The translations under genes were made by a program, and so were the position numbers. A DNA stretch of 64,000 nucleotides from Daejeonella sp. JGW-45 (GTDB taxonomy: Bacteria; Bacteroidota; Bacteroidia; Sphingobacteriales; Sphingobacteriaceae). The stretch covers positions 620,001-684,000 of the forward strand of contig NZ_JARKNC010000001.1 in NCBI RefSeq assembly GCF_029360805.1, given 5' to 3'. Shown piece after piece: positions 1 through 64,000 of this stretch. The notes beneath the pieces are model-generated. The model had not been told where the DNA came from. It saw only the letters and a list, made by a program, of their open reading frames with translations, and made no database searches. Within the stretch, counting starts at the first letter, position 1; the number at the start of each line of letters is the position of its first letter.

Positions 1-779
1 TGCATCCCCCCGCTTTTCATCAGCTTCATGTTAATCGCATGGTAAACACCTTTAGCTTTTTCAACATCCGCAAAGCGCTGCACCGATTCATCGCCGACAA
101 TAGCGACCGGGCTTCGTTCAGTGATCCAGGCGTTCGAATCAGGGTCGTCCTTTGCCATAGGCTGCTCAATCAGGACAACTCCCTGCTCATGAAGCCAGTG
201 AGCCATATCCAGTCCCTGCTGCCTGTCTAACCAGCCCTGATTGGCGTCTACGAATAAGGGCTTATTGCTTACCGAACGGATAGTATTAATGAGCTCCTTA
301 TCATTATCACGGCCGAGTTTCACTTTGATGATGTGGCAGTGTTCGCCCTCTTTGATCTTTTGAATCAGCACTTCCGGTGTGTCTATACCCAGAGTGTACG
401 ATGTTTTCGGCATCCGGGCCGGGTCAGTGCCAAAAAACTTATAACATGCCGTATTCTCCATCTTTCCTTTGAGGTCATGCAGGGAAATATCTATTGCAGC
501 TTTGATACTCGGATTGGCAGGAGCGATACTATCGAGGTACGCAACAAGCTCCTCGAAATCAAATGGTTCTTTCAGCCAGGACAGGTCTACCTTCGACAAA
601 AATGCTGTGGCAGTTTCCATATTTTCACCCATATAAGGCACCATCGAAGCTTCTCCATACCCCGTGAAACCTTCATGGCTTATTTCCAAAAGCATGATCG
701 GGGTTGAAGTGCGTGAGAATTTTGCAATGGTAAAAGGATGCTTTAATGCAAGTTCGAAAGGCTTATAAGTGATCTTCAT
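1..779 (-). CDS. Dipeptide epimerase (enolase superfamily), 3' end outside window
   Basis: The minus strand reads open from an ATG at 779 to the window edge, about 259 codons with no stop. The translation has the enolase-superfamily layout: an N-terminal capping domain beginning MKITYKPFELALKHPF, a Lys-x-Lys acid/base motif (KVKLGR), then successive metal ligands in FVDANQGW (Asp), LIEQPMA (Glu) and GDESV (Asp), followed by NMKLMKSGGM. This matches L-Ala-D/L-Glu and related dipeptide epimerases, which interconvert stereoisomers of murein-derived dipeptides for recycling. The C-terminal barrel strands, including the second catalytic Lys region, lie partly beyond base 1. Substrate cannot be fixed from sequence alone; o-succinylbenzoate synthase is a less likely alternative. 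Confidence 0.85.
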   Translation of the reverse strand, partial: MKITYKPFELALKHPFTIAKFSRTSTPIMLLEISHEGFTGYGEASMVPYMGENMETATAFLSKVDLSWLKEPFDFEELVAYLDSIAPANPSIKAAIDISLHDLKGKMENTACYKFFGTDPARMPKTSYTLGIDTPEVLIQKIKEGEHCHIIKVKLGRDNDKELINTIRSVSNKPLFVDANQGWLDRQQGLDMAHWLHEQGVVLIEQPMAKDDPDSNAWITERSPVAIVGDESVQRFADVEKAKGVYHAINMKLMKSGGM

Positions 780-959
780 AATGAGTTTTTGACAGTACGA
801 AATAACAAAATTTATTATGTTCAATACGATTAAATTTTGGGGGACCGCAACAGGTCTAACTCGCCAAATCACAAATAAACTTTTATTTTTTCAAACATTC
901 ACCTAGATTGCGAGCCTCTTAACATAGCATAAAATTAATATTGGCTTAACGTTGTCTTT

Positions 960-1715
960 GTGAAAAAAACCCTCCTTTTATTTTTATTTTGTTCCCTTTA
1001 TTTTACTTCTTACTCTCAAAACACTCGCTTAAAAGATAAAAACAGCATAGGCTGGTATGCGTTTAATGCTTCCCTGAAGTTAGATCCGAAATGGAGCCTC
1101 ACCGGTGAATTTCAATGGCGCAGAGATCATGTTATTTCTGATCCGCAGCAAGCTGTATATAAACTGGCCGTCAACCATCTGGTAGCGCCCGGGCTGAACA
1201 TAAGAGCGGGCGTCGCACTAGCCGACACTTACAACTATGGCGATATACCGGTTAATGGTATGGGTAAACAGTTTACCGAATACCGCACTTACCAGATGGC
1301 GGGATTGAGTAACAAGACCGGTATTGCTGAAAACAATCATCGTTTCATGCTCGAACAGCGTTGGGTGGGCAGGTATTCTGATGCTTCCCTGAATAAAGAA
1401 GACGAGTACGTATATACAAACCGATTTCGCTATATGTACCGGCTTCAAATCCCCTTAAAGGGAAAGGCAATTGCTGACAATACTCCCTACGCGGCTGTAT
1501 ATGATGAAATATTTATCGGATTCGGTGAAAATGTTGGCGAAAATGTTTTTGACCAGAACAGGTTTGGACTTTTACTGGGGTATCGCTTTTCCCCGCAAAT
1601 AAGGATAGAAGGTGGCTTCTTAAGTCAGATTGCTCAATTCGGGCGCGAAATTAACGGAAGAAACGTCTTTCAGCATAACAGGGGAATTATTCTAAGCACT
1701 AACCTGAGCTTCTAA
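960..1715 (+). CDS. DUF2490 family outer-membrane protein
   Basis: A 251-residue protein starting at GTG, with a Sec signal peptide (KKTLLLFLFCSLYFTSYSQ) cleaved after about residue 20. The remainder alternates short amphipathic strands rich in Tyr, Arg and Phe and ends in an aromatic residue (LSTNLSF), which fits a small outer-membrane beta-barrel. The pattern FQWRRDHVISDPQQ and the repeated RFxYMYRLQ-type strands match what I recall of the DUF2490 family of Bacteroidota. Function of the family is unknown to me. It stands alone: the upstream epimerase is divergent and the downstream sulfur cluster starts 65 bases later. Confidence 0.75.
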   Translation: MKKTLLLFLFCSLYFTSYSQNTRLKDKNSIGWYAFNASLKLDPKWSLTGEFQWRRDHVISDPQQAVYKLAVNHLVAPGLNIRAGVALADTYNYGDIPVNGMGKQFTEYRTYQMAGLSNKTGIAENNHRFMLEQRWVGRYSDASLNKEDEYVYTNRFRYMYRLQIPLKGKAIADNTPYAAVYDEIFIGFGENVGENVFDQNRFGLLLGYRFSPQIRIEGGFLSQIAQFGREINGRNVFQHNRGIILSTNLSF

Positions 1716-1780
1716 ACTTTACATTAAAACATTATTTCCCCGGACAATTATTACCAACTTTGTAGTCAAATTGTCCTGGT

Positions 1781-3169
1781 ATGCAGATAGAACAAATTTA
1801 TACAGGTTGCCTGGCTCAGGGGGCCTATTATATTACCTCCAACGGCGAAGGAGCGATCATTGATCCATTACGCGAAGTGCAGCCTTACCTCGACCGCCTG
1901 GAAAGGGATAATGTAAAACTTAAATATATTTTCGAAACACACTTTCACGCTGACTTTGTGTCGGGTCACCTCGATCTGAGCGATAAAACAAAAGCGCCGA
2001 TCGTTTACGGGCCGGAAGCTAAACCTGAGTTCGACTTCATATCAGCAAAGGACGGGCAGGAATTCAATGTGGGTAAGATCATACTGAAAGTCCTGCACAC
2101 GCCGGGACATACCATGGAAAGTACATGCTACCTTTTGATTGATGAATATGGGAAGGAACATGCTCTCTTTAGCGGCGATACTTTATTCATCGGCGATGTG
2201 GGCCGGCCGGACCTTGCCCAAAAGGCTGCACACATGACCAAAGAAGAATTAGCAGCTACACTTTACAGGTCGCTAAGGACAAAGGTGATGACCCTGCCGG
2301 ATGAAGTGATAGTCTATCCGGCGCATGGTGCCGGCAGCGCCTGCGGCAAGAACATGAGCAAGGAAACAATATCGACAATAGGGAATCAAAAGCAGTTTAA
2401 TTATGCTTTACGGGCAAACATGACCGAAGCCGAATTTATAAAGGAAGTCACCGAAGGGCTTCTCCCTGCTCCTGCCTACTTCAGCGCCAATGTGGCGATG
2501 AATAAAAAGGGTTACGAGAGTTATGATACAGTGCTCGGCAATGGCATGCGTGCCTTAAGCCCGGAGGAATTTGAAGTCGCTGCCGGGGAAACGGGGGCCC
2601 TGATCCTGGATACAAGAAATAATATTGATTTTTATAAAGGATTTATTCCTCAATCTATCAATATCGGTTTAAGCGGTGATTTCGCACCATGGGCAGGATC
2701 GCTGATCGCGGATGTAAAACAAGAGATCCTGCTTGTAACGGATAAGGGAATGGAAGAAGAAGCGGTTACCCGCTTAAGCCGCGTCGGATTTGATAATGTT
2801 CTTGGCCACCTGGAGGGCGGATTTGAATCCTGGGAAAAGGCAGGGAAAGAAATCGACCAGGTTGACAGGATAAGCCCTGATGAATTTGCCGGGTCATATT
2901 CAGCAGGCCACAAGATAATTGACGTCCGGAAAGAGTCTGAATATGATGCACAGCATATACAGGATGCGGAGAACATGCCGCTCGCTGATATTAATACATG
3001 GATAAAAGATATCGACCCCAAGGAGCATTTTTACATCCATTGTGCCGGCGGCTACCGAAGCATGATGGCCGCTTCAATTTTATTATCCAGAGGTTACAGA
3101 AATTTTAGCGAAATTAAAGGTGGGATTTCTGCAATAACAAATCCGCGTGTTCCAATGACAAAAAGCTAA
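1781..3169 (+). CDS. MBL-fold persulfide dioxygenase-like protein with two rhodanese domains
   Basis: A 462-residue cytosolic protein. Residues 1-230 are a glyoxalase-II-like metallo-beta-lactamase domain with THFHADF near residue 53, HTPGHT near 108, FSGDTLFIGDVGRPDL near 130 and YPAHGAGSACG near 180. That layout is typical of ETHE1/persulfide dioxygenases rather than lactamases. Two rhodanese domains follow. The first (about 262-355) has no Cys in the expected active loop (LLVTDKGMEEEA). The second (about 365-455) has the loop HCAGGYRS with the catalytic Cys. Family knowledge suggests oxidation of glutathione- or low-molecular-weight persulfides to sulfite, with sulfane transfer by the rhodanese. 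Two YeeE-type transporter halves follow within 5 bases, supporting a sulfur-handling operon. Confidence 0.88.
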   Translation: MQIEQIYTGCLAQGAYYITSNGEGAIIDPLREVQPYLDRLERDNVKLKYIFETHFHADFVSGHLDLSDKTKAPIVYGPEAKPEFDFISAKDGQEFNVGKIILKVLHTPGHTMESTCYLLIDEYGKEHALFSGDTLFIGDVGRPDLAQKAAHMTKEELAATLYRSLRTKVMTLPDEVIVYPAHGAGSACGKNMSKETISTIGNQKQFNYALRANMTEAEFIKEVTEGLLPAPAYFSANVAMNKKGYESYDTVLGNGMRALSPEEFEVAAGETGALILDTRNNIDFYKGFIPQSINIGLSGDFAPWAGSLIADVKQEILLVTDKGMEEEAVTRLSRVGFDNVLGHLEGGFESWEKAGKEIDQVDRISPDEFAGSYSAGHKIIDVRKESEYDAQHIQDAENMPLADINTWIKDIDPKEHFYIHCAGGYRSMMAASILLSRGYRNFSEIKGGISAITNPRVPMTKS

Positions 3170-3173
3170 AACG

Positions 3174-3737
3174 ATGCTGGATCTTATCAAACAACCATGG
3201 CCCTGGTATATTGCCGGCCCGCTGATCGGCCTAACCGTGCCTGTTTTATTAATTATCGGAAATAAAGCCTTTGGTATCAGCTCCTCCCTCAGTCATATCT
3301 GCGCAGCTTGTTTTCCTGCGAACGTTTCTTTTTTTAAGTATGACTGGAAAAAAGAAGCCTGGAATCTTTTTTTCGTGTTTGGGATACTGATCGGCGGAGG
3401 CCTGGCTGCGAGCCTGCTCCAAAACCCGGACCCTTTTGTAATTAATCCGAAACTCGCTGCCGAGCTTTCAGGCTACGGGATCACGAATTACAATAACTTC
3501 ATTCCGGCAGAAATCGTAAACTGGTCCGCGCTGTTCACCGCAAAGGGCTTGCTGATGATCGTGGCAGGAGGCTTCCTCATCGGCTTCGGCACGCGTTACG
3601 CGGGAGGCTGTACCAGCGGACATTCGATCATGGGCCTGTCAACTCTTCAATGGCCTTCCCTTGTTGCTACCTGCTGCTTTATGGTCGGCGGATTTATCAT
3701 GGCCAATCTTTTGTTGCCACTAATACTTTCGATCTGA
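3174..3737 (+). CDS. YeeE/YedE family sulfur transport half-protein (N-terminal half)
   Basis: A 187-residue integral membrane protein with about four to five hydrophobic segments. It carries the conserved YeeE/YedE signature GTRYAGGCTSGHSIMG near residue 140, in which Cys and Gly residues line a sulfur-compound path, and another Cys pair near ICAACFPAN (about residue 42). In YeeE/TsuA-type proteins two such halves make one thiosulfate-permeable channel; here they are separate genes. It begins 4 bases after the persulfide dioxygenase stop and ends 2 bases before the next half. Transport of thiosulfate or a related sulfur anion is inferred from the family and neighbourhood. Confidence 0.85.
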   Translation: MLDLIKQPWPWYIAGPLIGLTVPVLLIIGNKAFGISSSLSHICAACFPANVSFFKYDWKKEAWNLFFVFGILIGGGLAASLLQNPDPFVINPKLAAELSGYGITNYNNFIPAEIVNWSALFTAKGLLMIVAGGFLIGFGTRYAGGCTSGHSIMGLSTLQWPSLVATCCFMVGGFIMANLLLPLILSI

Positions 3738-3739
3738 CC

Positions 3740-4183
3740 ATGAGCATAAAAGAAAAAAATAAAGCTCCCCTGACTGGCAATATTAAATACCTTATCGTAG
3801 GTGTGTTATTTGGAATCGTGTTTGTTAAAGCCGAGATCATCAGCTGGTTCAGAATACAGGAGATGTTCAGGCTTCAATCATTTCACATGTATGGCGTTAT
3901 TGGAAGTGCAGTTCTCGTCGGCCTTGTCTCTGTGCTCATTATCCGGAAGTTTGACATCAAAACCCTTGGCGGCGAAAAGATCGTACTTCCTGTCAAAGCC
4001 TTTAGCAAAGGGCAGATCTATGGCGGTTTGCTGTTCGGGCTCGGATGGGCAATTACCGGCGCATGCCCGGGACCGCTATTTGCCCAGATCGGAACCGGGG
4101 CTACCATCGTGATCATCACATTCTTAAGTGCCGTTGCCGGTACATGGACCTACGGGTATCTGAAAGAGAAGCTGCCGCATTAG
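3740..4183 (+). CDS. YeeE/YedE family sulfur transport half-protein (C-terminal half, DUF6691-like)
   Basis: A 147-residue membrane protein with four predicted helices and the signature ITGACPGPLFAQIGTG near residue 115, equivalent to the Cys-containing loop of the other half. I take the ATG at 3740 (MSIKEKNKAPLTG), 2 bases after the preceding stop; an in-frame upstream ATG at 3650 would overlap the previous gene by 88 bases and add sequence unlike the family. It completes the sulfur cluster begun at 1781. A short hairpin follows at 4206-4232. Confidence 0.83.
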   Translation: MSIKEKNKAPLTGNIKYLIVGVLFGIVFVKAEIISWFRIQEMFRLQSFHMYGVIGSAVLVGLVSVLIIRKFDIKTLGGEKIVLPVKAFSKGQIYGGLLFGLGWAITGACPGPLFAQIGTGATIVIITFLSAVAGTWTYGYLKEKLPH

Positions 4184-4205
4184 AAATTATTACTTAAATC
4201 AAACT

Positions 4206-4232
4206 AACCCGGGTTATTAAGCTAACCGGGTT
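4206..4232 (+). terminator. Weak hairpin after the sulfur operon
   Basis: AACCCGG (4206-4212) can pair with CCGGGTT (4226-4232), followed by TTATTAA. The stem is 7 bp with no long T run, so termination is plausible but not certain. It overlaps the promoter element of the next gene. Confidence 0.4.
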
Positions 4233-4235
4233 TAT

Positions 4236-4243
4236 TAACTTTG
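4236..4243 (+). promoter_or_regulatory. TAnnTTTG -7 element, 13 bp before ATG
   Basis: TAACTTTG matches the Bacteroidota -7 consensus. The ATG at 4249 lies where transcription would be expected to begin, so the mRNA is predicted to be leaderless or nearly so. Confidence 0.55.
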
Positions 4244-4248
4244 CCCGG

Positions 4249-5238
4249 ATGGCAATACAGCTCTACAAACCATTTAACACGCTGAATTTCAGCAAGCAAC
4301 ATTGTTTTCTCAGCGGCGAAAGACTGCAGTCGACAGAAGAGGAGATCGCCGTTTTCCCGGTGTGGCTGATGCAGGAATATAAGCTGGAAGATAAACCGTT
4401 TAAGCTTCTTGACGAAAGCATGTCTACCTATAAGGACATGAGACTTCCATGTTCTAATGAAACATACGAGCTTGGTATTGAGCCTCTTGAAGATGAGATC
4501 CGCGCTGCATTTCTTAAAGGCTACGATGCCGTTGCCGAACTATCTCAAATAAAACTTTTCCAATGGATTGGAAAGATGGTTTACGGGATCCTCTTTAATG
4601 AGATCCGCATCGGAATTCGCCAGCAAAAAGCTAACAATGAAGAGTTTGTTTTTTCGCAGTCGCTGATCCATAAATTCAGCAACCTGCATATTATGCTGCA
4701 GTCTATAATCATGCCGGTAGAATTCGAGGGCAGTCTTCCATGGACGATCAAGGTCTTTAAAACGGATACAAAACAAGATCTTTTCAGTTACCGTGACGAG
4801 ATAAATACACTTACGTTTTCTCTTGGGATGAAAGATTTCGGGATCGTAGCCTGCCTTCAGGATAACGGCACCAATGGGCTCTATCACAGGGAAATTCTTG
4901 AGAAGATCAATCAGCAGCCCCTGCATCTTATACAGTTTGAAGAAATATGCGGGAGGTTCTTTTATTCGAATTACCTGTTTAACCGTTTGCCGGAATATAC
5001 GGTCATGCCCACGGAAGATACCATATATATTGAGGCTATGCCTTTACGTGGAATGAGCAATAAACCTCTTTTTGACGTGTGGCAAAATAGGGTTTATGGG
5101 CAGGTACTTGAGAATTTCTGGAAACCCTGGGGACTGGTGTTGTTCGAGATCATAAAAGACCCGGAAAAACCTCTTAGTTACCTGTTGGACCAGGAGGAGA
5201 ACTTCCGGCCATCTGGTTCCGTCGTACTGCCATCCTGA
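4249..5238 (+). CDS. Conserved hypothetical protein, unknown function
   Basis: A 329-residue protein that I do not recognise. It has no signal peptide or membrane segment. It opens with MAIQLYKPFNTLNFSKQHCFLSGE, where the CFLSGE motif resembles the first half of a zinc or HNH-type knuckle, but no second Cys pair follows, so I do not call a nuclease. The centre is helix-rich, with GKMVYGILFNEIRIGIRQQ near residue 108, and the C-terminus is acidic. It is a single gene with its own promoter-like element, convergent with the rhomboid gene. Length and composition are normal for the region, and nothing suggests transfer. Confidence 0.7.
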   Translation: MAIQLYKPFNTLNFSKQHCFLSGERLQSTEEEIAVFPVWLMQEYKLEDKPFKLLDESMSTYKDMRLPCSNETYELGIEPLEDEIRAAFLKGYDAVAELSQIKLFQWIGKMVYGILFNEIRIGIRQQKANNEEFVFSQSLIHKFSNLHIMLQSIIMPVEFEGSLPWTIKVFKTDTKQDLFSYRDEINTLTFSLGMKDFGIVACLQDNGTNGLYHREILEKINQQPLHLIQFEEICGRFFYSNYLFNRLPEYTVMPTEDTIYIEAMPLRGMSNKPLFDVWQNRVYGQVLENFWKPWGLVLFEIIKDPEKPLSYLLDQEENFRPSGSVVLPS

Positions 5239-5250
5239 TATCTTCAGGTC

Positions 5251-5886
5251 TTACCCCCTTCCCGTTAGCTGGCTGATAAAATAACCGGCAACATCCGGGT
5301 AGAAAATAATAGTTAGAAGTACGCCTGTAAGTGCCCCATAAAAATGGGCGTCATGGTTAATTGCATCCCGCGAATTACGCGATGCATACCAGCAGTAACC
5401 CAGGAACAGGAAACCGTATATAACCGCCGGGATGGGGAGGGGTATCGGAAATATGATCATCTTGTTCAGGGGGTAGAATAAAATAAAACTGAACACTACA
5501 GCACACACGGCACCGGATGCTCCCAGGCTGTTATACCAGAAATCTTCCTTGTGCTTCAGGATAGAGGTGATATCGCTGAGCACAATACTGGCGAGATACA
5601 ATATGCCGAACTGAACATGGCCCCAGCTGCTTAATGAAACGAGTGTTTTTTCGAGCGTAAACGCGAAAAAATAAAAAGACAGCATATTTACTGCCAAATG
5701 TCCCCAGTCTTTGTGAATAAGCCCGCTGGTGATCAGGGAATACAGGCGCCTGCCCCGGCTAACGCTGTAAGGGTGCAGCATGAACTTACCATATACCTCG
5801 GCATTGGAAAATGCATATATACTTGTTACTATAGTGAATATAAAAATTATCGTTGCTACCGGGGTATCGTTAATAAAGCTCTCCAT
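5251..5886 (-). CDS. Rhomboid-family intramembrane serine protease
   Basis: A 211-residue protein with about six transmembrane helices. The rhomboid marks are present: HLAVNMLSFYFF (the HxxxN element of helix 2), GASGAVCAVVFSF (nucleophile Ser in GxSG, helix 4) and HDAHFYGALTGV (catalytic His, helix 6). These residues predict an active protease that cleaves membrane proteins near the outer face of the inner membrane. The substrate is unknown. It is convergent with the 4249 gene and separated from the next minus-strand gene by about 75 bases, so it may be transcribed alone. Confidence 0.92.
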   Translation of the reverse strand: MESFINDTPVATIIFIFTIVTSIYAFSNAEVYGKFMLHPYSVSRGRRLYSLITSGLIHKDWGHLAVNMLSFYFFAFTLEKTLVSLSSWGHVQFGILYLASIVLSDITSILKHKEDFWYNSLGASGAVCAVVFSFILFYPLNKMIIFPIPLPIPAVIYGFLFLGYCWYASRNSRDAINHDAHFYGALTGVLLTIIFYPDVAGYFISQLTGRG

Positions 5887-5960
5887 TATATCAGTTCTCT
5901 TCTAGTGCTGGTTAATCGCCCGAAGGCTGCGTAAATAAATTTTTTCCAGCACCAAATATA

Positions 5961-6215
5961 CTATACGCCGAGCATATCTATCTGTTCCGCCAGTTTCCTG
6001 TCCTTATCTGTTATCTTATTTCCGGCACTATGTGTGCTCAAACTAATATTTACTTTATTGTATGAATTACTCCAATCCGGGTGGTGGTCCATTTTTTCGG
6101 CTAAAAGGGCGACCTTTGACATGAAGCCCCAGGCACTTACAAAGTCTTTAAATTTAAATTCCCTGATAAGTGATTCTGAGTTTGTTTCAGGGTCTGTTGT
6201 TTCTTTCCAGCTCAT
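5961..6215 (-). CDS. 4a-hydroxytetrahydrobiopterin dehydratase (PCD/DCoH)
   Basis: An 84-residue protein of typical PCD length. The family motif [27 protein letters not shown] supplies the catalytic His pair and the following beta strand; [21 protein letters not shown] is the preceding helix. The enzyme dehydrates 4a-hydroxytetrahydrobiopterin to regenerate the pterin cofactor of aromatic amino-acid hydroxylases. No hydroxylase gene lies in this window. Its start overlaps the stop of the upstream MmcQ gene by 4 bases, so the two are translationally coupled. Confidence 0.93.
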
Positions 6216-6556
6216 ATCAATGTTTGTTTACTTTTGGGAAGACTCTTCACAACGAGGTCGTATGAATGGTCTATCATTTCCTTTAACTGCACATCATTTA
6301 ACTTTCCGTTCATAAAAACAGTGTTCCAGTGGATTTTGTTCATATGATATCCCGGCTGCACTTCTTCGTATTCCTCGCGCAGGGAAACTGCTTTCTCGGG
6401 GTCGCATTTTACGTTAAACCTGTCAGCCTGATCGAGCCCGGCGAGAAGAAATATCTTATCCATCACTTTAAACACAATTGTTTCTTCTCCAAAAGGGAAA
6501 GTTTCCTGTACCCGGCTTTTTGAAAGACAATAATCGCGTAAGGTTTCAATGTTCAT
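6212..6556 (-). CDS. MmcQ/YjbR family protein
   Basis: A 114-residue protein, [25 protein letters not shown], with the CyaY-like fold pattern of MmcQ/YjbR proteins (DUF419). Conserved marks include [20 protein letters not shown] near residue 20 and [14 protein letters not shown] near residue 72. I place the start at the ATG at 6556, because the 15 extra residues given by the in-frame ATG at 6601 are atypical. Members are often called DNA-binding, but the biochemical role is not established. It is the first gene of a two-gene unit with the pterin dehydratase. Confidence 0.87.
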
Positions 6557-6607
6557 GTTTAATGGAATAATAGTTGCCGATGTAGAAGGCGGGTAATACA
6601 ATTGATC

Positions 6608-6615
6608 TATTTTTG
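6608..6615 (+). promoter_or_regulatory. TAnnTTTG -7 element of pepT
   Basis: TATTTTTG lies exactly 30 bp before the pepT ATG. The bases just before the start are A-rich (AGCAAAAATG), as in other Bacteroidota leaders without a Shine-Dalgarno sequence. Confidence 0.6.
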
Positions 6616-6637
6616 TACTTAATAAAATTAAGCAAAA

Positions 6638-7891
6638 ATGAGTGTCTCTGAAAATATAAGCTATACCGTTGTTGAACGGTTCATAAAATATACATCGATC
6701 GATACCCAGTCGGATCCTTCGTCAGGCACTTGCCCTTCAACTGAAAAGCAAAAGGACCTTGCGAGACTGCTCGTTGCAGAGCTTTTTGAAATGGGTATAG
6801 CCGATGCGCACCATGACGACAACGGCTATGTGTATGCCACCATCCCGGCAAATACGAAGAAAAAAGTTCCGGTAATATGTTTTTGCTCGCATATGGATAC
6901 GTCGCCTGACTGCAGCGGAAAGGATGTGAGAGCGATCATACATGAAAATTATCAGGGCCAGGATATTATACTACCTGATGACCCTACCCAAATATTGAGA
7001 ATGAAAGACCATCCTGACCTGAAAGACCAGATAGGCAATGATATTATTACGGCAAGCGGTACTACCTTGCTTGGCGCCGATAATAAGGCGGGATTGGCGG
7101 AAATAATGGATGCCGCTAACTTTTTAGTATCGCATCCTGAATATAAGCACGGAGCAATTAAAATCTTATTTACACCTGATGAAGAGATCGGCCGGGGTGT
7201 GGATAGGGTTGATCTCAAAAAATTAAATGCTGAATTTGCTTATACTGTTGATGGCGAAACTGTAGGCTCGATAGAGAACGAAACCTTTTCTGCCGATGGT
7301 GTTAAAGTGGTGATAAACGGCGTGAGCAGTCATCCTGGTTTTGCCCGCGGGAAAATGGAAAGCGCTATCAAGATAGCATCTCAGGTTTTAGCTTGTCTCC
7401 CAAAGGAAAAACTCTCTCCCGAAAGCACTTCAGATAAAGATGGTTTCATTCACCCGGTTTCAATTTCCGGAACAGTGGAACAAGCTACCATAGAACTGAT
7501 CATGCGGGACTTCAACGCCCTTTCCCTTAAAAGCCACGAAAGGATCCTCGAGGTTATCATCGAGGAGGTACTACAAGAATATCCTAATTCTACTTACAAA
7601 CTGGTAGTCGAAGAGCAATACCGGAATATGAAGGAAATAATTGACCGTCACCCCAAAATAATGGAACTCGGAATTAAGGCTATTGAACGGAGCGGGTTGA
7701 AAGCAAAGCTCCAGAGCATCAGGGGTGGTACTGATGGCTCGCGATTATCATTCATGGGCCTGCCCTGTCCCAACATTTTCGCGGGCGAACACGCCTTCCA
7801 CGGCAAGCAGGAATGGGTTTCTGTTCAGGATATGCAAAAAGCTGTTCTTACGATCATTCACCTGGCTCTGCTTTGGGAAGAAGAGAGCTGA
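6638..7891 (+). CDS. pepT: Peptidase T (tripeptide aminopeptidase)
   Basis: A 417-residue M20 family cytosolic metallopeptidase that removes N-terminal residues from tripeptides. The dinuclear zinc site is visible: SHMDTSPDCSG near residue 89 (His and Asp), GADNKAGLAEIMDA near 150 (bridging Asp), TPDEEIGRGVD near 185 (Glu-Glu) and GGTDGSRLSFMG near 366, with the final His in FAGEHAFHGKQEW near 385. Full family length. It is a single gene with a clear -7 element 30 bp upstream. Confidence 0.96.
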   Translation: MSVSENISYTVVERFIKYTSIDTQSDPSSGTCPSTEKQKDLARLLVAELFEMGIADAHHDDNGYVYATIPANTKKKVPVICFCSHMDTSPDCSGKDVRAIIHENYQGQDIILPDDPTQILRMKDHPDLKDQIGNDIITASGTTLLGADNKAGLAEIMDAANFLVSHPEYKHGAIKILFTPDEEIGRGVDRVDLKKLNAEFAYTVDGETVGSIENETFSADGVKVVINGVSSHPGFARGKMESAIKIASQVLACLPKEKLSPESTSDKDGFIHPVSISGTVEQATIELIMRDFNALSLKSHERILEVIIEEVLQEYPNSTYKLVVEEQYRNMKEIIDRHPKIMELGIKAIERSGLKAKLQSIRGGTDGSRLSFMGLPCPNIFAGEHAFHGKQEWVSVQDMQKAVLTIIHLALLWEEES

Positions 7892-7914
7892 GTTCAACCG
7901 CAGTTATCGTTTCC

Positions 7915-7922
7915 TATATTTG
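7915..7922 (+). promoter_or_regulatory. TAnnTTTG element upstream of the CBM9-like gene
   Basis: TATATTTG lies 126 bp before the ATG at 8041. If used, it gives a 5' untranslated leader of roughly 115 bases. I see no recognisable riboswitch or small ORF in that leader. Confidence 0.45.
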
Positions 7923-8040
7923 CGTGCCCTTTATAAATGTTACGTTGGTGAAAATTCAAATAGCGAGAAATCCCGTATGTGATTAGTGTAATTTACTTAC
8001 AACAGGTTTAAACCTTAACTTATAGTCTAAACTCCAGAAG

Positions 8041-8817
8041 ATGATCAAAAGAAAAAGTGCTGTGATAGCCGTTGCTTATGTCGCTTTACTCCATTTAAGT
8101 CCTGTATACGCTCAAAAAAAAGCAGAACTGATAACCACCGTATGGGCAGATAAAACAATTGTTGCAGACGGTAATCTGGGCGACTGGCAAGACAGCCTTA
8201 CATACTACAATGACGCCACAAGGCTTAGGTACAGCCTCGCTAATGATGATAAGAATATTTACCTGGCTTTAAAGAGTGATTCCAGGGAAGACCTGACCAG
8301 GATCCTGGCGGGTGGAATAAGCTTTTCTGCAAATATCGAGGGCAAAAAGAAGGATCCGCCTACGGTGATATTCCCGGTTCTCGACCGCACACCTGGCAAG
8401 CCCCGTAATATTAAGGAGCAGCCTGAAATGGAGGAAAGGCAGAACCAGATCCTTTCCAGGATAAAAGATATTAAAGTAAGGGGCTTCAAAGAAATAATTG
8501 ACGGAGGCATCTCTCTGCAAAACATGTATGGTATACGCGCTGCTGCCGGCTTTGATAAAGAAAATAAGCTCGTTCAGGAGATCATCATTCCCTTAAGCCT
8601 GCTGAATTTAAGCATATCCAACCCGGGGGACGTAATTTACAATATTAAGATCAATGGATTACCGGGACCTTCTGCTAATATGTCGCGGCAGAATATGCCA
8701 CGCCAGCAAATGGGTGGTATGTACGGCAGCCCGTTCCCGCAGCGCAGCATGCCCCTGAATAAGCTACAAACATCAACCGATTTCTACATAAAAAGCAGCC
8801 TGGCTACGAGACAATAA
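8041..8817 (+). CDS. Secreted protein with CBM9-like domain
   Basis: A 258-residue protein with a signal peptide ending near YAQKK (residue 25). Residues 30-90 (VADGNLGDWQDS, followed by YSLANDDKNIYLALKSD) look like the start of a carbohydrate-binding-module-9 / DOMON-like beta sandwich of the kind fused to many Bacteroidota surface proteins. The C-terminal 45 residues are rich in Met, Gln, Arg and Pro (SRQNMPRQQMGGMYG), a likely disordered tail. No catalytic domain is present. It lies upstream of a secreted PIG-L deacetylase, about 110 bases away, so a shared envelope or glycan role is possible but unproven. Confidence 0.68.
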   Translation: MIKRKSAVIAVAYVALLHLSPVYAQKKAELITTVWADKTIVADGNLGDWQDSLTYYNDATRLRYSLANDDKNIYLALKSDSREDLTRILAGGISFSANIEGKKKDPPTVIFPVLDRTPGKPRNIKEQPEMEERQNQILSRIKDIKVRGFKEIIDGGISLQNMYGIRAAAGFDKENKLVQEIIIPLSLLNLSISNPGDVIYNIKINGLPGPSANMSRQNMPRQQMGGMYGSPFPQRSMPLNKLQTSTDFYIKSSLATRQ

Positions 8818-8926
8818 AATCAACTTGCTGACAGCACTCCTGAACTTTTAATTACGTTATGTGGTAACGTACACGTTATTGTTTACATGATTTTTTTTAT
8901 ATTAGGATTGAAAAACCACCCTGATA

Positions 8927-9937
8927 ATGGAAAGACGAAAGTTCATTACAAAAGGCATAGCAGCCAGTGCAATACTACCAGCAGCTTATTCAATAATGGG
9001 ACAAGAGGCGGCAGCTGCAGAAATAGCTAGTAAAACCTCACCTGCCAGCCCCCCTGAAAATGATCCTGTTGTTATAGAACGACCTGTTGCCGGGAAACCC
9101 CACAAAGGAAAGGTACTGGCAGTGATCCAGCCCCATTGCGATGACATTGCTTTGTTTGCCGCCGGCACTGTCGCAAAGCTTGTCGATGAGGGCTATACTG
9201 CTTATATGATCCGGACTTCTAATGATGATGTGGCGGGCCGCGGCAAAACTCTTGGAGAACGTGTCGTTAATAATGAGATTGACACTGAAGCCACTGCGAA
9301 GGTGCTCGGGATCACAAAGGTTTACGATCTTCACTACCGGAATCACCGGATGGATGAATATAATATACAAGAGATTAAAGGCCGTCTGATATTCCTGTTC
9401 CGTTTGCTTAAGGTTGATACAGTTATGTGCTACGATCCCTGGGGGCATTATGAAGAAAACCCGGACCATTATGTCACTGCGAAAGCTGTTGAAGCAGCCC
9501 GGTGGATGGCCGGGAGCCTGGACTATCCCGAGCATTTTGAAGTTGTAAAACCGCATGCTGTGCAGGAGCGATATTATTTTGCCCGGGGTCCGCAATTAGT
9601 AAACCGCGTGGTAGATATCAGCAAATACATTGACATAAAGGTTGAAAGCAATGTGGTGATAAAAACGCAGGGACCTGGCGGCGACGCTGGTGCCAATCTA
9701 AGAAAAAGTTTAGCGGCTCAGGGTAAAACACTTCCGCTTCTGGGAGATAACGATGATACAGCCAACGCCGCATTTGTAAAACACTTTGTACTGGATGTTG
9801 ACTCAGAATACCACAGGGCTGTTCCCTCAGACAAGGAGGTAGGAAAGAAGTATGGTCTTGAGTGGGCAGAGCAGTTTCATTATTTCGGGAAACCGGTATC
9901 GGTAATCCCTGATTATGTAGCAAAAAACGCCAGATAG
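8927..9937 (+). CDS. Secreted PIG-L/LmbE family deacetylase
   Basis: A 336-residue protein. Its N-terminus MERRKFITKGIAASAILPAAYS resembles a twin-arginine signal (RRKFI followed by a hydrophobic stretch). The zinc-binding LmbE motif is present as QPHCDDIALFAAG near residue 66; YRNHRMDEYN and the third-ligand region DPWGHYEENPDHYVTA near 170-190 follow. The family removes N-acetyl groups from GlcNAc-type sugars, but the substrate cannot be told from sequence. A perfect terminator hairpin follows 6 bases after the stop. Confidence 0.86.
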   Translation: MERRKFITKGIAASAILPAAYSIMGQEAAAAEIASKTSPASPPENDPVVIERPVAGKPHKGKVLAVIQPHCDDIALFAAGTVAKLVDEGYTAYMIRTSNDDVAGRGKTLGERVVNNEIDTEATAKVLGITKVYDLHYRNHRMDEYNIQEIKGRLIFLFRLLKVDTVMCYDPWGHYEENPDHYVTAKAVEAARWMAGSLDYPEHFEVVKPHAVQERYYFARGPQLVNRVVDISKYIDIKVESNVVIKTQGPGGDAGANLRKSLAAQGKTLPLLGDNDDTANAAFVKHFVLDVDSEYHRAVPSDKEVGKKYGLEWAEQFHYFGKPVSVIPDYVAKNAR

Positions 9938-9943
9938 AAATAA

Positions 9944-9970
9944 AAAAGCCACTCGTTTTGAGTGGCTTTT
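9944..9970. terminator. Bidirectional intrinsic terminator
   Basis: AAAAGCCACTC and GAGTGGCTTTT form an 11-bp stem around GTTTT, with A and T runs on both sides. It can end the PIG-L transcript and, on the other strand, any transcript through the GIY-YIG gene and the interrupted tRNA copy. Confidence 0.85.
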
Positions 9971-10027
9971 GTGGTCCCGACGAGAATCGAACTCATATCT
10001 AAAGTTTAGGAAACTTCTATTCTATCC
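9968..10027 (-). repeat. 60-bp direct repeat of tRNA-Arg 3' part, copy 1
   Basis: Identical over 60 bases to 10403-10462. It covers everything from the D-loop to just past the 3' end of tRNA-Arg(CCU). The two copies flank the GIY-YIG gene with a period of 435 bp, like the direct repeats left by an element inserted into a tRNA gene. Confidence 0.9.
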
Positions 10028-10066
10028 CCGTCCGAACGGCGTTCAGCCGGGCGGGCGTTGAACTAC
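9972..10066 (-). pseudogene. Interrupted tRNA-Arg(CCU) copy
   Basis: On the minus strand, the T8-A9-GTTCAAC part of tRNA-Arg is present, then 29 foreign bases (10028-10056), then the rest of the tRNA unchanged, including anticodon CCT, T-arm and acceptor 3' strand to A73. The 5' acceptor strand (GGTCCCG in the intact gene) is replaced by the GIY-YIG coding end, giving GACCCGG, which mispairs at three positions with CGGGACC. The insertion sits in the D-loop. A functional tRNA is unlikely, though the anticodon and T arms are intact and the RNA could still be made as the 3' tail of the GIY-YIG mRNA. Confidence 0.85.
10028..10056 (-). repeat. 29-bp GC-rich insertion in the tRNA D-loop, copy A of a short dispersed repeat
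   Basis: The inserted bases contain an imperfect palindrome (CCGTTCGGACGG on the minus strand) preceded by GCCCGCCCGGCTGAACG. A closely related sequence occurs at 51841-51870 on the plus strand, and a partial one at 51938-51955. Its boundaries are exact because the intact tRNA gene next door shows the uninterrupted sequence. Confidence 0.75.
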
Positions 10067-10305
10067 CGGGTCAGTTTCCCCCTTAGATACCTGCGGCCCG
10101 CCGAAGATTTAAAATATTTCTCTCGTGCTATCGCCTCCTTTTCAGTCAAAAAACTCTCAAAATACGCCAGTTCAAAAGGCAGATAAGGACGAATCGAAAC
10201 CGTCAAGCCCGAGTTGTGCTGCATTAACCGGTTATGAACATCTTTACAATGGCCTTTGTAATAAAAGTCTGCCACCTGGCTCTTAATTACGTATGCGAAG
10301 TACAT
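10063..10305 (-). CDS. Small GIY-YIG endonuclease-fold protein
   Basis: An 80-residue single-domain protein. It starts MYFAYVIKSQVADFYYKGH, in which the AYV and YKG triplets stand for GIY and YIG. The conserved Arg follows in VHNRLMQHNSG, and the metal-binding Glu is in FLTEKEAIAREKYFKSSAGRR. The length matches the URI/UvrC-N-like stand-alone family common in Bacteroidota. Its stop codon TAG uses T8-A9-G10 of the interrupted tRNA-Arg copy, so the gene runs directly into tRNA sequence. It lies between two tRNA-Arg copies. Role is unknown; a homing-like or tRNA-gene-targeting nuclease is an inference from position. Confidence 0.85.
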   Translation of the reverse strand: MYFAYVIKSQVADFYYKGHCKDVHNRLMQHNSGLTVSIRPYLPFELAYFESFLTEKEAIAREKYFKSSAGRRYLRGKLTR

Positions 10306-10380
10306 AAGCTAGTGATGTGGCATAAATGTATACTGTTGAGAATGTATTTACAAACTGACTTAGGAAACGGTGAAAAAACA

Positions 10381-10405
10381 AAAGCTGCCCGGTTTGAGCA
10401 GCTTT
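10381..10405 (-). terminator. Terminator hairpin after tRNA-Arg
   Basis: AAAGCTGC (10381-10388) pairs with GCAGCTTT (10398-10405) around a 9-base loop. On the minus strand it is followed by TTTGTTTTTT, a typical U tract just after the tRNA 3' end. Confidence 0.75.
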
Positions 10406-10462
10406 GTGGTCCCGACGAGAATCGAACTCATATCTAAAGTTTAGGAAACTTCTATTCTATCC
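10403..10462 (-). repeat. 60-bp direct repeat of tRNA-Arg 3' part, copy 2
   Basis: The partner of 9968-10027, inside the intact tRNA gene. See that entry for the flanking arrangement. Confidence 0.9.
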
Positions 10463-10478
10463 GTTGAACTACGGGACC
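10407..10478 (-). tRNA. tRNA-Arg (anticodon CCU)
   Basis: A complete cloverleaf folds on the minus strand: acceptor GGTCCCG/CGGGACC (7 perfect pairs), T8-A9, D stem GTTC/GAAT with loop AACGGATA, anticodon stem GAAGT/ACTTT with loop TTCCTAA (anticodon CCT), variable AGAT, and T stem ATGAG/CTCGT with loop TTCGATT, then discriminator A. CCA is not encoded. It reads AGG codons. It is followed at once by a terminator hairpin and lies just downstream of metG on the same strand. Confidence 0.95.
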
Positions 10479-10481
10479 TGG

Positions 10482-12578
10482 TCACCTTATTTCGCTGCCA
10501 CTCGGAAATTCTTCCGAAGGCGCAACAAAACTAAGCTTTCCGTTTGAATTTTCCGCCATCAGAATCATTCCCTGGGATAAAATTCCTTTTATTTCACGGG
10601 GTTCAAGATTAATAAGCACTGAAACCTGTTTGCCAATAATGTTTTCGGGCTCGAAATATTCAGCAATGCCTGATACAATAGTACGCTGATCTATTCCGGT
10701 ATCGACCTGAAGCTTTAAAAGCTTTTTAGTTTTGGCGACCTTTTCAGCTGCCAATATCTTACCCACACGAATATCCATGGCTGCGAATTGGTCAAAATTA
10801 ATATTTGCTTTCGCCAGGGACGGCCCACTATCTTCCTGTGTATTTGCAAGCTTGGTATCCATCAATTTTTTGATCTGGAAATCAATAACATCATCTTCTA
10901 TCTTGTCGAAAAGCAGAGATGCTTCGTTAAGCTGATGGCCTGATTGAAGCATGTCCGCCGTTCCGGCATTGGCCCAGGGCTGCGGATCCAGGTTGAGCAT
11001 TTTAAAAAGCTTCTCTGCGCTGAAAGGCAGGAAAGGCTGAGCAAGAATTGCGAGGTTCGCCGCTATCTGCAGGCCAGTATTCAAAATCGTTTTAACGCGT
11101 TCCTCATCAGTCTTAATTAATTTCCAGGGCTCCTCATCTGCTAGATACTTGTTGCCGAGCCGGGCCAGGTTCATAAATTCTGTCAGGGCCTCTCTGAACC
11201 TGTACTGTTCAAGTGACGATGATACACTCACGGGATACTTTTTAAGCTCCTCAATAACATTCACGTCTGTTTCTGTTAATGCAGAACCGGATACAACCCG
11301 GCCATCAAAATATTTATGTGAAAGAACAAGTACACGATTTATAAAATTACCGAATATTGCTACCAGCTCATTGTTGTTCCGTGCCTGAAAATCCTTCCAC
11401 GTGAAATCATTGTCCTTTGTTTCCGGAGCTGTTGCAGTCAGCACATACCTAAGTACATCCTGTTTTCCCGGAAAATCACGCAGGTATTCATTTAACCAGA
11501 CTGCCCAGTTTCTTGAAGTAGATATTTTATCGCCTTCAAGGTTCAGGAACTCATTCGCAGGAACATTATCAGCCAGCTTATAATCCCCATGAGCCATTAA
11601 CATAGCAGGAAAAATAATACAGTGGAAAACGATATTATCCTTCCCGATGAAATGAACCAGCTTAGTATCCTCGTCCTTCCAATACTTTTCCCAGTTTTGA
11701 GATGGCTTCTGGCCATCGTTCAGATAATACTCAGCTTTTTTCCTGGCGCTTAATCCCGCATCGCAAAGATCCTTAGTCGCTGATATATAACCTATAGGCG
11801 CATCAAACCATACATACAATACTTTTCCCTCCGCATTCTTCACCGGCACCTGTACACCCCAGTCAAGATCACGAGTCATGGCTCTCGGGTGTAAACCACC
11901 CTTCAACCACGACTTGCATTGCCCATACACGTTCGGTCGCCAATCTTTATGCGAATCTATATACCTTTCTATCTCGGGCTGCATTTTATCAAGAGGCAAA
12001 AACCAATTGGTAGTTTTTTTTAACACAGGCTTTTGTCCCGAAAGCGTCGAATGTGGGTTAATAAGCTCATTGGGACTTAAAGAAGTGCCGCACTTTTCAC
12101 ACTGGTCGCCATAGGCATTCTCGTTACCGCAGTTAGGGCATGTACCAACAATATACCGGTCGGCAAGGAACTGCCCCGCCGTTTCATCAAAATATTGTTC
12201 AGTTTCCTCCTCGGTAAAAACACCTTTATCATAGAGGTTTTTGAAAAATCCCGACGCGGTTTCATGATGGGTTTGAGACGATGTCCGGTGATAAATATTA
12301 AATGATACACCAAAATCCCTGAAGGAATCACCAATCACCTTGTGGTATTTATCTACCACTTGTTGAGGAGTCGTTCCCTCTTTTCTTGCTTTTAAAGTTA
12401 TCGGTACGCCATGTTCGTCAGAACCACAAATAAACACCACATCGCGGCCGGCAGACCTTAGATACCTGACGTAAATATCTGCAGGGACATATACTCCGGC
12501 AAGGTGGCCTATATGTACCGGACCATTTGTATAAGGAAGCGCTGCGGTTACAGTGTATCGTTTGAAATTTTGTCCCAA
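10482..12578 (-). CDS. metG: Methionyl-tRNA synthetase
   Basis: About 698 residues. The class I signatures are HIGHLAG near residue 20 and KISTS near 345 (the KMSKS loop). A zinc knuckle [18 protein letters not shown] lies near 155, and a C-terminal EMAP/Trbp111-type tRNA-binding domain begins at about 590 ([14 protein letters not shown]). It charges tRNA-Met. The frame is open upstream to an ATG at 12665, but a TAtcTTTG promoter element (12618-12625) lies inside that extension and the homologous N-terminus begins at about [16 protein letters not shown], so I favour the TTG at 12578. The ATG start is the alternative. The stop lies 3 bases from the tRNA-Arg 5' end. Confidence 0.95.
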
Positions 12579-12617
12579 AATCTGAAAATTAGCGTTAATT
12601 AGCTTTTTGATAATTTG

Positions 12618-12625
12618 CAAAGATA
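12618..12625 (-). promoter_or_regulatory. TAnnTTTG -7 element of metG
   Basis: On the minus strand this reads TATCTTTG. It lies inside the longest possible metG frame and so argues that translation starts downstream of it, at the TTG at 12578. Confidence 0.5.
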
Positions 12626-12726
12626 AACGCTTAGGGCCTAATTTTCTAATTGGATAATTTGACAATAAGTTTATATGCTATTTTGTTTATTTGTGAATCC
12701 TGAACCAAATAATTTATCCTGGCAAC

Positions 12727-13635
12727 TTGATAGCTCCACCATATTTAAATAAAGGCGACACAGTCGCAATTACTTGTCCGGCAAAAAAACTACCCGTGCC
12801 AATAGATGACGCGGTACGCCTGCTTGAGTCATGGGGATTAAATGTGATCCTTGGCGATACAGTCTATGCATCCTGGAATCAGTTTGCCGGCGATGATGAA
12901 ATGCGCGCCTCAGATTTTCAGCGGTTTATCGATGACGATTCCGTTAAAGCTATTTTTGCTGCCAGGGGCGGATACGGCACGATTCGAATAATCGACGACA
13001 TTGATTTCTCTTCTTTTCAGCGAAACCCGAAATGGATAATTGGCTTTAGTGATATTACCGTCCTGCATAGCCATATCCACAGCGTGTTTAATGTTCAGAG
13101 CATCCACGGACAAATGCCATTAACAATCCCCGACGGTACAAAGGTCTCCCTCGAAACGCTAAGAAAAGCTCTTTTTAATGAAAAAGTAGATTATGAGTTT
13201 GAAAGCTTCGCAAAAAACCGGAGTGGTTCGGCTACCGGCATACTTACCGGCGGCAATCTTACTTTATTGCTTATGATGGCAGGCTCGGTTTCAGAACAGA
13301 GTTATAAAGACAAAATACTATTTCTGGAAGATGTGGGGGAGTATTTCTACTCTATTGACAGGATGATCATCAACTTTAAACGGGCCGGCATACTCAGGAG
13401 TTTGAAGGGGTTGATAATTGGGGGATTTACGGATCTTAAAGATAATGACATACCCTTCGGACAAACGGCAGAGGAGATTATCATGTCCCATGTCAGAGAG
13501 TATGATTACCCGGTTTGCTTCAATTTTCCTGCAGGCCATATAGAAGATAACAGGGCGCTTATCTTTGGACGGGAGGCTACACTGTTAGTCAGCGGCCAGT
13601 CAGTTTCATTAAAATACACAAATCACGTTTCATAA
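12727..13635 (+). CDS. LD-carboxypeptidase (peptidase S66)
   Basis: A 302-residue cytosolic serine peptidase that removes the terminal D-Ala from murein tetrapeptides during peptidoglycan recycling. The catalytic Ser lies in WIIGFSDITVLH near residue 102, the Glu in FLEDVGEYFYSIDRM near 201, and the His in FPAGHIEDNRAL near 277. The N-terminal APPYLNKGDTVAITCPAKKL is typical of LdcA/MccF proteins. The only reasonable start is TTG at 12727. Divergent from metG. Confidence 0.92.
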   Translation: MIAPPYLNKGDTVAITCPAKKLPVPIDDAVRLLESWGLNVILGDTVYASWNQFAGDDEMRASDFQRFIDDDSVKAIFAARGGYGTIRIIDDIDFSSFQRNPKWIIGFSDITVLHSHIHSVFNVQSIHGQMPLTIPDGTKVSLETLRKALFNEKVDYEFESFAKNRSGSATGILTGGNLTLLLMMAGSVSEQSYKDKILFLEDVGEYFYSIDRMIINFKRAGILRSLKGLIIGGFTDLKDNDIPFGQTAEEIIMSHVREYDYPVCFNFPAGHIEDNRALIFGREATLLVSGQSVSLKYTNHVS

Positions 13636-13653
13636 CATTTTGCAATTATTATT

Positions 13654-14061
13654 ATGGCTTTATTAGCATCCCTTGGAAAATACAGAAATACAGGATTATT
13701 GATCATTCGCTTAGGCCTTGGTATCATGATGATGATGCATGGTTATCCAAAGCTTCTCGGCGGTCCTGAAAAATGGGAAGCTGTGGGAAGTTCGATGAAG
13801 CACCTGGGCATTACGTTTGTGCCTGCAGTTTGGGGGCTTCTTGCTGCCGCTACTGAAACGTTTGGTGGGTTTTTAGTCCTTATTGGCCTGGCTTTCAGAC
13901 CGGTTTGTCTTCTGCTGACATTCACTATGGTAGTAGCTGCAACTATGCATCTTCAAACATCAGCCAATTACATGGTTGCTTCGCAAGCCATTGAAGTCGG
14001 GGTCGTATTTTTGGGACTGGCATTTATAGGGCCGGGAAAATACAGCATTGATAAGAAGTGA
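13654..14061 (+). CDS. DoxX family membrane protein
   Basis: A 135-residue protein with four transmembrane helices. It carries the DoxX marks RLGLGIMMMMHGYPKLLGG near residue 25 and WGLLAAATETFGGFLVLIGL near 60. Members of the DoxX/SURF4 group are linked to thiosulfate:quinone oxidoreductase or to redox homeostasis, but most, like this one, have no proven role. It begins 18 bases after the LD-carboxypeptidase stop and ends before a strong terminator. Confidence 0.9.
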   Translation: MALLASLGKYRNTGLLIIRLGLGIMMMMHGYPKLLGGPEKWEAVGSSMKHLGITFVPAVWGLLAAATETFGGFLVLIGLAFRPVCLLLTFTMVVAATMHLQTSANYMVASQAIEVGVVFLGLAFIGPGKYSIDKK

Positions 14062-14086
14062 TCTTAAAATAAGTAATGCTTTAAAT

Positions 14087-14124
14087 AAAAAGCTCCCTGG
14101 TATAATAATACCAGGGAGCTTTTT
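14087..14124. terminator. Bidirectional intrinsic terminator
   Basis: A 17-bp perfect stem (AAAAGCTCCCTGGTAT and its complement) with a 4-base loop and flanking A and T runs. It separates the convergent doxX-like and susD-like genes and can stop both transcripts. Confidence 0.92.
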
Positions 14125-14140
14125 CGATAGATCACATTCT

Positions 14141-15775
14141 TTAGTAACCCGGATTTTGTGTCAAATTAGGATTCGCGTTAAGCTCATCCTGTGGAATCGG
14201 CCAAATGTATTTATGGTCGGTATACGGAATTGCAGCCTTACCTGTTGCTGTAACCGGGCGATTCACCACATCCCAGTTGGATCCGGTACCGCTTAAGTTT
14301 GTTACCAGGATCTTAGCGGGTATACCGCCGCCCGCAACAGCGAACTGGCTTTGAGATAAGCGCGTGATATCCGGCCACCTGCGTCCCTCTCCGGCAAATT
14401 CAACTCTGCGTTCATTCAGGATCGCCTGGGTTAAAGCATCCTGGGAAGTAAAGTTGGCGATTGTATAACGATCCGTCACTGGAACCGCCCTGTTTCTAAC
14501 AGCGTTTAGCAAGCCTAATGCACGTAAGTCAAGAGCTGTAGTTCTTGAATATGCTTCTGCTACGTTTAGCAAAACCTCTGCATAACGAATGATTGGCGCC
14601 CAGTCCGTACTAGTCGTAGGGTCGCGATACTTGTAATTAAAGAAGTATTTGGCCCCATTAGTGCTTTGTTGAATCTGAAGCAGAGTTCTTCTTGTATCGC
14701 CGGTAACCCAGAAGGCAGCATTATATAAATTAGGACTGGTAGCAACCAATCCACGGCCAACCTGACTGTTGATAGCATTAGCGGCCGGGCCAAACATATT
14801 TGGCAAAGCTCCATTCACGCCGCCATTTGCCGCAGATCCATTTTCTATAGAGAAGATTGATTCTGTGTTGTTGCTAAAACTCACAAATGGCCCGTCAGGA
14901 CTTGCCGTAAGGCTATAACCTCCTATAGGACTGGTGTATGGTGCCGCAGCAGCACCCGTTCCAAGCTTGGCACCCTCGGTTATAACACCGGCAAAGTCAT
15001 TCATATGCAGCTTCACACGCGTTTTAAGTGCAATAGCCGCACCCTTAGTGGCGCGTGCGATCTTGCCGGTAGTTCTTGTAGCAGGAAGATTAGTCTCCGC
15101 GAAATCAAGATCCGCAAGGATCTTGTTATAAACTTCAGCAACTGTTCCTCGTGTCTGTGAAAGAGTTGAAGCCACGGTGGAAGCACCGGTTACAGCAACT
15201 GTCCGATATGGTACGCCCGGCTTATTTCCATTTCCATCAACGAATGGACGACAGTAATTGATCACGAGCTCATGATGAGCCAGGGCGCGAAGAAATCTTG
15301 CCTCTCCTGCATACTGGTCTGCAATCGCCTGAGTTATCGTGCCTGCCCCTGCCGCGGCAGTAACACCGTCAATAACGACGTTACACTGGTTGATCACTGA
15401 GTATAAATTAATGAACATATTCCAGTTGTTGGCGCTCGATGCCGCGGCAGTGATCGTGGTTTCGTAAGTAATCTGGTAGAATGTTGCCAGGTTAACCATA
15501 TCTTCGCCTCTCATCTCCCCCTGCTCAATAGAAGCAGCGCCAAAAGGGTAACCACGACCTGTAGTACCATTATAGTTTCCAACAGCCGCCCTGCTATACA
15601 CACCGTTCATCGCCAGCTCGATATTAGCCGGGTTAGAGAAGGCTGTAGCCTCGGATAACTGGCTCAGGGGACTTAGTTCCGTGAATTTTTTACACGAAGA
15701 GATAAGCAGCAAGCCCGTAAAGCATATCACCAGCATCCCTCTTTTAACAAATGTGTTTTTTATAATACTTTTCAT
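14141..15775 (-). CDS. SusD/RagB family outer-membrane lipoprotein
   Basis: A 544-residue lipoprotein with signal LVICFTGLLLISSC and a lipidated Cys near residue 28. The N-terminal SusD domain carries the tetratricopeptide pattern NVVIDGV, EARFLRALAHHELVINY near residue 130 and later RYAEVLLNVAEAY; the C-terminus has ILNERRVEFAGEGRRWPDITR and the typical end YIWPIPQDELNANPNLTQNPGY. SusD proteins form the ligand-capturing lid over their SusC transporter at the cell surface. It lies 12 bases downstream of its SusC partner. No glycosidase lies nearby, so the substrate (glycan, peptide or other) is unknown. Confidence 0.96.
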   Translation of the reverse strand: MKSIIKNTFVKRGMLVICFTGLLLISSCKKFTELSPLSQLSEATAFSNPANIELAMNGVYSRAAVGNYNGTTGRGYPFGAASIEQGEMRGEDMVNLATFYQITYETTITAAASSANNWNMFINLYSVINQCNVVIDGVTAAAGAGTITQAIADQYAGEARFLRALAHHELVINYCRPFVDGNGNKPGVPYRTVAVTGASTVASTLSQTRGTVAEVYNKILADLDFAETNLPATRTTGKIARATKGAAIALKTRVKLHMNDFAGVITEGAKLGTGAAAAPYTSPIGGYSLTASPDGPFVSFSNNTESIFSIENGSAANGGVNGALPNMFGPAANAINSQVGRGLVATSPNLYNAAFWVTGDTRRTLLQIQQSTNGAKYFFNYKYRDPTTSTDWAPIIRYAEVLLNVAEAYSRTTALDLRALGLLNAVRNRAVPVTDRYTIANFTSQDALTQAILNERRVEFAGEGRRWPDITRLSQSQFAVAGGGIPAKILVTNLSGTGSNWDVVNRPVTATGKAAIPYTDHKYIWPIPQDELNANPNLTQNPGY

Positions 15776-15787
15776 ATTTCTTCTTAT

Positions 15788-18700
15788 TTAAAATCCAACA
15801 TTTAATCCCAACACGAATGTCCTTGATATCGGATTTGTGTTATAATCAACCCCGACAGTACTGTTTGATGTCACGCTTGTATTAAGCTCCGGATCCAGCC
15901 CAGAGTAATCGGTAATGATGAATGCATTCATCACTTGTGCGTACAGTCTGATTTTGTTGAATTTGAGGCTGTTTACTGCTGATACTGGCAATGTATATCC
16001 GAGGGTTATATTTTGCCCGCGGATATAGCTTCCATCTTCCACGAAACGGGAAACAGTATTAGCAGTTAGGTTAGTGAATGCGTCACGTCCGTAGTATAGG
16101 CGTGGAGTCTGTGTGTTTGGATTTGACGAAGTCCATCTGTTCAGTAACTCAGCACCTCCGTTAAGGAATTTTTGATTTAACAAACTCTCCTGACGGGTTG
16201 CATTCATCACCTCGTTTCCACCGGAGAAAGTCAGGAATATGTTCAGGTCCAATCCTTTATACGTAAAGGTATTGTTTAATCCGCCGAAATAAGTCGGGCT
16301 TGAATTACCCAGGATTACCCTGTCGGCCGCAGCTAACGTAGATGATGCGCCAGCAGTACCCGGATTAGCCGGATCATACACGTTATATGACTGGGTAGCA
16401 ATATTACCCTGAATGATCTGTCCGTTTGCCTTACGGTATAGCGGGTTTCCATTTGCCGGGTTCACACCTTCATATCTATAACCATAGAGAGATGCAATCG
16501 ATTCACCCACACGGTGGATATTATATGTAAATACAACATCAGAGTTCTTATTGGCAAGAGCTTTAACCTTGTTTTTCACTAAAGTGAGATTCAGGTCTGT
16601 TGACCATGAGAAATCATCTTTCTGAACATTAACCGAACCTACAGTGAACTCAAAGCCTTTATTGTTCATGCTGCCGACGTTCTGGTTAATACCGTTTCCA
16701 GGTACGCCAAGAGATAAAGGAGTAGGAACGAAAAGAATAATGTTATCTACGTCATTTGTGAAATAATCAGCGCTTAAGTTTAAGCGGTTATTGAACATCG
16801 CAAGATCAACCCCAACATTGTACTTTTTGCTGGTTTCGAATTTCAGATCAGGGTTACCTGCCTGGCTGAAGAACAATCCGCTATTGGCGCCGTAAGTAGC
16901 CGCGCTGAAGTTACCAGCGAACGGATAATTACCTATATCTGTATTACCTACTTTAGAGTAACCACCGCGAATTTTGAAGTCGTTAATGAACTGGAATGCA
17001 GACGAATTCTTGAAAAAGCCTTCTTCCGAAATTCTCCAACCCAAAGAAGCACCCGGGAGGTTTGCAATCTGGTTTCCCTGTGGCAGGGAAGAGATCTGGT
17101 CAGAACGGAATGTAGCGCTTAACAGGTATTTTCCTTTGAAGGAGTAGTTACCCCGGACAAACAGTGATTTGTAAGCCTGTTCCGAAACTGAACCGCCAAG
17201 CCCGAATGTAGCTTGCGGAAAAGAGTTACTGATAATGTTTTCTCCGCCAAAGAATGTTGTCGATATACTGGTCGCACTGGCATTAAATGCCCGGTATCTT
17301 GACTTCTGGAATTCTAGTCCTCCGATCACACCGAAATTATGGTTCCCCATGGTTTTGTTATACCCCAGGGTGTTCGTCCATACATAACGGAATGTGGGGA
17401 TATATTGTTGAAATGCATATCCTCCGACACCTCTTCCGTCACCGTGCAGAGGGCTGTAATATTGGTAATCCTCGCCAAAAAGGCCATTCGTAGAGATCTG
17501 TGTCTTAAGATCAAGACCATCGATGATATTAAAGTTCACAAACGCACCACCAATCAGATTAGTAGTTTGATTACGGAATTTGTTGTTCGCCAATACAAAT
17601 GCGATGTTGGTATAATTATCATCAATCTCCCTCAAGTTGGCTCCTCTTCCCAAACGGGCAAGGTCGGCACTGAAATTATATGAACCATCCGGATTCATTG
17701 GAGCTACGTTAGGTAAGGCGCGGATTGCATTTCCAACGTTCCCTGAAAGAGCGTTAGTTCCTGCATTCAATCCAAAGTTCCTGGTATAGGCTACATTAGC
17801 ATTGATCCCGAACGTAAGGTGCTTATCAAGCGCACTTTGTTCGATCTTTCCAAAGAATGAATATTTGTTCTGAGTGTTAGACTTAATGGCCCCTTCAAGG
17901 TCATTATAACCTAAGGAGAAATAATAATTGGATTGTTCCGTTGCACCGCTCACTGCTATTGCATGACTTTGCTGGAACGCACCTTTGTTAAAAACTACGT
18001 CCTGCCAGTCGGTATTAATACCACTTGCAACAGCACCCGCTGCACCGCCGGCATTGGTTAATTTCTCATTAGCAATCGTTATAAACTGGTCAGCGCTTAA
18101 AAGATCAAACGTCTTTGCCACGCTTGAAGACGAGAACCATGAATTATAAGCTATCTGGGGCTTCCCAGCCGTCCCTTTTTTAGTGGTGATTATAACCACA
18201 CCATTGGCCGCTCTTGAACCATAAATTGCAGTTGCTGCACCGTCCTTCAATACGTCAACGCTCTGGATATCATTAGGATTGATATCTCCAAGCGGATTTG
18301 TAGTGGTAGTACCACTTTGGTTTCCCGTCACCACAGGAAGACCATCGACAACATACAAAGGCTCAGTACCATTAGAAATACTATTTACACCGCGAATTCG
18401 CACCCTTGGCGCCTGACCTAAGATACCGCTCGACACGGTAACCTGAACTCCCGAAACCCGCCCTGCCAGAGCCTGGTCAAAACTGGCTACCGGTTTGTCA
18501 GCAAGTGCTCCGCCTGTAACGCTTCCTACAGATCCGGTAACCTCCTTACGGGACTGTGTACCATATCCCACGACAACTACCTCGCTAAGCTGACGCCTGT
18601 CTGAAGTTAATTGCACAGTCATTGAAGTACCTGAGATTGCCACCGTTTGAGGCAGGTAGCCAATATAGCTAAATGCTAACGAGGTTGCTCCTGCCGGAAC

Positions 18701-18889
18701 CTGCAGCGAAAAACGACCGTTTCCGTCTGTCGTTGTACCTGCAGTTGTTCCTGTTGCTTTAATACTTACCCCGGGCAGAGGCAAGCCATCCATCTTGTCT
18801 GTAACTGTTCCGGTTACAGTGCGTTCCTGTGCAAATGCCTGTACGGCAATAAATAGCACGAGAAACAAACTTTGTAAAAGTCTTTTCAT
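15788..18889 (-). CDS. SusC/RagA family TonB-dependent outer-membrane transporter
   Basis: A 1033-residue protein. After a signal peptide (SLFLVLFIAVQAFAQ) comes a carboxypeptidase-regulatory-like domain (TVTGTVTDKMDGLPLPGVSIKA), then a TonB-box/plug region (VVVGYGTQSRKEVTGSV, and further on RIRGVNSISNGTEPLYVVDG), the SusC signature DVLKDGAATAIYGSRAANGV near residue 225, and a 22-strand barrel ending in FVLGLNVGF. It imports the ligand captured by the adjacent SusD, powered by TonB-ExbBD. It is the first gene of the pair. A 16-bp palindrome lies 65 bases upstream of its start. Confidence 0.97.
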   Translation of the reverse strand: MKRLLQSLFLVLFIAVQAFAQERTVTGTVTDKMDGLPLPGVSIKATGTTAGTTTDGNGRFSLQVPAGATSLAFSYIGYLPQTVAISGTSMTVQLTSDRRQLSEVVVVGYGTQSRKEVTGSVGSVTGGALADKPVASFDQALAGRVSGVQVTVSSGILGQAPRVRIRGVNSISNGTEPLYVVDGLPVVTGNQSGTTTTNPLGDINPNDIQSVDVLKDGAATAIYGSRAANGVVIITTKKGTAGKPQIAYNSWFSSSSVAKTFDLLSADQFITIANEKLTNAGGAAGAVASGINTDWQDVVFNKGAFQQSHAIAVSGATEQSNYYFSLGYNDLEGAIKSNTQNKYSFFGKIEQSALDKHLTFGINANVAYTRNFGLNAGTNALSGNVGNAIRALPNVAPMNPDGSYNFSADLARLGRGANLREIDDNYTNIAFVLANNKFRNQTTNLIGGAFVNFNIIDGLDLKTQISTNGLFGEDYQYYSPLHGDGRGVGGYAFQQYIPTFRYVWTNTLGYNKTMGNHNFGVIGGLEFQKSRYRAFNASATSISTTFFGGENIISNSFPQATFGLGGSVSEQAYKSLFVRGNYSFKGKYLLSATFRSDQISSLPQGNQIANLPGASLGWRISEEGFFKNSSAFQFINDFKIRGGYSKVGNTDIGNYPFAGNFSAATYGANSGLFFSQAGNPDLKFETSKKYNVGVDLAMFNNRLNLSADYFTNDVDNIILFVPTPLSLGVPGNGINQNVGSMNNKGFEFTVGSVNVQKDDFSWSTDLNLTLVKNKVKALANKNSDVVFTYNIHRVGESIASLYGYRYEGVNPANGNPLYRKANGQIIQGNIATQSYNVYDPANPGTAGASSTLAAADRVILGNSSPTYFGGLNNTFTYKGLDLNIFLTFSGGNEVMNATRQESLLNQKFLNGGAELLNRWTSSNPNTQTPRLYYGRDAFTNLTANTVSRFVEDGSYIRGQNITLGYTLPVSAVNSLKFNKIRLYAQVMNAFIITDYSGLDPELNTSVTSNSTVGVDYNTNPISRTFVLGLNVGF

Positions 18890-18953
18890 CCTTGTTCTAT
18901 ATTTAGTTAGTTATTATGGTTAGAATGTCAAAAATGAGCAACAAACACGTTAC

Positions 18954-18969
18954 AACAAAATATTTTGTT
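18954..18969. promoter_or_regulatory. 16-bp perfect palindrome upstream of susC-like gene
   Basis: AACAAAATATTTTGTT is perfectly self-complementary and lies 65 bp before the susC start. On the minus strand it contains TATTTTG, one base short of the TAnnTTTG consensus, so it may be an operator overlapping the promoter. In an AT-rich gap, chance cannot be excluded. Confidence 0.4.
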
Positions 18970-19247
18970 AATTCTTTTAACCTTTTCAATACAATGAATT
19001 GATTAACAGGTAATTAATTTTAAACAAGAAAATTACACTAAATCAAAATCTACTGAAATTCAGCTGGTTATAAGCGTTGGAAAGGAGTAAGATATCGAAG
19101 TGAAAAAGAAATCGTTCAACACTATATCCGATTTATCACCAGGTAAAAAATGCTGGCCCATCTATAATTCCCTGATCCAATCAAAAAAGTTCGGGGAAAT
19201 AAAATCGCATAACACATTATAATACAGCAAATTGATTTGATATTAAA

Positions 19248-19260
19248 TACATACAATGTA
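19248..19260. promoter_or_regulatory. Inverted repeat TACAT-N3-ATGTA, possible PadR site
   Basis: TACAT ACA ATGTA lies about 90 bp before padR. PadR-family regulators typically bind ATGT/ACAT dyads; see also 19295-19310. Confidence 0.4.
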
Positions 19261-19278
19261 ACAAAATAATATACATTA

Positions 19279-19286
19279 TATATTTG
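19279..19286 (+). promoter_or_regulatory. TAnnTTTG -7 element upstream of padR
   Basis: TATATTTG, 58 bp before the padR ATG. The operator-like dyad at 19295-19310 lies just downstream, where a bound repressor would block initiation. Confidence 0.5.
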
Positions 19287-19294
19287 CACACTAC

Positions 19295-19310
19295 TATGTA
19301 TTGCAACATA
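19295..19310. promoter_or_regulatory. Inverted repeat TATGT-N6-ACATA, likely PadR operator
   Basis: TATGT and ACATA arms around ATTGCA fit the ATGT...ACAT dyads known for PadR repressors. It lies between two TAnnTTTG elements, which suggests autoregulation of the padR-pspC operon. Confidence 0.5.
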
Positions 19311-19324
19311 CCATACAAAGCATA

Positions 19325-19332
19325 TATCTTTG
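19325..19332 (+). promoter_or_regulatory. Second TAnnTTTG element, 12 bp before padR ATG
   Basis: TATCTTTG with its expected transcription start at the ATG at 19337, predicting a leaderless padR message from this promoter. Confidence 0.5.
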
Positions 19333-19336
19333 CTAT

Positions 19337-19708
19337 ATGATAGTGGAGAACACACAAACCCAAATGAGGAAGGGAATACTGGAATATTGTATTCTTTCAA
19401 TTATTTCCCGAGGGGAGATATATGCTTCAGACATTATTGCCGAATTAAATAAAGCCAAGCTGTTGGTGGTCGAGGGTACGCTGTATCCGCTGCTGACCCG
19501 TCTAAAAAACAACGGGCTGCTTTCCTATAACTGGCAGGAATCAACTTCCGGTCCGCCTAGAAAATACTATATACTTTCTCCTGCCGGACTCGAAGTTTTA
19601 AAAAGACTGGATATCACCTGGGAAGAACTTTCGTATTCAGTAAAAACATCTCTCGAAGGGCGAAAACTTAATTCAAACGAAACAACCAAAAACCGCGATC
19701 ATGAATAA
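19337..19708 (+). CDS. PadR family transcriptional regulator
   Basis: A 123-residue regulator with a PadR winged helix: MRKGILEYCILSIISRGEIYASDIIAEL (helices 1-2), LLVVEGTLYPLLTRLKNNGLLSYNW (recognition helix) and GPPRKYYILSPAGLEVL (wing). I choose the ATG at 19337 (MIVENTQTQ); the in-frame ATG at 19301 lies upstream of the nearest -7 element. It overlaps the start of the PspC gene by 8 bases. The PadR-PspC pairing is common in Bacteroidota, where the regulator probably controls its own operon through the dyads upstream. The inducing signal is unknown. Confidence 0.92.
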   Translation: MIVENTQTQMRKGILEYCILSIISRGEIYASDIIAELNKAKLLVVEGTLYPLLTRLKNNGLLSYNWQESTSGPPRKYYILSPAGLEVLKRLDITWEELSYSVKTSLEGRKLNSNETTKNRDHE

Positions 19709-21263
19709 GACTATAATTATAAATATAAACGGCATCGTCTTTCATATAGAGGAAGACGCTTATGAGGTTCTCAGGGCCTATATGACCGATGTTAAACGGC
19801 ACTTTGCCTATTCGGCAGATAGCGAGGAAATTGTCACAGACATAGAAAACAGGCTGGCTGAGATGTTTAATGAAAGACTTGAAGTTGATCATAAACAAGT
19901 TATTGAACTGCCTGATGTAACCTTTGTTACAGGAAAAATGGGCAACGTTAATGATTTTGACCTGGATGAAGAGGACGGAACCTCATTGCGGTCTGTCAGG
20001 AAATTATTCCGCGACACTGATGACCGTATTCTTGGGGGCGTTTGTTCAGGTATAGGGCATTTCTTTAATGTTGAGCCGAGGTGGATGCGTTTACTCGCAA
20101 TCGCGTTAATCTTCATCGGAGGGCTTGGCTTACCTGTCTACGTTATTTTATGGATCATTATGCCGGCCGCTAATACACGTGCAGAGAAAATGGCAATGAA
20201 AGGGGAGCCTATTAACCTGCAGAACTTTAAGAAGAATTTCGATGAGGAGATAGAGGGCTTAAAGGGCGGCTTAAACAGGGCACATAATGAAGTAAGACCG
20301 GTAGTATACCAGATCGGAAAATTCATAGAAACATTGGCAACTCTGTTCATTAAACTTGTGGTGAGCATTGTTGCATTCGCGGGTATCCTGGCAATGATCG
20401 CATTATTTATAGGCTTGGTAGTTTTCCTCGGCTACTGGAACAGCAATGAACTTAATACGTTCCCGTTTACTATCGTGAATCCGGGTTATAAGTCCGTTTT
20501 AGCGCTAAGTGCATTCATTATAGTAGTTATACCACTTACCGCCCTGGTGCTGTTCGCTCTCCGGGTTTTGGTAACCAGGATTACAATATCAAAAACAGTT
20601 TATTTCAGCATGCTTATCATCTGGATCGCCGGTCTTGTATTGGGTGCATATCACGCGTCCAAAATTGCGTCCGAATTTAATGAGGAAGCCGAGTTTTCAG
20701 TCACAACACCATTGACCCCGTTGCCGGTCTACCACCTCAAAGTAAACCGCGTGGAATTCCTGACAAAGGAAGACAGCCTGCAGTACAATATTAACCCCGC
20801 CAATTTTAAGGGAACATTGATAAGCAGGGATCGGGATTCCAACAATCCCAGAAGTGTAAGGATCGTGATCGTAAGAGGAGAGGTCAACAAACCAACACTG
20901 GTCCAGGAGTTTAGCGCACGCGGCCCTAATTTCGAGACTGCCCTGGCAACAGCCCGCCGTACTAAACATGAGTTCGTTCAAAAAGATTCCGTTTTGATGT
21001 TCCACTCCAAAACACACCTGCAAAAACGCGAGTTGTGGCGCGACCAATCGGTAAGGTTAATTCTTCGCATTCCAGAAAACACAAGGCTGATGATTGACGA
21101 TGATGTTAACTCATACTTGTCAGACCATGACGTTTGGGAATGTCATCCACCTAATGCTCCAAGGGATTATATTTCCGAGTGGAGGATGACATCAGAAGGA
21201 TTAAAGTGTCAAAATGATACGTTGTTTCCTCAACAGCAAGATTCTATACAACTAAACCCATAA
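19701..21263 (+). CDS. PspC domain membrane protein
   Basis: A 520-residue protein. Residues 1-90 are a cytosolic region (MNKTIIININGIVFHIEEDAYEVL), followed by a PspC domain at about 95-155 (RILGGVCSGIGHFFNVEPRWMRLL and a helix ending LWIIMPAA). Three further transmembrane helices lie near 215-320, and a C-terminal extracytoplasmic beta domain of about 180 residues follows. PspC-type proteins take part in envelope stress sensing, but this long architecture is typical of Bacteroidota and not functionally defined. It is translationally coupled to padR and ends in a strong terminator. Confidence 0.9.
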   Translation: MNKTIIININGIVFHIEEDAYEVLRAYMTDVKRHFAYSADSEEIVTDIENRLAEMFNERLEVDHKQVIELPDVTFVTGKMGNVNDFDLDEEDGTSLRSVRKLFRDTDDRILGGVCSGIGHFFNVEPRWMRLLAIALIFIGGLGLPVYVILWIIMPAANTRAEKMAMKGEPINLQNFKKNFDEEIEGLKGGLNRAHNEVRPVVYQIGKFIETLATLFIKLVVSIVAFAGILAMIALFIGLVVFLGYWNSNELNTFPFTIVNPGYKSVLALSAFIIVVIPLTALVLFALRVLVTRITISKTVYFSMLIIWIAGLVLGAYHASKIASEFNEEAEFSVTTPLTPLPVYHLKVNRVEFLTKEDSLQYNINPANFKGTLISRDRDSNNPRSVRIVIVRGEVNKPTLVQEFSARGPNFETALATARRTKHEFVQKDSVLMFHSKTHLQKRELWRDQSVRLILRIPENTRLMIDDDVNSYLSDHDVWECHPPNAPRDYISEWRMTSEGLKCQNDTLFPQQQDSIQLNP

Positions 21264-21300
21264 GAAAGGCCGGGTGTTATCCCGGCCTTTCTTCTTTTTA
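21263..21300. terminator. Bidirectional terminator
   Basis: AGAAAGGCCGGG (21263-21274) pairs with CCCGGCCTTTCT (21281-21292) around TGTTAT, followed by TCTTTTT. It separates pspC from the convergent M14 peptidase gene. Confidence 0.88.
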
Positions 21301-23802
21301 ATGGCCTACCATAAAAACGGCATTGCTAAAAAGGAGTTTGCCGTTCTCCCAAAAACTTCTGAACAGAGGATTATCAGCCAGGTAAACTACTGAACCATTT
21401 CCCATTTCCTGAACACCAAAAATAAGTCCGTCTACCAGTTTCTTCCGCACTTGCGCACCTACAAAACCAGTTACATAATTATCTTTTTTTAGCACGCCGA
21501 CATTCCAGCCTGGCTTCATATACTGATAAACCTTATCGTCTAACTTTAACGTGTAGTAAAATCCCGGAAAACCGAAACCAAGAGGATGAGTATTGTCCAG
21601 GTCTACTTTATATATTGCACCGGGAATGTTTGCCTGAACCTGCTCACGTTCCCTGTTCTCATAAACTTTAAGGTCTTCATAAGGGTCGGCATCCTTTTCG
21701 TTCTTTTTCGGCTCTTCTTTATTCTTCAGGTCAAACCCCTTCTTGCCCGCGAGCTGTCTCATGGCCCCTTCCATGGCTATTAACTTACCGCCCCCGCGAA
21801 TCCATTGCAGTATCTTGTCATTTACCGGATCGGTGTAGTTTCCATCCGGGAAAATAATAACATCAAAATCGTTGAGATTTATCCTTCCGAGATCTTCCGT
21901 ACGAACAATGCTCAACGGATAATTGATCTGTTGCTCAAAGAAATGCCAGATCTCGCCAAATGAAAGAGATGAGGTTGACGCCCCTGTCAGCACCATTATC
22001 CGGGGCTTAGCGATAAGCTTGACCTTGTCTGAACCGAGGTCAGCACCTTTGTCCATAAATGCGGATGGGATAGCCTGGAGTGAGATTCCAGAGCTTTTTG
22101 CTAAATCCGTAAGCGTTTGCTCGAAGCTCGTCCCAAGGTTTTCGTTGCTGGCTCGGGCAATGATCAGTGATCCTGCGTTAAAAGCCATTCCTCCGGTTTC
22201 AAAAGGAACTTCGGAATACCTTACTTTAATATTGTGCTTCAAAAGCTGCCCAAGAAATTTCACATCCGACAGTGAATTCCAGTTTGCTACATAGGCAACG
22301 GGGTTGGAAACACCACTGGAAGCAATAGCCACTTCCGGCAGGGTTGCCGACAAGGGCTTAAGATTATCTGATGTTGCAAAAGCGGGTAAACCAAATGCAT
22401 AGGGAAGCGACCATGCAGTTATATCGTAAGTGGCTGAATCTGATATAAATGTATTAGGCTCAAATAATACCTTCAGCAGCACGGACTTCGGCTGATAGGC
22501 ACTGATCACCATGTCGTTTTTATCGACCTTAAAGCTTTCTTTCTTCCCACTGAAATAATTATAGCCGCTGCCGCCTCTCGCAGATCCGTAACCGAACTCA
22601 ATGCCATTACGCTGAAGCATTGTTGCAAGGGTTTTAATCTTTTCGGTATTCTCCCCTTTTATTATATATGTTTTATATTCCCCGGGTGGATTCGATCTGC
22701 TTGCTGCAAAATAGTTCTTAAACTCCGACACAGCCTTCGACGCATTCTGAGACAATGCTTCCACAGTGGCAAGAGCGGTAGTATGATGATGATCTATACG
22801 GTCCTTCAGCGTCAATGTATCACCGTCGGAGTTTATTATGGCTAAACCTGCCCGGCCGGACCCTCCCTGCTCGTAAGTCATACCTACCGAACCATTGTAT
22901 ATCGGATATGTATCGCCATAAGAAGGGTAAAGCAGATCGAAACGTTCCCGTGTAAAATACATCCAACCCTTCTTATCGAAGTAACGGGCATTATTCTTAC
23001 CTATTATCCTCTGAAATTCACGCTGCCAGCCGGTGATATCCTGGTGATAAGGTTCCGCAGCTGGCGCGAAATAGTACGGCTCGTTAACGCCTTGCTCATG
23101 AAAATCGACATGAACCTGCGGAAGCCATTTATTGTAAAGCAACATTCTCTGCTGAGTTTCACGCTGAGACTGCCAGGCCCAGTCCCGGTTCAGGTCAAAA
23201 TAATAATGATTCGACCTTCCGCCGGGCCATGGCTCAAAATGCTCCCTTGAATAAGGAAAAGGATCGGGTACAGCGCTGCGGACGGGGTTATAAAAATTAA
23301 CGTATCGTTCGCGGCCATCAGGATTCAAACAGGGATCAACAATTACAACCGAATTCTTCAGCCAGGATTTCGTTCCCTGATTTGAGGGATCTAGCAGGTC
23401 ATAGATGGTTTGAAGGGAGGCTTCCGTAGAAACGGCCTCGTTGCCGTGGACATTATAGCTCAGCCAAACTATAGCAGGCTGATCGTTCGAAGCCGTTCCA
23501 CTGGCAAGTCCGGCCAGGCGGAGATTGTTCATCCGGATATCCTCGATCCTGGAAATATTATCGTCGGATGCCACAATAGCCAGAATCAAGGGTCTCCCTT
23601 CGTTAGTCTTTCCGTACTCCTCTAACCTGATGTTCTTGGATGCGGTGGCCAGATAACGGTAATAATCAACAACCCGGTAATGCGGCGTAAATTGCTCGCC
23701 CAGCTTATATCCTAAAAATTCTGACGGAGATTGTATTCTTTGAGCCCGCACGCCCAGGCTATTAATAACGAACAGCAATAACAGGATGAGAAATCTATTC
23801 AT
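21298..23802 (-). CDS. Secreted M14 family zinc carboxypeptidase
   Basis: An 834-residue exported protein with signal MNRFLILLLLFVINSLGVRA. The M14 zinc site is visible: YNVHGNEAVSTEA near residue 112 (HxxE), the third ligand in QVHVDFHEQG near 231, and a likely catalytic Glu in MTYEQGGSGRAG near 318. The C-terminal 250 residues (RIMVLTGASTSSLSFGEIW, then DVIIFPDGNY) look like a class I glutamine-amidotransferase-type domain, which accompanies this large M14 subgroup in Bacteroidota. It probably trims peptides in the periplasm or outside the cell. Divergent from murF. Confidence 0.9.
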   Translation of the reverse strand: MNRFLILLLLFVINSLGVRAQRIQSPSEFLGYKLGEQFTPHYRVVDYYRYLATASKNIRLEEYGKTNEGRPLILAIVASDDNISRIEDIRMNNLRLAGLASGTASNDQPAIVWLSYNVHGNEAVSTEASLQTIYDLLDPSNQGTKSWLKNSVVIVDPCLNPDGRERYVNFYNPVRSAVPDPFPYSREHFEPWPGGRSNHYYFDLNRDWAWQSQRETQQRMLLYNKWLPQVHVDFHEQGVNEPYYFAPAAEPYHQDITGWQREFQRIIGKNNARYFDKKGWMYFTRERFDLLYPSYGDTYPIYNGSVGMTYEQGGSGRAGLAIINSDGDTLTLKDRIDHHHTTALATVEALSQNASKAVSEFKNYFAASRSNPPGEYKTYIIKGENTEKIKTLATMLQRNGIEFGYGSARGGSGYNYFSGKKESFKVDKNDMVISAYQPKSVLLKVLFEPNTFISDSATYDITAWSLPYAFGLPAFATSDNLKPLSATLPEVAIASSGVSNPVAYVANWNSLSDVKFLGQLLKHNIKVRYSEVPFETGGMAFNAGSLIIARASNENLGTSFEQTLTDLAKSSGISLQAIPSAFMDKGADLGSDKVKLIAKPRIMVLTGASTSSLSFGEIWHFFEQQINYPLSIVRTEDLGRINLNDFDVIIFPDGNYTDPVNDKILQWIRGGGKLIAMEGAMRQLAGKKGFDLKNKEEPKKNEKDADPYEDLKVYENREREQVQANIPGAIYKVDLDNTHPLGFGFPGFYYTLKLDDKVYQYMKPGWNVGVLKKDNYVTGFVGAQVRKKLVDGLIFGVQEMGNGSVVYLADNPLFRSFWENGKLLFSNAVFMVGH

Positions 23803-23891
23803 ATATCTTCTAATCTACGGATCGTTAGGCTTAAATACCAAATTGTTCATTCGATAACAACAAAAATCTTAATATTGCATAAGGCATAAAT

Positions 23892-25202
23892 ATGAAAACA
23901 GAAGAGCTCTACGAGATTTATCTCAAACATCCTGTCGTTTGCACAGATACGCGTAAGATCACTGAATCGTGCATATTTTTCGCCCTTAAGGGCGAAAATT
24001 TTGACGCCAATGAATTTGCTTCAAAAGCCATCGAAAGCGGGGCTGCGTTTGCAGTAGTTGACGATCAGCGATACGCAGCCAGCGACAGGTACCTGCTGGT
24101 CGATGACGTGTTAAGCACACTGCAGCAGCTAGCCTCTTTTCATCGTAAACAGCTAAAAATACCAGTTATCGGAATTACCGGCACTAACGGCAAAACCACA
24201 ACCAAGGAACTTATTAAATCCGTTCTGTCTCAGCATTGCAGAACTTACGCGACCGAGGGAAACCTAAATAATCATATTGGAGTCCCCCTAACACTTCTGT
24301 CCATCAGGCCCGACTGCGATATTGCCATCATTGAGATGGGAGCCAACCACCAGAAAGAGATCGGTTTTCTTTGCAGTCTTGCGCAACCGGGTTACGGGCT
24401 TATAACTAACGTCGGAAAGGCACATCTTGAAGGATTCGGCAGCCTTGAAGGTGTGAAGATCGCAAAAGGCGAGCTTTACGAATATCTCGCTCAGACAAAC
24501 GGAATAGCCTTTATCAATACCGATAATCCTTTATTGGTGGATATGAGCCGTGAAAGGAATGTCGGGAATGTTGTTGGCTACGGCAAAGGACCTGCGAATT
24601 ATCTATCCGGCAGCTTAAAAGAAGTTTCACCCACTTTAATTGTCGAATGGCAGCTGAAAGGACATGAGGATGGAGCTGTTAACTCCGCTGAATCTAACCT
24701 GCCGGGCATTTATAACTTCGAAAATATCCTGGCGGCTATTGCTATCGGAAACTTTTTCAAGCTTAGCCCCGGGCAAATCAATGAGGGGATAAAATCATAC
24801 ATACCACACAACAACAGATCCCAGATCCTCGAAACAGCCAGTAATACGGTGATCTGCGATTTTTACAATGCAAATCCCAGCAGCATGCTGGTTGCTCTGG
24901 ACAATTTAGCTACCGTCCCCGCAAATAATAAAGCTTTGATACTGGCAGACATGTTTGAACTTGGTGCGGATTCAGCGATGGAGCATCGCTTTATCATGGA
25001 CAAAGCTTTGAAAACACCGTCTGAAAGGCGGATCTTCGTTGGTGAAGCCTTCTTCAGGATGAAAAGTAGTGTTGATGCAGAGTTTTATAAAAACACCGTC
25101 GAAGCTGCGGAAGCGCTGAAAAGACATCCCATCACCGATGCCACTGTGTTACTGAAAGGATCACGGGGAATGAAGCTCGAAGCTTTGGTTGGCTTCTTAT
25201 AA
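23892..25202 (+). CDS. murF: UDP-N-acetylmuramoyl-tripeptide--D-alanyl-D-alanine ligase
   Basis: A 436-residue cytosolic ligase that adds D-Ala-D-Ala to the UDP-MurNAc-tripeptide, the last cytosolic step of the peptidoglycan precursor. Visible marks are the N-terminal substrate domain (CTDTRKITESCIFFALKGENFD), the ATP loop GITGTNGKTTTKELI near residue 96, IIEMGANHQKEIGFL near 147, NVGKAHLEGFGS near 175 and the C-terminal DFYNANPSSM near 318. It stands alone, divergent from the M14 peptidase, and converges with the small membrane gene one base past its stop. Confidence 0.96.
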   Translation: MKTEELYEIYLKHPVVCTDTRKITESCIFFALKGENFDANEFASKAIESGAAFAVVDDQRYAASDRYLLVDDVLSTLQQLASFHRKQLKIPVIGITGTNGKTTTKELIKSVLSQHCRTYATEGNLNNHIGVPLTLLSIRPDCDIAIIEMGANHQKEIGFLCSLAQPGYGLITNVGKAHLEGFGSLEGVKIAKGELYEYLAQTNGIAFINTDNPLLVDMSRERNVGNVVGYGKGPANYLSGSLKEVSPTLIVEWQLKGHEDGAVNSAESNLPGIYNFENILAAIAIGNFFKLSPGQINEGIKSYIPHNNRSQILETASNTVICDFYNANPSSMLVALDNLATVPANNKALILADMFELGADSAMEHRFIMDKALKTPSERRIFVGEAFFRMKSSVDAEFYKNTVEAAEALKRHPITDATVLLKGSRGMKLEALVGFL

Positions 25203-25203
25203 A

Positions 25204-25392
25204 TCAGGACCCTCCGAGAAGTTTTTTCCTGTATCGCTGCAGGAAAAAGATCGCCAGGCCGCATCCTATTGAAAATATGTACAAAGGATGCGTCACATCG
25301 AGAAGAAGCACCGAAGCAATGCAGAAGACGATCAGGAAGACTGCAAGAAAAGTGAAAAATCTGCTTGTCAAAAAGCGCTGAAATGCATTCAT
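25204..25392 (-). CDS. Small two-helix membrane protein
   Basis: A 62-residue protein, MNAFQRFLTSRFFTFLAVFL, with two hydrophobic helices (about 12-31 and 37-52) and a basic C-terminus (QRYRKKLLGGS). Its start overlaps the gldH stop by one base (TGATG), so it is the last gene of the holB-ricT-gldH unit. No family recognised. Coupling and composition make it likely to be real. Confidence 0.65.
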   Translation of the reverse strand: MNAFQRFLTSRFFTFLAVFLIVFCIASVLLLDVTHPLYIFSIGCGLAIFFLQRYRKKLLGGS

Positions 25393-25865
25393 CAGTTTGT
25401 TTTTTCAACCCGGACGCCGGCATCGGCAACATGGTTCAGGGGATTATCCCGCATATTCTGTTCAAGCTCAATCATATATTTTCCTTTCCGGGGAAACTTA
25501 TAATTCTCCTTAAAGGGGATCTGATAGCTGTATAAATTTCCTGAACCGCTTCCCAGCCATTCGCCGTCGGGAAGCGCCAGCCTGAACTCCTTTCTTTCCG
25601 TACTCCTTTTCCCATCAGGTGTTGTAATATGGACCAGAAGAAAGATATTAGAATATTTATAAGCGGCAGTATGCCGGAGGTTCAGATACAAATTATAAGC
25701 GATGCCCGTATCCTCGATTGTTACGGGCACCCGTACTTTCTCGGTATAGCTCCAATTGCCCCCGGGTATTTTTGAATTGCTATCTGCAATAGTTTGCCTA
25801 TCCTCACAAGCAGAGAGACTGAGCGTAAGGAATAAAATAAACAGAGCTGTTTTAATGGATCTCAT
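25392..25865 (-). CDS. gldH: Gliding-motility-type lipoprotein GldH
   Basis: A 157-residue lipoprotein with signal LFILFLTLSLSAC (lipidated Cys about residue 20). The conserved core has YNLYLNLRHTAAYKYSNIFLLV near residue 62 and RLALPDGEWLGSGSGNLYSYQ near 98, matching GldH. In gliding Flavobacteriia GldH is needed for motility; in Sphingobacteriaceae it is kept without the full gliding set and its role is unclear. It starts 3 bases after ricT ends, in the conserved holB-ricT-gldH order. Confidence 0.9.
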   Translation of the reverse strand: MRSIKTALFILFLTLSLSACEDRQTIADSNSKIPGGNWSYTEKVRVPVTIEDTGIAYNLYLNLRHTAAYKYSNIFLLVHITTPDGKRSTERKEFRLALPDGEWLGSGSGNLYSYQIPFKENYKFPRKGKYMIELEQNMRDNPLNHVADAGVRVEKTN

Positions 25866-25868
25866 TCT

Positions 25869-27221
25869 CTATTCCGAAGACGGACGTTCACGATTGCTAT
25901 TATTCCTGTAATTCTTTCTTCGCTTATTATTCCGGCTCGGACCAGTACGTTGACCTTCTGGATTTGCCGCGCCTTCAGGTTTATTTCCAGCCTGTTGCTG
26001 AGTGTTCACCGGCTTTGCCTGCATCTGCTGCGGGGCACGTTGCACCTGTTCACCTGCGGTTGCTGTGTTTGGATTAGTACCCTTTGGCCTGTTCTTTTTA
26101 TTGCGGTTATTCTTTTTGTTCCTGTTGTTCTTATTATCCAGCCGGGTTAAACTATCCTGTCCGACCACGTTCTCGTAATCAAGAACCTTGACCGGAGCCG
26201 CTTTACTTACTTCAGCTTCAACTTTCAGGTATTCTGGTTTGATACCCTCGCGGTTCATTTTCTGCACTTCCTTCACGCGCGCGATATCCAATGCAATCCA
26301 ATTTTCATCATTAGGATAACTGAACCACATCAGTTTTTTGAAGATGTCGGTCTTCTGGTGCCGCACGGTTCCCGTAAGGGTTTCCAGGCGCTCCACGTTA
26401 TCAGGTATATCCTTTAAGGCATCCATATACGTGTCCAGCTCATAATTGAGGCAGCATTTAAGTTTGCCGCATTGCCCTGCCAGCTTCAGCGTGTTCAGAG
26501 ACAGGTTTTGATACCGGGCAGCGGAAGTTGACACAGTTTTAAAATCAGTTAACCAGGTGGAGCAGCAAAGCTCACGTCCACAGGAACCGATACCTCCTAA
26601 ACGGCTTGCTTCCTGCCGCATTCCGATCTGCCGCATTTCTATGCGGATACGGAAAGTCTCCGCCATTTTTTTGATCAGCTCCCTGAAGTCTACCCGCCCC
26701 TCAGCAGTATAATAAAATGTAGCTTTTGTCCTGTCGCCCTGGTAATCCACATCGCTTAACTTCATCGCTAACCCAAGTTCTTTTGCCAGAACCCGTGATT
26801 TGTGCATGGTCTCAAATTCGAGATCCTTAGAGATCTTCCATTTATCAACGTCTGCCGGGGTAGCTTTTCTATAGATCTTTTTTACGACATCCTCGGTGCG
26901 TACATGCCGCTTTTTAAGTTGCATCCGCACCAGTTCGCCGGTGAGCGACACATGGCCGATATCATAGCCGCCGGTAGTGGTTTCAACTGCAACGAGTTCG
27001 CCGGCTTCGAGGTAAAGGTTTTCTGTATTTAAAAAGAACTCCTTCCTGGAGCCCTTGAACTTGATCTCTATGATATTGAATGGCTTATAATTCGATGGCA
27101 TGTCCATATGCGACAACCAGTCATAAACATCCAGTTTACTGCAGCCATTGGTAAGGCACGAGCCATTACTCTTGCAACCTGCAGGAGCACAGCCCCCTGT
27201 TGAACAACTTCCACAACCCAT
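25869..27221 (-). CDS. ricT: RicT (PSP1) iron-sulfur regulatory protein
   Basis: A 450-residue protein. The first 30 residues hold eight Cys in a repeated pattern (MGCGSCSTGGCAPAGC, then SCLTNGC), which is typical of Bacteroidota RicT and likely binds iron-sulfur clusters. The PSP1 domain (about 60-290) includes VAVETTTGGYDIGHVSLTGE, LGGIGSCGRELCCSTWL and LAGQCGKLKCCLNYE with further Cys. The C-terminal 100 residues are a basic Asn/Lys/Arg-rich disordered tail. In Bacillus, RicT works with RicA and RicF in RNA processing by RNase Y; that role here is inferred. It starts 2 bases after holB stops. Confidence 0.93.
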   Translation of the reverse strand: MGCGSCSTGGCAPAGCKSNGSCLTNGCSKLDVYDWLSHMDMPSNYKPFNIIEIKFKGSRKEFFLNTENLYLEAGELVAVETTTGGYDIGHVSLTGELVRMQLKKRHVRTEDVVKKIYRKATPADVDKWKISKDLEFETMHKSRVLAKELGLAMKLSDVDYQGDRTKATFYYTAEGRVDFRELIKKMAETFRIRIEMRQIGMRQEASRLGGIGSCGRELCCSTWLTDFKTVSTSAARYQNLSLNTLKLAGQCGKLKCCLNYELDTYMDALKDIPDNVERLETLTGTVRHQKTDIFKKLMWFSYPNDENWIALDIARVKEVQKMNREGIKPEYLKVEAEVSKAAPVKVLDYENVVGQDSLTRLDNKNNRNKKNNRNKKNRPKGTNPNTATAGEQVQRAPQQMQAKPVNTQQQAGNKPEGAANPEGQRTGPSRNNKRRKNYRNNSNRERPSSE

Positions 27222-27223
27222 AA

Positions 27224-28369
27224 TTAATTCAGTATATATTGAGTCCCCGCAGGGAGCGTATTAAACTTTAAAATTTTAACGAATTGTAAAGATACATCTA
27301 AAAATAAAATTTTAGGATTCGCGTTGCGCTCAATGTGATAGTAGGCCTTGTCCATCTCATTAATAAGTGCCTCCGCTTTAGCGAGATCAAGTTGCTGGCT
27401 GAATTTATTTACAAATTCCAGCTCGATACCCGGCAAATGTACGAGTTCACTTGCATCCGAAAGTACCATGATACATTCACGGATAAGATTGATCCCATAC
27501 TTAAGCAGGTTCTTCTGACTTTCCCGTCCAATTTTTGATGTTTCTTCCACAAATTCAAATATTGAAGGGCCCCGGTCTGCAAACGTCATCCGCATCCAAC
27601 CGGTAAACAATCTGAAATTATCGTTGTCATCTTCTTTCAGGAAATTAAGTGCAGCCTGCAGATTCCCCTCACTTAAGTAGGCAGTTTGAGCAGCCTTTGA
27701 TTCGCTTATATTTTTTGTTTTCAATAAATAATCACATATCTCCTTCTGGTCCAATGCAGGGATCTTCACTAGCTGCGTCCTTGAAATTATAGTGTTCAGA
27801 AGCTGATCCTGATTTTGAGCGACTAATATGATGAGTGTTTTATCAGCAGGTTCTTCCAGTGTTTTTAAAAGCCGGTTCCCTTCATTCTTTAAATATTCTG
27901 GAAGCCAGATGATCATCGCCTTATATTCCGACTCAAACGGCTTTAATGAAAGCCGGTGCAAAATGTTCATACATTCCGCTTTGTTGATATTAGGTTGCTT
28001 ATTCTGTGCATCCAAACGCTCACGCCATTCGTCAAGGTTAAAATAGGGATTTGTAAGAACAAGATCCCTCCATTCCTCCAGATCGGCCATGCTGTCTTCC
28101 TTCTCGCCGCCGCGGAAAAAAGGATATGAAAAATGCAGGTCGGGATGGATAAGCTTATTATATTTCCTGCAGGAAGCACATACCCCGCAGCTATCGGTAT
28201 CTGAACGCTCGGTACATGAAATGAACTGGGCATAAGCAAGGGCAAGGGCAAAGTTTCCAGACCCTTCGGGCCCAAGGAATAGTTGCGCATGGCTTACCCT
28301 GTTCTCAGCCACCGTACGGATCAAATGTTCCTTCACTTCATTCTGCCCAACGATATCTCTAAACTGCAT
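27224..28369 (-). CDS. holB: DNA polymerase III delta' subunit
   Basis: A 381-residue clamp-loader ATPase-fold subunit. From the ATG at 28369: MQFRDIVGQNEVKEHLI, LGPEGSGNFALALAYA (a P-loop with the GKT Lys replaced, as usual for delta'), a zinc knuckle CTERSDTDSCGVCASC near residue 64, and the sensor region NRLLKTLEEPADKTLIILVAQ near 140. It helps load the sliding clamp at the replication fork. The frame extends to an ATG at 28426, but the extra 19 residues are unlike the family. First gene of the holB-ricT-gldH operon. Confidence 0.92.
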   Translation of the reverse strand: MQFRDIVGQNEVKEHLIRTVAENRVSHAQLFLGPEGSGNFALALAYAQFISCTERSDTDSCGVCASCRKYNKLIHPDLHFSYPFFRGGEKEDSMADLEEWRDLVLTNPYFNLDEWRERLDAQNKQPNINKAECMNILHRLSLKPFESEYKAMIIWLPEYLKNEGNRLLKTLEEPADKTLIILVAQNQDQLLNTIISRTQLVKIPALDQKEICDYLLKTKNISESKAAQTAYLSEGNLQAALNFLKEDDNDNFRLFTGWMRMTFADRGPSIFEFVEETSKIGRESQKNLLKYGINLIRECIMVLSDASELVHLPGIELEFVNKFSQQLDLAKAEALINEMDKAYYHIERNANPKILFLDVSLQFVKILKFNTLPAGTQYILN

Positions 28370-28466
28370 GGTTGCAAAATAAGAAAAGAAGAGGTTCCAG
28401 TGAAATTTTTTAACCCGCGGCCTCAATTATAGATCACTTGCATTTAAAGCTATGTACATTATATGA

Positions 28467-28474
28467 TATATTTG
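28467..28474 (+). promoter_or_regulatory. TAnnTTTG -7 element of ruvX
   Basis: TATATTTG, 29 bp before the ATG at 28496. Confidence 0.55.
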
Positions 28475-28495
28475 CCTGCTAATTATCGTCACTAC

Positions 28496-28912
28496 ATGCG
28501 GATCTTAGCCTTCGATTATGGTACAAAGCGTATAGGCATTGCCGTTACGGATCCCTTGCAGATCATCGCAACCGGTCTCGATACTATCCACCCGAAAGAT
28601 ATCGTAGATTACCTGAAAAAATACCTTGCCAAAGAAGATGTGGAGCTTTTTGTAGTAGGCGAACCGCTCCAGATGGATGGCACACCATCTCAATCCACTC
28701 CCCACATCAAGGGCTTCATCACCATTCTAAGCAAGCACTTTCCCGAAATTCCGGTAGCAAGGATAGATGAGCGTTTTACCTCCAAGATGGCCTCGGCTAC
28801 TGTTGCTCAAAGCGGATTAAAACGTTCTGACCGGCAGGATAAAGGGCGTCTGGACACCATTTCAGCCACCATTATCCTGCAGACCTACCTCGAGAAAAGG
28901 GGCCTGATCTAG
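28496..28912 (+). CDS. ruvX: Putative pre-16S rRNA nuclease / Holliday junction resolvase (YqgF)
   Basis: A 138-residue RNase H-fold protein: MRILAFDYGTKRIGIAVTDP (first catalytic Asp near residue 7), LFVVGEPLQMDG (Glu strand) and RIDERFTSKMAS (ERxTS motif) with a final Asp in KGRLDTISATIILQTYL. It is thought to mature the 5' end of 16S rRNA. The frame extends 11 codons upstream, but the promoter element overlaps that stretch, so I use the ATG at 28496. Confidence 0.94.
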   Translation: MRILAFDYGTKRIGIAVTDPLQIIATGLDTIHPKDIVDYLKKYLAKEDVELFVVGEPLQMDGTPSQSTPHIKGFITILSKHFPEIPVARIDERFTSKMASATVAQSGLKRSDRQDKGRLDTISATIILQTYLEKRGLI

Positions 28913-28941
28913 AGTGACTTAGCTGTCTCGGCCATATTTTG

Positions 28942-28949
28942 TACCTTTG
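28942..28949 (+). promoter_or_regulatory. TAnnTTTG element, 12 bp before ATG
   Basis: TACCTTTG immediately precedes the methyltransferase ATG at 28954 and implies a leaderless message. It also rules against the in-frame TTG at 28939. Confidence 0.6.
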
Positions 28950-28953
28950 GCCG

Positions 28954-29589
28954 ATGGAATTTATCAGCGACGACCTAAAAAGCTACCTGCTAAAATACTG
29001 TGATCCCGAAGATGATCTCCTCAAAAACATCGACCGGGAGACCAACCTTAAAGTGTCTATGCCGCGCATGTTGTCCGGACACTACCAGGGCCGCGTACTA
29101 AGTATGCTCAGTAAAATGATCAAGCCCGACCGCATTCTTGAGATTGGTACGTTCACCGGATACGCAACGCTTTGCCTTGCTGAAGGACTTAATGCGAACG
29201 GAGTAATTCACACCATTGACATCAATGCGGAGCTGGAAGATATGGTCAGGGCTAATTTTGCCAAATCACCCCTGAACGGAAATATCGTCTATCACATTGG
29301 CAACGCAGTCCGGATAATCCCGGAAATCAATGAAGTTTTCGACATTGTTTTTATTGACGCAGATAAAAAGAATAATGGTACATATTACAGCCTGGTGATC
29401 GATAAATTGAGGTCAGGCGGAGTAATCATCATTGATAATGTGTTGTGGAGTGGAAAAGTTCTGGACGAAAAGACAGACACTAATACAGCAATAATTACTA
29501 ATTTTAATAAAATGGTTAGCGAAGATCAGCGTGTTGAAAAGCTGATCCTGCCAGTTCGCGATGGATTGTTTATCGTAAGAAAAAAGTAA
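28954..29589 (+). CDS. Class I SAM-dependent O-methyltransferase
   Basis: A 212-residue protein of the catechol-O-methyltransferase-like family (O-methyltransferase family 3). SAM-binding motif I is RILEIGTFTGYATLCLAEGL near residue 58, followed by VIHTIDINAELED, the metal-binding Asp region DIVFIDADKKNN near 133, and IIIDNVLWSGKV near 158. These are the usual divalent-metal ligands. The substrate is unknown. It follows ruvX by 41 bases with its own promoter-like element. Confidence 0.93.
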   Translation: MEFISDDLKSYLLKYCDPEDDLLKNIDRETNLKVSMPRMLSGHYQGRVLSMLSKMIKPDRILEIGTFTGYATLCLAEGLNANGVIHTIDINAELEDMVRANFAKSPLNGNIVYHIGNAVRIIPEINEVFDIVFIDADKKNNGTYYSLVIDKLRSGGVIIIDNVLWSGKVLDEKTDTNTAIITNFNKMVSEDQRVEKLILPVRDGLFIVRKK

Positions 29590-29631
29590 AGGGATTTTTT
29601 CCTTTTGTTATTCAGAAATAAAGCATCAATC

Positions 29632-30312
29632 ATGAAACACTTCTTCACACTGCTCTTTATTGGTCTGAGTTTAAGTTTGTCTGCCCAGACTACCGCCCTG
29701 GATTACATCGAAAAATATAAAGACATAGCCATCCAGCACATGAATCAGCAGGGAGTACCTGCCAGCGTGATCCTGGCCATCTCTATGCACGAATCGGCCA
29801 ATGGCCAAAGTAAAATTGCTAAATACCTGAATAATCATTTCGGCATAAAGGGCAAAAATACAAGCAAGGAGATAAAGTCAGCGTACCGCGGGTACGAATC
29901 GGTCACCGATTCCTATCTCGACTTTATGGCCGCGATGAGGCGTAATAAAAAGTTCGAAGCGCTGTTCGGAAAATATCCCAGCTATGATTATTACAATTGG
30001 GTGCTTGGTATCCAGCATGGCGGTTATGCGGCAAGTAAATTATGGGGCTCACAGGTCCTGGCAATCATCAGGAAATACCGGCTTTACGAACTTGATAACC
30101 GGCCAGAGGGATTGGAAGAGAGCGCTGTGGCCGCCTTAGTGCCGGAAAGCGCAAAAAAAGAAGGATCATCAATACCAAAAGTTTACAGGGTCAAAAAGGG
30201 TGACACCCTTAACGGTATAGCTAAAAGATACAGTATAAATGTCAAAAACCTAATGAGAAAAAATTCGTTATCTAACAGTAGGCTCTCTATAGGCCAAAAA
30301 CTATTACTGTAA
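29632..30312 (+). CDS. Exported glucosaminidase with LysM domain
   Basis: A 226-residue exported protein. Signal MKHFFTLLFIGLSLSLSAQ, then a GH73-type N-acetylglucosaminidase domain (VPASVILAISMHESANGQSK with the likely catalytic Glu, then NNHFGIKGK) and a C-terminal LysM (YRVKKGDTLNGIAKRYSINV). It would cut and bind peptidoglycan in the periplasm. I use the ATG at 29632, since the nine upstream residues precede the signal peptide. It is a close paralogue of the protein at 30553, with the same domain order. The second GH73 catalytic residue region is less clear, so activity is not certain. Confidence 0.9.
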   Translation: MKHFFTLLFIGLSLSLSAQTTALDYIEKYKDIAIQHMNQQGVPASVILAISMHESANGQSKIAKYLNNHFGIKGKNTSKEIKSAYRGYESVTDSYLDFMAAMRRNKKFEALFGKYPSYDYYNWVLGIQHGGYAASKLWGSQVLAIIRKYRLYELDNRPEGLEESAVAALVPESAKKEGSSIPKVYRVKKGDTLNGIAKRYSINVKNLMRKNSLSNSRLSIGQKLLL

Positions 30313-30324
30313 AAGCGTAATCTC

Positions 30325-30444
30325 ATGAGCAAGTATGTAATTGTATTGATGATTGTGGCATTATTTACCGGTGCATGCAGAATCAAAAAAGCGGGACTGC
30401 CAAAACCGAACAACGGCTTTACACCGATTCAATCCGTTAAATAG
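30325..30444 (+). CDS. 39-residue putative lipoprotein
   Basis: A short frame, MSKYVIVLMIVALFTGACRI followed by a basic and Pro/Asn-rich tail ending in QSVK. The N-terminal hydrophobic stretch ends in a lipobox-like FTGAC, so the mature product would be a lipid-anchored peptide of about 22 residues. It starts 12 bases after the first glucosaminidase gene and 109 bases before the second. Very small lipoproteins beside murein hydrolases are plausible partners or regulators, but no function is known. No second frame competes at this spot. Confidence 0.6.
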   Translation: MSKYVIVLMIVALFTGACRIKKAGLPKPNNGFTPIQSVK

Positions 30445-30552
30445 GCTTGTATCGAAAACGAAAGGCTTTAATGCACCGGAAATATGACAAAGGGTAGCAA
30501 TATTTAAATGTAAATATTCAATTTAGAGGCGGGATTTTACCGCCACATTGAA

Positions 30553-31386
30553 ATGAAGATATTCCTTATACCCTTATTGGTCGTATTGACCCTTGCCAGC
30601 GCCTGCAGTACCCGAAAAACTACCCTTTCAAAGCCCGCGGCTTCTGCACCAAAGGCTTCTCAGCCTGTAAAAACTATTGGCGAAAATACCCTTGTTAATA
30701 AGTATTCTGCTCAGGATTATATTGAACGATTCAAAGCCATCGCCATAAAGGAAATGAACAGTTATGGCATTCCTGCTAGCATCACCCTGGCTCAGGGCTT
30801 ACTTGAATCAGGTAACGGTAACAGCAGCCTTGCCAGGGATGCTAATAATCATTTCGGAATTAAATGCACCAGCGAGTGGAGGGGTAAAACCATCCTGAAG
30901 GACGACGACGAGAAAGATGATTGCTTCAGAGTCTACGCTACCCCCGAGGAATCTTTCCGTGATCATTCGGAGTTTTTAAAGCGCAAGCGGTATGCCGCCC
31001 TGTTCGAACTTGATAAAAATGATTATCGTGGCTGGGCAGCCGGATTGAAAGAAGCTGGCTATGCAACGAATCCGCGATATGCTGAATTATTAATTACCCT
31101 GGTAGATCGTTACGATCTTAGTAAATACGATCGCAGAGAAGGTTATGTAGAGAAAATAAAGCGTGAAGACAAAGTTCTGACGGAAATAGCCCGGAATATT
31201 CCTGAAGAAAAAAAACAGGAGCCTCCTAAAACTCCTGTCTCCATGAAAATTTACGAAGTGAAACAAGGCGATACAATGTATTCTATCGCAAAGCGTTTCA
31301 CTATCACCATCGAAGAGCTAAAGATCCTGAACGACCTCGGAGCTACCGATCTGAAAATGGGACAGTTATTGCTTGTTTCTAAATAG
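30553..31386 (+). CDS. Glucosaminidase-LysM lipoprotein
   Basis: A 277-residue lipoprotein (LVVLTLASACS, Cys about 18). The GH73 domain has IPASITLAQGLLESGNGNSS (likely catalytic Glu) with NNHFGIKCTSEW, followed by a stretch DCFRVYATPEESFRDHSEFL and AAGLKEAGYATNPRYAELL. A LysM follows at about 233-276 (YEVKQGDTMYSIAKRFTITI). It is predicted to hydrolyse peptidoglycan from a membrane anchor. It is the second of two tandem paralogues; unlike the first it is lipidated and longer. Confidence 0.92.
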   Translation: MKIFLIPLLVVLTLASACSTRKTTLSKPAASAPKASQPVKTIGENTLVNKYSAQDYIERFKAIAIKEMNSYGIPASITLAQGLLESGNGNSSLARDANNHFGIKCTSEWRGKTILKDDDEKDDCFRVYATPEESFRDHSEFLKRKRYAALFELDKNDYRGWAAGLKEAGYATNPRYAELLITLVDRYDLSKYDRREGYVEKIKREDKVLTEIARNIPEEKKQEPPKTPVSMKIYEVKQGDTMYSIAKRFTITIEELKILNDLGATDLKMGQLLLVSK

Positions 31387-31439
31387 TTTGTTAAGATTTG
31401 TTAAATCGGAATCGGCTTGCAGCTTAAACCCGTAAGTTT

Positions 31440-32204
31440 ATGCAATTGAAAAAAGCTATTTATATATTATTTCTCCTTGGGGTTTGTGCTACCAACCTTT
31501 TCGGACAAGACAGACCTGTGCAGGGCATTGTATTTGATATGGATAGCAAACAGCGCTTGACCCGCGTGTATATTTTCAATACACGCACGGGCGAGGGTTT
31601 CTACAACAATACCAAGGGCGAACTAAAAACAACTGCACGCACGGGCGATGTGCTTGTCGCGGCACTCCAGGGTTATGGTGTGGATACGGTTAGTGTTAAA
31701 TCTGAAAATACCATCCTTTTCTATCTTCGTAGAAATAGCATTCAGCTTCGGGAAGTAATTGTGCGCGACAGTTTAAAAACGCCTGCTGAACAGCTCAAAC
31801 AATCACAGGAAGAATACAACACCATCTATTCAAAAGGTGCGGTGAAGGATGTATTCCAGGTAGGTGGCGCTAATGGCGGCGGAGGGGCGGGCTTAAGTAT
31901 AAATGCCTTGTACAGTTTGTTAAGCAAGGAAGGGAAGAATGCCAGAATGCTCCAGAAGATCCTTGAACGTGATTACCGGGATGCGATGATCGAATACCGA
32001 TATACAAAAACGCTTGTAAACAGGGTAACCGGGCTAAGCGGCGACCAGCTTACCGACTTTAAACAACAATATAAGCCGGGATATTACTTTATCCTGGAGG
32101 CTAATGATTATCAGCTTATACAGTACATCCAGAAATCATATCAAAGCTATATTGAGAATCCCGCAGCCTTGCGTTTGATGCCGCTAAAAACAAACGGTCA
32201 ATGA
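31440..32204 (+). CDS. Exported protein with carboxypeptidase-regulatory-like domain
   Basis: A 254-residue protein with signal ILFLLGVCATNLFGQ. Residues 25-110 form a CarboxypepD_reg-like beta sandwich (VQGIVFDMDSKQRLTRVYIF, then YNNTKGELKTTARTGDVLVA). The remainder is a charged helical region with a Gly-rich patch (QVGGANGGGGAGLSINALY, about 140). Its last four bases overlap the start of the HExxH membrane protein, so the two are coupled. Function unknown; similar two-domain proteins are frequent in Bacteroidota envelopes. Confidence 0.8.
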   Translation: MQLKKAIYILFLLGVCATNLFGQDRPVQGIVFDMDSKQRLTRVYIFNTRTGEGFYNNTKGELKTTARTGDVLVAALQGYGVDTVSVKSENTILFYLRRNSIQLREVIVRDSLKTPAEQLKQSQEEYNTIYSKGAVKDVFQVGGANGGGGAGLSINALYSLLSKEGKNARMLQKILERDYRDAMIEYRYTKTLVNRVTGLSGDQLTDFKQQYKPGYYFILEANDYQLIQYIQKSYQSYIENPAALRLMPLKTNGQ

Positions 32205-32524
32205 GGTTTCCGGTTGTGCATCTCAGGTTTTTACCGGCAAGCGGAATGGCAATATTTCCTTTCGTGCTGATCAAATATCCTGAGCTGAAGCAAGACAGGC
32301 AGATCATTAATCATGAACTCATTCACCTCCGGCAACAGCTTGAATTATTAATTCTTCCTTTCTTCCTGTTATATCTTATAAATTATCTCGTCAACCTGAT
32401 AAAATACAGAAGCCATCATCAGGCATACAGAAATATAGTGTTTGAACGCGAGGCATATACTCATGATTCTAACTACTCATATCTGCGAAGCAGGCGATTT
32501 TTCGCATGGATAGCCTATATTTGA
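32201..32524 (+). CDS. Tiny membrane protein with HExxH zinc-protease motif
   Basis: A 107-residue protein. Residues 38-42 are HELIH, a classic HExxH zinc site, followed by a hydrophobic helix (LLILPFFLLYLINYLVNLI, about 49-67) and EREAY at 82-86, where a Glu could serve as the third zinc ligand of a gluzincin. A first hydrophobic segment lies near residues 15-25. This looks like a minimal M48/M56-type core. Many family members have several more helices, so it may be inactive or a partner subunit. It overlaps the preceding gene by 4 bases (ATGA). Confidence 0.75.
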   Translation: MRFPVVHLRFLPASGMAIFPFVLIKYPELKQDRQIINHELIHLRQQLELLILPFFLLYLINYLVNLIKYRSHHQAYRNIVFEREAYTHDSNYSYLRSRRFFAWIAYI

Positions 32525-32580
32525 TGTAACAAATCCTAAAAACATATCATAAAGAGGCCTTTTTTCGTTTTATTTGCTAA

Positions 32581-33582
32581 ATGATCCTTCGTTATCTGGT
32601 AATATTATTCTTTGTTCTGCAAGTTCCTCGCGCTTACGCTCAGCAACCCGAGAATAATGCCGATACCACTCTCCTAAAAGAACTCAGGCAGTATCCCCGG
32701 AAAAATACTTTACCTGTACGGCGTCCGGTAATCTTTCCCGAAACAGTCCGGCTCTCCGATCCCTCGGAACTGGATATCAGCATAAACTATTGGCGAAGCT
32801 GGACCACGTTTGGCCTGAATGTGAACCAGGCTTCGTTCAGCGACAACTGGGGTGGCGGTGGAGTCAATTCATTGGCACTGGGCGGACAGTATTCGTACAA
32901 AACCGACTATACCAAGGGAGACAAAAACTTTGTTTCAGAGCTCCTGCTTCAATACGGTAAGCTAAAGAACAGAGGCCAGCTGGCCCGTAAAACGGTCGAC
33001 CGAATTTTCTGGGATAACAAGGTTGGTCTTAAATTGTCTAAAAGCTGGTATTTTTTCGGTTCCATAAACTTTGAATCACAGTTTGATAAAGGATTCTCGT
33101 TCTCCAAAAATGCCCAGGGAAATGAAACCAGAACCCTTCTTTCAAGGTTCATGGCTCCGGGTTATCTTACTGAGTCATTGGGTTTTGAGTATAAGCCGGT
33201 TAAGTATTTTTTCCTTCGTATCGGTACCGGAACAGCCCGGCAAACCTTCATGTCCGATACAACCCTGTACAAAACCAATCCGAAGAATTTTGGTGTTGAT
33301 CAGGGAAAGAGCTTCAGGAATGAACTTGCATTCCAGGTGGTGGCATCATTTGACAAGGAAATAGCAAAGAACCTCACTTTGAAAAGCAGGTATACAATGT
33401 TTGCCAATTACGAACAGCTAAGCAGAATAGATAACCGTCTCGATGCGACACTTACAGCACAGGTAAACAAGTTTATTAATGTTTCCCTGGCGGGCGTGAT
33501 GCTTTATGATGATGATACAGCCGATAAGATCCAGAAAAGCCAGGCATTCTCCTTCGGGCTGGTCTACAAATTACAGCGCTGA
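32581..33582 (+). CDS. DUF3078 outer-membrane protein
   Basis: A 333-residue protein with signal ILFFVLQVPRAYA. The conserved start of the domain, WTTFGLNVNQASFSDNWGGG near residue 78, and the repeating beta strands (SLALGGQYSYKTDY, then FFGSINFESQFDKGF) end with an aromatic/basic C-terminus (FGLVYKLQR), consistent with a beta-barrel. It matches DUF3078, a Bacteroidota family of unknown role. It is the last gene before ffh, which has its own promoter element. Confidence 0.9.
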   Translation: MILRYLVILFFVLQVPRAYAQQPENNADTTLLKELRQYPRKNTLPVRRPVIFPETVRLSDPSELDISINYWRSWTTFGLNVNQASFSDNWGGGGVNSLALGGQYSYKTDYTKGDKNFVSELLLQYGKLKNRGQLARKTVDRIFWDNKVGLKLSKSWYFFGSINFESQFDKGFSFSKNAQGNETRTLLSRFMAPGYLTESLGFEYKPVKYFFLRIGTGTARQTFMSDTTLYKTNPKNFGVDQGKSFRNELAFQVVASFDKEIAKNLTLKSRYTMFANYEQLSRIDNRLDATLTAQVNKFINVSLAGVMLYDDDTADKIQKSQAFSFGLVYKLQR

Positions 33583-33651
33583 TCAAACCAACTTTTTTCT
33601 GTCAATTCAAGGCCTTTACGTTCAGGTAAGTGGTATTCTAGCCAAAAACCT

Positions 33652-33659
33652 TAACTTTG
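33652..33659 (+). promoter_or_regulatory. TAnnTTTG -7 element of ffh
   Basis: TAACTTTG, exactly 30 bp before the ffh ATG, with an A-rich stretch immediately before the start. Confidence 0.6.
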
Positions 33660-33681
33660 TGTTTGCTAAGCTTTTTAAAAA

Positions 33682-35022
33682 ATGTTTGAAAATTTACAGG
33701 ATAAACTGGACAGGGCCTTTAAAGTATTAAAAGGACAGGGGAGCATTACTGAAATAAACGTAGCGGAAACCATGAAAGAGATTAGGAAAGCTCTCTTGGA
33801 TGCCGACGTTAACTATAAAACTGCCAAAGCCTTTACAGATGAGGTTAGGGAAAAAGCTATAGGTCAGAATGTTCTGACTGCCGTTTCGCCCGGCCAGTTG
33901 CTTACCAAGCTGATGAACGATGAGCTGGCCAATTTAATGGGCGGCACGGTTCAGGAACTTAACATTAGCTCAAACCCAACCATTATACTGATTGCGGGCC
34001 TTAACGGAGCCGGTAAAACAACTTTTTCGGGAAAGCTTGCTAATTTTCTTGCAACCCAGAAGAATAAAAAGCCGCTTTTAGTTGCCGGCGATGTGTACCG
34101 CCCGGCGGCAATCGATCAGCTGGAAGTACTGGGTAGCCAGATAAATATACCTGTATATACCGACCGGGAGTCAAAGGATCCCGTAGGTATCGCAAAAGCC
34201 GGTATCGCTGAAGCGAAAAAGAACGGACAAAATGTTGTCATCATTGATACCGCCGGACGTCTTGCGATCGACGAGGAAATGATGAACGAGATTGCCGAGG
34301 TAAAAGCGAACACAAATCCTCACGAGATCCTCTTTGTAGTAGATGCCATGACTGGCCAGGACGCGGTGAATACTGCCAAAGCCTTTAACGACCGCCTTGA
34401 CTTTACCGGTGTCGTGCTGACCAAGCTGGATGGCGATACCCGCGGTGGTGCTGCTTTATCCATCAAGTCGGTTGTGAACAAGCCGATAAAATTCATCGGT
34501 ACGGGTGAAAAAATGGAAGCACTGGATGTTTTCTATCCCGACAGGATGGCTTCCAGGATTCTCGGGATGGGCGACGTCGTTTCGCTTGTTGAACGTGCGC
34601 AAATGCAGTTCGACGAAAAAGAAGCTGCTGAGCTCCAAAAGAAGATCCGTAAAAACAAGTTCGACTTTAATGATTTCCTTAGCCAGATCCAGCAGATCAA
34701 GAAGATGGGAAATATGAAAGATCTTATGGGCATGATACCAGGCGTCGGCAAGGCTATAAAAGACGTTGATATCGATGATAATGCCTTCACTCCAATCGAA
34801 TCAATCATCCGCTCTATGACGCCTCATGAGCGTGAAAACCCCGACGCCATTAACCAAAGCCGCCGTTTACGTATTGCCAAAGGTTCAGGAACCGACCTTG
34901 CCGAGGTAAATAAGCTTATTAAGCAATTCGAGGATATGCGTAAGGTGATGAAACAATTCTCAAACCCGGCCGCCGCGGCGAAAATGATGAAGGGCATGCC
35001 GAAGATGCCGTTTGGGAGGTAG
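33682..35022 (+). CDS. ffh: Signal recognition particle protein Ffh
   Basis: A 446-residue GTPase that binds 4.5S RNA and signal sequences and delivers nascent chains to FtsY at the membrane. The N domain comes first (MFENLQDKLDRAFKVLKGQG), then G1 LNGAGKTTFSGKLA near residue 106, DVYRPAAIDQLEVLG, DTAGRLAIDEEM (G3), TKLDGDTRGGAAL (G4 region) and a Met-rich M domain from about 310 to the end (QQIKKMGNMKDLMGMIPG, then MKMMKG-type repeats). Full length. Confidence 0.98.
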   Translation: MFENLQDKLDRAFKVLKGQGSITEINVAETMKEIRKALLDADVNYKTAKAFTDEVREKAIGQNVLTAVSPGQLLTKLMNDELANLMGGTVQELNISSNPTIILIAGLNGAGKTTFSGKLANFLATQKNKKPLLVAGDVYRPAAIDQLEVLGSQINIPVYTDRESKDPVGIAKAGIAEAKKNGQNVVIIDTAGRLAIDEEMMNEIAEVKANTNPHEILFVVDAMTGQDAVNTAKAFNDRLDFTGVVLTKLDGDTRGGAALSIKSVVNKPIKFIGTGEKMEALDVFYPDRMASRILGMGDVVSLVERAQMQFDEKEAAELQKKIRKNKFDFNDFLSQIQQIKKMGNMKDLMGMIPGVGKAIKDVDIDDNAFTPIESIIRSMTPHERENPDAINQSRRLRIAKGSGTDLAEVNKLIKQFEDMRKVMKQFSNPAAAAKMMKGMPKMPFGR

Positions 35023-35054
35023 GATTAAACGGTAACTAACGTACCATTTTTTTT

Positions 35055-35168
35055 AACCGCAGAGGACGCGGAGTTTTACGCAGAGAGCGCAGAGAAATGA
35101 GTTGTATTTCCGTAGCGCTGTCAAGCTTCCCTCTGCGCTCTCTGCGTGTACTTTGCGGCCTTTGCGTT
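35055..35168. repeat. Long imperfect inverted repeat (CGCAGAG-type dispersed element)
   Basis: The left arm (35055-35096, AACCGCAGAGGACGCGGAG...) is complementary with a few mismatches to the right arm (35129-35168, ...TACTTTGCGGCCTTTGCGTT), around a 32-base spacer. I recognise this as the GCAGAG/CTCTGCG family of dispersed snap-back elements seen in many bacteria. A 63-codon frame on the minus strand is only a translation of the repeat. Confidence 0.75.
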
Positions 35169-35295
35169 TAAATATCCATTCAGGTACGAGGTCTCGTGAA
35201 ATCCATATTCCTACAGCAATATTACACCCCACTTGCATTAACAATATATTTATCCCCCAATATTCCTAAATTTATAGTAATGCTATAAGTTGGAA

Positions 35296-36573
35296 ATGGT
35301 TAAAGGCTATCTGACATTGGTGTTCCTGCTTCTGTCGCTGCTTACCCGCGCAGCCTCTATACTCATCCCCATGGATGAAAGCCAGAAAGATCATCTCAAA
35401 TCTTACGGCATTGCCTACTGGACCTTAAGGAAAGACGTAGCCGTAGACTGGCTGCTCAATTACCGCGGCGGAAGCTTCCTGATCAAATACTCACAGGCTA
35501 TAGAAAATGAATGCCGTGTGCGCGGAGTTTCTTACGAAGTGATCACTGACGGGCAGGTCAACACAATCCTGACCGAAATTACGAGCCCTGAGGTAAATAT
35601 GGACATGATGAAATTGGAAACGGCTGCGAAAATTGCGGTTTATTCGCCCAATAACGTCTTCACTACAAAGGATTATACCGATGCGGTACAGCTCGCTTTG
35701 GAGTATGCCGAAATACCTTACGATATTATTTATGACGATGAGGTACTGAACGGTGCACTGCCAAAATATGAATGGCTGCACCTGCATCATGAGGACTTTA
35801 CCGGGCAGTTCGGGCTGTCGGGGCAACGGCAGTCGCAGGAAGACATCAATATTCAGAAATCCATAGCACAGCGGCACGGTTATACCAAAGTGTCGCAGAT
35901 GAAGCTGACCGTAGCCAAGAATATCAACAAGTTTGTAATGGGTGGCGGCTACCTTTTTGCGATGTGCTCCGCAGGCGAAACCCTGGATGTTGCTCTGGCA
36001 GCTGAAGGCATTGATATCATCGAAAGTACATTTGACGGCGACGGCGCTGACCCGCGTGCGCAATCGAAGCTCGACTTCAACAAGACCTTAGCGTTTGGCA
36101 ACTTTATTTTGAAACCTGATTATCGCGGCTTTTCAAATATCAATGCCGGCCGTTACGCTAATCCTGAGAATGATTTCTTTACACTATTTAGTTATTCGGC
36201 GAAATGGGATCCTGTGCCCTCCATGCTCACTCAGGATCATGAATTTGTGATCAGAGGCTTCAACGGGCAGACCACGGCTTTCAATGAGGCGACCATCAAG
36301 TCGAATGTGCTTGTTATGGGCGAAACAAAGATCGTCGGCGTTGCACGCTACATCCATGGTGAGTTGGGCAATGGGCAGTGGACTTACTACGGGGGACACG
36401 ATCCGGAGGGCGACTTCGGACGTGGCGGCAGCTTCAGAAGCGGCGCCAGAATGCCGTCCGGTCCTGCCGGCCGAAAGCGGGATCTGAGCCTGACTCCCAA
36501 CTCCCCCGGCTACAGGTTAATTCTTAACAATGTTTTGTTTCCTTCTGCAAAAAAGAAGAAGCAAAAGACCTGA
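35296..36573 (+). CDS. Exported conserved protein, labelled asparagine synthetase B-like in some genomes
   Basis: A 425-residue protein from the ATG at 35296, with signal VKGYLTLVFLLLSLLTRAAS. I recall homologues in Bacteroidota being labelled asparagine synthetase B, but I see no N-terminal Cys amidotransferase or PP-loop, so that name looks doubtful. Notable stretches are IPMDESQKDHLKSYGIAYWT, YEWLHLHHEDFTGQFGLSGQ, GGGYLFAMCSAGETLDVAL (Cys) and YYGGHDPEGDFGRGGSFRSG near the C-terminus. The Rossmann-like pattern with a GATase-type nucleophile elbow (MCSAGE) suggests a DJ-1/GATase-1 superfamily fold. The real function is unknown. Confidence 0.75.
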   Translation: MVKGYLTLVFLLLSLLTRAASILIPMDESQKDHLKSYGIAYWTLRKDVAVDWLLNYRGGSFLIKYSQAIENECRVRGVSYEVITDGQVNTILTEITSPEVNMDMMKLETAAKIAVYSPNNVFTTKDYTDAVQLALEYAEIPYDIIYDDEVLNGALPKYEWLHLHHEDFTGQFGLSGQRQSQEDINIQKSIAQRHGYTKVSQMKLTVAKNINKFVMGGGYLFAMCSAGETLDVALAAEGIDIIESTFDGDGADPRAQSKLDFNKTLAFGNFILKPDYRGFSNINAGRYANPENDFFTLFSYSAKWDPVPSMLTQDHEFVIRGFNGQTTAFNEATIKSNVLVMGETKIVGVARYIHGELGNGQWTYYGGHDPEGDFGRGGSFRSGARMPSGPAGRKRDLSLTPNSPGYRLILNNVLFPSAKKKKQKT

Positions 36574-36636
36574 ATATCAGGCTGTATTTTTGTTTTACAT
36601 AATAAATCCCTAAGTTAGATCACCTATTCTGCGATA

Positions 36637-37467
36637 ATGGAAAAAGCAATGAACGTGGTTCTCATGTGCAGGCTTAGAAAACAATTTTACCTCCTGGCGC
36701 TGCTCGGGTTTTTCTCATACCCATTGGGAGAAGCAGTAGCACAGACTTACATAGGTATACGGATCACACCGACCCTGAACGCGCTGCCCAAAGTCTTTAA
36801 CAATTCACCCGCCAATATCTCAACGGGCACAAGCACAGCTATTGAAGCAGGGCTTGATTATACTCTTATGCTTAACAGGAACTGGGGCTTAAGCGCAGGT
36901 ACTGACTTTGGTGGCAGTAATTGGTCTTATAATCTCAAAGCGCCCTTAGCCTCATTTGGAATTGCTTCTGGTCCGGGAGAAGTGAATATGTCGCGCTTCC
37001 ATAATTATCTGTATAACTCCGGCACACTGAATGCTGTGTATAAAATACCGGCAAAAGCAAGCGATATCAGGTTGTTCGCCGGCCCGACTTTCAGGATCCA
37101 TCATTCTCAGCGGGTTGGCAGCTCACGCCGCAACCCGGATACCAATCCCTATTCCATGTATGCCAATGATCCTGGTACAGGCACTTCGGATACTCCCGAT
37201 TTTTCGGTCGTATATCCCGATAACGGCCCCCTCTTAGCAATCATGTCGGCTGGAATAGGCTACGAACGCAGAGTTAGTCAGAAACTGGACGTGCTCCTTG
37301 GCGTCCGGGCGAATATTGGCTTACACAGCACCGCCAAAAGCATCATGACGATCAACATGAACAATCAGCTTTACCAGGGTTCGATTAATACCAGCTCAAA
37401 TTATGTCGGTTTTGATGTAGCCTTCCGGTTCAAGACTCTGGCAAAAGGCTCAAGGAGAAAGTCTTAG
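36637..37467 (+). CDS. Outer-membrane beta-barrel protein
   Basis: A 276-residue protein with a signal peptide after a 15-residue basic leader (LLALLGFFSYPLGEAVAQ). The rest is beta-strand rich with aromatic girdles (YIGIRITPTLNALPKVF, LDYTLMLNRNWGLSAGTDFG, then VGFDVAFRFKTL near the end), as in the porin-family/OmpX-like barrels of Bacteroidota. No enzymatic motif. The ATG at 36637 or the later one at 36649 could start it. It lies 63 bases after the preceding gene. Confidence 0.75.
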   Translation: MEKAMNVVLMCRLRKQFYLLALLGFFSYPLGEAVAQTYIGIRITPTLNALPKVFNNSPANISTGTSTAIEAGLDYTLMLNRNWGLSAGTDFGGSNWSYNLKAPLASFGIASGPGEVNMSRFHNYLYNSGTLNAVYKIPAKASDIRLFAGPTFRIHHSQRVGSSRRNPDTNPYSMYANDPGTGTSDTPDFSVVYPDNGPLLAIMSAGIGYERRVSQKLDVLLGVRANIGLHSTAKSIMTINMNNQLYQGSINTSSNYVGFDVAFRFKTLAKGSRRKS

Positions 37468-37945
37468 GCCTGAGCGCCCAAATAAAACTCATAATATTCT
37501 TACCGGCCAAAAACTTTCTCCGTATTTTCGTTTAACGAAATTATTTCAGGAAATCTCCATCATTTTTTGACCCCAAACAGTCTGGTCCCCTACCAGTCTC
37601 GGCTCTACTTCGTTAATATTTCGGAGCAGAAAGATCAGGGAAAGTTAAGGGATACATCCGGAACAGTTTCAGGAAAAACGTAGTACTTTTCCGAAGCCTT
37701 CTCGGAACTGTTTCGGAACCATCCCGGAACTGATAATAAAAAGGTATATAGATGTTCTCCCGGTGGGGCTTGTACTTATAGAAGTTTTTTGGAAGGGCTA
37801 ACAGCCCGGTCGGATTGTAACTTGAAGTTAATGATAAGGTTTTGTATTTGCAATTTCCGGGGCGAATTACCGTTCGCTCATTCGTATAATCATTTCCAGC
37901 CTGCGGCCAAAGCATTTCGTAAATTAGGTTTCGTACAAAAGCGGG
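37468..37945. other. 478-base gap with degenerate CGGAAC repeats, no convincing gene
   Basis: A 100-codon minus-strand frame (37613-37915) exists, but its composition does not look like a protein. The gap holds repeated CGGAAC(A/T)GTTTC-like units: 37661 (CGGAACAGTTTC), 37704 (CGGAACTGTTTC), 37716 (CGGAACC) and 37727 (CGGAACTG). They may be a decayed dispersed element. I see no RNA gene. The sequence just before 37946 has no clear -7 element. Confidence 0.5.
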
Positions 37946-39484
37946 ATGCCAGTAAAAACCTACGGAAGCGCAGTATTTGGAATTGAGGCTATCACCATAA
38001 CCATGGAGGTTAATATGAGTGGTGGGACGAGATATTTTATTGTAGGATTACCTGATAACGCGGTCAGGGAAAGCTTGTACCGGATTGAGAGCGCTCTTAG
38101 TAACTCAGGCTATAAGATGCCGCGGAGGAAGATCATCGTAAACCTGGCACCTGCGGATATCCGCAAGGAAGGATCTTCTTATGACCTTCCGATAGCGATC
38201 GGGATTCTGGCCGAGTCCGGTCAGATAGACCGGGATAAGCTTGAGGATTTTTTGATCATGGGGGAAGTATCGCTTGACGGTGGCTTACAGCCAATTAAGG
38301 GCGCCCTGCCCATCGCCATACAAGGAAAGAGGGATGGTTTTAAGGGTTTGATCCTTCCCAAGGTTAATGCTCGCGAGGCGGCGATCGTGGAAGACCTCGA
38401 GGTATATGGCGTGGAGAACCTGGACGAGGTTATCCGGTTTTTTATGGGAAACCGGCAGCTTGAGCGGACCATCGTGGATACCAAACAGGAATTCCTCCAA
38501 AATATCAGCAACTACGAGAGCGATTTCTCGGATGTCAAAGGCCAGGAGAACATTAAGCGCGCCCTGGAGATTGCTGCAGCAGGCGGGCATAACGTGATCT
38601 TGATCGGTCCGCCGGGAGCCGGTAAAACTATGCTGGCAAAAAGGCTGCCTACTATTTTACCTCCGCTTGACTTGCATGAGGCGCTCGATACGACCAAGAT
38701 CCACTCGGTAGCGGGCAAACTCTCCGCATCCGAATCCATTATGACGGTCAGGCCCTTCAGGTCGCCGCATCATACGATCTCGGATGTGGCCCTTGTGGGC
38801 GGGGGGACAAACCCGCAACCCGGTGAAATATCGCTGGCGCATAACGGCGTGCTTTTCCTGGATGAGCTGCCGGAGTTTAAGCGCACCGTTCTGGAAGTCA
38901 TGCGCCAGCCGCTGGAAGAGCGGCGGGTTACCATCTCCCGGGCAAAATCTACCATTGATTATCCTGCCAGTTTTATGCTTGTCGCTTCGATGAACCCCTG
39001 CCCCTGCGGGTTTCATAATCATCCCGATAAGGATTGTATCTGCGGCTCGGGCGTAGTTCAACGGTATCTGAGCAAGATCTCCGGTCCTTTACTCGACCGG
39101 ATAGACCTTCATGTAGAAGTTACACCCGTTAACTTCAATGAGCTTTCTTCAGACCGGCCGGCCGAGAAAAGCAACCTGATCCGCGAACGGGTAAGCAACG
39201 CAAGGGATATCCAGATCCGGCGCTTTGAAAACAGGGAAGATGTTTTTTGCAATGCCCAGATGAGTCCTAACATGGTGCGAAGCATCTGCAGAATAGATGA
39301 TGCCGGCCAGGCGCTTCTAAAACAGGCTATGGAAAAGCTGGGCTTATCGGCACGGGCGTATGATCGCATTCTTAAAGTCGCCCGAACCATCGCCGATCTG
39401 GCACAAACTGAGGAAATACAGCTGGAACACCTGGCAGAGGCTATTCATTACAGGAGCCTGGATAGGGAGGGATGGGCGGGATAG
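37946..39484 (+). CDS. YifB family Mg-chelatase-like AAA+ ATPase (ComM-like)
   Basis: A 512-residue protein. Residues 1-160 are a Lon-protease-like fold ([22 protein letters not shown]). The AAA+ core has Walker [18 protein letters not shown] near residue 218 and Walker [15 protein letters not shown] near 300, then [20 protein letters not shown], a Cys-rich insertion typical of the family. The C-terminal helical lid has [19 protein letters not shown]. In other bacteria ComM promotes branch migration in natural transformation. No competence genes are nearby. Confidence 0.94.
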
Positions 39485-39498
39485 TGATAAATTTCCTC

Positions 39499-39506
39499 TA
39501 CATTTG
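39499..39506 (+). promoter_or_regulatory. TAnnTTTG element, 14 bp before M16 peptidase ATG
   Basis: TACATTTG lies just past the yifB stop and implies a near-leaderless transcript starting at the ATG at 39513. Confidence 0.55.
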
Positions 39507-39512
39507 CAGGAC

Positions 39513-40742
39513 ATGGACTACCAGGTACATACCCTGCAAAACGGGATACGCGTTCTGCATAAACCAACAGCTTCAAACATTTCGCATGCATGTATTATAA
39601 TTAATGCAGGTTCGCGTGATGAGGATGATTCTAAAGATGGCCTGGCTCACTTTATAGAACACCTGCTTTTCAAAAAGACCGGGAAACGGAATACCAACCA
39701 GATCCTGAACCGGCTGGAACTTGTGGGTGCGGACCTGAATGCATACACCACTAAGGAATATACATGCGTCCACGCGTCTTTCCTGAAGCCTCACCTGGAG
39801 CGGTCGCTCGATCTTTTTGAAGATATTGTTTTCCATTCAGTGTTCCCTGAGGATGAAATGACCAAGGAGAAGGAAGTCATCCTGGATGAGATCAGTTCTT
39901 ACCAGGATCAGCCTGACGAAGCTATCAACGATGATTTTGAAGACCTTTTGTTCGAAGGCCATAACCTCGGCAGAAATATATTAGGTACCACAGAATCAGT
40001 TCAGGCATTCACACAGAAGGATATCTTCGATTTCCTGAAGACGAACTATAACAATGAAGAGATCATTGTCGGCGTTTCCGGCGATTATGACTTTAAATAT
40101 ATCGCCCGGCTCTCTGAAAAGCTTTTCGGCAGAATCCCTCCGAACAAACAAGAGCGTAATCGAAAGGCTGTCAATATCTACGATCCCAAGGAGTTACGAT
40201 TCAGCAAGCCGATAAATCAGTCGCATTGCGTCATCGGAAACCGTTCATATTCTATACACCATAAACACAAGGTGGGTTTTCTTCTCTTGAATAATCTTCT
40301 TGGCGGCAATGGCATGAGTTCCAGGCTTAACCTGGAGATCCGGGAAAAGCATGGTATAGCCTACACTATCGAATCGAACTATACCCCCATGAGCGATACC
40401 GGGATCTTTTCGATCTATTTCGGTACCGACGCGGGGAAGATCCATAGGGCTGTTAAGCTGGTCGAACGCGAGCTCCGGAAGCTCCGTGAAATTAAGCTGG
40501 GACCGCTGCAGCTTCACCAGGCCAAGCAGAAGTTCATCGGACAGATTGCCCTGGGGGAAGAAAACCGGATGGGGCTGGTCATTTCCATGAGCAAGAGCCT
40601 GATGGACTACGGGCGGGTAGACTCGCTGGAAGATATTTTTGCAAAGATCAATGCAGTGACATCCAGCCAGCTTCTGGAAATAGCCAACCAGATGTTTGAT
40701 CCAAAATTGCTAAGCCGGCTGATCTTTGACTCTCAGGAATAA
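39513..40742 (+). CDS. M16 family zinc metallopeptidase
   Basis: A 409-residue pitrilysin-family peptidase. The inverted zinc motif HFIEH lies in GLAHFIEHLLFKKTGKRN near residue 47, with the third ligand Glu in KEVILDEISSYQDQPDEA near 125. The C-terminal half has the usual R/Y substrate-binding stretch (LLGGNGMSSRLNLEIREKHG near 265). An upstream in-frame ATG lies inside yifB; I use the ATG at 39513, 29 bases past the yifB stop, because of the promoter element. It probably degrades short peptides. Full family length for the single-domain-pair type. Confidence 0.93.
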   Translation: MDYQVHTLQNGIRVLHKPTASNISHACIIINAGSRDEDDSKDGLAHFIEHLLFKKTGKRNTNQILNRLELVGADLNAYTTKEYTCVHASFLKPHLERSLDLFEDIVFHSVFPEDEMTKEKEVILDEISSYQDQPDEAINDDFEDLLFEGHNLGRNILGTTESVQAFTQKDIFDFLKTNYNNEEIIVGVSGDYDFKYIARLSEKLFGRIPPNKQERNRKAVNIYDPKELRFSKPINQSHCVIGNRSYSIHHKHKVGFLLLNNLLGGNGMSSRLNLEIREKHGIAYTIESNYTPMSDTGIFSIYFGTDAGKIHRAVKLVERELRKLREIKLGPLQLHQAKQKFIGQIALGEENRMGLVISMSKSLMDYGRVDSLEDIFAKINAVTSSQLLEIANQMFDPKLLSRLIFDSQE

Positions 40743-40829
40743 CAAACCCAGGATCGAATTTTTCAGCTCTGCTAAATGCTGTTATATAAATCCTGAATCA
40801 GGCCATTTCGTGCATTCTAATTAATCCTG

Positions 40830-40837
40830 TATTTTTG
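40830..40837 (+). promoter_or_regulatory. TAnnTTTG element, 12 bp before def ATG
   Basis: TATTTTTG placed so that transcription would begin at or next to the ATG at 40842. Confidence 0.6.
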
Positions 40838-40841
40838 TGAT

Positions 40842-41414
40842 ATGAAGTTACCAATCATCGCCTACGGCGATTCTGTTTTACGTAAGAAAGCTGCAGAAAT
40901 ATCGGAGGATCATCCTGACCTGGACGTTTTGATCGCGAACATGTTCGAAACTATGTACGGGGCTCATGGTGTTGGCCTTGCTGCGCCTCAAATTGGTCTT
41001 TCCATAAGATTATTTGTAATTGATGCTACTTCCTTTGCGGAAGATGAGCCAGCGCTGAAAGACTTCAAAAAGGTATTCATAAACGCCCGGATCATTGAAG
41101 AGACAGGTGAAAAATGGACCTTTAACGAAGGCTGTTTGAGCATTCCGGATATTCGCGAGGACATCAGCCGGAATGATACCCTTAGGATCTCCTACTTAGA
41201 TGAAAACTGGGTTCAGCACGAAGAGACCTTTAGCGGTTTAGCTGCCCGGGTTATCCAGCACGAATACGATCATATAGAAGGGAAACTGTTCACAGATAAA
41301 TTGAGCCCGCTTCGCAAAGCTATGCTAAAAAACCGGCTTGATTCTATCTCCAAAGGGTTGGTGAAAGTCGACTATAAAATGAAATTTCCGTCGCTTAAAA
41401 AGGGTAAACGCTAG
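40842..41414 (+). CDS. def: Peptide deformylase
   Basis: A 190-residue metalloenzyme that removes the formyl group from nascent N-terminal fMet. All three motifs are intact: GVGLAAPQIGL near residue 45 (motif 1), EGCLSIP near 102 (metal-binding Cys) and QHEYDHIEGKLF near 143 (HExxH). It is transcribed alone, converging with the gene at 41420. Confidence 0.97.
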   Translation: MKLPIIAYGDSVLRKKAAEISEDHPDLDVLIANMFETMYGAHGVGLAAPQIGLSIRLFVIDATSFAEDEPALKDFKKVFINARIIEETGEKWTFNEGCLSIPDIREDISRNDTLRISYLDENWVQHEETFSGLAARVIQHEYDHIEGKLFTDKLSPLRKAMLKNRLDSISKGLVKVDYKMKFPSLKKGKR

Positions 41415-41419
41415 GGGTA

Positions 41420-42058
41420 TTACTGCCGGCTTTTATCGCCGCTCAGGATTTGTTGGATAAGCGCCCCCCAGGCAAAGGGATTTAGCAGCGGGTTGGCCAA
41501 GCGCTGATTCATGTTCTTATTTGTCAGCCGGGCGTGATTATTCTGGAAATTATAGCTCTGCATTTCGGCTCCATCCCTGGGTAAACTGGCCATCATTGCT
41601 GAAAGGCTTTCTTTAGAAACATTTTTACGGGCGATTTCCAGGTCATCATCGGCAAACTTCATCGTCATGAATTCCTTTTTAAACTCATCCGTACTTGCCC
41701 AGGGGTAAACCCGCACCGCGGGAAGATTAATAACATCCTGCTTCATTCGAACCAGCACCGTGTAACTATTATCAGTAAGATCGGCCGGAATTACAAGCCC
41801 TTCTTTTTTATAACCCACCGCAGTGAATAACAACGTATCGCCAACGTTAGCAACAAAGGAGAAATAACCTTTGTAATTAGCGGCATAAAATTGTGCTTTT
41901 CCGGTTACGTTCGTGATAGTTACGTAGGGCACGACAATATTGCTGTCGGTGTTCATTATAACGCCTGAGAATTGAACAAGCTTCTTCTGTGAGGTTTGAG
42001 AAAACCCGGCAGTTGCACTTAACAGAAGTATCAGGAAGAACCAGATGCGCATGTTCAA
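41420..42058 (-). CDS. Exported protein with carboxypeptidase-regulatory-like domain
   Basis: A 212-residue protein with signal WFFLILLLSATAGFSQ. Residues 28-110 are a CarboxypepD_reg-like beta sandwich (VQFSGVIMNTDSNIVVPYVT, then NYKGYFSFVANVGDTLLFTA). The C-terminal part is helical and Asn/Gln-rich (MQSYNFQNNHARLTNKNMNQ). The same domain plan recurs at 31440 and 62077. Function unknown. Confidence 0.8.
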   Translation of the reverse strand: MNMRIWFFLILLLSATAGFSQTSQKKLVQFSGVIMNTDSNIVVPYVTITNVTGKAQFYAANYKGYFSFVANVGDTLLFTAVGYKKEGLVIPADLTDNSYTVLVRMKQDVINLPAVRVYPWASTDEFKKEFMTMKFADDDLEIARKNVSKESLSAMMASLPRDGAEMQSYNFQNNHARLTNKNMNQRLANPLLNPFAWGALIQQILSGDKSRQ

Positions 42059-42144
42059 AGTTAATATAATCGTAACGGAGCTTTTGTTAAATTGTGTTAA
42101 AAGCGAGGCCTCACAGAGATAACGAGGGTTTTCCCGATGTATTG

Positions 42145-42423
42145 CTATTGAAGCCTTTCGGGCAGAACCGCTTCCGGATCATCTATATCAGTCAGGTTAA
42201 TAGCTTCTATACTTTCGATTTCAGGCACGGCTCTTTTGATAGCCTGCTCGATACCAGCTTTAAGTGTCATAATACTCATCGGACACGAACCACATGAGCC
42301 CAATAAACGCAAACGCACAACGTTCTCCGGAGTGATCTCCTCGATTGATACATTTCCACCGTCAGCCTCGAGATAGGGCCGGATAGTATCAAGTGCAGTT
42401 TCAACTCTTTGCAACAAATCCAT
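42145..42423 (-). CDS. NifU C-terminal domain (NfuA-like) iron-sulfur carrier
   Basis: A 92-residue protein: MDLLQRVETALDTIRPYLEA, DGGNVSIEEI and the metal-binding LLGSCGSCPMSIMTLKAGIE (CxxC near residue 40). Such Nfu proteins hold and deliver Fe-S clusters. It lies 42 bases after the Mrp-type ATPase gene on the same strand, so the two likely form an Fe-S cluster transfer unit. Confidence 0.94.
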   Translation of the reverse strand: MDLLQRVETALDTIRPYLEADGGNVSIEEITPENVVRLRLLGSCGSCPMSIMTLKAGIEQAIKRAVPEIESIEAINLTDIDDPEAVLPERLQ

Positions 42424-42465
42424 GGTGTTATATTTTTATAAAGATACGAATTTTTTAAAAAATGA

Positions 42466-43527
42466 TTATTTGGCGGCATTCCGGATCGCAACCTGCTGCG
42501 CTACCTTTTCCGCGATCTGCATGAATGCCTCTCCCATCAAGCCATTCTCTTCAAGGATTACAGGCTTTCCGGTATCGCCGGCATCACTAATACTTTTTAC
42601 AAGCGGTATTTCACCTAAAAAAGGGATATCATATTGATGTGCTAAAGCCTGTCCGCCGTTCATCCCGAAGATGTAATATTTGTTATCGGGCAATTCGGCT
42701 GGTGTGAAGTACGACATATTTTCAACAACTCCCAGCAGCGGTACGTTAACCGCATCCATCAGGAACACTCCAACCCCTTTCCTGGCATCGGCAAGCGCTA
42801 CGTTTTGCGGAGTTGTAACAATAACTGCACCGGCTATGGGGAAACCCTGGGTGATTGTAATATGTATATCTCCCGTTCCCGGGGGAAGGTCAACCACCAT
42901 ATAATCTAGTTCGCCCCAGTCGGCATCATTAAACAATTGTTTAACGGCTGTGGATACCATCGGCCCCCGCCATGGCACAGGCTGGTTGGGATCAGTAAAA
43001 AAGCCTATCGAAAGTAACTTTATCCCATACTTTTCAATCGGCTCTATCCTGGTTTTACCATCGGCATTCTGCGAAGCACTTGGACGTTCATTCTCTACAC
43101 CAAACATTATAGGAATAGACGGCCCGTAGATATCGGCGTCGATCAGGCCAACCCTGGCACCTTTGCTGGCCAGTCCGAGGGCCAGATTGGCTGCTACCGT
43201 AGACTTTCCAACACCGCCCTTACCGGAAGCCACAACAATAATATTTTTTATTCCCGTTAATCCCGGCTCCTGTTTGCTCGTTACCCGTGATGTCATGCGG
43301 ATAGATATTTCAGCATCCTTAGTAACAAAGTGGAGAATCGCATTTCTGCAGGCGTTCTCCAGCATATCCTTCATCGGGCAAGCCGGCGTGGTAAGCACAA
43401 CAGAGAAACTTACTTTATTTCCGTCGATTGCTAAATCCTCAATCATATTGAGAGTAACCAGGTCTTTTTTAAGGTCCGGGTCTTCAACATATCGTAATGC
43501 GCTTAAAATCTGCTCGGGAGTGATCAT
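42466..43527 (-). CDS. Mrp/NBP35 (ApbC) family Fe-S cluster carrier ATPase
   Basis: A 353-residue protein. Residues 1-90 are a MIP18/DUF59 domain (ALRYVEDPDLKKDLVTLNMI), followed by the deviant Walker A IVVASGKGGVGKSTVAANLA near residue 100 and DYMVVDLPPGTGDIHITITQ near 215. The Cys pair usual near residue 290 of ApbC is not seen (SYFTPAELPDNKYYIFG occupies that region), so the metal-binding version is uncertain. It is upstream of the Nfu gene in the same orientation. Confidence 0.93.
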   Translation of the reverse strand: MITPEQILSALRYVEDPDLKKDLVTLNMIEDLAIDGNKVSFSVVLTTPACPMKDMLENACRNAILHFVTKDAEISIRMTSRVTSKQEPGLTGIKNIIVVASGKGGVGKSTVAANLALGLASKGARVGLIDADIYGPSIPIMFGVENERPSASQNADGKTRIEPIEKYGIKLLSIGFFTDPNQPVPWRGPMVSTAVKQLFNDADWGELDYMVVDLPPGTGDIHITITQGFPIAGAVIVTTPQNVALADARKGVGVFLMDAVNVPLLGVVENMSYFTPAELPDNKYYIFGMNGGQALAHQYDIPFLGEIPLVKSISDAGDTGKPVILEENGLMGEAFMQIAEKVAQQVAIRNAAK

Positions 43528-43737
43528 CTTAAAATCTAAGGGAATTTAGGTGTTCTTTTTGTTCGTACTGAGATTGTGCCCCTGGCTTTATTCAAATGGG
43601 CATATCTGTCTTATTTACATCTTTTTGAGCAGCGGCTCATCAAGGTTTTATAACTTTAACGCAAATCTACTAAAACCAGGAGGCTTTAGCACCAGCGTTC
43701 CATCGTTTTTACAGTAGATTGACCCGTAAATTAAAAT

Positions 43738-45927
43738 ATGGCCAAAACGATTCCAGCATTAAATACGTTATCCTTCAAAAGATTAGGAAACGCCTTCATG
43801 CAGATACCGCAGAAATACTATAAAATAGCCCTGGTCACTTTAATAAGTTTTCTTGTTTTTCTTATCATCGCAGTAAGCATTGCCTACGCGAAACGGGAAG
43901 CCCTGTTACGCTCTGCCATTGAGCGGGGAATTAATAAAGCCAAACGCGATTACGGGCTTAATGTAAAGATAGGTACAGCCGCATTTAGCGGTTTAAGCAC
44001 TGTCAGCTTTAAAAACATTACCGTAGTCCCGGAAAACCGCGACAGCCTTGCGGATATTCATGATTTCAGGGTTGGTGTTAAACTGTTCCCTTTATTAGTT
44101 GGTGATATTAAGTTATCTGAGATAAACCTGAACGAGGGCAAAATAAACCTGGTTAAAAAAGATTCAGTAAGTAACTACGATTTTATTTTCCGAAAGAGGG
44201 CGACAGGCACAGAACAAAAATCAGAGATGAATCTGGCTAGACTGGCAAACAGTCTTATTAACCAGTTGCTTTACAAAATTCCTGATGATATGAACATCAG
44301 GAATTTTGAAATTGCTTTTCGTGATGATACAAGTACTCTTAACTTCAATACCACCAGCGCCACCATCGACGGGGGTGACGTGGAATCGACGATCAGGGTA
44401 AATGGTAATGAATCCACCTGGCACGTTCGCGGTACGGTTGACCCGGGAGACCAGCAGCTCGACCTGATGATGTTTGCCGACAATAAGAAGGTTGAGCTGC
44501 CCTACCTTGAAAAGAGGTTCGGCCTGAAGTTAAGTTTCGACACGGTAAGCACTGAAATGCGCGGGATACGAAAAAGCGGCAGTGAATTGGAAATCAATGG
44601 GTCATGGGGTGTGAAAAACCTTCTGTTCAAACATTCCAGGATCTCTGCCAACGATATAATTGTTCCTGATGCTTCACTGGATGCCGACATGGTCATCGGG
44701 AAAAACTTCATCGCTATTGATAGTACATCAACCGCCCATCTAAAAAATATTGCTATTCATCCTTTTATTAAATACACTTTATCACCCAGCAAGATCTATG
44801 AATTGAGGGTTCATACGGATGAACTGGATGCACAGCAACTTATTAATTCCTTTCCGCAAGGCTTGTTTGAATCGCTGGAGGGCATGCAGGTTGAGGGCAA
44901 GGTGAAATACGATCTCGATTTTTACCTGGATGCTAAAGCTCCGGATGATTTAATTTTTAACTCGCAGCTTAAAAACATTGGCTTTAAGGTTCTAAAATGG
45001 GGTAAAACCAATCTTCAAAAAATAAACAAGACGTTTGTCTACACACCCTATGAATATGGGAGGCCGATGCGGGACATTATGATCGGTCCTGAGAATCCGG
45101 ATTATGTTCCGCTCGAACAGATCTCACCTAATTTAAAAAATGCACTGCTGACGGCGGAGGACCCTTCCTTCTACAGCCATAATGGATTTGTAGAAGAATC
45201 GTTTCGCAATTCCATCATCACAAACTTTAAAGAAAAGGCATTTAAGAGAGGCGGCAGTACTATTTCGATGCAGCTCGTGAAGAATGTTTATCTGAACCGC
45301 CAGAAGACCATGGCTCGTAAAGCCGAGGAAATGCTGATTGTCTGGATCATTGAGAACGGCCGGCTAACGAGCAAGTCGAGGATGTTTGAGGTCTACCTTA
45401 ACCTGATAGAATGGGGGAAGAATGTTTACGGAATCGGGGAAGCGTCGAGATATTATTTTGGAAAGCACCCTTCCCAGCTGGATATTGGTGAGGGAATCTT
45501 CCTTGCCAGCATAGTTCCGCGGCCTAAAGGGGGCCTCTACCGATTTGAAGGGGATGGAAGCCTGCGCCAGTCACTAAGAGGTTACTTCAGGCTCATAGGA
45601 GGTCTAATGGCGCGCCGCGGCCTTACACCGGCGGATACCAATGCCTACGGATTTTACTCTGTAAGACTTCGGGAAGGCTTAAGGTCGGGACTTCCGGTAA
45701 TTGATTCATTAACGGCAGACAGCCTCATGATTGCTGAACCGGAGGAGGAGATCAGCATATTGGAACAGATACTCGGTAAAAAGCGCCCGGATACAGTCAG
45801 TGTCAAGAATCCGGATAAAGCGAAGCCGGTTATCAGCGATACAGTAGCTACGCCAGCTGACCGGAGAAAGGAAAGACGAGAGCAGCGCAGAAAAGAACGG
45901 GAAGCTAAAAAAAATGACGAAGATTGA
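43738..45927 (+). CDS. AsmA-like protein fused to a GT51 peptidoglycan transglycosylase
   Basis: A 729-residue protein with one N-terminal transmembrane helix (ALVTLISFLVFLIIAVSIAYA, about 31-51). Residues 70-410 resemble an AsmA/TAM-type repeat region (SFKNITVVPENRDSLADIHDF, then VGDIKLSEINLNEGKINLVK). A GT51 domain follows at about 455-630: EDPSFYSHNGF with the catalytic Glu, RGGSTISMQLVKNVYLNRQK and YLNLIEWGKNVYGIGEASRYYF. There is no transpeptidase domain. The C-terminus is Lys/Arg/Glu-rich. It would polymerise lipid II glycans. Coupling of GT51 to an AsmA-like region is unusual outside Bacteroidota. Confidence 0.88.
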   Translation: MAKTIPALNTLSFKRLGNAFMQIPQKYYKIALVTLISFLVFLIIAVSIAYAKREALLRSAIERGINKAKRDYGLNVKIGTAAFSGLSTVSFKNITVVPENRDSLADIHDFRVGVKLFPLLVGDIKLSEINLNEGKINLVKKDSVSNYDFIFRKRATGTEQKSEMNLARLANSLINQLLYKIPDDMNIRNFEIAFRDDTSTLNFNTTSATIDGGDVESTIRVNGNESTWHVRGTVDPGDQQLDLMMFADNKKVELPYLEKRFGLKLSFDTVSTEMRGIRKSGSELEINGSWGVKNLLFKHSRISANDIIVPDASLDADMVIGKNFIAIDSTSTAHLKNIAIHPFIKYTLSPSKIYELRVHTDELDAQQLINSFPQGLFESLEGMQVEGKVKYDLDFYLDAKAPDDLIFNSQLKNIGFKVLKWGKTNLQKINKTFVYTPYEYGRPMRDIMIGPENPDYVPLEQISPNLKNALLTAEDPSFYSHNGFVEESFRNSIITNFKEKAFKRGGSTISMQLVKNVYLNRQKTMARKAEEMLIVWIIENGRLTSKSRMFEVYLNLIEWGKNVYGIGEASRYYFGKHPSQLDIGEGIFLASIVPRPKGGLYRFEGDGSLRQSLRGYFRLIGGLMARRGLTPADTNAYGFYSVRLREGLRSGLPVIDSLTADSLMIAEPEEEISILEQILGKKRPDTVSVKNPDKAKPVISDTVATPADRRKERREQRRKEREAKKNDED

Positions 45928-45948
45928 GTTTATGCTTACATTTAAGAT

Positions 45949-46488
45949 ATGAGGATTGAAATTGACGACAGGAAATTCGACCTGATGCTGGAATACGAGC
46001 AAATAAAAAAGAGGATTCGCCTTATAGGTATTCAATTAAACGTGGATTTTGAAAACCGGGTGCCTGTTTTTATAGGAGTTTTGAACGGCAGCTTCGTGTT
46101 CCTGGCCGATCTGATAAAAGAAGTCAGCATTTCATCAGAAGTGACGTTCGTGAAAGTATCGTCGTACGAAGGGGACAAAAGTACTGGAAAGATCAGGAAA
46201 GAAATAGGACTGCAAATGGATCTGAAAGGAAGAGATGTTGTTATCGTGGAAGATATCGTGGATAGCGGACACACCCTTGGCTATATCCTGGACATGATCA
46301 AAGCCGAAGAGCCCGCATCTGTAAATGTTTGCACCCTTCTGTTAAAGCCTAAATCCCTCAAAACCAAGTTCGAGGAGATCTGCTATGTGGGTTTTGAGAT
46401 TCCGGATGAGTTTGTAGTGGGGTACGGACTGGATTATAAGGGCCTGGGCAGGAACCTGAGAGATATTTACAGGGCTGTTTCCAAGTAG
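45949..46488 (+). CDS. hpt: Hypoxanthine phosphoribosyltransferase
   Basis: A 179-residue purine salvage enzyme that converts hypoxanthine (or guanine) and PRPP to the nucleotide. The PRPP-binding motif is VVIVEDIVDSGHTLGYIL near residue 100, preceded by the flexible-loop region VKVSSYEGDKSTGK. The C-terminal loop GFEIPDEFVVGYGLDYKGLGRNL is typical. It lies 21 bases after the transglycosylase gene. Confidence 0.96.
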   Translation: MRIEIDDRKFDLMLEYEQIKKRIRLIGIQLNVDFENRVPVFIGVLNGSFVFLADLIKEVSISSEVTFVKVSSYEGDKSTGKIRKEIGLQMDLKGRDVVIVEDIVDSGHTLGYILDMIKAEEPASVNVCTLLLKPKSLKTKFEEICYVGFEIPDEFVVGYGLDYKGLGRNLRDIYRAVSK

Positions 46489-46505
46489 TTGTTGCCGGAA
46501 AAATG

Positions 46506-46513
46506 TATTTTTG
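46506..46513 (+). promoter_or_regulatory. TAnnTTTG -7 element of the phosphatidylserine decarboxylase gene
   Basis: TATTTTTG, exactly 30 bp before the ATG at 46536, followed by an A-rich leader (TAAAAATG). Confidence 0.6.
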
Positions 46514-46535
46514 CGCAAACATTTAAACTATAAAA

Positions 46536-47234
46536 ATGACCATTCATAAGGAAGGATATTCATCCATCGCACTTTGCATATTGTTTATTTTCATTCTGAA
46601 TGCGCTTATCCAGTATCTTTTGCCGGATGTGAATTGGCTGCACTGGATCATTTATATTTTGTCGTTTGTGCTTTTTATTATTGTCCTGCAATTCTTCAGA
46701 AGCCCGAATATTCTTGTTCAAAAAAATGAAGAGCAGATTATTTGCCCCGCGGACGGAAAAGTCGTTGTTATAGAGGAAACTGAAGAAACTGAATATTTAA
46801 AGGATAAAAGAATCCAGATCTCGGTTTTTATGTCGCCGATAAATGTTCACGTGAACAGGAACCCGATCTCGGGAATTGTCAAATATTCTAAATATCATGC
46901 TGGTAAATTCCTGGTGGCCTGGCATCCGAAATCATCTACTGAAAATGAACGCACCACTGTAGTTATTGAAACTAGTAACGGGGTGTCTGTACTGTTTCGT
47001 CAGATCGCGGGAGCTTTAGCCCGGCGAATCGTATGTTATTCAAAAGAAGGCCAGGAAGCAGTCCAGGGTGAGCAATTTGGCTTTATCAAATTTGGTTCGC
47101 GTGTCGATGTATTCCTGCCATTGGGAAGTGAAGTTAATGTCGAGCTCAACCAAGTAGTTAAAGGAGGTGTCACCGTTTTGGCACATTTGAAAGCTCCCGA
47201 AAAAAAGAAGAAAAAAGAAAGCCTTGCCAGCTGA
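46536..47234 (+). CDS. psd: Phosphatidylserine decarboxylase
   Basis: A 232-residue short-type (PSD-A) enzyme with two N-terminal membrane helices (about 10-65). The substrate region is ICPADGKVVVIEETEET, and SVFMSPINVHVNRNPISGIV supplies the conserved His. The autocleavage site is the Gly-Ser of FIKFGSRVDVFLP near residue 187, where the pyruvoyl group forms. It makes phosphatidylethanolamine at the inner membrane. Converges with mscS. Confidence 0.94.
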   Translation: MTIHKEGYSSIALCILFIFILNALIQYLLPDVNWLHWIIYILSFVLFIIVLQFFRSPNILVQKNEEQIICPADGKVVVIEETEETEYLKDKRIQISVFMSPINVHVNRNPISGIVKYSKYHAGKFLVAWHPKSSTENERTTVVIETSNGVSVLFRQIAGALARRIVCYSKEGQEAVQGEQFGFIKFGSRVDVFLPLGSEVNVELNQVVKGGVTVLAHLKAPEKKKKKESLAS

Positions 47235-47271
47235 TAATTAAGACGGCCAGTCGGCAACCCCAGTCAAACGA

Positions 47272-48438
47272 TCAGTTCGCTAAATCTTCAGGTTTTTTCC
47301 CTGCGGACTCAGCCGGAAATCCGGTGTATGCAAATTGTGGAGGCAAGGCGAACCTGGCTCCATTGTCGGCAACGATCTTTATGATCCGGTAATTTATGTC
47401 CTCTTTGATCTGTGCGTAGTCTGCACCTTCTGCTACTTTAATAAAATACTGCACCTGTATATTCAGCGCTGAATCGCCCAGTGTATCAAAGGTGACTATT
47501 GTCTCATCGGTAATTAAGGATTGGGAAGCAATAAATTTCTTAATTTCTGCTGCTATTTTCTCCATCACTTCGATCGGTGTATCGTATTTAAGCCCTATAT
47601 TAAATTTTATCCGGTGGAAATTCCTGAGAGTCAAATTCTCCAGCGGGCTATCTACCATTTTTTTGTTTGGTATGACCACCAGGGTTTTATCGGTAGTCCG
47701 GAGCAGAGTGCTTCTGAAACCCACCTTCTCTATCGTTCCTTCGTATTTGTCAATCTTTACGAGATCACCGACCACAAATGGCTTATCTGCAAAGATGGTG
47801 AATGAACCCAGAAGGTTTTGGAGGGTGTCCTGAGCAGCTAGGGCCACTGCTATACCGCCTATCCCCAGACCTGCGATGATGGTTGCAACATTCAGATTAA
47901 AGACTGAGCCCAATACCACAAACACTGCAAAAATAATGGTGATAATCTTAGACAGCTCTTTAGCAAACGGCACCATCTGATTGTCTGACTTAGATTCGGT
48001 CAGTGAGGCTTTGTAAAGAAAAATATGCGCTATAAAGTCTATAATACGCAAGAGGATCCTGAAGAAGGAAATGATAAATAACAGCAGAAACACTTTGTCG
48101 ATCGCCTGTATGAGCCTGATCTCATAAACTGCCGCTGGCTTGCCTGAAATATCAGTCCGCCTGAAAATCACTTCGTTTAAAGGATAGTCAAGCTGATTAA
48201 TTGCCAGGTAGAGAGTACTTAAGAGGATTAGAAGTTCGACTGGTTTAAGCAGCAGCCCTATGAAAACATTTGAATCTGTGCCAGCATGAACGCTCCTGAA
48301 CATTCTGTAGAGCAGCTTGCTTAAGAAGCGTGAAAAAATACGTTTAAACAAAAGCCCGAAGAGTAGTATACCGATAAACAGGAGATAATTCCTGATGCTG
48401 TTACCTAAGACTATATTGTTTAAAAATTCAGTTTTCAT
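47272..48438 (-). CDS. MscS-family mechanosensitive channel
   Basis: A 388-residue membrane protein with four to five N-terminal helices, then the pore-lining TM3 Ala/Gly pattern (ATIIAGLGIGGIAVALAAQDTL near residue 190) and the beta domain (LLGSFTIFADKPFVVGDLVKI, then RTTDKTLVVIPNKKMVDSPL). It opens under membrane tension to relieve osmotic downshock. The N-terminal extension makes it longer than E. coli MscS. It stands alone on the minus strand. Confidence 0.94.
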   Translation of the reverse strand: MKTEFLNNIVLGNSIRNYLLFIGILLFGLLFKRIFSRFLSKLLYRMFRSVHAGTDSNVFIGLLLKPVELLILLSTLYLAINQLDYPLNEVIFRRTDISGKPAAVYEIRLIQAIDKVFLLLFIISFFRILLRIIDFIAHIFLYKASLTESKSDNQMVPFAKELSKIITIIFAVFVVLGSVFNLNVATIIAGLGIGGIAVALAAQDTLQNLLGSFTIFADKPFVVGDLVKIDKYEGTIEKVGFRSTLLRTTDKTLVVIPNKKMVDSPLENLTLRNFHRIKFNIGLKYDTPIEVMEKIAAEIKKFIASQSLITDETIVTFDTLGDSALNIQVQYFIKVAEGADYAQIKEDINYRIIKIVADNGARFALPPQFAYTGFPAESAGKKPEDLAN

Positions 48439-48480
48439 AAAGCATAATCCGGGTTGCCGGAACTATAATAAAACAAAAAA

Positions 48481-48505
48481 GCCTCCCGGATAGTATCCGG
48501 GAGGC
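48481..48505 (-). terminator. Terminator of the rpsP-rplS operon
   Basis: GCCTCCCGGAT and ATCCGGGAGGC form an 11-bp stem with a 3-base loop; on the minus strand it is followed by a run of T. It lies 18 bases after the rplS stop. Confidence 0.9.
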
Positions 48506-48523
48506 TGAATTAGTATGATAAAA

Positions 48524-48871
48524 TTATACTCTTTTTGATTTGATACGAGCTGCCTTACCAGTTAACTCGCGTAGATAGAATAGTTTCGCGCGGCGAACTT
48601 TTCCGTGATTGTTAACATCAATTTTATCGATGTTAGGGGAGTTTACAGGGAAGATACGCTCTACACCTACTCCATTTGACATTTTGCGTACAGTGAATGT
48701 CTCATTAACACCTACACTATTGCGCTGGATAACCACACCCTGATAAATCTGGATACGTTCTTTATTTCCTTCGCGAATTTTATAGTGAACGCTAACCGTA
48801 TCACCAGCTTTGAATGCAGGAACTTCTTTCTTAACTACTACCTGCTCTTCAACAAATTTTACTAAATCCAT
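48524..48871 (-). CDS. rplS: 50S ribosomal protein L19
   Basis: A 115-residue protein of normal length: [38 protein letters not shown] and the terminal [20 protein letters not shown] followed by [19 protein letters not shown]. It sits at the 30S-50S interface. Last gene of the rpsP-rimM-trmD-rplS operon. Confidence 0.98.
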
Positions 48872-48975
48872 GATTTTAAGCTCTTAAAGTCGATTTTTAG
48901 CCCGTAAAAATCGGATTGCAATATTACGAATAATTATTAACAATTGAAAAGAAGTGTGAATAATTTTAAGCAGAG

Positions 48976-49085
48976 TTTTACGTGATACGTTGTACGTTGT
49001 ACGTAATTGCGTCTTAAGCCAGCAAATTACCTGTTCAATTAAAATGTACAACGAGTTCCGCAAACTTATAACGTACCACGTAAAA
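48976..49085. repeat. Inverted repeat in the trmD-rplS gap
   Basis: TTTTACGTGATACGTTGTA (48976-48994) is complementary, with two mismatches, to 49067-49085. The gap contains repeated ACGTTGTACGT-like units. It lies between two co-transcribed genes, so the hairpin would be part of the mRNA. It looks like a small dispersed element. Confidence 0.65.
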
Positions 49086-49090
49086 ACGTA

Positions 49091-49765
49091 TTACTTCAAT
49101 AAATCCGGTCTTCTCTTTTGGGTTCTCTCCAAGGCCTGATCGTGTCTCCATTCGTTGATTTTTGCCTCGTTTCCGCTCAACAATATGTCCGGAACTTTAT
49201 GTCCGTTCCACTCGGCAGGCCTGGTATATACCGGTGCGTCCAATAACTCGCCCTGGAAGGAGTCAGATAGCGCAGAGGTCTCATCGTTCAGCACGCCTGG
49301 CAACAGCCTCACTACGCTGTCTACAAGTACCGCTGCCGGCAACTCACCACCAGACAAAACGAAATCACCGATCGATATTTCCCTGGTCACGAACACATCG
49401 CGAATCCGCTGATCAATACCTTTATAATGCCCGCATAAAATGATTATGTTTTTCTTACCGGAAAGTTCGTTTGCCATTGTTTGATTAAGCGTTTCACCGT
49501 CGGGGGTCATAAATATCACCTCATCATATTCACGCTCAGACTTCAGCTTTTCTATGCAATTAGCGAACGGTTCGATAGTCATTACCATACCACTGCCCCC
49601 GCCGTACTGGTAATCGTCTACAGACTTCTGTTTATGATTTGAATACTCCCGGAGGTTATGCACCACAATCTCTGAAAGGCCTTTTGTTTGAGCGCGCTGT
49701 AAAATAGAGTGCGCAAACGGACTTTCAAGTAAGGCAGGAAGAACGGTTATAATATCGAAACGCAT
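49091..49765 (-). CDS. trmD: tRNA (guanine-N1-)-methyltransferase
   Basis: A 224-residue SPOUT-class enzyme that makes m1G37 in tRNAs to prevent frameshifting. Visible marks are [34 protein letters not shown] near residue 52, the knotted SAM site [18 protein letters not shown] near 110 and [17 protein letters not shown] near 132. It lies in the conserved ribosomal operon between rimM and rplS. Confidence 0.98.
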
Positions 49766-49814
49766 CTAAGTTATAGGTTATACATTGTAAGTTGTAAGTG
49801 CATAACGATTATTG

Positions 49815-50342
49815 CTATTCGCCTATATAAAGATCGATTAATCCTTCCGGAAGATCAACTCTTAAGATCCCATTTTCTTCGTCGATCTCAACGATCAGGT
49901 CATCGTTCAAAGGGAACATCACCTCATTAAACTTGTAAGGCACGACGGCAATGTATTGCTGCGGATACTCATGGATCTCAATAATCTCACCCAACTCACC
50001 AGCCGTTTCATCATGAACGATGAATCCCTTCAGATCGGTTATGAGAAATTCATCATCTTCACGAACCGGCTTTAATGATAAAGGTAAATAGAGCTTCTTG
50101 CGAATGAGACTTTCTGCCTTTTCAATTGTATCTATATCATCAAAGTAAAAATTGCCTGTATTGTTATTTTGCAGTTTATGCTTTGAAATAAAAAAGGGAA
50201 CCAGCTTGCCGTTTATTTCGGCGAATACTGAATCAAGCACAAGATCTTCAGGCTCTTCATACTCAAAATAGACCTGAAGCTCACCTTTTAAACCCTTGGT
50301 TTTGGTAATGTATCCGATGTAAAAACAATCTTCGATCTTCAT
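49815..50342 (-). CDS. rimM: 16S rRNA processing protein RimM
   Basis: A 175-residue 30S assembly factor: an N-terminal beta-barrel (YIGYITKTKGLKGELQVYF) and a C-terminal PRC barrel (LITDLKGFIVHDETAGELGE). It binds S19 on the maturing 30S head. Second gene of the operon, 95 bases after rpsP; an inverted repeat lies in that gap. Confidence 0.96.
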   Translation of the reverse strand: MKIEDCFYIGYITKTKGLKGELQVYFEYEEPEDLVLDSVFAEINGKLVPFFISKHKLQNNNTGNFYFDDIDTIEKAESLIRKKLYLPLSLKPVREDDEFLITDLKGFIVHDETAGELGEIIEIHEYPQQYIAVVPYKFNEVMFPLNDDLIVEIDEENGILRVDLPEGLIDLYIGE

Positions 50343-50356
50343 AGGCTTAAAACAGG

Positions 50357-50418
50357 AACGTCATTGCCAATGAGTCTATCCTAACCAGGTTAGTTGAGAC
50401 ATCATTTGCAATGACGTT
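50357..50418. repeat. Inverted repeat in the rpsP-rimM gap
   Basis: AACGTCATTGCCAATGA (50357-50373) pairs with 50402-50418 at 16 of 17 positions, with an inner CCTAACCAGGTTAG-type dyad in the loop. It resembles the CGTCATTGCGAG-type dispersed repeats found in many genomes and lies within the operon transcript. Confidence 0.7.
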
Positions 50419-50437
50419 GAATTATTTTTAAAAATAA

Positions 50438-51094
50438 TTATGCCTTTTCCTCGTCAGAAGCCTCGCCTTCAGCAGCAGGAGCTTCTTCAGCAGCAACTTC
50501 CTCAGAAGCTTCAGCAGCTGGCTCTTCAGCCGGTGCTACTTCTTCAGCAGCAGCCTCAGCAACTGGCGCTTCTTCGCCTACAGTTTCTTCAACAGCAGGA
50601 GCTTCTGTTTCTTCAACAACTTCTTCTTCAGCCGGAGGAGTATTTTTAGCCGCGATCGCAGCAGCAATTTCCTCTTTCTTCTTAGCTTCAGCAGCTAGAG
50701 CAACTTTCTTGGTTTCTTCCTTAGATTTAGACAGTCCTTCTTTCTTGCCTGCAATCTTACCTTCTTTGCTATCTAACCATGCAGCAAATTTAGTTTCAGC
50801 TTGTTCAGCAGTTAAAGCGCCTTTTTTTACACCACCTTCAAGATGTTTTTTGTACATCACACCTTTGTAGGAAAGGATAGCGCGACAAGTATCTGTAGGC
50901 TGAGCTCCCTTGTTCACCCAATCCAACGCTTTGTCGAAATTGATGTCAATAGTAGCCGGGTTAGTGTTTGGGTTGTAAGAACCGATACGTTCGATAAACT
51001 TACCATCTCTTGGAGCACGTGCGTCTGCTACCACTACGTGATAAAAAGGTTTTCCCTTTTTACCAAATCTTTGCAATCTGATTTTAGTTGCCAT
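50438..51094 (-). CDS. rpsP: 30S ribosomal protein S16 with long acidic Ala/Glu tail
   Basis: A 218-residue protein. Residues 1-80 are the S16 domain ([20 protein letters not shown], then [15 protein letters not shown]). Residues 80-125 are a Lys-rich linker, and the last 90 are almost only Ala, Glu and Pro/Val ([17 protein letters not shown] and similar). Most S16 proteins are about 80-90 residues; Bacteroidota often carry extensions, but this one is long. The tail is encoded by GAAGC-type reiterations. First gene of the operon, with a -7 element at 51146-51153. Confidence 0.96.
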
Positions 51095-51145
51095 TTTTCA
51101 AGTTTATGTATTCAACATATTCCCGGAGCCTATTCTGCGGGGATG

Positions 51146-51153
51146 CAAAGATA
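51146..51153 (-). promoter_or_regulatory. TAnnTTTG -7 element of the rpsP operon
   Basis: On the minus strand it reads TATCTTTG, 59 bp before the rpsP start, predicting a leader of about 50 bases in which an autoregulatory structure could lie. Confidence 0.55.
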
Positions 51154-51185
51154 CAAATAAATCACATTTAAAAAACCGAATTCGC

Positions 51186-51193
51186 TATTTTTG
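51186..51193 (+). promoter_or_regulatory. TAnnTTTG element, 12 bp before nucleotidase ATG
   Basis: TATTTTTG with expected transcription start at the ATG at 51198, so a leaderless message is predicted. Divergent from the rpsP promoter. Confidence 0.6.
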
Positions 51194-51197
51194 AGGC

Positions 51198-51731
51198 ATG
51201 TCTACAAGAAAACCCCGCATAGCAGTTGATATGGACGAGGTCTTAGCCGATCCACTTGCTAAATTTATCAAACTTTATAACCGAGATTACAATGTGCCGC
51301 TGGATCTGAAAATAGCTCCCGGAAATGAGATAGGTATGCATGTTCCCGAGCATGCGAAGTTAAAATTACGGGAATACATCAACGAAAAAGGCTTCTTCCG
51401 CGATCTTGATGTTATTCCTGACGCGGTTGAAGTGATGAAAGAGCTTCAGAAAAAATATGAGGTGTTTATAGTTTCTGCAGCGATGGAGTTCCCTAACTCC
51501 TTACAGGATAAGCAGGAATGGCTCGCTGAACATTTTCCGTTTATTGGCTGGCAGCATATTATGTTTTGCGGATATAAGATCGTGAACACTGATATTATGA
51601 TCGATGACCGGATCAAAAATTTTGTTGATTACGATGGCAGAAAATTGCTTTTTACCTCACCGCATAATATGTTGCTTACAGATTATGAAAGGGTAAATAC
51701 GTGGAAAGAGGTCGCTGAGAAATTGTTGTAA
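51198..51731 (+). CDS. 5'(3')-deoxyribonucleotidase (HAD superfamily)
   Basis: A 177-residue HAD phosphatase. Motif I is RIAVDMDEVLADPLAKFI (DxDxV, nucleophile Asp near residue 11), motif II is near FIVSAAMEFPNS (Ser) and motif III/IV is TDIMIDDRIKNFVDYDGRKL (Asp pair near 135). The family dephosphorylates deoxynucleoside monophosphates and helps balance dNTP pools. Single gene. Confidence 0.92.
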   Translation: MSTRKPRIAVDMDEVLADPLAKFIKLYNRDYNVPLDLKIAPGNEIGMHVPEHAKLKLREYINEKGFFRDLDVIPDAVEVMKELQKKYEVFIVSAAMEFPNSLQDKQEWLAEHFPFIGWQHIMFCGYKIVNTDIMIDDRIKNFVDYDGRKLLFTSPHNMLLTDYERVNTWKEVAEKLL

Positions 51732-51840
51732 GGGAAGTAGGAGTTTGTTGTTAGATACCGGTTGGTTAAGTAATCTCTTTTGTACGGAAATCCAGCAGCA
51801 TTAATAGCAGCATTATCCCTGCGATCTAAACGGGATCGAA

Positions 51841-51870
51841 GCTCCGCCCGGCTAAAGCCATTCGGACGGG
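51841..51870 (+). repeat. GC-rich repeat, copy B (related to the tRNA D-loop insertion)
   Basis: GCTCCGCCCGGCTAAAGCCA followed by TTCGGACGGG aligns to the minus strand of 10028-10056 with one gap in each sequence and about three substitutions. A third partial copy (GCCCGGCTGAAGGTTCCG) lies at 51938-51955 in the same orientation. Confidence 0.7.
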
Positions 51871-51872
51871 GG

Positions 51873-51928
51873 TAGCCTTTTGCCAAAAGCCCATTTGTTT
51901 TTTAGTTCAATATTCCTGGCAAAAGCTA
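51873..51928. repeat. Inverted repeat beside the GC-rich repeats
   Basis: TAGCCTTTTGCCA (51873-51885) is complementary to TGGCAAAAGCTA (51917-51928) apart from one bulged base. It joins repeat copies B and the partial third copy into one snap-back unit. Confidence 0.55.
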
Positions 51929-52121
51929 TAGCGAAGAGCCCGGCTGAAGGTTCCGATTATCACAGGCTTTGCTTTCCAAATAAACCAGGAGGGTTATAAA
52001 TCCCCAACCTTGCCTTCACTGATATCTGTCCTACCAAGATATCATCAACTAATTTACAAACCACTCCCTGTAACTTTTTGTTCCTTTTAAAATCTAACAA
52101 TAAACCATCAACTCTACAACC

Positions 52122-52457
52122 ATGATCGTAACTACAACAAACAATATCGAAGGGAAAAAAGTAACCAAGTACTTTGGAATAGTTTCGGGCGAAGCTATTA
52201 TCGGTGCAAACATAGTTAAGGACTTTTTCGCCGGCATACGCGACATCGTAGGCGGCCGTTCAGGCTCTTACGAAGAGGGTTTGCGTGAAGCAAAAGATAT
52301 CGCCTTGCGTGAAATGCAGGAACAGGCTTTCCGTATAGGTGCGAATGCTATACTGGCAGTAGATCTTGACTATGAAACTCTTGGAAGCAATGGCAGCATG
52401 CTGATGGTCAGTGCTTCAGGAACTGCAGTTATCGTTGAGGATACTACCGGTTTATAA
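52122..52457 (+). CDS. YbjQ family (DUF74) heavy-metal-binding domain protein
   Basis: A 111-residue protein of normal YbjQ length, opening [20 protein letters not shown] with [31 protein letters not shown] near residue 23 and [18 protein letters not shown] near 72. The fold forms a pentamer of unknown function; the metal-binding name rests on weak similarity. Single gene, converging with gmhA. Confidence 0.92.
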
Positions 52458-52475
52458 TTACCCGACAAACAGCGA

Positions 52476-53045
52476 TTAGTTAAGATTTCTCTCCACGTAA
52501 TCAATTAAGCTGTGGATTACCTTTATGTGGATCTCCTGCGCGCGGTCCGCATAGGGTGATTTTGGCGCTCTTATTTCTACATCGCACAAATCTGCCATTT
52601 TCCCTCCGTCCTTTCCGGTAAGGCCTATAACCATCATTCCTTTCTTTTTTGCGGCATCTATGGCTTTCAGAATATTCACGGAATTTCCACTGGTACTAAT
52701 TGCAACAAGAACGTCGCCTTTTTTACCCATTGCTTCGATCATTCTTGAAAAAACAAAGTCGTATCCGTAATCATTAGCCACGCATGAGATATGTGCCGGA
52801 TCAGAAATAGAGATGGCAGGGTATGCCGGCCTGTCGTTCCTGTACTTACCCGACAGCTCTTCCGCGAAATGCATGGCATCACACATGGATCCCCCGTTTC
52901 CGCAGGAAATTATCTGGTTCGCATTCTTTATAGCTGTGACCAGCAGGGCGCCGGCAGTTTCAATGCTTTTAAAGGAAACGGGGTCGCTAATAAATTGCGA
53001 CAATATGTCCTGCGCTTCAGTAAAGTGTTTCTTGATTTCTTCCAT
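52476..53045 (-). CDS. gmhA: D-sedoheptulose-7-phosphate isomerase (SIS domain)
   Basis: A 189-residue protein: [21 protein letters not shown] near residue 43 (sugar-phosphate loop and metal His), [20 protein letters not shown] and [20 protein letters not shown] near 115. GmhA makes the heptose precursor of lipopolysaccharide core. No other heptose genes are here, so a related SIS isomerase (DiaA-like) is the alternative. Last gene of the birA-dsbD-pfkA-M2-gmhA run, 18 bases after the peptidase. Confidence 0.88.
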
Positions 53046-53063
53046 TCAATCTGATAACCTGCT

Positions 53064-54863
53064 TTAGATTTTCTCAGCAAGCGTATAAGTTCGACCTTTG
53101 TTCTGCTCTTTGAGCCACTGCATCAATGGCTCGAAATAATTAAGCATAGGCCTGGCGCTTAATTCGGATCCGGTCTTCTCTTTCAGAACCGCTTTCCAGT
53201 CTTTACTGGCGCCCGGAGCCATTATGTCTTTTAAAAACTTGCCTACTTCTTTGTTACCATAATAATTGGTTGCTTTAGGGTCCTGTTTCAGGATGTTCTT
53301 AGCTATATGATCATGAAGCTGGAACAAGATCACGAATGAGAGGGCGTAATCGTAGTATTGTGCTGCATCGTCGTTAATGTGGGTTTTAGAAGCTGCATCG
53401 GCAAAGTTTTCACCCCGTTCTGTAGGAGGCACTATGCCCTGGTATTTCTTTGCCAACTCCCACCACTTTGCGTTGATCTGGCCGGCGGGAAGGTTATCGG
53501 CGTAAAGCGATTTTTCAAACTCAGTCATTGTGCCCGCGGAAAAGGGGATAAAAACGGCATAATTTAATGCTTCTTTAAGAAGAGCCTGAATCTCATCTGA
53601 TTGTGCACCCGCAGGAATAATGCCTTTGTTTTCAAGGAATGGCTTTTGAACAGATGCCAGGCCCATTAAACTTCCCATGGCTTCATGATAAGCACGGTTC
53701 GCCCCCTCCCGCAAAAGTGGCGGGACATCCTTATTGGTATAAGCCATATAATAGTATACATGGCCTAGCTCGTGGTTAGCCGTTTCATACCACTCTGCGT
53801 TAGGTTCCACGCTCATCAGACTGCGAACATCGTCTTGCAGGTCCATATGCCAGGCGGATGCATGGTTGTTCTTTTTATAGTTAGCCCCTGCCGGTGCCGG
53901 ATATAAACTAGACTTCTGCCAGAATGAGGCTGGAAGAGCATCGAAGCCCAGGCTTTTGTAAAAGTCTTCACCATCCTTAACTATATATTCAGCCGATTTT
54001 GTTTTGAGGACTGAATCCAGGTCCATTCCTTTTACGGTAATCATGGAGCTCCAGTCCTGGCCCCACCTGTTTGGCAACCAATGCGCCGGCAGATATTCGG
54101 GTACCTCTTTTACATTGTATTTTTGGGCAAGCTCATATCTCGCATAGGTGTGGAGCTCGCGGTAAAGCGGACGCAGCTCCTGATTGATCTTCTGGATGAG
54201 GGCCATCATCTCATTTGATGACATTCCATAATCAGAGACCTGGTAATCAAAGTAATTTTTATACCCCAAAGCCTGCACAGTTTGGTTTCGGAGCTCCCTT
54301 AAATTTAACAGCCCGGGCTTAAGGCCCACACCCACTTCTTTACTTGCTTCCCAAACTTTTAGCCTCCTGACAAGATCGGTTTCATCACGCAGGACATTGT
54401 CGATATCATTCGCTGTAACTGATCTACCGTCCACCTTAAAGTCGAAACCGAATAATTTTTCAGTCTGGCTATTTTCTGCTTTAATACGGGCTTTAACAAG
54501 CCCCGCGACCGTTTGGGGATTATTAGCGGCATAGTAAAGAATCTTGTCGAGCTGCTTTTCCTGCAAAGCACTAAGCTTCGACCTGTTTTTAAGAAAGCCC
54601 TGTGCCTTTTCTATGTTTTCTTTGCTCCCGGTAAAAGCCGCATAAGCCTCGCCCGTACGCTCAACCTCTTTAGCATTTGTACTGTCGCCCTCAATTATTT
54701 TTGTATTTGATGCCCATTGCGCTTCAGATGAAGCCATGTATAATTTAACGTACTCTTCGGTGTAGGTGTCGATAAATGCCTGTGCTTCAGCACTACTGAC
54801 CGGCTTATTACTATTACATGCCGCAAAGGTTAATAAAAGACCTGCAAAGAAGAGATTTTTCAT
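53064..54863 (-). CDS. M2 family peptidyl-dipeptidase lipoprotein (ACE-like)
   Basis: A 599-residue lipoprotein (FFAGLLLTFAACNS, Cys about 16). The zinc motif HELGHVYYYMAY lies near residue 365 (HExxH), with the third ligand Glu in REGANRAYHEAMGSLMGLAS near 390. It matches bacterial angiotensin-converting-enzyme-like dipeptidases. It would cut C-terminal dipeptides in the periplasm or at the cell surface. Within the tight operon, 12 bases after pfkA. Confidence 0.93.
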   Translation of the reverse strand: MKNLFFAGLLLTFAACNSNKPVSSAEAQAFIDTYTEEYVKLYMASSEAQWASNTKIIEGDSTNAKEVERTGEAYAAFTGSKENIEKAQGFLKNRSKLSALQEKQLDKILYYAANNPQTVAGLVKARIKAENSQTEKLFGFDFKVDGRSVTANDIDNVLRDETDLVRRLKVWEASKEVGVGLKPGLLNLRELRNQTVQALGYKNYFDYQVSDYGMSSNEMMALIQKINQELRPLYRELHTYARYELAQKYNVKEVPEYLPAHWLPNRWGQDWSSMITVKGMDLDSVLKTKSAEYIVKDGEDFYKSLGFDALPASFWQKSSLYPAPAGANYKKNNHASAWHMDLQDDVRSLMSVEPNAEWYETANHELGHVYYYMAYTNKDVPPLLREGANRAYHEAMGSLMGLASVQKPFLENKGIIPAGAQSDEIQALLKEALNYAVFIPFSAGTMTEFEKSLYADNLPAGQINAKWWELAKKYQGIVPPTERGENFADAASKTHINDDAAQYYDYALSFVILFQLHDHIAKNILKQDPKATNYYGNKEVGKFLKDIMAPGASKDWKAVLKEKTGSELSARPMLNYFEPLMQWLKEQNKGRTYTLAEKI

Positions 54864-54875
54864 ATCATGATGATT

Positions 54876-55859
54876 TTAAAGGGACAATATTTCGACGATT
54901 TTTAGCAGTTCAGAATTGACATCTTTATTGTGTTTAATAGCTTGGCTGAATGGTGTAAAGTGAATTTTACCATTTACGATACCAATCATCTCGCCACTTC
55001 TTCCGTCCCGTAGCGATTCTACTGCTGCAACTCCCAGTCTTGAAGCCAGCACCCTGTCCATACAGGTTGGAGCTCCACCACGCTGGATATGGCCCAGCAC
55101 GGAAACCCTGGTGTCGATAAATGGAAATTTGTTCTTAACAACCTTTGCGATTTCAAAGGCTCCACCCGCGTCGTCCCCTTCGGCTACTATGATGATCTTT
55201 GAAGATTTATCCCTGCGGCTAACTTCCAGACGTGACAGTAATGCTTTAATATCGGTTTTTGTTTCCGGAATGAGAATAGCTTCCGCACCGGTCCCTATTC
55301 CGCTTCTAAGGGCGATAAGACCGGAATCACGCCCCATGACCTCTACAATGAACAACCTATCGTGTGATTCGGCAGTATCACGGATCTTATCTACCGCATC
55401 AATCACTGTGTTTATTGCCGTATCGTATCCGATGGTAAAATCGGTTCCTAAAAGATCATTATCTATTGTTCCGGGCAAGCCGATTACCGGAACGTTAAAT
55501 TCTTCGAAAAAGATTTTCGCCCCGGTAAAAGTACCATCGCCCCCGATAGCAACGAGTGCATCGATCTTTTGAGCTTTTAACTGCTGGTTCGCTTTTTTCC
55601 TTCCTTCTTTAGTTCTGAATTCATCGCTCCGCGCAGTTTTCAGAAAGGTACCTCCCCGTTGAATGATGTTTGCTACTGATTTCCGCTCCATGGGAAGAAA
55701 ATCACCACCAATCATACCATCATAACCCCTTAAAATACCTGTAACTTTAATATCATAATATAGCGCTGTACGAACAACCGCGCGAATTGCCGCATTCATT
55801 CCCGGGGAATCACCTCCTGATGTAAAAACTCCAATATTTTTAATCGTTCTCTTCGTCAT
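54876..55859 (-). CDS. pfkA: ATP-dependent 6-phosphofructokinase
   Basis: A 327-residue glycolytic enzyme that phosphorylates fructose 6-phosphate. Marks are GVFTSGGDSPGMNAAIRAVV, GDGTFTGAKIFFEE, LPGTIDNDLLGTDFTIGYDT (catalytic Asp) and VLGHIQRGGAPTCMDRVLAS. I use the ATG at 55859 (MTKRTIKNIGVF) rather than the TTG at 55877, which would overlap the upstream dsbD-like stop. Four bases separate it from dsbD. Confidence 0.96.
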   Translation of the reverse strand: MTKRTIKNIGVFTSGGDSPGMNAAIRAVVRTALYYDIKVTGILRGYDGMIGGDFLPMERKSVANIIQRGGTFLKTARSDEFRTKEGRKKANQQLKAQKIDALVAIGGDGTFTGAKIFFEEFNVPVIGLPGTIDNDLLGTDFTIGYDTAINTVIDAVDKIRDTAESHDRLFIVEVMGRDSGLIALRSGIGTGAEAILIPETKTDIKALLSRLEVSRRDKSSKIIIVAEGDDAGGAFEIAKVVKNKFPFIDTRVSVLGHIQRGGAPTCMDRVLASRLGVAAVESLRDGRSGEMIGIVNGKIHFTPFSQAIKHNKDVNSELLKIVEILSL

Positions 55860-55863
55860 ATCA

Positions 55864-57903
55864 TTACTCGCGGTCAAACGCTTGCTTACCGCTGTTTAAA
55901 AAATTAATATAATTGTCAATGTTGAGGTTAAAAGCCTGCGGCGTTACCAGGGGCTGTCCATCGTGACCCGCAATGACATAGTAAGGTTGCGAGTTGGTTC
56001 CAAATTTCGAGGCCTGAAAATCACTCCATTTTTGTCCGATAGTTTTAATTTTCTTTCCGCTAAAGGCCGACGTATATTTCTCATTCTCGTCAAGTTCGGT
56101 TTTGTCATCAACATACAAAGATATTAAAACGTAGTCTTCTTTAAGCCTCTTTAAAACCTGGGCGTCCGGCCATACACTGGCTTCCATCTTACGGCAATTA
56201 ACACAGCTCCATCCTGTAAAATCGATTAGAACGGGTTTATTGACTTCCTTTGCATAAGCAAGCCCTTCTTCATAATCGTAAAAAGCATTTAGTCCGTGAG
56301 GTGCATGAAAAAGGCCTGCATATTTCTTTCCCGCCTTTCCGGCGACATCAGGAGCCGAAATTCTGTTGGAATAAAGATCAAAATCCTGAGTAGTTTGCGG
56401 GGGGAGCCAGGCACTGAGAGGCTTCAGGGGTGCACCCCATAAACCAGGAATCATATAGATCGTAAATCCTAAAACCAGCATGGAAAAGAACAATCTTGGC
56501 AAGGACAAAAATCCTGTTTCGTTGTCGTGCGATAATCGAATCTTGCCTAAGAGGTATAATCCCCAAAAGCCAAAGATGACAATCCAGATGACAAGGAATA
56601 TATCACGGTTAAAAACATTCCAGTGATAGGCAAGGTCTACATTAGACAGGAACTTAAATGCAAGAGCAACTTCCAGGAATCCCAGGGAGACCTTTACTGT
56701 ATTTAACCATCCACCTGATTTAGGCATCTCTTTAAGCCAGGAGGGGAAAATGGCAAACAGTGTAAAAGGTATTGCCAGTGCCGATGAGAATCCAAGCATT
56801 CCAGTTGCCGGCCCCAGATAGGATCCTTTAGACACCGCTTCTACTAAAAGCGTCCCGATAATTGGCCCTGTACATGAAAATGATACTAAAGCCAACGTAA
56901 AAGCCATAAAAAACAAACCAACGAATCCACTCTGGTTTGACTTTTCATCCATTTTGTTTACCAGCGACGTCGGAAGGGTTATCTCAAATGCCCCAAGGAA
57001 GGAGATTCCAAAGATTATCAATGCAACAAAGAACAACAGGTTAAATGTTGCGCTACTCGCTGCCTCATTAAGAGCTGAGGCACCGAATATCACGGTGATT
57101 AAAAGGCCAAGAGCAACGTATACAAGGATGATGGAGACTCCATAAATGATCGCACTTTGAATACCCTTAGCCCTCGAGCCAGATTTTTTTGTAAAGAAAG
57201 ATACGGTGAGAGGAATCATAGGATAGATGCATGGCATAAAAAATGCTGCAAGACCGCCGATAAAACCAGCTATGAAAATGCCCCACAAAGATCCGTCAGT
57301 GCTGCCAGGAGCGCTAACGGAGTCTTTAACCCGAGCAGTATTCTGCGGCGGCGATACACTAGCTGCCAGAGAATCAGCTGTCTTTATTTGAGTCGTGTCT
57401 GCGCTGGCTTGACTGCCTTTACCAAGCTGATCAACGCCTTTGACCGGAATTTGAAATTCGACTTCTGCCGGGGGCAGGCATTTCTTATCATCGCATACCA
57501 TAAACTCCAGTACACCCGAAACTGTCGTTTGAGGTACATTTAAGACGATCCTTTGCCTGAAATCAACTCTATCCTGGTGCCACGCAATCTGCATATCGAA
57601 ATTTTTATCAAACGCGGACACAGCCTTGGGCGTCTCACTGACTTTTCCTTTTAACTGATATGCCTTAGATGGAGTGAATTTAAAGGAGGTGGGAATCGGC
57701 CCACCTTCTGCTATGAACTGTGAATACACGTGCCAGCCCTCATCGATCTTCGCTGTAATAACGAGATCGAACTCGGTATGGCTAATCTTTTCTGATTTGA
57801 AGCTCCAGCGAACGGGGTCTTCGATTTTTGCATTCGGATCGGCAAACTGCGCATGGGCATTGAATCCCAGAAATAATGCTACAAGCGAAAGTAATTTCTT
57901 CAT
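55864..57903 (-). CDS. DsbD-like thiol:disulfide interchange protein
   Basis: A 679-residue protein. A signal peptide (LLSLVALFLGFNAHAQ) precedes an N-terminal DsbD-alpha-type domain (about 20-170) with the Cys pair CDDKKC near 137. About eight transmembrane helices span 200-500, with FFMPCIYPMIPLT and FSCTGPIIG holding the two redox Cys. The C-terminal thioredoxin-like domain has GWSCVNCRKMEASVW near 573. It passes electrons from the cytosol to periplasmic thiols (disulfide isomerisation, cytochrome c maturation). Between birA (7 bases upstream) and pfkA. Confidence 0.93.
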   Translation of the reverse strand: MKKLLSLVALFLGFNAHAQFADPNAKIEDPVRWSFKSEKISHTEFDLVITAKIDEGWHVYSQFIAEGGPIPTSFKFTPSKAYQLKGKVSETPKAVSAFDKNFDMQIAWHQDRVDFRQRIVLNVPQTTVSGVLEFMVCDDKKCLPPAEVEFQIPVKGVDQLGKGSQASADTTQIKTADSLAASVSPPQNTARVKDSVSAPGSTDGSLWGIFIAGFIGGLAAFFMPCIYPMIPLTVSFFTKKSGSRAKGIQSAIIYGVSIILVYVALGLLITVIFGASALNEAASSATFNLLFFVALIIFGISFLGAFEITLPTSLVNKMDEKSNQSGFVGLFFMAFTLALVSFSCTGPIIGTLLVEAVSKGSYLGPATGMLGFSSALAIPFTLFAIFPSWLKEMPKSGGWLNTVKVSLGFLEVALAFKFLSNVDLAYHWNVFNRDIFLVIWIVIFGFWGLYLLGKIRLSHDNETGFLSLPRLFFSMLVLGFTIYMIPGLWGAPLKPLSAWLPPQTTQDFDLYSNRISAPDVAGKAGKKYAGLFHAPHGLNAFYDYEEGLAYAKEVNKPVLIDFTGWSCVNCRKMEASVWPDAQVLKRLKEDYVLISLYVDDKTELDENEKYTSAFSGKKIKTIGQKWSDFQASKFGTNSQPYYVIAGHDGQPLVTPQAFNLNIDNYINFLNSGKQAFDRE

Positions 57904-57910
57904 ATCACTG

Positions 57911-58681
57911 CTAAACGTTAATAAACTCCACTTCTTTGTTGTTAAAAATCAAAAGACCTTCGAAGGTTTCTACTATCAACTGCCCCGAAGGCGTTACTCC
58001 GGTAATCTTTCCTTTAAAAAACTTATTTTCTGATCTAAACACAGACCACTCATCGAGAAGGTATAAGTGACTCAAATAATCTCTTGTCACCTTTTCAAAG
58101 TGTCCTGCCTTTAATTGAAGGTACCTTGCTTCAATTGAGCTGCAAATTTCGCTTAACAAAACGGACAGGTCGTAATCCTTGTGTAAAGCTTGTTTCAAGG
58201 ATGTAACATTTTTAAGAGATTGAGGGAAAATAATCTGGTTTACATTGAGCCCAATCCCTATTATGGCATTTCTGATAGTAATACCACTAACCATGTTCTC
58301 TATAAGCAGCCCACCGGTTTTTTTATTCCCGATATAGATATCGTTGGGCCATTTTATAGTGGCCGTATCCCCCACATAAACTCTCAACACATCGTTCAGA
58401 GCAACACTGACAGCCTTATTGAGCTCAAATTGACGATCGGCAGGCAGGAAGGTTGGGGTGAGTAGGATGCTAAACGTTAAATTTTTTCCTGCATCGCTGA
58501 CCCAGGTATTATCAGCCTGACCCCTGCCAGCAAACTGCTTCTCTGCCATTATTACAGTGCCTTCCAATAATGGCGTAGATTTTGACAAAGCATCCTTTAG
58601 AAAGGTATTTGTCGAGGCTACCTCTTTTAATGTAATAAGATTTTGTCCTACAAATAGTCCTGAAAAAGTATTATTTTGCAA
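57911..58681 (-). CDS. birA: Biotin--[acetyl-CoA-carboxylase] ligase
   Basis: A 256-residue biotin ligase without an N-terminal DNA-binding domain, so it is an enzyme and not a repressor. Marks are LKEVASTNTFLKDAL, the adenylate loop EKQFAGRGQADNTWVSDAGK near residue 48, and KWPNDIYIGNKKTGGLLIE near 110. It attaches biotin to carboxyl-carrier proteins. First gene of a five-gene minus-strand operon, divergent from rsfS across a 42-base gap. Confidence 0.94.
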   Translation of the reverse strand: MQNNTFSGLFVGQNLITLKEVASTNTFLKDALSKSTPLLEGTVIMAEKQFAGRGQADNTWVSDAGKNLTFSILLTPTFLPADRQFELNKAVSVALNDVLRVYVGDTATIKWPNDIYIGNKKTGGLLIENMVSGITIRNAIIGIGLNVNQIIFPQSLKNVTSLKQALHKDYDLSVLLSEICSSIEARYLQLKAGHFEKVTRDYLSHLYLLDEWSVFRSENKFFKGKITGVTPSGQLIVETFEGLLIFNNKEVEFINV

Positions 58682-58723
58682 TTAAGATTTGCTTTATATA
58701 ATTATCAAAACTAATTTTTTTTA

Positions 58724-59098
58724 ATGGTAAAAAACAAAATAGCTAAAGAATCCACTTCAATCTCAGAACTCGCGATACATGGTATCCAGGAGAAAAAAGG
58801 AAATGACATTGTTCGGTTGGACCTAAGAAATATACACAGCTCGGTTGCAGATTATTTTGTTGTTTGTCACGCCGAGTCGTCTACTCAGGTAAAAGCTATA
58901 GCACAAAGCGTTGAAGATGAAATTTTCAAGGCGCTAAAATTAGATCCGTGGAGAAAGGAAGGTCTGCAAAATGCAGACTGGATAATCCTTGATTATATCG
59001 ATGTTGTAGTACACGTTTTCAAAACTGATAAACGTGAATTTTATGGTATTGAAGATCTTTGGGGAGACGCAGAAATGCAATCGTTTAAAAGCGCGTAA
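58724..59098 (+). CDS. rsfS: Ribosomal silencing factor RsfS
   Basis: A 124-residue protein: ISELAIHGIQEKKGNDIVRL, VADYFVVCHAESSTQVKAIA and DWIILDYIDVVVHVF followed by REFYGIEDLWGDAE. It binds L14 on the 50S subunit and blocks subunit joining under starvation. It precedes ftsH by 47 bases, a common order in Bacteroidota. Confidence 0.95.
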   Translation: MVKNKIAKESTSISELAIHGIQEKKGNDIVRLDLRNIHSSVADYFVVCHAESSTQVKAIAQSVEDEIFKALKLDPWRKEGLQNADWIILDYIDVVVHVFKTDKREFYGIEDLWGDAEMQSFKSA

Positions 59099-59145
59099 CC
59101 AGACCGCTTTATGCTTATGAAAATTTAAATACAACCTTGCACAGA

Positions 59146-61233
59146 ATGAAAGAAGATAAATCAGATACCAAGAGACCTATAAAGAAAATACCCGGTAAGA
59201 AGATAGTCCCCAAGCCTCCAAAGTTCAACATTATGTGGCTTTATGCTATTATAATCCTGGGGCTTTTCGTAGTTCAGTATATGTTTAGTGGCAACAATGC
59301 TAAAACTATCAACTATCAAAAATTTGAAAACGAAATGCTTAAAGCCGGTGATGTTGAAAAGCTGGTCGCTTATAAAAACGGGGACCTTTACAACATTGAC
59401 GTCTACATTAAGAAAGATCGGCTCAACCAATCTAAGTATGACGATGTAAGAACTAAGAGTAGTTTAAACATGTCGTCTACCGGGCCTCAGTATATTTTCA
59501 CCCAGGCGACTTATGAGAGTTTTGAAACAAAGATTAAAGAAGCGGAAAAAGATCTGCCGATTGATCAGCGTACGCCTATAATTACAGAATCGCGTGAAAG
59601 CCCCTGGGCGGGATGGCTAATGTCGTTTATTTTGCCAGTCCTCTTACTTGTTGGTTTCTGGGTATTTATTATGAAGCGTATGGGCGGCGGCGCCGGTGGA
59701 GGCGCGGGCGGACAGATATTCAATATTGGTAAATCAAAGGCAACTCTTTTCGATAAAGAATCTCAGGTAACCATAACCTTCAACGATGTTGCCGGGCTGG
59801 AGGAAGCCAAACAAGAGGTAATGGAAATTGTGGATTTCCTTAAAAATCCAAAAAAATATACCAATCTGGGAGGTAAAATACCCAAGGGAGCCTTACTAAT
59901 TGGTGCTCCCGGTACCGGGAAAACCCTGATGGCTAAGGCAGTAGCAGGTGAAGCTCAGGTACCATTCTTTTCGCTCTCAGGATCCGACTTTGTTGAGATG
60001 TTTGTTGGAGTTGGAGCGTCGCGTGTGCGGGATTTGTTTAAGCAAGCTAAAGATAAAGCGCCATGTATCATCTTTATTGACGAGATCGATGCAATTGGCC
60101 GGGCCCGTGGAAAAAACAACATAGTGGGCGGTAATGATGAACGTGAAAACACGCTTAACCAATTACTCGTTGAAATGGATGGCTTCGGGACAGATTCTGG
60201 TATTATTATCCTGGCTGCAACTAACAGGCCCGATGTTTTGGACACGGCTCTCTTGCGCCCCGGACGCTTTGACCGCCAAATCTCCATCGATAAACCAGAT
60301 TTAGTTGGCCGTGAGCAGATCTTCAAAGTTCACCTTAAACCTCTCAAGCTGGCCGAGGGTGTTGATGCCAAAAAGCTTTCAGCGCAGACTCCTGGCTTTG
60401 CCGGAGCTGAAATTGCCAACGTTTGTAACGAGGCTGCTTTGATCGCAGCCCGCCGCAATAAAGAAGCTGTTGATATGCAGGACTTTCAGGATGCTGTGGA
60501 TAGGGTTATCGGTGGACTTGAAAAGAAAAATAAGATTATCTCGCCCGAGGAGAAAAGAATCGTGGCTTATCACGAAGCCGGCCATGCAATTGCAGGTTGG
60601 TTTCTTGAGCATGCCGATCCCTTGGTTAAGGTGTCTATCGTACCCCGTGGCATTGCAGCACTTGGTTATGCACAATATCTTCCTAAAGAACAGTTTCTAT
60701 ACACTACTGAACAACTGCTTGATGGTATGTGTATGACACTGGGGGGACGTGTTGCTGAAGACATAGTCTTTAATAAAATATCTACTGGTGCTCAAAATGA
60801 TCTTGAAAGAATCACCAAACTGTCGTATGCCATGGTTACTATCTATGGTATGAATGATAAAGTTGGAAATGTTTCATTCAATGACACTCAGGGCGAGTAC
60901 CAATTCAACAAACCTTATTCAGAAAAAACCTCTGAATTGATTGACATAGAGGTTAGAGCTCAGATAGATAATGCATATCAGCGAACCAGACAACTTCTGA
61001 CAGATAAAAGAGAGGGGCTGGAAAAACTGGCAGAAAAACTGCTGGAAAAAGAGATCCTGTTCCAATCGGATCTGGAAGAAATTCTCGGTAAGCGTCCTTT
61101 TGATAACCGTACGACTTATGACGAGTTTGTGAACGGTATAGAACCTGCAGAGGTTGCGAAAAAGAACCTTGAGCACGAGGGTGTGGCCGATCATAACGTA
61201 GACCTTCCTGAAAACCGGTCTGCTCTGGACTAA
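59146..61233 (+). CDS. ftsH: ATP-dependent zinc metalloprotease FtsH
   Basis: A 695-residue inner-membrane AAA+ protease. A Lys/Pro-rich cytosolic tail is followed by a helix ([19 protein letters not shown]), a short periplasmic domain and a second helix ([19 protein letters not shown]). The AAA core has Walker A GAPGTGKT near residue 246, Walker [14 protein letters not shown] and [20 protein letters not shown]. The protease site is [11 protein letters not shown] near 474, with the distal Asp ligand region near [13 protein letters not shown]. It degrades membrane and regulatory proteins. I prefer the ATG at 59146 over the TTG at 59137. Confidence 0.97.
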
Positions 61234-61245
61234 TATTTTAAATCT

Positions 61246-61282
61246 AAGAAAGGGGATCTGATAAAATCAAATTCCCTTTCTT
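61246..61282 (+). terminator. Hairpin after ftsH
   Basis: AAGAAAGGG (61246-61254) pairs with CCCTTTCTT (61274-61282), with inner TGAT/ATCA pairing. It lies before the LUD gene and has no long T tract, so attenuation or processing is as likely as full termination. Confidence 0.55.
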
Positions 61283-61296
61283 CAAATCCGGCTTAC

Positions 61297-61932
61297 ATGA
61301 ACGAAACTACTTCTAAAGAAAGAATGCTAAAGAAAGTCCGTAAAGCGCTTCTCGAAAAGCGGGACAATCCCTACCCTAATTTAGAAGACAGTTCACTTTA
61401 TGAAGATTACGCCGGTCATATCGATCTTCTCTTCGCCGAACAACTAACAGCAGTAGCCGGAAATTTCATTTTTTGTGAAGACGATATCCAGCTTATAGAA
61501 AATTTGCTTCATTTAGCTGACGAAAAGAACTGGCGAAAGATATATTGCTGGGAGCCCCGCTTACAAAAGCTCCTTGAAATGTACGAATATCCGTTCTACA
61601 GTACAGAAACAGACTTTTTAAATGCGGAAGTTGGTATTACCACCTGCGAAGCATTAATTGCACGAAACGGCAGCGTCCTTGTTTCGAACAGTGGCCACGC
61701 CGGCCGAAGGTTAAGTATCTATCCAAATGTGCATATCGTTATCGCATACACGTCGCAACTTGTTCTTGACATCAAAGACGGCTTAAAATTGCTGAAAGAA
61801 AAGTATCCAAACGGTCTTCCGACTATGATTTCAAACATAACAGGACCTAGCCGGACCGCTGATATTGAGAAAACCCTGGTGCTTGGCGCCCATGGTCCTA
61901 AAGAATTATATGTCTTTCTTCTGGAAGGTTAA
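61297..61932 (+). CDS. LUD domain protein (LutC/YkgG-like)
   Basis: A 211-residue protein with N-terminal helix ERMLKKVRKALLEKRDNPYP, then the LUD core (VGITTCEALIARNGSVLVSN near residue 110, then NVHIVIAYTSQLVLDIKDGL and ISNITGPSRTADIEKTLVLG near 180). LutC belongs to the lactate-oxidation complex LutABC, but no lutA or lutB lies here; lone LUD proteins are common after ftsH in Bacteroidota. Exact role unknown. Confidence 0.9.
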   Translation: MNETTSKERMLKKVRKALLEKRDNPYPNLEDSSLYEDYAGHIDLLFAEQLTAVAGNFIFCEDDIQLIENLLHLADEKNWRKIYCWEPRLQKLLEMYEYPFYSTETDFLNAEVGITTCEALIARNGSVLVSNSGHAGRRLSIYPNVHIVIAYTSQLVLDIKDGLKLLKEKYPNGLPTMISNITGPSRTADIEKTLVLGAHGPKELYVFLLEG

Positions 61933-62076
61933 AAAATCGAAAACTTCATCTTCCGCTCATCTTGATAAACTAGGTTTGATACCACTTTACAAAAAAGATG
62001 AAAAAACTATCACTCATCAATTACCTCTTATTGAGAATTGGTATCTCGATGTTCAGATTGTAATATTAAGACGCCG

Positions 62077-62427
62077 TTAGCAATTCCTGGACATCTTTAT
62101 ATTTAGAGCATGAGTTTTATTAGCTGAGATGTGGATTGATACGCTACTTGCTGTATATCCGCAAACAATAACGTCCACAACAAGCCGCCCTGCTTTAACA
62201 TCCTTCAGAACAGCCTTTCCCTGCTCGTCACATACAGCAGTCCGGCCTATACTATCGATGCTTATCATGGCCCTGGAAATTGATCTGGCGGTCTCTTTAT
62301 CTGTTACCAGCAACTCAAGGGCAGCGACGCCGGGAAGCTCAGGCTCAATAGGCTGAAAAATCGGAGGTTCGTTTATAAGATAACGCTCAGGAGAGTCCTC
62401 CTGCAAAACTGCACTTGTACCGATCAT
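62077..62427 (-). CDS. Small protein with carboxypeptidase-regulatory-like domain
   Basis: A 116-residue protein without a signal peptide. Residues 35-112 show a CarboxypepD_reg-type beta sandwich (ALELLVTDKETARSISRAMI, DEQGKAVLKDVKAGRLVVDV, then ISANKTHALNIKMS). The first 35 residues are Pro/Glu-rich. No partner is obvious. Divergent from the radical SAM gene; the shared upstream gap holds two dyads. Confidence 0.6.
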   Translation of the reverse strand: MIGTSAVLQEDSPERYLINEPPIFQPIEPELPGVAALELLVTDKETARSISRAMISIDSIGRTAVCDEQGKAVLKDVKAGRLVVDVIVCGYTASSVSIHISANKTHALNIKMSRNC

Positions 62428-62513
62428 TTTAGTCTAATTTTTTAACCTAATTTCTTAAGCCATGCTTTAAACGCTTTTTCGGACAAGTTAGGTGAGAGCC
62501 GTTAATGTCCATT

Positions 62514-62548
62514 CGTTATTTAACGTCTTTTGTATCCGTTATTTAACG
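62514..62548. promoter_or_regulatory. Two CGTTATTTAACG dyads, 23 bp apart
   Basis: CGTTATTTAACG occurs at 62514-62525 and again at 62537-62548. Each has inverted CGTTA/TAACG arms around TT. The spacing is close to two helical turns, as for a cooperative dimeric regulator. The pair lies between divergent genes, 75 bp before the radical SAM start. Confidence 0.55.
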
Positions 62549-62622
62549 GGTATAAAAATAACAAACAATATCAATAATAAGAATCGCGATAAGGTTTACT
62601 AAAAATATTAGTATTTTCGCGT

Positions 62623-63693
62623 ATGACGCATGTAGAAAATAAGGAATTCTTTAAGGGGCGTGGAGCTCAGATAAACACCCACAATAAGTTTCAAAAAAAC
62701 AAATATGTTGCAGATCATCAAGAAGGTTTAGACGACTTGATGCTGGAGGACACCACAACACAATTATTCGAGGAGCATCCAAAAAATATAGTTAGCAAGT
62801 CTAATAGTCCCGACCTGCCGTTTATGCTCTCAATAAACCCATACCAAGGTTGCGAACACGGCTGCTTATATTGCTATGCAAGGAACGCCCACGAATATTA
62901 CGGGTTTAGTCCGGGACTTGATTTTGAGCGAAAGATAGTAGTCAAGAGAAACGCCGCAGAGCTTCTAGAAAAGTTCTTTAACAAAAAGGGCTATATTCCG
63001 GATACAATAATGATGTCCGGCAATACTGATTGTTATCAGCCTATAGAGAGAAAGCTCAAGATAACCCGGTCGCTCCTCAAGATTTTTTTAAAGTATAAGC
63101 ACCCGGTCAGCATAATTAGCAAGAATAATTTGATGTTGCGAGATATCGACATTCTTTCGGAACTGGCCAAACTCGACCTTGTTCATGTAGCTGTAACCCT
63201 GAACTCCTTAAACGAACACCTTCGACAGAAGCTGGAACCAAGGACCGTAACCGGACAGAGCCGCATACGGCTTATATCGCAACTGGCAGAACATAATATC
63301 CCGGTCAGACTTATGTGTGCTCCAATAATTCCAGGGTTGAACAGCGATGAAATACCCACAATTATAAAAGCAGCGGCTGATGCCGGCGCAAGCGCAGCGA
63401 CGTTTACCCTTGTAAGATTAAACGGTGCAATTGCAGAAATTTTTACTGATTGGATTTACAAGGCCTATCCGGACAGAGCTGACAAAGTCATGCACATGAT
63501 AGCAAGCTGCCACGAAGGAAAGCTAAATGACAGCCGCTGGAATAGGAGGATGAGCGGTGACGGAAAAGTGGCTGAAAGCATTCATCAGTTGTTTCGCATC
63601 GCGGTTAAGAGGTTTATGAATGGACGGGCTTTAAAGCCGTTAAATATGACCCATTTCAGTCCGCAAGGAGGTAAGCAACTCGATTTATTTTAA
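62623..63693 (+). CDS. Radical SAM protein (PA0069 / SPL-related family)
   Basis: A 356-residue protein. The radical SAM cluster motif is CEHGCLYCYARNAHEYYGF near residue 76 (CxxxCxxC). Later marks are DTIMMSGNTDCYQPIERKLK near 127, VSIISKNNLMLRDIDIL and RLMCAPIIPGLNSDEIPTII near 230. This is the group of Rv2578c/PA0069-type proteins related to spore photoproduct lyase; its substrate is not known. The operator-like dyads upstream suggest regulated expression. Confidence 0.92.
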   Translation: MTHVENKEFFKGRGAQINTHNKFQKNKYVADHQEGLDDLMLEDTTTQLFEEHPKNIVSKSNSPDLPFMLSINPYQGCEHGCLYCYARNAHEYYGFSPGLDFERKIVVKRNAAELLEKFFNKKGYIPDTIMMSGNTDCYQPIERKLKITRSLLKIFLKYKHPVSIISKNNLMLRDIDILSELAKLDLVHVAVTLNSLNEHLRQKLEPRTVTGQSRIRLISQLAEHNIPVRLMCAPIIPGLNSDEIPTIIKAAADAGASAATFTLVRLNGAIAEIFTDWIYKAYPDRADKVMHMIASCHEGKLNDSRWNRRMSGDGKVAESIHQLFRIAVKRFMNGRALKPLNMTHFSPQGGKQLDLF

Positions 63694-63704
63694 TTAACCA
63701 CATT

Positions 63705-63712
63705 TATATTTG
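63705..63712 (+). promoter_or_regulatory. TAnnTTTG element upstream of the ketosynthase gene
   Basis: TATATTTG, 66 bp before the ATG at 63771. Confidence 0.45.
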
Positions 63713-63770
63713 TGGGAAATAGTTTACCTTTAATACACTAAACCATTATAGTATTCAGTATAAATTCCGG

Positions 63771-64000
63771 ATGAACGATAATATTAAGTCGGTTATAATA
63801 GGTACAGGTCACTACGCACCAATAAATATTATACCAAACGATCATTTTTTAGAACATAGCTTTTATGAAAAAAATGGAGAAGCTATCGTTAGAGGGAACA
63901 CCGAGATAATTTCAAAGTTCCAGGACATAACTGAGATCGAGGAGCGGCGATATGCCGATCCGGACCAGCGGGCTTCAGACCTCGGATTTTTGGCAGCACA
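63771..64000 (+). CDS. 3-oxoacyl-ACP synthase III-like protein, 3' end outside window
   Basis: The frame opens at ATG 63771 and runs to the window edge, 76 codons. It reads MNDNIKSVIIGTGHYAPINI, then WF-poor but typical KAS III sequence: EIISKFQDITEIEERRYADP and DQRASDLGFLAA. The IxxxTGIxER-like segment (here KFQDITEIEERRYA) is the usual N-terminal FabH/HMG-CoA-synthase-like mark. The catalytic Cys lies beyond the window, so chain length, substrate and activity cannot be judged. A -7 element lies 66 bp upstream. Confidence 0.8.
   Translation, partial: MNDNIKSVIIGTGHYAPINIIPNDHFLEHSFYEKNGEAIVRGNTEIISKFQDITEIEERRYADPDQRASDLGFLAA

Follow-up and report, generated by a model that had tools for sequence, protein, structure and literature searches.

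Why does a very small nuclease gene lie between two copies of one tRNA gene, one whole and the other interrupted? The question is raised by a locus in the window, the 64,000-nucleotide stretch of DNA from Daejeonella sp. JGW-45 analysed here; an earlier note had taken the locus for a minimal unit, mobile or homing, by which the tRNA target is duplicated while the original gene stays functional. Comparison with related genomes leads us to consider the unit a minimal tRNA-gene-specific mobile element of about 0.35–0.46 kb with one GIY-YIG nuclease of the Slx1/UPF0213 branch, a reading to which we assign a probability of roughly two in three. The features of the locus, listed from high to low coordinates, are as follows.

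10482–12665, minus strand: metG, the methionyl-tRNA synthetase gene (Pfam, comparison with congeners)
10406–10478, minus strand: intact, presumably functional tRNA-Arg(CCU) (ARAGORN; Rfam RF00005, 64.7 bits)
10380–10405, minus strand: terminator-like hairpin that immediately follows the intact tRNA on its 3' side, unlike the empty-site terminator (sequence, flank alignment)
10063–10305, minus strand: single-domain GIY-YIG nuclease gene, 80 aa (ORF list, Pfam, AlphaFold2 model)
10056–10072, minus strand: positions 1–17 of the displaced tRNA copy (its inner part), overlapping the end of the ORF
10027–10055, minus strand: 29-nt imperfect palindrome (hairpin) in the D-loop of the displaced copy (sequence, genome pattern scan)
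9971–10026, minus strand: outer part of the displaced tRNA copy, position 18 to the end, identical to the intact tRNA
9943–9970, minus strand: terminator after the displaced copy, like the empty-site tRNA terminator (32/40 identities, empty-site flank of L188)

The tRNA-Arg(CCT) gene at 10406–10478 on the minus strand is the sole tRNA found by ARAGORN in the window. The displaced copy is a broken tRNA, since its Rfam score of 25.8 bits lies under the gathering cut-off of 29. The two copies share an exact repeat of 60 nt (9968–10027 and 10403–10462, 100% identical, 435 nt from start to start). The outer part of the displaced copy matches the intact tRNA in 57/57 positions from position 17 on, and the inner part matches the local tRNA in 13 of the first 16 positions. 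As its ends are ambiguous by one base, the hairpin may be placed just as well after tRNA position 17 as after position 16. Between the repeats there are the GIY-YIG ORF, which matches PF01541 with E 6.3e-12 and 46.1 bits (curated cut-off 22.6), and two short plus-strand ORFs of 53 and 67 aa; the Pfam check covered the GIY-YIG ORF only. The stop codon TAG of this ORF is formed by T8-A9-G10 of the displaced copy, as is read directly in the sequence, and the stop occupies the same place of the tRNA in 24 loci with the intact tRNA upstream and in 11 with the intact tRNA downstream. The layout given in the earlier note, with an intact tRNA-Arg(CCU) and an interrupted second copy on the same strand, 60 identical bases 435 apart and an 80-residue GIY-YIG gene between them that ends within the second copy, is thus confirmed by ARAGORN, Rfam, Pfam and the sequence. 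It may be refined in one respect: the interruption is a clean 29-nt hairpin, the type of which follows the nuclease lineage. A chance repeat is ruled out, as the 60 nt are exact and in the register of the tRNA and the layout recurs in many genomes.

Relatives were collected in several ways. In a first step 60 relatives were searched with the window protein, and the loci were then read. Genes for tRNA-Arg, Leu, Pro, Asp and Ser showed the pattern, and other loci had tRNA-Ala or Val as a neighbour. The PF01541 members of the class form at least two groups. A profile of the window-type nuclease built from 22 rows (A1) matches 180 of the 296 class genomes at E ≤ 1e-12, a level that also takes in the other GIY-YIG group, whose loci reach 63 bits. 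About 112 of the 296 sampled class genomes (hand count) have a match at E ≤ 3e-20, a level lying above the tRNA-less control loci (up to 63 bits, near 1e-16). A scan with a peptide pattern contributed 80 named loci, the best 80 of 151 confirmed relatives. The starting set contained 236 rows (27 relatives, 129 from the A1 search and 80 named loci). Following the removal of 8 duplicate ORFs and 13 ORFs scoring under 60 bits with the A1 profile, 215 distinct ORFs at 195 loci remained, all from Bacteroidota. The best 30 PF01541 loci were excluded from this set and used as a control.

An intact tRNA gene is located within 400 nt of the ORF for 166 of the 215 distinct ORFs (160 loci), and the expectation by chance is about 0.5%, assuming 45 tRNAs per 4 Mb. 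A strict strand rule holds throughout this comparison: the tRNA is on the strand of the ORF, with 0 opposite-strand intact tRNAs within 400 nt among the 215 ORFs. It lies 5' of the ORF in 123 cases and 3' in 43, and 22 anticodon types are hit. Separated by set, linkage is found in 19/25 of the relatives, in 61/70 of the named loci not counted before, and in 86/120 of the A1 search, where the fraction is biased upward because the ranking profile was built mostly from tRNA-linked rows. The named set was picked by protein sequence only, but inside the Arg lineage; when all 80 named loci (the best 80 of 151) are considered, 70 have a tRNA (34 Arg-CCU, 31 Arg-CCG, 3 Arg-UCG and 2 Gln-UUG), and five of the ten without one are at contig edges. 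In the control, 28/30 loci have no tRNA neighbour; the two that have one score 90 and 106 bits by the A1 profile, and the remaining controls score at most 63. Homologues of the window gene do therefore lie mostly beside a tRNA gene (166/215 adjoin an intact same-strand one), a point on which the earlier note had made mobility depend. Its suggestion that the GIY-YIG unit uses tRNA genes as sites is supported as well, and the tRNA differs between nuclease lineages.

No intact tRNA lies within 400 nt of the other 49 ORFs, 10 of which are at contig edges. Many of the remaining 39 are members of arrays or have tRNA fragments, and in our own reading of the loci about 15 of the 39 have no tRNA trace at all (L012, L015, L016, L097, L098, L103, L120, L130, L133, L134, L141, L154, L157, L185 and L285). 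The ORF of L015 is located 142 nt after a tmRNA. We do not claim tmRNA as a target, as L015 has no convincing displaced copy. Rfam found no tmRNA at its clade-mates L134, L141, L114, L126, L153 and L163.

A displaced tRNA copy across the ORF was detected for 142 of the 166 tRNA-linked ORFs (129/151 away from contig edges and 13/15 near them), and a second copy was not detected for 24/166. Among the copies of the "up" class, 87/102 reach the 3' end of the tRNA and 26 reach the 5' end; among those of the "down" class, 35/40 start at the 5' end and one reaches the 3' end. Judging by these alignments, the displaced copy usually retains the chromosome-facing half. For "down" copies of tRNA-Arg with an insert in the D-loop (18 rows, 17 loci), the outer part matches the local tRNA in 324/328 positions. 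For the corresponding "up" copies (22 rows), the ungapped match equals 1018/1246 in the outer part and 334/370 in the inner part, the outer value being low because of further hairpins in several copies. Within one locus the copies have a mean identity of 97.5% (112 loci with at least 25 aligned bases, 52 of them perfect), whereas tRNAs with the same anticodon from different loci are 84.7% identical (685 pairs). This difference argues for local duplication, or for copies kept alike by conversion, and against import.

If the unit is mobile, its presence may be expected to vary between close relatives. The gene metG is the left neighbour of the tRNA-Arg(CCU) site in 15 congeners, those where both were read together. 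Among 20 genomes of the same genus this site is filled in 4 (G000, the window genome, G011 and G017, with the tRNA first, and G015, with the ORF first), empty in 7 (G018, G006, G019, G003, G012, G013 and G005), scar-like as judged by eye in 4 (G001, G016, G002 and G009) and not assessable in 5 (G004, G007, G008, G010 and G014). The GIY-YIG ORF is absent from all loci fetched for genomes with an empty (7) or a scar-like (4) site; the loci of G016 and G002 stop 8 and 171 nt past the tRNA, and absence there covers that span only. At another site, that of tRNA-Asp, the window's own genome is occupied, G018 has an ORF-less remnant and G006 is empty. Empty sites, which had been sought, are thus present in the same genus (7/20 at the metG-tRNA-Arg site, and tRNA-Asp in G006), and comparison of the genomes establishes a polymorphism of empty, filled and scarred sites.

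The closest congener, G018, allows the native side of the filled site to be distinguished. Its empty-site tRNA is the same as the intact tRNA of the window (73/73). Its 3' flank has 32/40 identities (score 21) with the flank of the displaced copy and 27/40 (score 12) with that of the intact copy; the scores of ten other congeners against the displaced-copy flank are from 1 to 11 (one of them with a flank of 8 nt). Being nearer to the displaced-copy flank, the flank of G018 suggests that it is the displaced copy that has the native 3' end. Units also occur in head-to-tail tandem arrays of 3–10. Ten units of 457 nt with a single ORF sequence are found in L150, eight units of 359–368 nt with eight ORF sequences in L180, and three units in each of L181 and L182.

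The hairpin of the window is one of many. An insert of at least 12 nt is present in 91/142 displaced copies and none in 51/142; of the latter, 20 carry a hairpin (p ≤ 0.05) adjoining the inner end. The measured inserts are mostly hairpins of 14–60 nt, palindromic at p ≤ 0.05 in 62/87 cases by one measure and in 49/87 by folding. The rows classed as non-palindromic include several of the imperfect CCCGCCCGG type. Inserts of the Arg lineage mostly belong to the CCCGCCCG types and are located in the D-loop: in the count of positions, 22 lie between tRNA positions 16 and 17, 7 between 22 and 23 and 3 between 21 and 22, with others between 17 and 18, at 28–44, and between 38 and 39, 50 and 51, and 55 and 56. 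Four of the eight counted Asp inserts replace positions 38–51, and the others are at 38–61, 41–51, 31–45 and 57–64. A displaced copy can hold two or three hairpins, and their distance from the ORF varies. For 15 distinct Asp hairpins, pairing is seen in 105/105 cells over seven pairs (at most 97 with shuffled arms), and pairs 3, 5, 6 and 7 each occur in two or more types. The alignment of these hairpins establishes change that preserves pairing, which favours a structural role of the hairpin.

The pattern of the window hairpin has 27 matches in its own genome, on one strand and with two overlapping, and the backward-read control has 1. Hairpins of this family are also found there away from tRNAs, mostly inside another repeat; to that repeat belong most of the hairpin copies read in the window genome. 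At L319, also in this genome, tRNA-Arg(CCG) has an ORF-less hairpin copy as its neighbour. The pattern matches once in G150 and four times, with differing sequences, in G015, and in neither genome does the sequence of the hairpin at the GIY-YIG locus occur a second time. An identical hairpin is carried by two genomes of different families, G150 and G313. The view of the hairpin as purely a host-dispersed repeat is weakened by these single-copy hairpins and by the identity between G150 and G313.

We built a tree of 153 nuclease domains from 74 columns, in which 76/146 inner branches are open. For 101 loci the tRNA label requires 43 changes on this tree versus 76.4 when shuffled (sd 2.2, minimum 68, 500 shuffles), and the host family requires 76 versus 79.9 (sd 1.9, minimum 74). 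Hence the nuclease lineage goes with the tRNA and has passed between host families; on this tree the tRNA-specificity of nuclease lineages across host families is established. The type of the hairpin, assigned by rules set after viewing the data, requires 7 changes versus 23.3 when shuffled (sd 1.5, minimum 17, n = 46).

Residues Y16, R26, H30, E62 and K66 are invariant in the A1 alignment (22 rows), in agreement with the conserved Tyr, Arg and Glu of the GIY-YIG active site. The AlphaFold2 model of the window protein has a mean pLDDT of 95.3. The A1 profile matches seven PDB sequences at E ≤ 0.01, all of them UPF0213 or SLX1, and I-TevI has no match to the profile at this level among PDB sequences. 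Foldseek, which gave no match at E ≤ 0.001, places UPF0213 and Slx1 proteins at ranks 1–8 (1ywl, 1zg2 and SLX1 structures are among the best profile and fold matches) and I-TevI at rank 9 with E 0.11. By profile and model the nuclease is nearer to the Slx1/UPF0213 branch than to I-TevI. No family of NCBIfam or PHROGs matches the window protein at E ≤ 0.01. The ratio dN/dS is 0.06–0.25 across 19 pairs with usable dS from 13 sequences of relatives; none of the pairs contains the window's own ORF and two repeat others, L007 and L232 being one locus. The ratios are rough because most dS values exceed 1, and by them the ORFs of the relatives are under purifying selection. Searching 72,556 plasmid and 50,697 phage records with the window protein (tblastn) gave no match at E ≤ 1e-4 in either, and of 48 stretches of viral contigs that fit a pattern, 0 were confirmed.

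Known systems share some of these features. Tyrosine-integrase islands in tRNA genes are flanked by a direct repeat of the tRNA 3' end, as are the "up" loci; the window unit, however, is under 0.5 kb, and the mirror-image class retains the tRNA 5' end. Such an island is ruled out, as there is neither an integrase match nor room for an integrase between the repeats. A group I intron reportedly resides in tRNA-Arg(CCU) of Agrobacterium. According to the part of the source cited, group I introns are mobile and found in bacterial tRNA genes (PMC3984707). In contrast, the window locus has an uninterrupted tRNA, and the inserts are mostly 14–60-nt hairpins, not ribozymes; a group I intron is ruled out, with the uninterrupted tRNA adjacent and cmscan matching none of the intron families at E ≤ 1 between window positions 9000 and 11000. 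In REP/RAYT and IS200/IS605 systems, short palindromes go with a lineage of small nucleases. The likeness in this respect is an analogy, as far as the cited parts of the sources go (PMC3733652, PMC6006769). The window unit differs in having no HUH/Y1 transposase, its one family-matched protein in Pfam being the GIY-YIG protein, and in its sites, which are tRNA genes.

Closer parallels are found among GIY-YIG proteins and displaced gene ends. SegB of phages T4 and T6 is described, in the parts of the papers cited, as a free-standing GIY-YIG homing endonuclease in a phage tRNA cluster, with a link to the way in which the tRNA region is inherited and amplified in tandem (PMC2988022, PMC13096335). 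The two have in common a free-standing GIY-YIG gene beside tRNA genes. Elements of the window type, however, sit in bacterial chromosomes with a displaced hairpin-bearing tRNA copy within the unit, and their nuclease lineages go with their own tRNA, whereas the same excerpts report no preference of SegB for particular isotypes. The mORFs of Allomyces and Glomus mitochondria, in the cited part of the source, place an endonuclease ORF in an essential gene whose end is duplicated, so that the host gene remains whole, and displace the native end downstream (PMC3630166); the window locus appears to share these features. The mORFs, as described there, hit fungal mitochondrial protein genes and bring a diverged gene end, whereas window-type elements target tRNAs, have copies alike within a locus and carry a hairpin in the displaced copy. 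Slx1/UPF0213 proteins provide the best profile and fold matches, but Slx1, a structure-specific nuclease of DNA repair, differs from the window protein in having a RING domain and a partner protein. A 2006 review of the superfamily covers prokaryotic Slx1-like proteins and uses "tRNA" three times; insertion in tRNA genes is absent from its treatment of Slx1-like proteins in the portion cited (PMC1564403). Among the open-licence PMC matches listed, the available text describes no tRNA-targeting lone GIY-YIG elements of Bacteroidota. By its features the unit is a new variant near SegB, the mORFs and Slx1, and not a proven member of any of them.

We propose that the nuclease would recognise tRNA genes of one kind and break them, and that the element would be inserted when the break is repaired, with a local duplication of the tRNA gene on either side of the ORF. 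The whole tRNA would remain on one side, and the other would keep the chromosome-facing half with its native flank. The hairpin, taken as the element's own, lies in the spare copy at a place typical of the lineage, mostly the D-loop for Arg (between positions 16 and 17 or 21 and 22) and about 38–51 in the main Asp lineage. This place may be, or may have been, the site of the nuclease, and the hairpin may mark it or block cutting there, or be a folded structure on which the enzyme acts. The repeats would let the unit expand into tandem arrays. As far as the tRNA body goes, the host genome has not lost the target, and only the spare copy is disrupted. As the intact tRNA equals the empty-site tRNA (73/73), an enzyme that cuts this sequence should also cut its own host, and no protection of the intact window tRNA was found. 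Self-protection is thus the weak point of the mobile-element explanation.

The movement itself might follow one of two routes. In classical free-standing homing, a double-strand break in the tRNA gene of incoming DNA, or of a chromosome that lacks the element, would be repaired from the copy bearing it, with transfer of the ORF and its flanks, and the hairpin would only destroy the site in the spare copy. This route agrees with target-specific nuclease lineages spread over hosts, with the existence of empty sites and, within the cited portions, with SegB (PMC2988022, PMC13096335) and the mORFs with their duplicated gene ends (PMC3630166). However, the copies are alike within a locus, so that, unlike mORFs, the element does not seem to bring in a tRNA half from elsewhere, the functional tRNA stays an intact target, and the profile has no I-TevI match at E ≤ 0.01; we hold this route to be doubtful. 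Of the reading in the earlier note, the mobile unit with an intact copy is supported (166/215, empty sites), and homing is the least supported part because by its profile the nuclease resembles Slx1/UPF0213 more than I-TevI. The other route, which we entertain with similar reserve, is that a Slx1-like structure-specific nuclease has the hairpin, or the tRNA gene folded as a single strand, for its substrate and moves ORF and hairpin together, by analogy with integron cassettes and their attC sites or REP elements and their transposase. The closest solved structures (UPF0213, SLX1), a hairpin type that tracks the nuclease lineage, Asp hairpins that change in sequence yet keep their pairing, hairpins away from tRNAs, ORF-less hairpin-bearing tRNA copies and the head-to-tail arrays all fit such a route. 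On the other hand, the hairpins lie inside the displaced copy, at no constant distance from the ORF and with two or three possible per copy, most dispersed hairpins read in the window genome belong to another repeat, and an excised form was not seen.

Two explanations dispense with a mobile element. Tandem tRNA duplication is generally common and similar palindromes occur elsewhere in the genome, so the unit might be a chance duplication with an old nuclease gene nearby, whose spare copies gather palindromic repeats because they are neutral; tandem duplication and decay could indeed imitate parts of the pattern. We nevertheless find this very improbable in view of one layout at 22 tRNA types with 0 opposite-strand cases, a nuclease tree that tracks tRNA and hairpin type, hairpin positions typical of the lineage, and control GIY-YIG loci without tRNAs. 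Unlikely as well is a host function, in which a domesticated nuclease would serve tRNA gene dose or processing and the hairpin copy would be an RNA element of its transcript. Purifying selection on the ORFs of relatives and the overlap of a tRNA-like structure with the ORF end are in line with it, as is the tie of Slx1 relatives to eukaryotic rDNA copy number in the cited part of the review (PMC1564403). But the unit is patchy within the genus, with scars and empty sites, and loci differ as to which side of the ORF, 3' or 5', bears the hairpin copy, which is ill-suited to a single RNA role.

The reading as a tRNA-gene-specific mobile element may be extended, and this we do tentatively, giving the extension a little over one third of our belief: the units might constitute a new class of bacterial mobile DNA under 0.5 kb, consisting of a one-domain Slx1-like nuclease, a lineage-specific hairpin and a locally duplicated tRNA, in which the hairpin or the folded single-stranded tRNA gene would be the signal for the nuclease and the lineages would share out the tRNA set of Bacteroidota.

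If the mobile-element reading is correct, the question of self-protection arises directly, and the units would make it possible to study how a nuclease domain of some 75 residues, without any other Pfam domain, could locate a single tRNA gene. Nuclease lineages specialised for particular tRNAs would represent a natural set of targeting specificities. The interrupted and truncated tRNA copies seen beside small ORFs in Bacteroidota genomes would be accounted for, and many "lone GIY-YIG" genes of this phylum would turn out to be selfish elements of very small size, which strike essential genes and yet spare the host.

Two further traces of elements combining a GIY-YIG nuclease ORF with an intact and a displaced tRNA copy were observed in the window's own genome. 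A second such element, with two tRNA copies that each bear a hairpin, is located at tRNA-Asp(GUC) on contig C2 near 204028 (fetched loci L002 / L211). On contig C3 near 528000, an intact tRNA-Arg(CCG) is followed by a hairpin-bearing second copy without an ORF (L319:133-391), and this pair is probably what is left of an element like that in the window.

The hairpin family of the window's broken tRNA copy also occurs inside a dispersed repeat whose layout is, or resembles, GACCCCGAAGGTG - hairpin - GTCGCATG:

Loci with this repeat (length about 60 nt): L313, L315, L316, L318, L320, L323 and L327-L331

At a tRNA-Met locus of another genome (G135, contig C9, L150:1-7001), ten 457-nt units with identical ORF sequences are arranged head-to-tail beside one intact tRNA gene; this array could reflect either active amplification or an assembly effect. 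A nuclease from the subfamily of the window protein was also found 142 nt past a tmRNA gene (L015:991-1725), with no convincing displaced copy at this locus.

Other lone GIY-YIG genes, which form a second group of the GWSRKKKEALI type (L053, L065, L067, L079, L080 and further loci), have no tRNA neighbour. Several of them are flanked by repeats, part of which are palindromic, and possibly represent a related pairing of hairpin and nuclease.
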